From: Alphaproteobacteria bacterium
GTDB taxonomy: Bacteria > Pseudomonadota > Alphaproteobacteria > UBA9219
Direction: 5' to 3'
Assembly: GCA_028716765.1 (NCBI GenBank)
Contig: JAQUPC010000050.1
Coordinates: forward strand, 1-15,007
DNA: 15,007 nucleotides
Shown: positions 1-15,007 of the stretch, piece by piece
Layout: each line of letters opens with the position of its first letter
Position numbering within the stretch: the stretch's first letter is position 1
Notes under the pieces: generated by a model
Told to the model about the DNA's origin: nothing
The model's input: the letters and a program-made list of their open reading frames with translations, nothing else
The model's database searches: none
Program-made: the position numbers and the translations under genes

Positions 1-91
1 GAGCGGCGACAACGCCGATCAGAAACAAATTCACGGCCAGAGACGCCAGAACAAGCCATCGCAATTTGGACGTATCTAATAAATTTTTCAT
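1..91 (-). CDS. Putative periplasmic heavy-metal sensor (CnrX/Spy-like), N-terminal fragment
   Basis: Only the first 30 or so codons lie in the window; the gene runs off the left edge. The start codon overlaps the stop of the upstream membrane-protein gene in an ATGA arrangement, which indicates translational coupling. The visible N-terminus (MKNLLDTSKLRWLVLASLAV..., then NLFLIGVVAA) is a short basic stretch followed by one hydrophobic segment. That is the signal-anchor typical of the periplasmic heavy-metal-resistance (Metal_resist / CnrX-like) family often encoded beside ECF sigma factors. The family call is inferred from this N-terminus and from gene order; the diagnostic periplasmic helical domain with its metal ligands is not in view. 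Any other single-span periplasmic protein remains possible. Confidence 0.45.
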   Translation of the reverse strand, partial: MKNLLDTSKLRWLVLASLAVNLFLIGVVAA

Positions 92-438
92 GGTTGAAGC
101 GCTCCTTGTGCGGCCATCCAGTTTTGCCAGGGGTTCGCCATAACGCCAATGGAAAAATTCGTGGCCCTCCGCGCCGGATAAACCGGCGAAAGATTTTGTC
201 CCGCAACAATCCCCAGCATGATTAGTGCGCACGCCGCCAAAACGCCCGAACTTAAAGGAAAAGACATAAACAAAGCGTGGTGCGCCGCGTGCACGCCCGC
301 AACTGCAGACGTCTGGGGCGTATTCAAGGCGCCCTCGAGAATGCGAGCCTCCAACCGTGCCGTGCGTTCATGCGACAGGCAACCTGCCGGATCGCACTCT
401 ATTAAAATCGTTTTAAGTTGGCCGTCCGTCATGGTCAT
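88..438 (-). CDS. Small one-span membrane protein, candidate anti-sigma factor
   Basis: This 116-residue protein starts 1 nt after the stop of the ECF sigma gene, behind a good GGGGAGG ribosome site that lies inside the sigma gene's end. A cytoplasmic N-terminal part (about residues 1-55) contains a polar helix (SHERTARLEARILEGAL). One transmembrane segment follows at about residues 60-80, then a short periplasmic tail with Trp and Pro residues. Position between a sigma factor and a putative metal-sensor protein, and size, match small anti-sigma factors such as CnrY in the CnrYXH system. I see no ZAS (HxxxCxxC) zinc motif. An alternative in-frame ATG lies two codons downstream. The anti-sigma role is inferred from context; the sequence itself shows only a small membrane protein. 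Confidence 0.6.
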   Translation of the reverse strand: MTMTDGQLKTILIECDPAGCLSHERTARLEARILEGALNTPQTSAVAGVHAAHHALFMSFPLSSGVLAACALIMLGIVAGQNLSPVYPARRATNFSIGVMANPWQNWMAAQGALQP

Positions 439-439
439 G

Positions 440-1006
440 TCAGATGTCCTCCCCCCACTTTAATCCCGATTCAAGCATGCCCTTCCGCAACGCACGCCGC
501 GCCCTCACCAAAAGCGATTCAACGGCCCCGGCCGATAGCTGCATTGCGCGCGCGATCTCTTGTCCGCTCAGGTCCTCAAAATAGGACAACACAACCGCGG
601 CCCTCTGCCGTTCTGGCAGTTGCCGCAAGAGAGATTGAACCACCCGTTGCTTGTCGTGAAGGTGGGCGTTCTCAAATCCCCCGGCCGCCGGATCAACTAT
701 CCCGCCCGCCGCCTCAAGCGGCAAAGGCTTGCGCTTACGTCCCCTGTCCAGACACAGATTGACGACCACGCGGCTCAGCCACGTCCGCACCTGGGCCGGA
801 CCGTATGGATCCCACCTTGGCGCCTGCATCCAGAGGCGCAAAAAAGCCTCCTGCGCCACATCGTCGGCATCGGAAGCGTTCCCGGTCATGCGCTGCGCCA
901 AAGCCGTCATCGTTCTCACGTGCCTTCCCACAAGGCAGGCATAGGCCTGCACGTCGCCCACGGCCACTCCGGCCATAAGTTCATGATCGCCGGCGTTCAG
1001 CGCCAT
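440..1006 (-). CDS. ECF-family RNA polymerase sigma factor
   Basis: This 188-residue protein is a sigma70 region 2 plus region 4 protein of the extracytoplasmic-function class, redirecting RNA polymerase to a small regulon. Region 2 is seen in the stretch with RMTGNASDADDVAQEAFLRL (core-binding and -10 recognition). Region 4 is seen in LPERQRAAVVLSYFEDLSG followed by QEIARAMQLSAGAVESLLVR, the helix-turn-helix that reads the -35 element. I start at the ATG giving MALNAGDHELMAG, the usual ECF N-terminus, with GAGGA just upstream. The longer frame beginning at a GTG at 1117 would start inside the promoter-like motif. Downstream genes are coupled (1-nt gap, then ATGA overlap), so the sigma, its probable anti-sigma and a sensor form one operon. 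It probably activates its own promoter and the divergent EF-hand gene. It resembles CnrH-type sigma factors, but the ECF subgroup cannot be fixed by eye. Confidence 0.92.
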   Translation of the reverse strand: MALNAGDHELMAGVAVGDVQAYACLVGRHVRTMTALAQRMTGNASDADDVAQEAFLRLWMQAPRWDPYGPAQVRTWLSRVVVNLCLDRGRKRKPLPLEAAGGIVDPAAGGFENAHLHDKQRVVQSLLRQLPERQRAAVVLSYFEDLSGQEIARAMQLSAGAVESLLVRARRALRKGMLESGLKWGEDI

Positions 1007-1112
1007 GTCCTCACGGGTCGAGCAAGCAGACGGACGCACTGCGCCGTCGCGCGACGTTGTCAAAATTGACCTCTTCTTCGTTCGAACCAGCTCTCTCTTC
1101 TTCCCGGCAATA

Positions 1113-1140
1113 TACACGTTACCAAAACGTTATTCCTGCG
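1113..1140 (-). promoter_or_regulatory. Probable autoregulated ECF promoter of the sigma operon
   Basis: Read on the minus strand this is CGCAGGAA, eight variable bases, then TGGTAACGTGTA. The same pattern with identical spacing occurs on the plus strand before the EF-hand gene (1178-1205). GGAA is a typical ECF -35 core and CGTGTA fits a -10 region, although the spacing between them is shorter than in classical sigmaE promoters, so the exact -10 hexamer is uncertain. Transcription would begin roughly 100 nt upstream of the sigma start codon. Confidence 0.6.
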
Positions 1141-1177
1141 TAATGATCAACTGTTTTTAGCGTTTTTTGTTTCCCGG

Positions 1178-1205
1178 CGCAGGAAACCATTCCTGGCAAC
1201 GTGTA
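1178..1205 (+). promoter_or_regulatory. Probable ECF promoter of the EF-hand gene
   Basis: This is CGCAGGAA, eight variable bases, then TGGCAACGTGTA, matching the divergent motif before the sigma gene at 19 of the 20 positions outside the variable block (only T versus C in TGGNAACGTGTA differs). The EF-hand start codon follows about 70 nt downstream. The shared motif implies control by the adjacent sigma factor. Confidence 0.6.
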
Positions 1206-1272
1206 AGGGTAGAGAGAACAAAGCTGTTCTTTCGGGGAATAAGAGGGAGGGAACGACTCAAAGGAGTTCCTT

Positions 1273-2064
1273 ATGAGCAGTATCAGTAGCGTATCCAACA
1301 GCCAACACGCCTATCTCCAACAACAACTCTTCAAAAAAATCGACACGGACAGCGACGGCAAGGTCAGCAAGGACGAATTCGTTAACGGAAGACCGGACGA
1401 CGTCAGCGAAGCCACTGCGGAAAAACTTTTCAACAAACTCGACAGCAGCGGCGTCGGCTCTTTGTCCGAATCCGACTTTGAGAACATGGGGCCGCAAGAT
1501 CAGTCTGGCGGCAGCATGGGCCGTCTCGATCCCGGCATGATGATGAGCATGATGAACGGGCTCGGCCAAAGCCAGGATTCAGACAGCAATAGTCCGTTCG
1601 AAGACATGTTTAGCCAGATCGACACGGACGGTGATGGTTCCATCACCAAGGACGAGTTCGTCGCTGCCCGCCCGTCGGACGTAAGCGAAAGCGACTCGGC
1701 CAGCCTGTTCGCCAAGATCGATACCGAGGGGACGGGATCCGTTACGGAAGACCAGTTCGTGAGCGGTATGCAGGAGAACGGCCCGCCGCCGCCGCCACCG
1801 GGCGGCATGTCGTCGCTGTCCGGCACGGATGCAACGACTGCCCTCCAGGATCTGCTGTCTTCGCTCCTGAATGAAGACAGCGACAGCAGCACGTCAAGCA
1901 CGGACACGGCAGCTTCAAGTTCAACGGATTCGACGGATTCGACGGCAACTACGACGCTGGCCTCGGCCTTGCAGGAATTTTTGCAAGCGCTGGAGTCGTA
2001 TATGACGGCGTCAAAATACACGGACACGACGGATGTGACATCGCTGCTTTCCGCAACGGCATGA
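1273..2064 (+). CDS. EF-hand calcium-binding-like protein
   Basis: This 263-residue protein has two EF-hand pairs. Loop 1 (DTDSDGKVSKDE, residues 24-35) and loop 3 (DTDGDGSITKDE, 117-128) have all canonical ligands. Loops 2 (57-68) and 4 (from 150) are degenerate, ending in Asp and Gln where the bidentate Glu is expected. The two halves share the flanking pattern KDEFV..[GA]RP.DVSE, so the protein arose by internal duplication. A Met/Gly/Gln linker separates them. A run of six prolines (171-176) and a Ser/Thr/Asp-rich tail follow, ending in a predicted helix. There is no obvious signal peptide. A strong AAGGAG lies before the start. A shared promoter motif links it to the divergent sigma operon, so it is probably induced by that system. 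Binding of Ca2+ is inferred from the loops; the cellular role is unknown. Confidence 0.88.
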   Translation: MSSISSVSNSQHAYLQQQLFKKIDTDSDGKVSKDEFVNGRPDDVSEATAEKLFNKLDSSGVGSLSESDFENMGPQDQSGGSMGRLDPGMMMSMMNGLGQSQDSDSNSPFEDMFSQIDTDGDGSITKDEFVAARPSDVSESDSASLFAKIDTEGTGSVTEDQFVSGMQENGPPPPPPGGMSSLSGTDATTALQDLLSSLLNEDSDSSTSSTDTAASSSTDSTDSTATTTLASALQEFLQALESYMTASKYTDTTDVTSLLSATA

Positions 2065-2091
2065 TTTTAAAAACATGAAAGTAAAACTTTG

Positions 2092-2118
2092 CGCCAGCCT
2101 CAAGGCTGGCGTTTTTTT
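2092..2118 (+). terminator. Rho-independent terminator of the EF-hand gene
   Basis: An inverted repeat CGCCAGCCT / AGGCTGGCG with a tiny loop is followed by seven T residues, 27 nt after the EF-hand stop codon. On the opposite strand no U-tract follows, so it serves mainly the plus strand. Confidence 0.9.
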
Positions 2119-2139
2119 GTCGATTTTTTTCAGAACTGC

Positions 2140-2433
2140 TTAAGCGCTCTTCCGCGCCTGCGCTTTTACAAGCTGCTTGCGGACCTTGAGGGCGGTTTCG
2201 GTCAGGCGGCTAGGGCGCGTGCCGAGCAGCCAGGCGTCGATGCCGCCGTTATGCTCGACCGTGCGGATGCCGTTCGCCGTCAGGCGCAGCTTGATCATCT
2301 TGCCCAGAATCTCGGACGGAAACGAGCACACCTGCAGGTTCGGCTGCCAGCGGCGGCGCGTCTTGTTGTTCGCGTGGCTGACCTTGTTGCCGAAATGCGG
2401 CTTCTTGCCGGTCACTGTACATACGCGGGCCAT
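2140..2433 (-). CDS. rpmB: 50S ribosomal protein L28, copy 1
   Basis: This complete 97-residue L28 is a structural protein of the large ribosomal subunit. It starts MARVCTVTGKKPHFGNKVSH and carries the family's N-terminal VTGK.P..GN.VSHA.N.T.R.W.PN core; the basic C-terminus ends KAQARKSA. It differs from the second copy (9027-9320) at one residue, Thr72 here versus Ala72 there. About a dozen nucleotide changes separate the genes, all but one of them silent, which suggests both are under purifying selection. Neither has the CxxC pairs of zinc-binding L28, so this is not a zinc-dependent paralogue pair. It has its own intact promoter (2489-2518). No clear terminator is visible for this strand downstream. 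The copy stands alone between the EF-hand gene and the amyloid locus, so it is probably a duplicate of the ubiG-linked copy. Confidence 0.97.
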   Translation of the reverse strand: MARVCTVTGKKPHFGNKVSHANNKTRRRWQPNLQVCSFPSEILGKMIKLRLTANGIRTVEHNGGIDAWLLGTRPSRLTETALKVRKQLVKAQARKSA

Positions 2434-2488
2434 GTTATTCCTCCTACGGAACGATGCCGGTTTCTTCCAACCTCTGCTTCGAGGCGGC

Positions 2489-2518
2489 TTTATAGGCGGC
2501 GCGTTGAACGCAAGTCAA
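2489..2518 (-). promoter_or_regulatory. Sigma70-type promoter of rpmB copy 1
   Basis: Minus strand TTGACT, 18-nt spacer, TATAAA. The same elements at the same spacing precede rpmB copy 2, so the duplication carried the promoter. Similarity between the copies ends right after the -35 element. Confidence 0.8.
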
Positions 2519-2826
2519 GGGCCGAGGAGCAATGGCTTTTCGTTGAGAAGGGGACAAATTTTTCGCCACAAGCTTATATGATTTAAATAACGAACTTGTG
2601 CGTTGCCTCATTAATAGGCAGATGGCGCCGCTTACGCACGACGCAAACATCATCGTGAAACACCGGATCGTATGCGATTGTGTTTGATGCTGCAAAAATC
2701 ATCTTCATAATTCAGATGAGCCGAATCCATTATGCGATTAAAATTATTCGCAAAAAAATTTGAAGTTTTCGATTTCGTCCGTGTTTGTTTTTCGGAATTT
2801 TCTTCTGCTGAATTTCTGATCAATCA

Positions 2827-2865
2827 CAATTAACCGTAATTGGAAATATTAACCATAATTATGGT
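2827..2865 (+). repeat. Paired ATTAACC(G/A)TAATT repeats with palindromes, possible CtrA-like sites
   Basis: ATTAACCGTAATT (2829-2841) and ATTAACCATAATT (2848-2860) are direct repeats differing at one base, 19 bp apart. The first sits in CAATTA-ACCG-TAATTG, an inverted repeat. The second overlaps the perfect 14-bp palindrome ACCATAATTATGGT. TTAACCAT is the half-site of the alphaproteobacterial response regulator CtrA, but the full TTAA-N7-TTAA pattern is not present. Binding by some dimeric regulator is plausible; its identity is a guess. Confidence 0.5.
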
Positions 2866-2911
2866 GATGCTTTAAAAAAAAATTTTCGATTGTCTTTAAC
2901 ACTATCCGGTA

Positions 2912-2940
2912 TTGACCACGCGTTCGAATTGAGAGATATC
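2912..2940 (+). promoter_or_regulatory. Possible sigma70 promoter of the amyloid operon
   Basis: TTGACC, a 17-nt spacer, and GATATC form a good -35 with a poor -10 element. It would give a leader of roughly 95 nt before the first gene. The -10 lies in the palindrome GAGATATCTC, a possible operator. Confidence 0.35.
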
Positions 2941-3040
2941 TCAGTCATGTCATGGAGATTCGTTAAGTCTAGCGGATCGCGATTTTGCTAGTTTTTACAA
3001 TCTTTCAAGCGTCAATCAACCTAAAATCCAGGAGGGACTT

Positions 3041-4174
3041 ATGAATAAAATTCTCTTGAGCACTACGGCAATTGCCCTTTTGCTTATGGCTGCGCCTGCT
3101 TTTGCTCTCGATGCCAACGGCAATGAAATCGAGAACGGCTCCGGCCTGACAGCGACACAATACAACACGAACGTCGATGTCGATGCCGAGTTCGAGGCCA
3201 CCAAGAACACGTCGATCGATTCCAACAACACCGACACGGACGTCGACGTGACCAAGAATACGGCGATCAATTCCGGCAACACCGACACGGACGTTGACGT
3301 CGAAAAGAACACCAACGTCGCTTCGGGCAACACGCTGACCAATAACGAGACGGACGTCGACGTGACCAAGAACACGGCGGTATCCTCCAGCAACACCGAA
3401 ACCAACGTTGATGTCGAAAAGAACACCAACGTCGCTTCGGGCAACACGGTGACCAATAACGAGACGGATGTCGACGTGACCAAGAACACGGCGATCAATT
3501 CCGGCAACACCGACACGAACGTTGACGTCGAAAAGAACACCAACGTCGCTTCGGGCAACACGCTGACCAAGACGGATACGGACGTCAGCGTGGTGAAGAC
3601 GGACGACTCCTTCAACACGACGAACGTCAACAAGACGGAGGACTCCTTCAACACGACGAACGAGACCGAAGTTGATGTGACGAAGAACACCAACGTCGCC
3701 TCGGGCAACACCGTGACAAACACGGAAAACAAGACGGAGAACGAGGTGGACGTCAGCATGTCCAAGACGACCACGATCGATTCTCACGACACCGAAACCG
3801 AAATCGACGTGGAGAAGACGTCCACGATCGCTTCGGGCAACACGACCGCATCGGGCAACTCCTATGCGGACAACGACAACTCGTGGTCGTACGATAACGA
3901 CTCGGATGTCCGTCACACCAGCATCGACATCCAGAAAAACGAGTTGATTGCGACGCAGATCCTCAGCGCCTCGGTCTCGGGCAACCGCGTCGAGTTCGAG
4001 AACAAGGGCGAGGTTGAGCATGCCGGCAGCGGCATGGGCAACAATGTCGGCACGGGGAACGCAAGCTTCTCCATGTCCGGAAACGGCCTCGCTTCGGCGC
4101 AAGGCCAGACCGGTCTGAACACCGCCGGCATCAGCACCATGGCTACGACCATTCAGGTGAACGGCGGCCTGTAA
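3041..4174 (+). CDS. Secreted Asn/Thr/Asp repeat protein, candidate functional-amyloid subunit (FapC-like)
   Basis: This 377-residue protein has a clear Sec signal peptide (cleavage after AFA, residue 22). Residues about 54-267 are imperfect repeats of the form [TE]KNTxxxSGNTxTxxDVDV. Alternating 17- and 21-residue units form 38-residue super-units; three consecutive ones span 71-184. The repeats alternate polar and valine residues, as in beta-strand-turn amyloid or beta-solenoid folds, and are rich in N, T, D, S and G. There is no Cys and almost no aromatic residue. The C-terminal part (about 297-377) changes character: IQKNELIATQILSASVSG, then Gly/Asn-rich GNNVGTGNASFSMSGNG, resembling FapB/FapC-type sequence. 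AGGAGGGA precedes the start. It is the first gene of an operon with a C39 protease and a FapF-like exporter, which is the main reason for the amyloid call. It lacks the C-terminal CxxC I associate with Pseudomonas FapC. An adhesin-like beta-solenoid is the alternative. Confidence 0.75.
   Translation: MNKILLSTTAIALLLMAAPAFALDANGNEIENGSGLTATQYNTNVDVDAEFEATKNTSIDSNNTDTDVDVTKNTAINSGNTDTDVDVEKNTNVASGNTLTNNETDVDVTKNTAVSSSNTETNVDVEKNTNVASGNTVTNNETDVDVTKNTAINSGNTDTNVDVEKNTNVASGNTLTKTDTDVSVVKTDDSFNTTNVNKTEDSFNTTNETEVDVTKNTNVASGNTVTNTENKTENEVDVSMSKTTTIDSHDTETEIDVEKTSTIASGNTTASGNSYADNDNSWSYDNDSDVRHTSIDIQKNELIATQILSASVSGNRVEFENKGEVEHAGSGMGNNVGTGNASFSMSGNGLASAQGQTGLNTAGISTMATTIQVNGGL
3200..3841 (+). repeat. 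Intragenic tandem repeats encoding the amyloid-like repeat domain
   Basis: The coding repeat has a period of 114 bp (38 codons) at its most regular part, 3251-3592. For example GTCGAAAAGAACACCAACGT recurs at 3299, 3413 and 3527. Outer units are more diverged and vary in length. Strong nucleotide identity between neighbouring units indicates recent unit duplication or homogenisation by recombination, so unit number may vary between strains. Confidence 0.9.
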
Positions 4175-4183
4175 GTGAGACCC

Positions 4184-4208
4184 GGGAAGGGAGACGTCCT
4201 CCCTTCCC
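4184..4208 (+). other. Stem-loop 1 after the amyloid gene
   Basis: A perfect 10-bp inverted repeat GGGAAGGGAG / CTCCCTTCCC with a 5-nt loop begins 10 nt after the stop codon. No U-tract follows, so it is not a standard terminator. It may protect the upstream message end or cause partial attenuation. Confidence 0.7.
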
Positions 4209-4221
4209 CAATACTCGGGGC

Positions 4222-4250
4222 GCCCGCGCCGGTGAAATGCCGGCGCGGGC
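4222..4250 (+). other. Stem-loop 2 after the amyloid gene
   Basis: A perfect 11-bp GC-only inverted repeat GCCCGCGCCGG / CCGGCGCGGGC with a 7-nt loop, again with no U-tract, lies 13 nt after the first hairpin and 48 nt before the next gene. Together the two hairpins probably set the ratio of amyloid subunit to downstream accessory proteins. Confidence 0.7.
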
Positions 4251-4297
4251 CTCCACAAAGCATATATTCGCAACCAACTAACAAACGGGAGGCTTTC

Positions 4298-4681
4298 ATG
4301 CGTTATTCGATCGCGAAAACGATGGCCTTGCTGATATTGGGATTTGTTTCGCTCGCAGGAAGCGCCGGCGCAAGTTTTGCCGCCGAAGACGTCCTTGCCA
4401 GCGATAGCGTGTTTGAGTCAGCGGATGAATCGTCCATGTCGGTCACGGAAATGGATGTAAACCGCGGCACATTCGGCATCAACGCCCTAACGTCGGAACA
4501 GGCTCTGGCGGCTGAAACAACCGGCAACGCCTTGATCGTCGGCGGCAATATGACGAACGGCACCATCGCCATCGGCGACAATGTCGGCGGGTTCGGCAGC
4601 TACGTGATGAACACGGGCAACAATTCCACGATCAATTCCGCCGTCGCCGTGAACGTCCAGCTGGCGCCTTCTGCGCCCTAA
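4298..4681 (+). CDS. Small secreted Fap-locus protein (possible minor subunit or nucleator)
   Basis: This 127-residue protein starts at the ATG after ACGGGAGGC; an upstream in-frame extension runs through the two hairpins and is not credible. Signal peptide: residues 1-29, ending SFAA. The mature N-terminus is acidic (EDVLASDSVFESADESS) and leads into EMDVNRGTFG (51-60). The C-terminal half is Gly/Asn-rich with short hydrophobic strands (GNALIVGGNMTNGTIAIGDN) and ends in NTGNNSTINSAVAVNVQL. Two of these elements, RG-[GT]-F and NT..N..[IV]...[VM].[VI]N[VI].L, recur in the same order in the protein at 5610-6368, so the two are likely related. It lies between the amyloid candidate and the C39 protease, about where FapB/FapC-like genes sit in Pseudomonas. 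A role as minor subunit, nucleator or protease substrate is inferred; I do not recognise a named family with certainty. Confidence 0.75.
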   Translation: MRYSIAKTMALLILGFVSLAGSAGASFAAEDVLASDSVFESADESSMSVTEMDVNRGTFGINALTSEQALAAETTGNALIVGGNMTNGTIAIGDNVGGFGSYVMNTGNNSTINSAVAVNVQLAPSAP

Positions 4682-4705
4682 ACCTTATCGCCTTGGTGCG
4701 TCAAA

Positions 4706-5599
4706 ATGACGAAGAGTCCGTTTCTATCCGCCCTTGCCCTTTCCCTGTTTCTCCTTGCAGGAACGGCCGGGCTGAACGCGGCGCAGGCGGAAGATGACGC
4801 CTCGACTCTCCCCCCCGCCGCCATTGTCGGGGTGGAAACGCTGAACGTGCGGCCCGGCGAATCTTTCGAGGGAAGCGAGGACCCGACGAACCGGGCGTCC
4901 GTGGATGTCGGCAACGGCATGATCGAGACGGTTTCGGTTCGCGTCATCAGCTGGCGCGATCTGCCTTTCCAGACCGTGAAGCGCCAGGCGTTCGATTTCA
5001 GCTGCGGTTCGGCGGCGGTTGCGACGCTGTTGTCCTACGTTTACGGCCTCCCGGCTTCCGAAGAACACGTTTTCAAAACCATGTTCGCGCACGGCAATCA
5101 AAACAAAATCCGCCGCGAGGGCTTTTCGCTTCTGGACATGAGCCGCTATCTGAACAGCCGCGGCTTGAAGGCCAAGGGCTACCGGCTCGACTTCGCCAGG
5201 ATCGAAAAGCACAAAGCCCCCTTCATCGCGCTCATCAAGCACGACGGGTACAGCCATTTTGTGGTCGTGAAGAGCATGAAGGGTCCGCTTGTTCTGGTGG
5301 GCGACCCCAGCAAAGGCAACGTCGTTTACACGCGCCAGGATTTTGCGAAGGTCTGGAACGGCATTTCTCTGGTCGTCACGAACGAAGCGCGCAAGGCGCG
5401 GGAGGCCTTCGCGGACAGCGCCGATTGGCACTACGCGCGGGCGACGGCATTTGCGGCCCTCGGCAATGACATCGTGAACGATAGCGTCGATCTCCCGTTC
5501 CCGAACTGGCAGATCGCGCCGACGGGGCTGGATATCATACAATCGACCGTGATCAACAACGTCAACACGGTGACAAATTCGGCATCAACAACCTTTTAA
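4706..5599 (+). CDS. fapD: C39-family cysteine protease, FapD-like
   Basis: This 297-residue protein has a signal peptide (residues about 1-28, ending AAQA), so it acts in the periplasm. The C39 domain spans roughly 80-225. It contains oxyanion Gln94 and nucleophile Cys100 in KRQAFDFSCGSAAVATLLS, His184 in GYSHFVVVKS, and Asp200 in VLVGDPSKG, all expected positions for the papain-like peptidase seen in bacteriocin exporters and in FapD. Unlike bacteriocin ABC exporters it has no transmembrane or ATPase domain. The stop-to-start gap from the preceding gene is 24 nt and no strong ribosome site is visible, hinting at coupling. A tail after the domain (about 226-297) ends in PTGLDIIQSTVINNVNTVTN, which looks like the Asn/Thr-rich ends of the neighbouring secreted proteins. 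In Pseudomonas, FapD is needed for Fap export; the same job is inferred here. Confidence 0.85.
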   Translation: MTKSPFLSALALSLFLLAGTAGLNAAQAEDDASTLPPAAIVGVETLNVRPGESFEGSEDPTNRASVDVGNGMIETVSVRVISWRDLPFQTVKRQAFDFSCGSAAVATLLSYVYGLPASEEHVFKTMFAHGNQNKIRREGFSLLDMSRYLNSRGLKAKGYRLDFARIEKHKAPFIALIKHDGYSHFVVVKSMKGPLVLVGDPSKGNVVYTRQDFAKVWNGISLVVTNEARKAREAFADSADWHYARATAFAALGNDIVNDSVDLPFPNWQIAPTGLDIIQSTVINNVNTVTNSASTTF

Positions 5600-5609
5600 G
5601 GAGGGGGCA

Positions 5610-6368
5610 ATGAATAAATGGCGCGGCTTTGCATCGCATGTCCTTACCCCGGCCCTGCTTGCGGGATTTCTTCTTGCGGGCGGCGTCAATCCTGTTTTCG
5701 CCAGCGGCGATCTGGGAGACGAACCTGTTCTGGCGGACGTTGAAGACGTTCAGGACGAAGACGTTCTTGCGGACACCGGCAACGAATCCGCCGTTGCGGA
5801 TGCCGAAGACTATGAAGACTATGCGGCCTCAGGCGGGGCGGAAGTTGAAACCGTCTTCGCGGATGTCGGTGATGAAATCATTATGGCGGACGCCGAAGTC
5901 CTGTACGCCTCGGATATGGAAGAAACCCGCGGCGGATTCATAGACCCCACGGGGCTTATTTTCCGCTTTGCCGTTGACGTCCGCACTCGCATCGACGGCA
6001 TCGTATCCTATGCCCGGTCCCTCGTTCTCGAGCCCGGAATCGGAGGCCATTTGCAAGCTTCCTCCACCACGAAGATTCAGGAGGCCCCAAATCTTCCGGT
6101 TGGCACCATCGCCAGCATCATTGAAAACGGCAACGGAATCGTCGTCGACGACAACAGCGGCAAGACGACCGTCCTGAATCAGACCCCCACGGGGTCTATC
6201 GCCAGCGTCATCACGAATACGGCGGACAACCGCGTTGTTTCCCAGACGATGGACATCAACATCATATTGAATAATATCCCGAATCTGCGCTCGCATGGCC
6301 ACGGGTCGGGAGGCTTTTCAGCCTTTTCGCAAGGTATTCGGTCGCGGGCAATGGGTCATGGCCGTTAA
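5610..6368 (+). CDS. Acidic secreted Fap-locus protein with RGGF motif
   Basis: This 252-residue protein lies 10 nt after the C39 protease gene behind AAGGAGGGGG, so the two are co-translated. Signal peptide: about residues 1-31 (ending VFA). Residues 33-105 are very acidic with five or so repeats of the form [DE]xVxAD. The segment then reads LYASDMEETRGGFIDPTGLI (98-117), a double-glycine-like site with Leu and Met at positions -12 and -7. The C-terminal half has an internal repeat, GTIASIIEN (165-173) and GSIASVITN (195-203), then NTADNRVVSQTMDINIIL and a His/Gly/Arg-rich tail. The RG-[GT]-F and NT..N..[IV] elements are shared with the small protein at 4298-4681. Its place between fapD- and fapF-like genes is that of FapE in Pseudomonas, but I cannot confirm homology by eye. 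It may be a minor fibre component, chaperone or C39 substrate. Confidence 0.75.
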   Translation: MNKWRGFASHVLTPALLAGFLLAGGVNPVFASGDLGDEPVLADVEDVQDEDVLADTGNESAVADAEDYEDYAASGGAEVETVFADVGDEIIMADAEVLYASDMEETRGGFIDPTGLIFRFAVDVRTRIDGIVSYARSLVLEPGIGGHLQASSTTKIQEAPNLPVGTIASIIENGNGIVVDDNSGKTTVLNQTPTGSIASVITNTADNRVVSQTMDINIILNNIPNLRSHGHGSGGFSAFSQGIRSRAMGHGR

Positions 6369-6405
6369 AAAGTATTAACGAAATAATAACAATTTATGGT
6401 TTTAC

Positions 6406-6446
6406 GGCCACAGCACTACCGCTCTTGGTCGGTGTAGGGGCTTTTT
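6406..6446 (+). terminator. Weak imperfect hairpin before the exporter gene
   Basis: GCC...CTACCG and its partner CGGTGTAG..GGC form a bulged stem followed by five T residues, in the 165-nt gap between the acidic protein and the FapF-like gene. It could attenuate read-through into the exporter gene; pairing is imperfect. Confidence 0.25.
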
Positions 6447-6533
6447 AACTTGACCAAAAGATAGAATATCTTCAAAAGTCAAGGGGTTAGGTAAATCTCC
6501 TTTCCGTCTGCCCTTTTCTTTCAGAGGTTCACA

Positions 6534-7895
6534 ATGAAAAATGCCGTGCGTTTCGTTGCCGTTCTTGCGGCCGTTCTTGCGTGTCTTTTGTTGGCGGACA
6601 GGGTCGAGGCCAAGACTCCGGCCAGCGATCCGTCGGGCGTTCAAGACCTTCTGAAGCGCCTTGAGCCGCTGGAAAAGATCGTAAAATCCCAACAGGCGGC
6701 GCTCGACGAACAAAAGAAAAAAATCGCCGAGCAGGACAAGGAGCTGAAGCTTTACCGCGAAAAGCTCAATGCGATGGAAACCTCGGCGGCCAAATCCGTT
6801 AAGGGCAAAAAGGGCGCGTCTACGGCAATAGCGGACGAGACGAAGCCCTATCCTTCCGAAGTTGCTGAAGCAAAAACGGGCCCGAAAGGAAAGACGGCTT
6901 CATCGGACGTCGCCGAGTCGTCCAAAACGTCCATCGCCGCCCCCAGGAAAGAGGAAGAAAGCCGTCCGCAGCTCGACGTTCTGCCCGATTACGGCGGCGT
7001 GCTGACGCCCAAGGGCACGCTGATGTACGAAAACAGCAGCGAATACACGAACACGACGAACAACATATTCACGTTTAACGGCGTGCAGGTGGCCGAGGTC
7101 GTCCTCGTCGGCCAGATCGAGGCCACGTCGGCGCGGCGGCAAGTTCTGCAAAACTCGTCGCGTTTCCGCCTCGGCCTCACCGACAGGCTTGAAACCGATG
7201 TCCGCATGCCCTTCTCTTACCGCAACGACGCCGAAACCAGGACAGCCAACGGCGGCTCTTCGCGCTCCTCGCTCGAAGGCCACGGCTTTGGCGACGTCGA
7301 TATGGGCGTCGCGTATCAGCTTAACCGCGGCACGGGCGGATGGCCTTATTTTGTCGGCAACCTGCGCTACAAGACCGACACCGGCGAAGGCCCCTACGAC
7401 GTGGAATATGACGCCAACAACATCGCCAAGAGCCTGCCCACGGGCACCGGCTTCAAGACGGCGGAAGGCAGCGTAACGGTCATCAAGGTTTCGGACCCGG
7501 CCGTGCTGTTCGGCAACCTTGGCTACGTCTACAGCTTCGGCGAAGACGTGAACAAGGACTTCAACGAAACGCGCGTTCTCGACGTTTCGCCGGGCGGCGC
7601 TTTCAACGCCAGCACGGGCATGGGCTTTTCGATCAATCAGGAGACGTCGTTCACGCTGGGATATAAGCACAGCTACGTGATGCCGACCTACCAGCACGCG
7701 ATCAACACCACGAACAACACCCCGGTCGAAAGCCGGAGCGACTCGCTTAACGTCGGCGCGCTTCTGGTGGGGACAAGCTACCGCTTCTCGCCCGCCGTCA
7801 GCCTCAACCTGACGACTGAAGTCGGTGCGACCGCCGATGCGCCCGACGTCGTCGTCGGCCTTCGCGTTCCGGTTCGTTTAGGCGATTTCTTCTAA
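6534..7895 (+). CDS. fapF: FapF-like outer-membrane amyloid exporter (coiled coil plus beta-barrel)
   Basis: This 453-residue protein has a signal peptide (about 1-26, ending VEA). Residues about 36-82 form a heptad-rich coiled coil (DLLKRLEPLEKIVKSQQAAL and on to LYREKLNAM), like the trimerising periplasmic domain of Pseudomonas FapF. A disordered Lys/Ala/Ser/Glu linker runs to about 145. The barrel begins LPDYGGVLTPKGTLMYENSS, continues with repeated amphipathic strands such as LTDRLETDVRMPFSYR, and ends VVVGLRVPVRLGDFF with the terminal Phe expected of BAM-inserted porins. The GVLTPKGTL...LEYS..-type opening and the VQVAEVVLVGQIEA stretch are characteristic of the FapF/transporter family. 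In Pseudomonas the FapF pore secretes amyloid subunits. It is the last gene of the locus, behind AGAGG, and is followed by a strong terminator. Confidence 0.88.
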   Translation: MKNAVRFVAVLAAVLACLLLADRVEAKTPASDPSGVQDLLKRLEPLEKIVKSQQAALDEQKKKIAEQDKELKLYREKLNAMETSAAKSVKGKKGASTAIADETKPYPSEVAEAKTGPKGKTASSDVAESSKTSIAAPRKEEESRPQLDVLPDYGGVLTPKGTLMYENSSEYTNTTNNIFTFNGVQVAEVVLVGQIEATSARRQVLQNSSRFRLGLTDRLETDVRMPFSYRNDAETRTANGGSSRSSLEGHGFGDVDMGVAYQLNRGTGGWPYFVGNLRYKTDTGEGPYDVEYDANNIAKSLPTGTGFKTAEGSVTVIKVSDPAVLFGNLGYVYSFGEDVNKDFNETRVLDVSPGGAFNASTGMGFSINQETSFTLGYKHSYVMPTYQHAINTTNNTPVESRSDSLNVGALLVGTSYRFSPAVSLNLTTEVGATADAPDVVVGLRVPVRLGDFF

Positions 7896-7920
7896 TAACG
7901 CGCGCTCACAGGCGCATAAA

Positions 7921-7955
7921 AAACGCTCCCTGTTTCTCGCAGGGAGCGTTTTTTT
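7921..7955. terminator. Strong bidirectional terminator
   Basis: A 12-bp perfect stem AAACGCTCCCTG / CAGGGAGCGTTT with a 7-nt loop has a run of T residues on the plus side and a run of A residues on the left, giving U-tracts for both directions. It ends the amyloid operon and also faces the minus-strand rpmB remnant and 281-residue gene. Confidence 0.93.
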
Positions 7956-7969
7956 ATTACGGAATGAAA

Positions 7970-8014
7970 TTACGCCGCGCTCTTCCGCGTCTGCGCCCTT
8001 ACGAGCTGCCTGCG
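7970..8014 (-). pseudogene. rpmB: 3'-end remnant of a third rpmB (L28) gene
   Basis: Read on the minus strand, this encodes FRRQLVRAQTRKSAA and a TAA stop, aligning with VRKQLVKAQARKSA, the last residues of both intact L28 copies. Nucleotide matches extend over about 44 bp, with most differences silent or Lys/Arg exchanges. Similarity stops just upstream of the Phe codon, where the 281-residue gene's stop lies. The fragment has the same orientation as both full rpmB genes and sits next to the bidirectional terminator. It is either a truncated duplicate or the displaced end of rpmB left by an insertion. Confidence 0.75.
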
Positions 8015-8018
8015 AAAC

Positions 8019-8864
8019 TCACACCCGGCACTGCGATCGCCACGCTTGGGCGCAGGACATACCGGGACGATTGGCCGCTTGAGACAATGAATGCTGTTTT
8101 TTTCCGTAACGCAGCAATTCGGTTTTTGTTTCTGAATATCTTTTCAAATTACCTTCAGTGTTTTTACTCCGGTCATCCTGTGATGGCTTCTTATAGGTTT
8201 TGTCTTCTGGTGCAGGCGTAAGATCGTCGTCGCTTACTAAAAACACGGTATTTGCCATTCTTCCCTTCAACGAAGGAATTTTTATATGCACATATTCTCT
8301 ACGAGAATGTGAATATTTTATTATTATTGCCTTAGTCCCTTTTGGGATATCTCCAGAATAGTCAACCGTTGTTTTCCCGTGGAAAAGGATCACCTTCTGA
8401 TGCGGTCTTGTTAAGACCGCAAACTTTGTGTGTTCCGTAATGGGTGGATTAGCTTTTTTGAAGGCCTCGAATTTCTGCCTATCTTTTTTTCGCGCTTCTT
8501 CTTGCGCTATCTGTTCTTCTTTTCTGGTTTGGGTTTCCTTTGCAGCATGGTTTATCATAATTGAGCCAACTCCGCACAACCCTGCAATTGTCAACGTTAT
8601 TAAAACTATCATTCCTGTAAAATCTACATGTTCCCAGAAGGAACTTCGCGAACCACTGGTGGGGCCATGCGCGGTTATCGGAGATGCTGCTCCTTTAAAA
8701 GGAGCATTTGTGAGTTTTAATACTGCTGTAATGGGATCGTGTATGGCACCATGATGCCCCTTCCCAATATTATAAGCCTCAATTTCCCGCCCGCTTGAAG
8801 TAGAAGGTAGGGGAAGGCCATGCAATCCTGCATCATGTGCGTTTTTGACTGAATCTTCGCCCAT
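8019..8864 (-). CDS. Unrecognised membrane-anchored protein, 281 residues
   Basis: I do not recognise a family. The ATG follows AAGAGG at good spacing. The N-terminal 80 residues are polar, Gly/His/Pro-rich and probably disordered. One transmembrane segment follows at about 83-104 (TGMIVLITLTIAGLCGVGSI). A charged helix or coiled coil comes next (about 109-139, KEEQIAQEEARKKDRQKFEA). A beta-rich domain with FAVLTRPHQKVILFHGKTTV and IPKGTKAIIIKYSHSRREYV is followed by a basic tail. Layout suggests a bitopic inner-membrane protein. The gene is clearly more AT-rich than its neighbours and lies between an rpmB 3' fragment and an intact rpmB, so it may be horizontally acquired. The last 15 or so residues run into the junction with the rpmB remnant and may not be original. 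Confidence 0.7.
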   Translation of the reverse strand: MGEDSVKNAHDAGLHGLPLPSTSSGREIEAYNIGKGHHGAIHDPITAVLKLTNAPFKGAASPITAHGPTSGSRSSFWEHVDFTGMIVLITLTIAGLCGVGSIMINHAAKETQTRKEEQIAQEEARKKDRQKFEAFKKANPPITEHTKFAVLTRPHQKVILFHGKTTVDYSGDIPKGTKAIIIKYSHSRREYVHIKIPSLKGRMANTVFLVSDDDLTPAPEDKTYKKPSQDDRSKNTEGNLKRYSETKTELLRYGKKQHSLSQAANRPGMSCAQAWRSQCRV

Positions 8865-8972
8865 AACAGCCTCTTATTGTCCAAATCCGATTAGTTATTA
8901 AAACGTTCTATATGACTTCGGCTTTTATCATTTCTCCTAAGTCGCAACAATTGAAAACACACTGCGCAAAAC

Positions 8973-8998
8973 AAAAACGCCGGACTTTTGGCCCGGCG
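8973..8998 (-). terminator. Rho-independent terminator of rpmB copy 2
   Basis: On the minus strand CGCCGGGC pairs with GTCCGGCG (one G-U pair) across a 5-nt loop, followed by five T residues, about 30 nt beyond the rpmB stop. The region 8865-8972 to its left holds only the AT-rich upstream sequence of the 281-residue gene. Confidence 0.85.
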
Positions 8999-9026
8999 CT
9001 TGTCGTCTTAACGATGTTTCTTAAGC

Positions 9027-9320
9027 TTACGCGCTCTTCCGCGCCTGCGCCTTCACAAGCTGCTTGCGGACCTTGAGGGCGGTTTCGGTCAGGCGGCTGG
9101 GGCGCGCGCCGAGCAGCCAGGCATCGATGCCGCCGTTGTGCTCGACTGTGCGGATGCCGTTCGCGGTGAGGCGCAACTTGATCATCTTGCCGAGAATCTC
9201 GGACGGAAACGAGCACACCTGCAGGTTCGGCTGCCAGCGGCGGCGCGTCTTGTTGTTCGCGTGGCTGACCTTGTTGCCGAAATGCGGCTTCTTGCCGGTC
9301 ACTGTGCATACGCGGGCCAT
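9027..9320 (-). CDS. rpmB: 50S ribosomal protein L28, copy 2
   Basis: This 97-residue L28 is identical to copy 1 except Ala72. The ATG giving MARVCTVTGK is chosen over an in-frame upstream start at 9401, because the upstream stretch contains the promoter and AAGGA lies just before this ATG. It is flanked by ubiG upstream and has its own promoter and terminator. Since its promoter -35 is embedded in the ubiG stop codon and the similarity with copy 1 ends at that point, this looks like the ancestral locus and copy 1 the derived one. Confidence 0.97.
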   Translation of the reverse strand: MARVCTVTGKKPHFGNKVSHANNKTRRRWQPNLQVCSFPSEILGKMIKLRLTANGIRTVEHNGGIDAWLLGARPSRLTETALKVRKQLVKAQARKSA

Positions 9321-9371
9321 GTTATTCCTTCTCCGGCGCTCGGCCGGTTTCTTCCTCTGCTTCGAGGCGGC

Positions 9372-9401
9372 TTTATAGGCGGCGGGCCGAAGGCAAGTCA
9401 A
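9372..9401 (-). promoter_or_regulatory. Sigma70-type promoter of rpmB copy 2, overlapping the ubiG stop
   Basis: Minus strand TTGACT, 18-nt spacer, TATAAA. The TGA stop of ubiG is part of the -35 hexamer, so the two genes are packed end to end. Confidence 0.82.
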
Positions 9402-10162
9402 GCTTTGGCGGGAACGCCCTCTTTAACGGCCGTGAGCAGATAGTTAATTCGTAAATCGTGCTTTTTCAGGCCGAAAACGCCTGTCAGGGGGTCGAAAACG
9501 AGGCCCGTTAGATCGCTAACGGCCAAACCCTTGCTTTCCAGTTCTTTGGCCAGTTCCGAAGGCCTCACGAATTTCTCCCAATTATGCGTCCCCCGCGGCA
9601 CCCAGCCCAGAACGTATTCCGCCGCAAGGACGCCAAAAAGATAGCTGGCCGTAGTGCGATTCAGCGTTGCCATTATAAGCAACCCGCCAGGCTTGAGCAT
9701 CGGCGCCAGTGCGCCGAGAAACGGACTCCGGGCGGCCGTATGCTCGATGACATCCAGCGCCGTGATGACGTCGAACCGCGCCTTGCCTTTGGACATTTCT
9801 TCGACGCTGCCCACGCGATAGTTGACGGAAAGACCGGCGTCTCCGGCGTGCCGTTTGGCCACGGCTATTGCTTCGTTCGAGGCGTCCAACCCGGTGGCAC
9901 CGGCGCCAAGGCGAACCAAGGCCTCCGTCATCAAACCGCCGCCGCACCCGGCGTCCAGCACCCGAAGCCCCTTTAGCGGATGGAGCAAATCCGGCTTGCG
10001 TTTAAAGGCGCCGCAAACCTGATTTTTTACATACTCGACGCGCAAGGGATTGATGCGATGCAAAATGCGGAACGCTCCCTCAGGGCGCCACCACTCTCCG
10101 GCCAGCGCCGAAAAGCGGGCTACTTCCTCCTCGGCGAGGCTGGGCGCGGCTTGAATCATCAT
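9398..10162 (-). CDS. ubiG: Ubiquinone biosynthesis O-methyltransferase
   Basis: This 254-residue class I SAM-dependent methyltransferase catalyses both O-methylations of ubiquinone synthesis at the inner membrane. The UbiG-specific N-terminus is seen (EEVARFSALAGEWWRPEGAF, then LHRINPLRVEYV). SAM-binding motif I is DAGCGGG (70-76). ALDVIEHT and MLKPGGLLIMATLNRT are the post-I and motif III regions, and the NWEKFVRPSEL stretch is typical of UbiG. Length is normal for the family. It starts at tandem ATG codons behind AAAGG; either is possible. Transcription is divergent from lysC across a 125-nt gap. It identifies the organism as a ubiquinone-using respirer. Confidence 0.95.
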   Translation of the reverse strand: MMIQAAPSLAEEEVARFSALAGEWWRPEGAFRILHRINPLRVEYVKNQVCGAFKRKPDLLHPLKGLRVLDAGCGGGLMTEALVRLGAGATGLDASNEAIAVAKRHAGDAGLSVNYRVGSVEEMSKGKARFDVITALDVIEHTAARSPFLGALAPMLKPGGLLIMATLNRTTASYLFGVLAAEYVLGWVPRGTHNWEKFVRPSELAKELESKGLAVSDLTGLVFDPLTGVFGLKKHDLRINYLLTAVKEGVPAKA

Positions 10163-10287
10163 AAAGCCTTTAATTGGCTGTTGGCTAAAACCCGGTTCCG
10201 TAATAGCATTAATGTTTATGCCGGGTAAGGACCAAACCTTTTTCGGTAACTACTTTGGTATTTTAGGTAGCTTTTCGGCGGTGCAGC

Positions 10288-11526
10288 ATGGCCCTTCTGG
10301 TTGTTAAATTCGGCGGCACTTCGGTCGGCGACATCGAGCGAATCAAGAACGCCGCGAGCAAGGTGGCGGCGGAAGTCAAGCTTGGCCACAGGGTCGTCGT
10401 CGTCGTTTCCGCTATGGCGGGCGTCACGGATCAGCTCATCCACTACTGCCGCAGCATCACGCCGCGCCCCAACCCGCGCGAGCATGATGCCGTGGTGGCG
10501 ACCGGCGAGCAGGTTACGGCGGGCTTGATGGCTCTTGCGCTTGAGCAACGCGGGCTCCGCGCGCGGTCGTGGCAGGGCTGGCAAGTGCCCTTGATCACCG
10601 ACACCACGCACAACAAGGCGCGCATATCCGACATCAACACCACGGCGATGCGCCGTCATATCGACGAAGGCGAAGTGGCGGTTCTGGCCGGGTTTCAGGG
10701 CGTGACCGTGAACGGCTGCATCACGACGCTGGGACGCGGCGGATCGGACACGTCGGCCGTCGGGCTTGCCGCCGCGCTGAAGGCCGACCGCTGCGACATC
10801 TACACTGACGTCGACGGCGTTTACACTTCGGACCCGCGCATCGTGAGCAAAGCCCAAAAACTGACGAAGGTTTCCTACGAGGAAATGCTGGAGCTGGCTT
10901 CGCTCGGCGCCAAGGTGCTCCAGACCCGCTCGGTCGAAATGGCGCTGCGCTATCGCGTTCCCGTTCAGGTTTTGTCGACGTTCGGCAACGCCATCGGCAG
11001 CGAACTGCCCGGAACTCTTGTCACCGATGAGGATAAAACCATGGAAAACAAAGTCGTCACGGGCGTGGCCCTGTCTCCGAACGAAGCGAAAATCACGCTC
11101 AGCAAAGTCGCCGACAGGCCCGGCGTCGCCGCCACGGTGTTCGGCGCGCTGGCAAAGGCCGGGATCAACGTCGACATGATCGTCCAGACGTCCTCGGACG
11201 ACGGGAAAACGACCGACATCACCTTTACCGTCGGCCGCAACGACATCGACCGCGCCCAGCAGGTTCTCGAAACCGAACGGGAGAAAATCAACTACGCCGC
11301 CCTTCTCGCCGACAAAAGCGTCGTCAAGATCTCGCTCGTCGGCGCCGGCATGCGCAGCCACCCCGGCGTGGCAGCTTCGATGTTCGATGCGCTGGCGAAA
11401 AAAGACATCAATATTCAGGCCATCGAAACGTCGGAAATATGCGTGAGCGTCCTTATCGCCGAGGAATACGCCGAACTGGCCATGCGCTCCCTTCACGCCG
11501 CCTTCGGTCTGGACGCGGCGGCGTAA
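10288..11526 (+). CDS. lysC: Aspartate kinase
   Basis: This 412-residue enzyme phosphorylates L-aspartate to start lysine, threonine, methionine and diaminopimelate synthesis. The kinase domain carries KFGGTSVG (7-14), ATGE (71-74), TTLGRGGSDTSA (147-158) and IYTDVDGVYTSDP (171-183), the last being the nucleotide site. Two C-terminal ACT modules (about 265-412) contain VADRPGVAATVFGALAKAGI and GAGMRSHPGVAASMFDALAK and bind allosteric amino acids. Length is that of the monofunctional alpha-type kinase. It begins an apparent operon with the SDR gene, whose start is 2 nt after this stop. The ribosome site before the ATG is poor. Confidence 0.97.
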   Translation: MALLVVKFGGTSVGDIERIKNAASKVAAEVKLGHRVVVVVSAMAGVTDQLIHYCRSITPRPNPREHDAVVATGEQVTAGLMALALEQRGLRARSWQGWQVPLITDTTHNKARISDINTTAMRRHIDEGEVAVLAGFQGVTVNGCITTLGRGGSDTSAVGLAAALKADRCDIYTDVDGVYTSDPRIVSKAQKLTKVSYEEMLELASLGAKVLQTRSVEMALRYRVPVQVLSTFGNAIGSELPGTLVTDEDKTMENKVVTGVALSPNEAKITLSKVADRPGVAATVFGALAKAGINVDMIVQTSSDDGKTTDITFTVGRNDIDRAQQVLETEREKINYAALLADKSVVKISLVGAGMRSHPGVAASMFDALAKKDINIQAIETSEICVSVLIAEEYAELAMRSLHAAFGLDAAA

Positions 11527-11528
11527 TC

Positions 11529-12251
11529 ATGCCCGCCGTTCTCATCACGGGATCCAATCGCGGCATTGGCCTTGAGTTCACGCGCCAGTACGCCGAAGAC
11601 GGCTGGCAGGTTATCGCCACCTGCCGCGCGCCCGAAAAAGCCGAAGCGTTGCGGCAATTGGCGAAGAAACATCCTTCGGTGCGGATCGAAAAGCTGGACG
11701 TCGCCGGCCGGAAAAGCCTGGCCGCGCTGTCGGGAAAATTACAAGACGTTCCGCTCGATCTTCTTATCAACAACGCGGGCATTCTGTCGGGAACCGAACT
11801 TCAGCCCGACGCCGTGCAAAGCGACAAAAGCCAGCTTTTCGGAACCATTGATCCGGCGGCATGGGCCAAAGCAATGCACACCAACGCCATCGCCCCGGTT
11901 ATGGTGACGCAGACCTTTTTGCCGAACCTGCGCCGCGCGGCAAACGGCAAAGTCATCATGATTTCAAGCGAAATGGGCTCTATCGAGCACACCTATCCCG
12001 GCCATATTGCCTATTGCACCAGCAAGGCCGCCCTTAACATGGGCATGCGCAACGCCGCGCTGACTTTGCGAAACGAAAAAATTGTTGTAGTAAGCCTACA
12101 CCCCGGCTGGGTCAAAACGGATATGGGCGGACGCAGCGCGCCTTTGACGCCTGAAGAAAGCGTCAAAGGCATGCGTAAGGTCATCGCCGGTCTGACCCTG
12201 AAACAATCGGGACAATTTTTTCAATACGACGGTGAAAAGCTGGCATGGTAA
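11529..12251 (+). CDS. Short-chain dehydrogenase/reductase (C-factor/sniffer-like)
   Basis: This 240-residue classical SDR has TGSNRGIG (7-14) for NAD(P) binding, NNAG (81-84), Asn119, Ser147 and the catalytic pair Tyr162/Lys166 in YCTSK; a PGWVKTDMGG stretch follows. The opening (VLITGSNRGIGLEF..QYA.DGW.VIATCR) fits the subgroup that includes myxobacterial C-factor (CsgA) and carbonyl reductase sniffer. The substrate cannot be told from sequence. The ATG is 2 nt past the lysC stop, and the next gene overlaps its end by 7 nt, so the three genes are almost certainly co-transcribed. A longer in-frame reading starting inside lysC is rejected. Confidence 0.92.
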   Translation: MPAVLITGSNRGIGLEFTRQYAEDGWQVIATCRAPEKAEALRQLAKKHPSVRIEKLDVAGRKSLAALSGKLQDVPLDLLINNAGILSGTELQPDAVQSDKSQLFGTIDPAAWAKAMHTNAIAPVMVTQTFLPNLRRAANGKVIMISSEMGSIEHTYPGHIAYCTSKAALNMGMRNAALTLRNEKIVVVSLHPGWVKTDMGGRSAPLTPEESVKGMRKVIAGLTLKQSGQFFQYDGEKLAW

Positions 12252-13261
12252 CCCCCTCTTCCCGCCTGCAAGGCCTTATGCGGCGCGGTTGCGATTTTCT
12301 CGGCACGGAACTGGCCATCATGGGCGGCGCGATGTCGTGGATCAGCGAACGGAATCTCGTCGCCGCCGTTTCGAACGGCGGAGGCTTCGGCATCATCGCC
12401 TGCGGCTCCATGACGCCGGATTTGCTGCGCGCGGAGATTCAGGCCACGCGCGCGCTTACGAACAGGCCTTTCGGCGTCAACCTTATGACGATGCATCCGC
12501 AGCTTGAGGCTCTGATCGATGTTTGCCTTGAGGAAAAAGCCGGCCACGTCGTTCTGGCAGGCGGCTTGCCTCCTGCGCCCGCCGCAAAGAAAATCAAGGA
12601 TGGCGGCGCGAAACTAATCTGCTTCGCTCCCGCCGCCGTGCTTGCAAGGCGCCTGCTGCGCATAGGCGTGGACGCGCTGATTATCGAAGGTTCGGAAGCC
12701 GGGGGGCATATCGGCTCCGTCAGCACCTCCGTGCTGGCGCAGGAAATTTTGCCCGTCATTCGCGACGTTCCGGTGTTCGTGGCCGGGGGCGTCGGGCGCG
12801 GCGACGTCATGCTCTCTTATCTTGAAATGGGCGCGGCGGGAGTCCAGATCGGCACGCGCCTCGTCTGCGCCAGCGAATGCGTGGCGCACCCGAACTTCAA
12901 GCAAGCCTACATCCGCGCGGCCGCGCGCGACGCCGTGCCCTCGCCGCAGCTTGACGCGCGCTTTTCCGTCATTCCCGTGCGCGCGCTGACCAACGACGGC
13001 ACGCGCGCGTTTCTCGACAAGCAGCGCGACGTCATAGCCCGCTTCGACAGCGGCGCGTTGACGAAAGAAGCCGCCCAACTCGAGATCGAACGTTTCTGGG
13101 TCGGCGCCTTGCGCAAAGCGGTCATCGACGGCGACGTGGCAAACGGCTCTGTTATGGCGGGACAGATCGTCAGTCTGGTGACATCGGAACAGCCCGTGGG
13201 CACAATTCTGGGTGAACTGATCGCGCAGGCCGGGGAAGCGTTGCAAAAGCGGCAACACTGA
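12245..13261 (+). CDS. Nitronate monooxygenase / 2-nitropropane dioxygenase family flavoprotein
   Basis: This 338-residue FMN TIM-barrel enzyme contains GGAMSWISERNLVAAVSNGG near the N-terminus, the FGVNLMT strand (76-82), the hallmark EGSEAGGHIG (148-157), and the phosphate-binding FVAGGVGRGD plus GAAGVQIGTR segments. The family oxidises alkyl nitronates and overlaps in sequence with FabK-type enoyl-ACP reductases; the EAGGH motif occurs in both, so the exact substrate is uncertain. It starts within the last codons of the SDR gene (7-nt overlap), implying translational coupling, and ends the lysC operon. Confidence 0.93.
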   Translation: MVTPSSRLQGLMRRGCDFLGTELAIMGGAMSWISERNLVAAVSNGGGFGIIACGSMTPDLLRAEIQATRALTNRPFGVNLMTMHPQLEALIDVCLEEKAGHVVLAGGLPPAPAAKKIKDGGAKLICFAPAAVLARRLLRIGVDALIIEGSEAGGHIGSVSTSVLAQEILPVIRDVPVFVAGGVGRGDVMLSYLEMGAAGVQIGTRLVCASECVAHPNFKQAYIRAAARDAVPSPQLDARFSVIPVRALTNDGTRAFLDKQRDVIARFDSGALTKEAAQLEIERFWVGALRKAVIDGDVANGSVMAGQIVSLVTSEQPVGTILGELIAQAGEALQKRQH

Positions 13262-13283
13262 CAGTTGTCTTAAAAATCGCTTG

Positions 13284-13300
13284 CCTTATCATTGATAAGG
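13284..13300. terminator. Weak hairpin between convergent genes
   Basis: CCTTATC-ATT-GATAAGG lies over the end of the solute-binding-protein gene and 22 nt after the flavoprotein stop. No good U-tract follows immediately in either direction, so terminator function is uncertain. Confidence 0.35.
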
Positions 13301-14167
13301 TTTAGCGGGACGAAAGAAAAAGGAAGCCGGTGTTGCATCATATGTATCCAGAATCTTGTCCAGACGTCCGGCATAAATCATTTCCTGCAACGCCATGCTG
13401 AGCATAGCCGCCAGTTTGGTTTCGCCCTTGTTGACGGCGAACATATGCCCATGTAGCCGTATCGGCTTGCTGGCCGTCAAATCCCGCAAAACTCCGGGAT
13501 TGGCTTCGAGATACTTCGCCGCCACGGATTGATCGGCGAACGTAACATCCGCCTTTTTATCCGCAACGGATTTGAGAATCTGGGAAACGTCCGACGTTTG
13601 CGGCAGGGAAAAATCCTTGGTTGCAGGAAAATACTCCAAACGAATAAATTGCGAGGCCTCGCCGTCCATCGTCGCCACGGTTATGTCAGGACTGTTGATG
13701 AAGGCGGAATCCCCGTCGAAACGATGATCGTCCTCGCGCACGAATACGCTCGTGCCCGTGAACATGAAGGGAATGGTAAAATCCAGTTCGCGCGCCGCGG
13801 CGACACGGCCGAGATAAAGTGGAAAACAAAGAGCATCATAGCGGCCCGTTTTTAGCCCATCGGTCAGGGTCACAAAGTTAACTTCTTCAACCCACTCGAC
13901 TTTGAGGTTCAGATTTTTTGCGATGTCTTCGGTCACGTCAAAGCCGATGCCGCCGAACGCGCCCGTATTCGGGTCTTTGGTGAATTCGGGAGGAAGAACG
14001 ATATAGCCGCAGCGCAGTTTGTTGGATTTTATCACGCGGTCAAACGCCGGTTGCTGAACCGGCTCCACGGAGAACGGGTGCTGGCTGCGTGGCAGCAAAT
14101 AATTGATGGCAGCAGTTGTCAACGCCGCCACAACAATAACTGCCGCAAACAAACCGCCTTTATTCAT
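13289..14167 (-). CDS. Family 3 extracellular solute-binding protein
   Basis: This 292-residue protein starts at the ATG giving MNKGGLFAAVIVV; a longer reading uses a TTG eight codons upstream and is less likely. The N-terminal hydrophobic segment (about 5-25, ending INYLL) is a signal anchor or uncleaved signal. The SBP_bac_3 fold follows: LRCGYIVLPPEF, FGGIGFDVTEDIAKNLNLKV, GRYDALCFPLYLGRVAAARE, FTIPFMFTGTSVFVREDD, and a final lobe with SVADKKADVTFADQSVAAKY. Such proteins bind amino acids or similar small ligands in the periplasm. No ABC permease or ATPase gene is adjacent, so it may be an orphan receptor or a sensory or lytic-type relative. It stands alone, convergent with the lysC operon. 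Confidence 0.88.
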   Translation of the reverse strand: MNKGGLFAAVIVVAALTTAAINYLLPRSQHPFSVEPVQQPAFDRVIKSNKLRCGYIVLPPEFTKDPNTGAFGGIGFDVTEDIAKNLNLKVEWVEEVNFVTLTDGLKTGRYDALCFPLYLGRVAAARELDFTIPFMFTGTSVFVREDDHRFDGDSAFINSPDITVATMDGEASQFIRLEYFPATKDFSLPQTSDVSQILKSVADKKADVTFADQSVAAKYLEANPGVLRDLTASKPIRLHGHMFAVNKGETKLAAMLSMALQEMIYAGRLDKILDTYDATPASFFFRPAKPYQ

Positions 14168-14275
14168 GCTTGCCCCGAACTTCTGTTCCAAACTTTAGCT
14201 TGTGTATACAATTTATGGAGTCTTTAACCAAGGCTTTTGCTTGATCCCTTTCTGCCCTTCCGTTTAGGATAGGCC

Positions 14276-15007
14276 ATGTCCTCACCACGTTGCGCAACAC
14301 TTTTCGGCGGTTCCGGTTTTCTTGGCCGGGCCATAGCGCAGGAGCTCGCCCGGGAAGGCGTTGTCGTCCGCGTGCCGATGCGCCATCCGGACCGTGCCGC
14401 GGCTTTGCGCATCGCAGGCGAAGCCGGGCAGATCGCGCCCTTTCCTTGTTCGCTACGCCGCGACGCCGAGGTCGCGGAAGCCATCGGCGGTTCGGATACC
14501 GTCGTTAATCTGATCGGCATTCTTGCAGGACGCAGCGCGAGCGCATTTCAAAGCATACATGTTGAACTGGCGGCGCGCATTGCCCGCATCGCCAAACAGC
14601 AAGGCGCGCAGAATCTTTTGCATATCTCGGCGCTGGGCGCGGAACCGTCGTCGAAGTCCTGTTGCGCCTGCAGCAAGGCCGCGGGAGAAAAAGCCGTGCG
14701 CGCGTTTTTTCCGGAAGCGATCATCTTCCGGCCAAGCATCATGTTCGGGCCGGACGACAAGTTTCTGAACCGCTTTGCCCGCATGGCGCGGTTTTCGCCC
14801 GTGTTGCCGCTTATCGGCGGCGGCCAAACGAAATTCCAGCCTGTCTACGTCGGCGACGTGGCGAGGGCCGCGCTGGCGGCGCTTAAGAATCCGGAAACGC
14901 GCGGACAAACGTATGAACTCGGCGGTCCGTCCGTTTATACGTTCCGCGAATTGCTGGAACTCGTTTTGAAAACCGCCGGAATGCGGCGAGGCTTCGTCAA
15001 CCTGCCG
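14276..15007 (+). CDS. Complex I NDUFA9-like NAD(P)-binding protein, 3' end missing
   Basis: 244 codons are open to the right edge of the window. The Rossmann motif ATLFGGSGFLGRAI (7-20) opens the protein. VVNLIGIL, HISALGAEPSS, FRPSIMFGPDD, LPLIGGGQTKFQPVYVGDVA and TYELGGPSVYTFRELLELVL match the atypical SDR family that includes the NDUFA9/39-kDa subunit of respiratory complex I and is common in alphaproteobacteria. The family's usual SAYARSKAAGE reads SCCACSKAAGE here, so the catalytic-type Tyr of YxxxK is Cys130 before Lys134; this fits a structural role for a bound nucleotide more than dehydrogenase activity. About a quarter of the protein is probably beyond the edge. Confidence 0.9.
   Translation, partial: MSSPRCATLFGGSGFLGRAIAQELAREGVVVRVPMRHPDRAAALRIAGEAGQIAPFPCSLRRDAEVAEAIGGSDTVVNLIGILAGRSASAFQSIHVELAARIARIAKQQGAQNLLHISALGAEPSSKSCCACSKAAGEKAVRAFFPEAIIFRPSIMFGPDDKFLNRFARMARFSPVLPLIGGGQTKFQPVYVGDVARAALAALKNPETRGQTYELGGPSVYTFRELLELVLKTAGMRRGFVNLP

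Follow-up and report, generated by a model that had tools for sequence, protein, structure and literature searches.

A five-gene cluster around a C39 peptidase gene

The window is the 15,007-nt stretch of DNA analyzed here. Positions 3041 to 7895 of its + strand, on which all features below lie, hold five genes (g1 to g5) that close with a strong terminator hairpin. A first-pass annotation had proposed this layout, and it is confirmed by the coordinates and by the hairpin, an intrinsic terminator with a U run at 7918-7954, 3' of g5 (-32.3 kcal/mol, z -6.2), which was missing from the output of a pattern scan for terminators. The alphaproteobacterial origin suggested at the same time agrees with the closest named relatives, all of them MAGs, which carry the labels Alphaproteobacteria or Rhodospirillaceae. 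Ribosome-binding sites are clear for g1, g2 and g4. Read by eye from the sequence, the N-terminus of all five proteins has a hydrophobic stretch followed by an A-x-A-like site.

The third gene, g3 (4706-5599), encodes a 297-aa C39 peptidase with a predicted signal (Pfam Peptidase_C39, E 5.8e-23). Its best curated model is NCBIfam C39_FapD (E 6e-41, 140 bits, under the 330-bit cut-off), which bears out the suggested kinship with FapD, and it is 39% identical over 156 aa to FapD from a complete Pseudomonas-type operon. NCBIfam FilB also matches, at 115 bits against a cut-off of 475. Residues Q94, C100, H184 and D200 (4985-5305), which we take to be the catalytic residues expected of the C39 family, are invariant in 29 aligned sequences. 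Export of g3 to the periplasm is predicted.

The last gene, g5 (6534-7895), encodes a 453-aa FapF-like outer-membrane secretion pore. It matches FapF in the PDB (E 1.2e-19) and the NCBIfam FapF model (E 5e-32, 111 bits, under the 700-bit cut-off), as well as NCBIfam FilC (57 bits, cut-off 630). Foldseek placed FapF at ranks 1 to 18 (E 9.4e-22, TM(target) 0.80), followed by a COG4313 channel at 7.5e-12, so the annotated FapF-type barrel protein is not best matched by unrelated porins. Its AlphaFold2 model has a long helix in a coiled-coil region (residues 34-88; 6633-6797) and a beta-barrel (residues 162-451; 7017-7886), the latter also seen with Foldseek. Together, these data show that g5 is homologous to FapF by sequence and fold, and g3 to FapD by sequence.

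Upstream of the peptidase gene, g1 (3041-4174), called as an ORF with a ribosome-binding site, encodes a 377-aa repeat protein with a predicted signal. Its tandem array (3200-3586) has a period of 114 nt, with 3.1 copies and 87% matches by Tandem Repeats Finder; direct repeats spaced at 51 and 63 nt resolve the period into 17- and 21-residue units. No FapB/FapC model matched g1, nor did any Pfam family above cut-off. The C-terminal unit of g1 (4058-4171) resembles those of other g1-type proteins: the C-termini of a close family (3 sequences) and of a wide set align by pairwise hhalign at E 1.5e-5, with the window sequence in both profiles. Related loci have such a unit in both their g1-type and their g2-type proteins, and a repeat-unit model finds neither this unit nor the repeats of the window g1. 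The g1 protein is likely the major fiber subunit. The gap between g1 and g2 contains two strong RNA hairpins (4184-4208 and 4217-4254), whose combined region, 4184-4254, folds at -60.3 kcal/mol (z -5.7; 0/200 shuffles equally stable) and could possibly act as a transcript-balancing element.

The small protein g2 (4298-4681; 127 aa, predicted signal) is homologous along its whole length to the pre-C39 proteins of other loci (E 4.8e-22 by pairwise hhalign, with the window sequence in both profiles); its start was taken as 4298, the mechanical ORF beginning at 4175. The g2 family gave an hhalign E of 0.2 against FapA, and the cluster showed no match to FapA, a component frequently missing from Fap operons. 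We infer that g2 is a minor or nucleating fiber subunit. Directly after the peptidase gene, in the position of FapE, g4 (5610-6368; 252 aa, predicted signal) shows full-length homology to the proteins encoded after the C39 gene at other loci (1.1e-14 by pairwise hhalign; 3.2e-9 with the leader described below removed), with no match to the FapE model.

The earlier view that there is no obvious FapA and that the subunits are unrecognized stands, as g1, g2 and g4 match no FapA, FapB, FapC or FapE model, and for that reason we call the cluster Fap-like and not a Fap operon. The D and F homologues uphold the Fap-like part of the first-pass annotation; a strict fap operon it is not, given the unmatched A, B, C and E components and the scores of D and F under curated cut-offs.

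A double-glycine-type leader on the post-peptidase protein

The g4 protein carries a double-glycine-type leader, EVLYASDMEETRGG/FI (5895-5942), with a predicted cut at G109/F110 and a score of 14.3 bits from a profile trained on non-alphaproteobacteria. Its characteristic residues are L-12, D-8, M-7, R-3, G-2, G-1 and F+1; -12 and -7 are hydrophobic, while -4 is Thr and not hydrophobic. R107 is invariant and G109 conserved, and a leader helix is predicted at residues 100-106 with low confidence (pLDDT near 50). We predict from these sequence features that g3 would cut g4 after G109.

Across loci, where ORFs were chosen by simple heuristics, the leader was scored with a profile trained on 55 non-alphaproteobacterial proteins. 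At least 12 bits were reached by 31/37 alphaproteobacterial post-protease proteins and at least 9 bits by 34/37, compared with 0/834 and 3/834 other genes, respectively, and 0/920 shuffles; with the first leader profile, 2/875 shuffles had reached 12 bits. A wider look recovered the motif in 15 of 24 cases overlooked by the first pass. No leader was seen in the post-protease ORF of three loci (L079, L046 and L048), and three further loci had no such ORF. The most conserved columns are R-3, G-2, G-1 and F+1, and the post-D family has V or L at -12, L or M at -7 and a mixture of L, Q, A and M at -4. We counted in favor of the leader reading that this motif fits the published C39 rule, described as hydrophobic residues at -12, -7 and -4 ahead of GG, GA or GS (PMC10885120). 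A double-glycine-type leader on the protein encoded after the C39 gene is a new feature, conserved at sequence level across proteobacterial loci.

Pseudomonas-type FapE bears the leader motif too, ending in GR or GK, as in the FapE of a complete operon, L118 (IELKDQELATLRG(R)YV). The likeness of g4 to classical FapE is confined to the leader and about 10 following residues (hhalign 2e-4; 0.12 without the leader), and of three related post-D proteins tried, two match the FapE model in the leader region (E 1e-3 and 9e-3).

A leader-like motif, SSMSVTEMDVNRGT/FG (4430-4477; predicted cut T58/F59), is the top-scoring stretch of g2, yet it reaches just 2.8 bits, third among window ORFs. It ends in RGT where three relatives (L002, L003 and L108) have RGA; the GT departs from the GG/GA/GS rule at -2/-1, whereas the relatives' GA fits. 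Perhaps g3 would also cut g2 after T58. The mature parts of the predicted leader proteins would be about 69 and 143 residues.

Related loci and published surveys

The barrel gene accompanies the C39 gene in 75 of 80 related loci from alpha-, beta-, gamma- and deltaproteobacteria, in line with the pairing that the first-pass annotation expected in relatives. Among 97 C39 genes, 68 had over 5 kb on either side. In 56 of these 68 loci, the upstream neighborhood of the C39 gene includes a repeat-rich gene with a signal-like start, which likewise supports the repeat gene as part of the arrangement; a small pre-protease gene is present in 58, a barrel gene within 5 kb in 63, a post-protease leader in 55 (first pass) and all four features in 39. 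The five genes recur in identical order and strand in L108; L002 also contains the full set, in which g5 is inverted. Fap-like loci form a broad set, to which the window cluster belongs.

A restriction of published fap surveys to gamma-, beta- and deltaproteobacteria, as stated in the first-pass annotation, is true of a 2013 survey (PMC3792158), but later accounts are wider: a 2018 review describes fapD-fapF pairs in five more phyla (PMC6173800), and a 2025 update adds Desulfobacterota, Nitrospirota and Bacillota to the groups with Fap operons, from a screen that demanded FapB/C repeats (PMC12822426). The comparison made here suggests that any survey requiring FapB/FapC repeats would overlook loci of this kind and may understate how diverse Fap-like fibers are.

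A 2017 study describes the Fap proteins as being without canonical C39 sites and the target of FapD as unclear; in it, FapC secretion needed the FapD active-site cysteine, with C38A abolishing secretion, and mass spectrometry gave no N-terminal peptides of FapE (PMC5557850). A 2025 review names the FapE N-terminus and the FapF periplasmic region as presumed FapD targets (PMC12822426). The leader described here bears on this question by offering a residue-by-residue candidate FapD site that could be mutated in the existing assay.

A proposed mechanism, its rivals and known systems

We consider it probable that the cluster is a Fap-like secretion operon with a FapD-related peptidase (g3), a FapF-type pore (g5) and a leader-bearing protein (g4), likely producing a surface fiber. 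All five proteins would pass the inner membrane by Sec, and in the periplasm g3 would remove the g4 leader, which lies behind the predicted Sec signal. Removal would free mature g4 to assist export or anchoring at g5, the role suggested for FapE, and g1 and g2 would then travel through g5, likely forming a surface fiber that would serve attachment or biofilm formation. We give roughly even chances to a broader proposal of double sorting in a large, mostly unnamed proteobacterial Fap-like branch: after the Sec signal, a bacteriocin-type leader on the post-protease protein, and on the small pre-protease protein, would be cut by a FapD-type C39 peptidase to license export via a FapF-type pore, with classical FapE a late GR/GK variant and direct FapD substrate.

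The gene order of subunits, D, E position and F is also that of L118, as would be expected if the cluster were simply a fap operon (fapC-fapB-fapD-fapE-fapF) that had diverged until its subunits drifted past recognition. FapB and FapC of a Fap operon have three imperfect repeats, and the profile of these repeats aligns with the g1-type repeat units of other loci at E 7.8e-6 in pairwise hhalign (score 24.7, compared with at most 16.4 for 100 column-shuffled controls), in agreement with the FapB/FapC motifs as published (PMC12392863). However, this profile lists neither the window g1 nor the window g2 at E 10, and g1 is mostly another repeat of 17/21 aa that the unit model does not pick out. Moreover, the leader-like stretch of g2 and its hhalign E of 0.2 set it apart from FapA, and g1, g2 and g4 have no FapA/B/C/E match at E 1, while L118, the positive control, matches all six models above cut-offs. 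We therefore think this reading unlikely. Similarly improbable is that the leader is an uncut docking signal for the pore or for a C39 protein acting as a chaperone. GR or GK at the expected cut site of classical FapE would suit such a role, but the presumed catalytic residues of g3 are invariant and the most conserved leader columns are those at the predicted cut, R-3 to F+1. Some type 1 systems are described as having a C39-like domain without catalytic activity, yet the same study reports the loss of secretion in FapD C38A (PMC5557850).

A non-amyloid pilus, as may hold for the Acinetobacter Fil fimbriae, deduced to be present on Tol 5 cells and to have FilA as the fimbrial protein (PMC3498257), appears doubtful: g3 and g5 match FilB and FilC, but both matches are under cut-offs (115/475 and 57/630 bits) and are outscored by FapD and FapF, and g1 matches no pilin family above cut-off. 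Most implausible is a fiberless system with g5 as an uptake porin and a small bacteriocin-like peptide as the substrate of g3. In its favor we counted the usual role of C39 peptidases in bacteriocin processing and the place of the COG4313 uptake channel in the g5 fold family. However, FapF lies far above COG4313 for g5 (E 9.4e-22 versus 7.5e-12), the leader proteins have predicted Sec signals and the sizable mature parts given above, and no ABC exporter is among the five genes.

In the preferred reading, that of a Fap-like secretion operon, the cluster shares with Pseudomonas fapABCDEF a C39 peptidase with a predicted Sec signal, the order D, E position, F and a leader motif in the post-D protein, and g5 shares with FapF (structures 5o65/5o67) the barrel pore, the N-terminal helix and one PTG motif. 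It differs in having no recognizable FapA, FapB, FapC or FapE and in the small leader-like protein that precedes D; in g5, the FF of the plug and the first PTG motif are exchanged for VL and DTG, and g4 has a full GG site in place of the GR/GK of FapE. The Acinetobacter Fil system (NCBIfam FilB C39 peptidase, FilC pore) has the same pairing of C39 peptidase and FapF-type pore, with lower similarity than to Fap when compared by the NCBIfam models. With the C39 domains of PCAT/AMS exporters (PCAT1, ComA and the AMS protease domain 6mpz), g3 shares its peptidase family, and their double-glycine leaders share with the window the hydrophobic -12 and -7 and GG at -2/-1, whereas the window peptidase is separate and predicted to be periplasmic, and a predicted Sec signal precedes the leader. 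Finally, D and F together outside classical fap operons have already been reported as the fapD-fapF pairs of further phyla (PMC6173800), an account of which, as far as it describes these pairs, does not name the leader or the g1, g2 and g4 proteins that accompany the pair here.

A recurrent five-gene locus with a FapD-like protease and a FapF-like pore

Five plus-strand genes, g1 to g5, occupy positions 3041-7895 of the window and encode, in order, a repeat protein (377 aa, with 17- and 21-residue repeats and a 114-nt period), a small pre-protease protein, a C39 peptidase, a post-protease protein and a FapF-like pore, each with a hydrophobic stretch at its N-terminus. Folding predicted two strong RNA hairpins between g1 and g2 (-60.3 kcal/mol, z -5.7) and a terminator hairpin 3' of g5 (-32.3 kcal/mol, z -6.2), bearing out the gene set and terminator of the first-pass annotation.

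That annotation had also likened the 297-residue g3 to FapD and the 453-residue g5 to FapF, and profile searches agreed. g3 matched Pfam Peptidase_C39 (5.8e-23), with Q94, C100, H184 and D200 invariant in 29 aligned sequences; its solved relatives are the double-glycine protease domains of AMS/PCAT exporters and ComA. Its best NCBIfam model was FapD (140 bits, cut-off 330), and it shares 39% identity over 156 residues with FapD of L118, whose fapABCDEF operon is complete as judged with six curated models. For g5, sequence comparison hit FapF chains of known structure (E 1.2e-19), and the NCBIfam FapF model scored 111 bits (E 5e-32; curated cut-off 700). The AlphaFold2 model of g5 (mean pLDDT 76, from an alignment of 29 rows) comprises a helix (34-88), a linker of low confidence and a barrel (162-451); with this model as query, Foldseek ranked FapF chains 1 to 18 (E 9.4e-22 to 1.6e-16, target TM 0.77-0.83), followed by the COG4313 uptake channel (E 7.5e-12).

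We then considered relatives from a C39 scan with a 29-row alignment over 84,980 species (one genome each), keeping the best 80 of at least 586 confirmed relatives. Their named hosts include Asticcacaulis, Brevundimonas, Sphingopyxis, Pelagibius, Cupriavidus, Massilia, Marinobacter and Photobacterium, and 75 of these 80 loci carried a FapF-type gene, in many cases on the opposite strand. Among the matches listed, only L001-L003 were close to the window (51-55% identity), all from MAGs labeled Alphaproteobacteria, proteobacterium or Rhodospirillaceae; proteins of the g5 type (E 1e-10 or better) were found in 16 of 385 genomes drawn from the class of G002, a related genome itself among the 16. 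Adding the window and fetched regions gave 97 C39 genes, 68 of them with more than 5 kb on both sides. Among these 68, a repeat-rich gene with a signal-like start was present in 56, a 100-200 aa gene directly before the protease in 58, a leader in the protein directly after it in 55 (first pass) and a barrel gene within 5 kb in 63; 39 had all four. The proposed five-gene order recurred, strand included, in L108, with identities of 25, 44, 54, 33 and 51% from g1 to g5 (the g1 match scored without composition correction). Tandem arrangements were also seen: L120 (1-16000) has two adjacent fap-type operons, for which one barrel gene was seen, and L121 (3988-9370) has two near-identical g1-g2-D-g4 sets.

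Nearby lie an ECF-type sigma factor gene (440-1117, minus strand) adjoined by a small ORF that encodes a hydrophobic stretch (88-438, minus), and an EF-hand protein gene (1273-2064, plus). Two minus-strand copies of rpmB (ribosomal protein L28; 2138-2519 and 9025-9402; 382 nt, 92.7% identity) bracket the entire Fap-like block as direct repeats. rpmB gave a single match in each of four related genomes; in G003, one of the four, a partial rpmB match shares a contig with lysC, the gene that also neighbours the second copy in the window. The arrangement suggests that the block was inserted or duplicated.

A double-glycine-type leader beside the protease

In post-protease proteins a stretch recurs with a hydrophobic residue at -12, E/D at -8, L/M at -7, R-3, G-2, G-1 and F+1 around the predicted cut; column values across loci were 0.97 for L or M at -7, then 0.94, 0.94, 0.97 and 0.86 for R, G, G and F. 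In g4 it reads EVLYASDMEETRGG/FI, and g4 alone stood out among window ORFs (20.6; runner-up, 3.3). A first profile scored at least 12 in 64 of 75 training proteins, 5/5 held-out close proteins (window included) and 4/7 held-out proteins of L117-L121; the remaining three are Pseudomonas-type FapE, whose best windows (3.0-3.5 bits) were still the leader site, IELKDQELA(T/Q)LRG(R/K)YV. Controls gave 0/297 for other signal-like genes and 2/875 for shuffles. A second profile, trained on non-alphaproteobacteria only (55 proteins, 44 windows), scored 14.3 on g4 and recovered 31 of 37 alphaproteobacterial post-protease proteins at 12 or more and 34 at 9 or more (11 of the 37 placed in the class by inference), against 0/834 other genes at 12, three at 9 (maximum 10.3) and 0/920 shuffles.

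Of 24 first-pass cases lacking the motif, 15 do have a leader when whole ORFs are scanned, three are Pseudomonas-type FapE and three have no post-protease ORF (L006 and L068 at a contig end, L060 not); L079, L046 and L048 showed no leader in the post-protease ORF even after that scan. An alignment search with g4, using motif-bearing queries, gave a leader at 7.8 bits or more in 34/34 proteins, query included. The signal-to-leader stretch of g4 (5720-5895) is acidic, with degenerate repeats, and longer than in relatives; the predicted cut is followed by residue 110, versus residues 58-78 in relatives P0242-P0248.

Pre-protease ORFs share the leader partly (at least 12 in 29/88, at least 9 in 37/88). 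In g2 the stretch, SMSVTEMDVNRGT/F, is weak (2.8 bits alone, third among window ORFs), and its counterparts in L002, L003 and L108 end in RGA. Leader-like stretches also occur in FapA or proteins near its place, in L118 (10062-10499) and L120 (8001-8444 and 12269-12703; LEDGDLASIRGRF and LGDRDLERVVGRY), the Pseudomonas-type form being LSD(G/S)DFA.V.SG; the first L120 protein matched no FapA model at E 0.01. Possibly FapA is a second substrate that has decayed.

We propose that g1-g5 would all be exported by Sec, that g4, and perhaps also g2, would be cut by g3 behind the leader, that mature g4 would act at g5, as thought for FapE, and that g1 and g2 would exit through g5 and then assemble. Cutting, export and assembly are argued here from FapD and FapF experiments (available part of PMC5557850) and C39 leader rules (available part of PMC10885120), the facts in hand being those of sequence. 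Against this scheme stand Thr at -4 of the g4 leader, the RGT motif of g2, GR/GK at the leader site of classical FapE, a fold search with g4 that gave no match, the three leaderless loci and the heuristic choice of ORFs. The g4 model has eight strands at 117-221 (pLDDT 68-87 from 121 to 220) and a leader helix at 100-106 (pLDDT about 50).

Repeat units and relation to Fap

Compared as profiles, the C-terminal regions of g1-type and g2-type proteins matched each other (hhalign 2.3e-11) and, when compared directly, weakly matched FapB/FapC repeats (0.004 and 0.001, against 0.09 and 0.47 for the reversed control), all hhalign E-values here being single comparisons. A set of 49 units excised by a sequence pattern from proteins of the g1 type (a few spurious; most from L108, L113, L115 and L062) gave a better match to the FapB/FapC repeat profile, at E 7.8e-6 (score 24.7; the top column-shuffled control out of 100 scored 16.4). 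The fibre units are therefore probably distantly related to FapB/FapC. At 1e-3 the unit model picked 54 of 6789 ORFs, 37 of them members of the g1 set behind the model; each of the 54 has a C39 gene no more than 4.5 kb away. Among 75 window ORFs it ranked g2 first (E 0.0013) and missed g1; window g1 itself is mostly another repeat. In L115 (11004-15878), the FapB-like unit pattern F-x3-G-(V/I)-x3-QQNNG-x2-N matches about 20 times in a 1624-aa g1-type protein.

The Fap-like reading of the first-pass annotation held for g5 and g3, but not for membership in Fap proper: at E 1 none of the FapA, FapB, FapC and FapE models matched g1, g2 or g4, although L118 matched them all, so that, as judged from sequence, the window locus is not a fap operon sensu stricto. 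Neither g1 nor g2 was listed by the FapB/FapC repeat profile, and g2 as FapA was rejected (hhalign 0.2). g4 resembles classical FapE at the leader only (2e-4 with the leader, 0.12 without). What the locus adds is this leader, which gives work on FapD-type peptidases a concrete site to test. Compared with FapF, in which roles of the PTG-motif and plug residues are described (PMC5557850, available part), g5 keeps one of the two PTG motifs (LPTG; the other is DTG) and carries VL in place of the plug FF.
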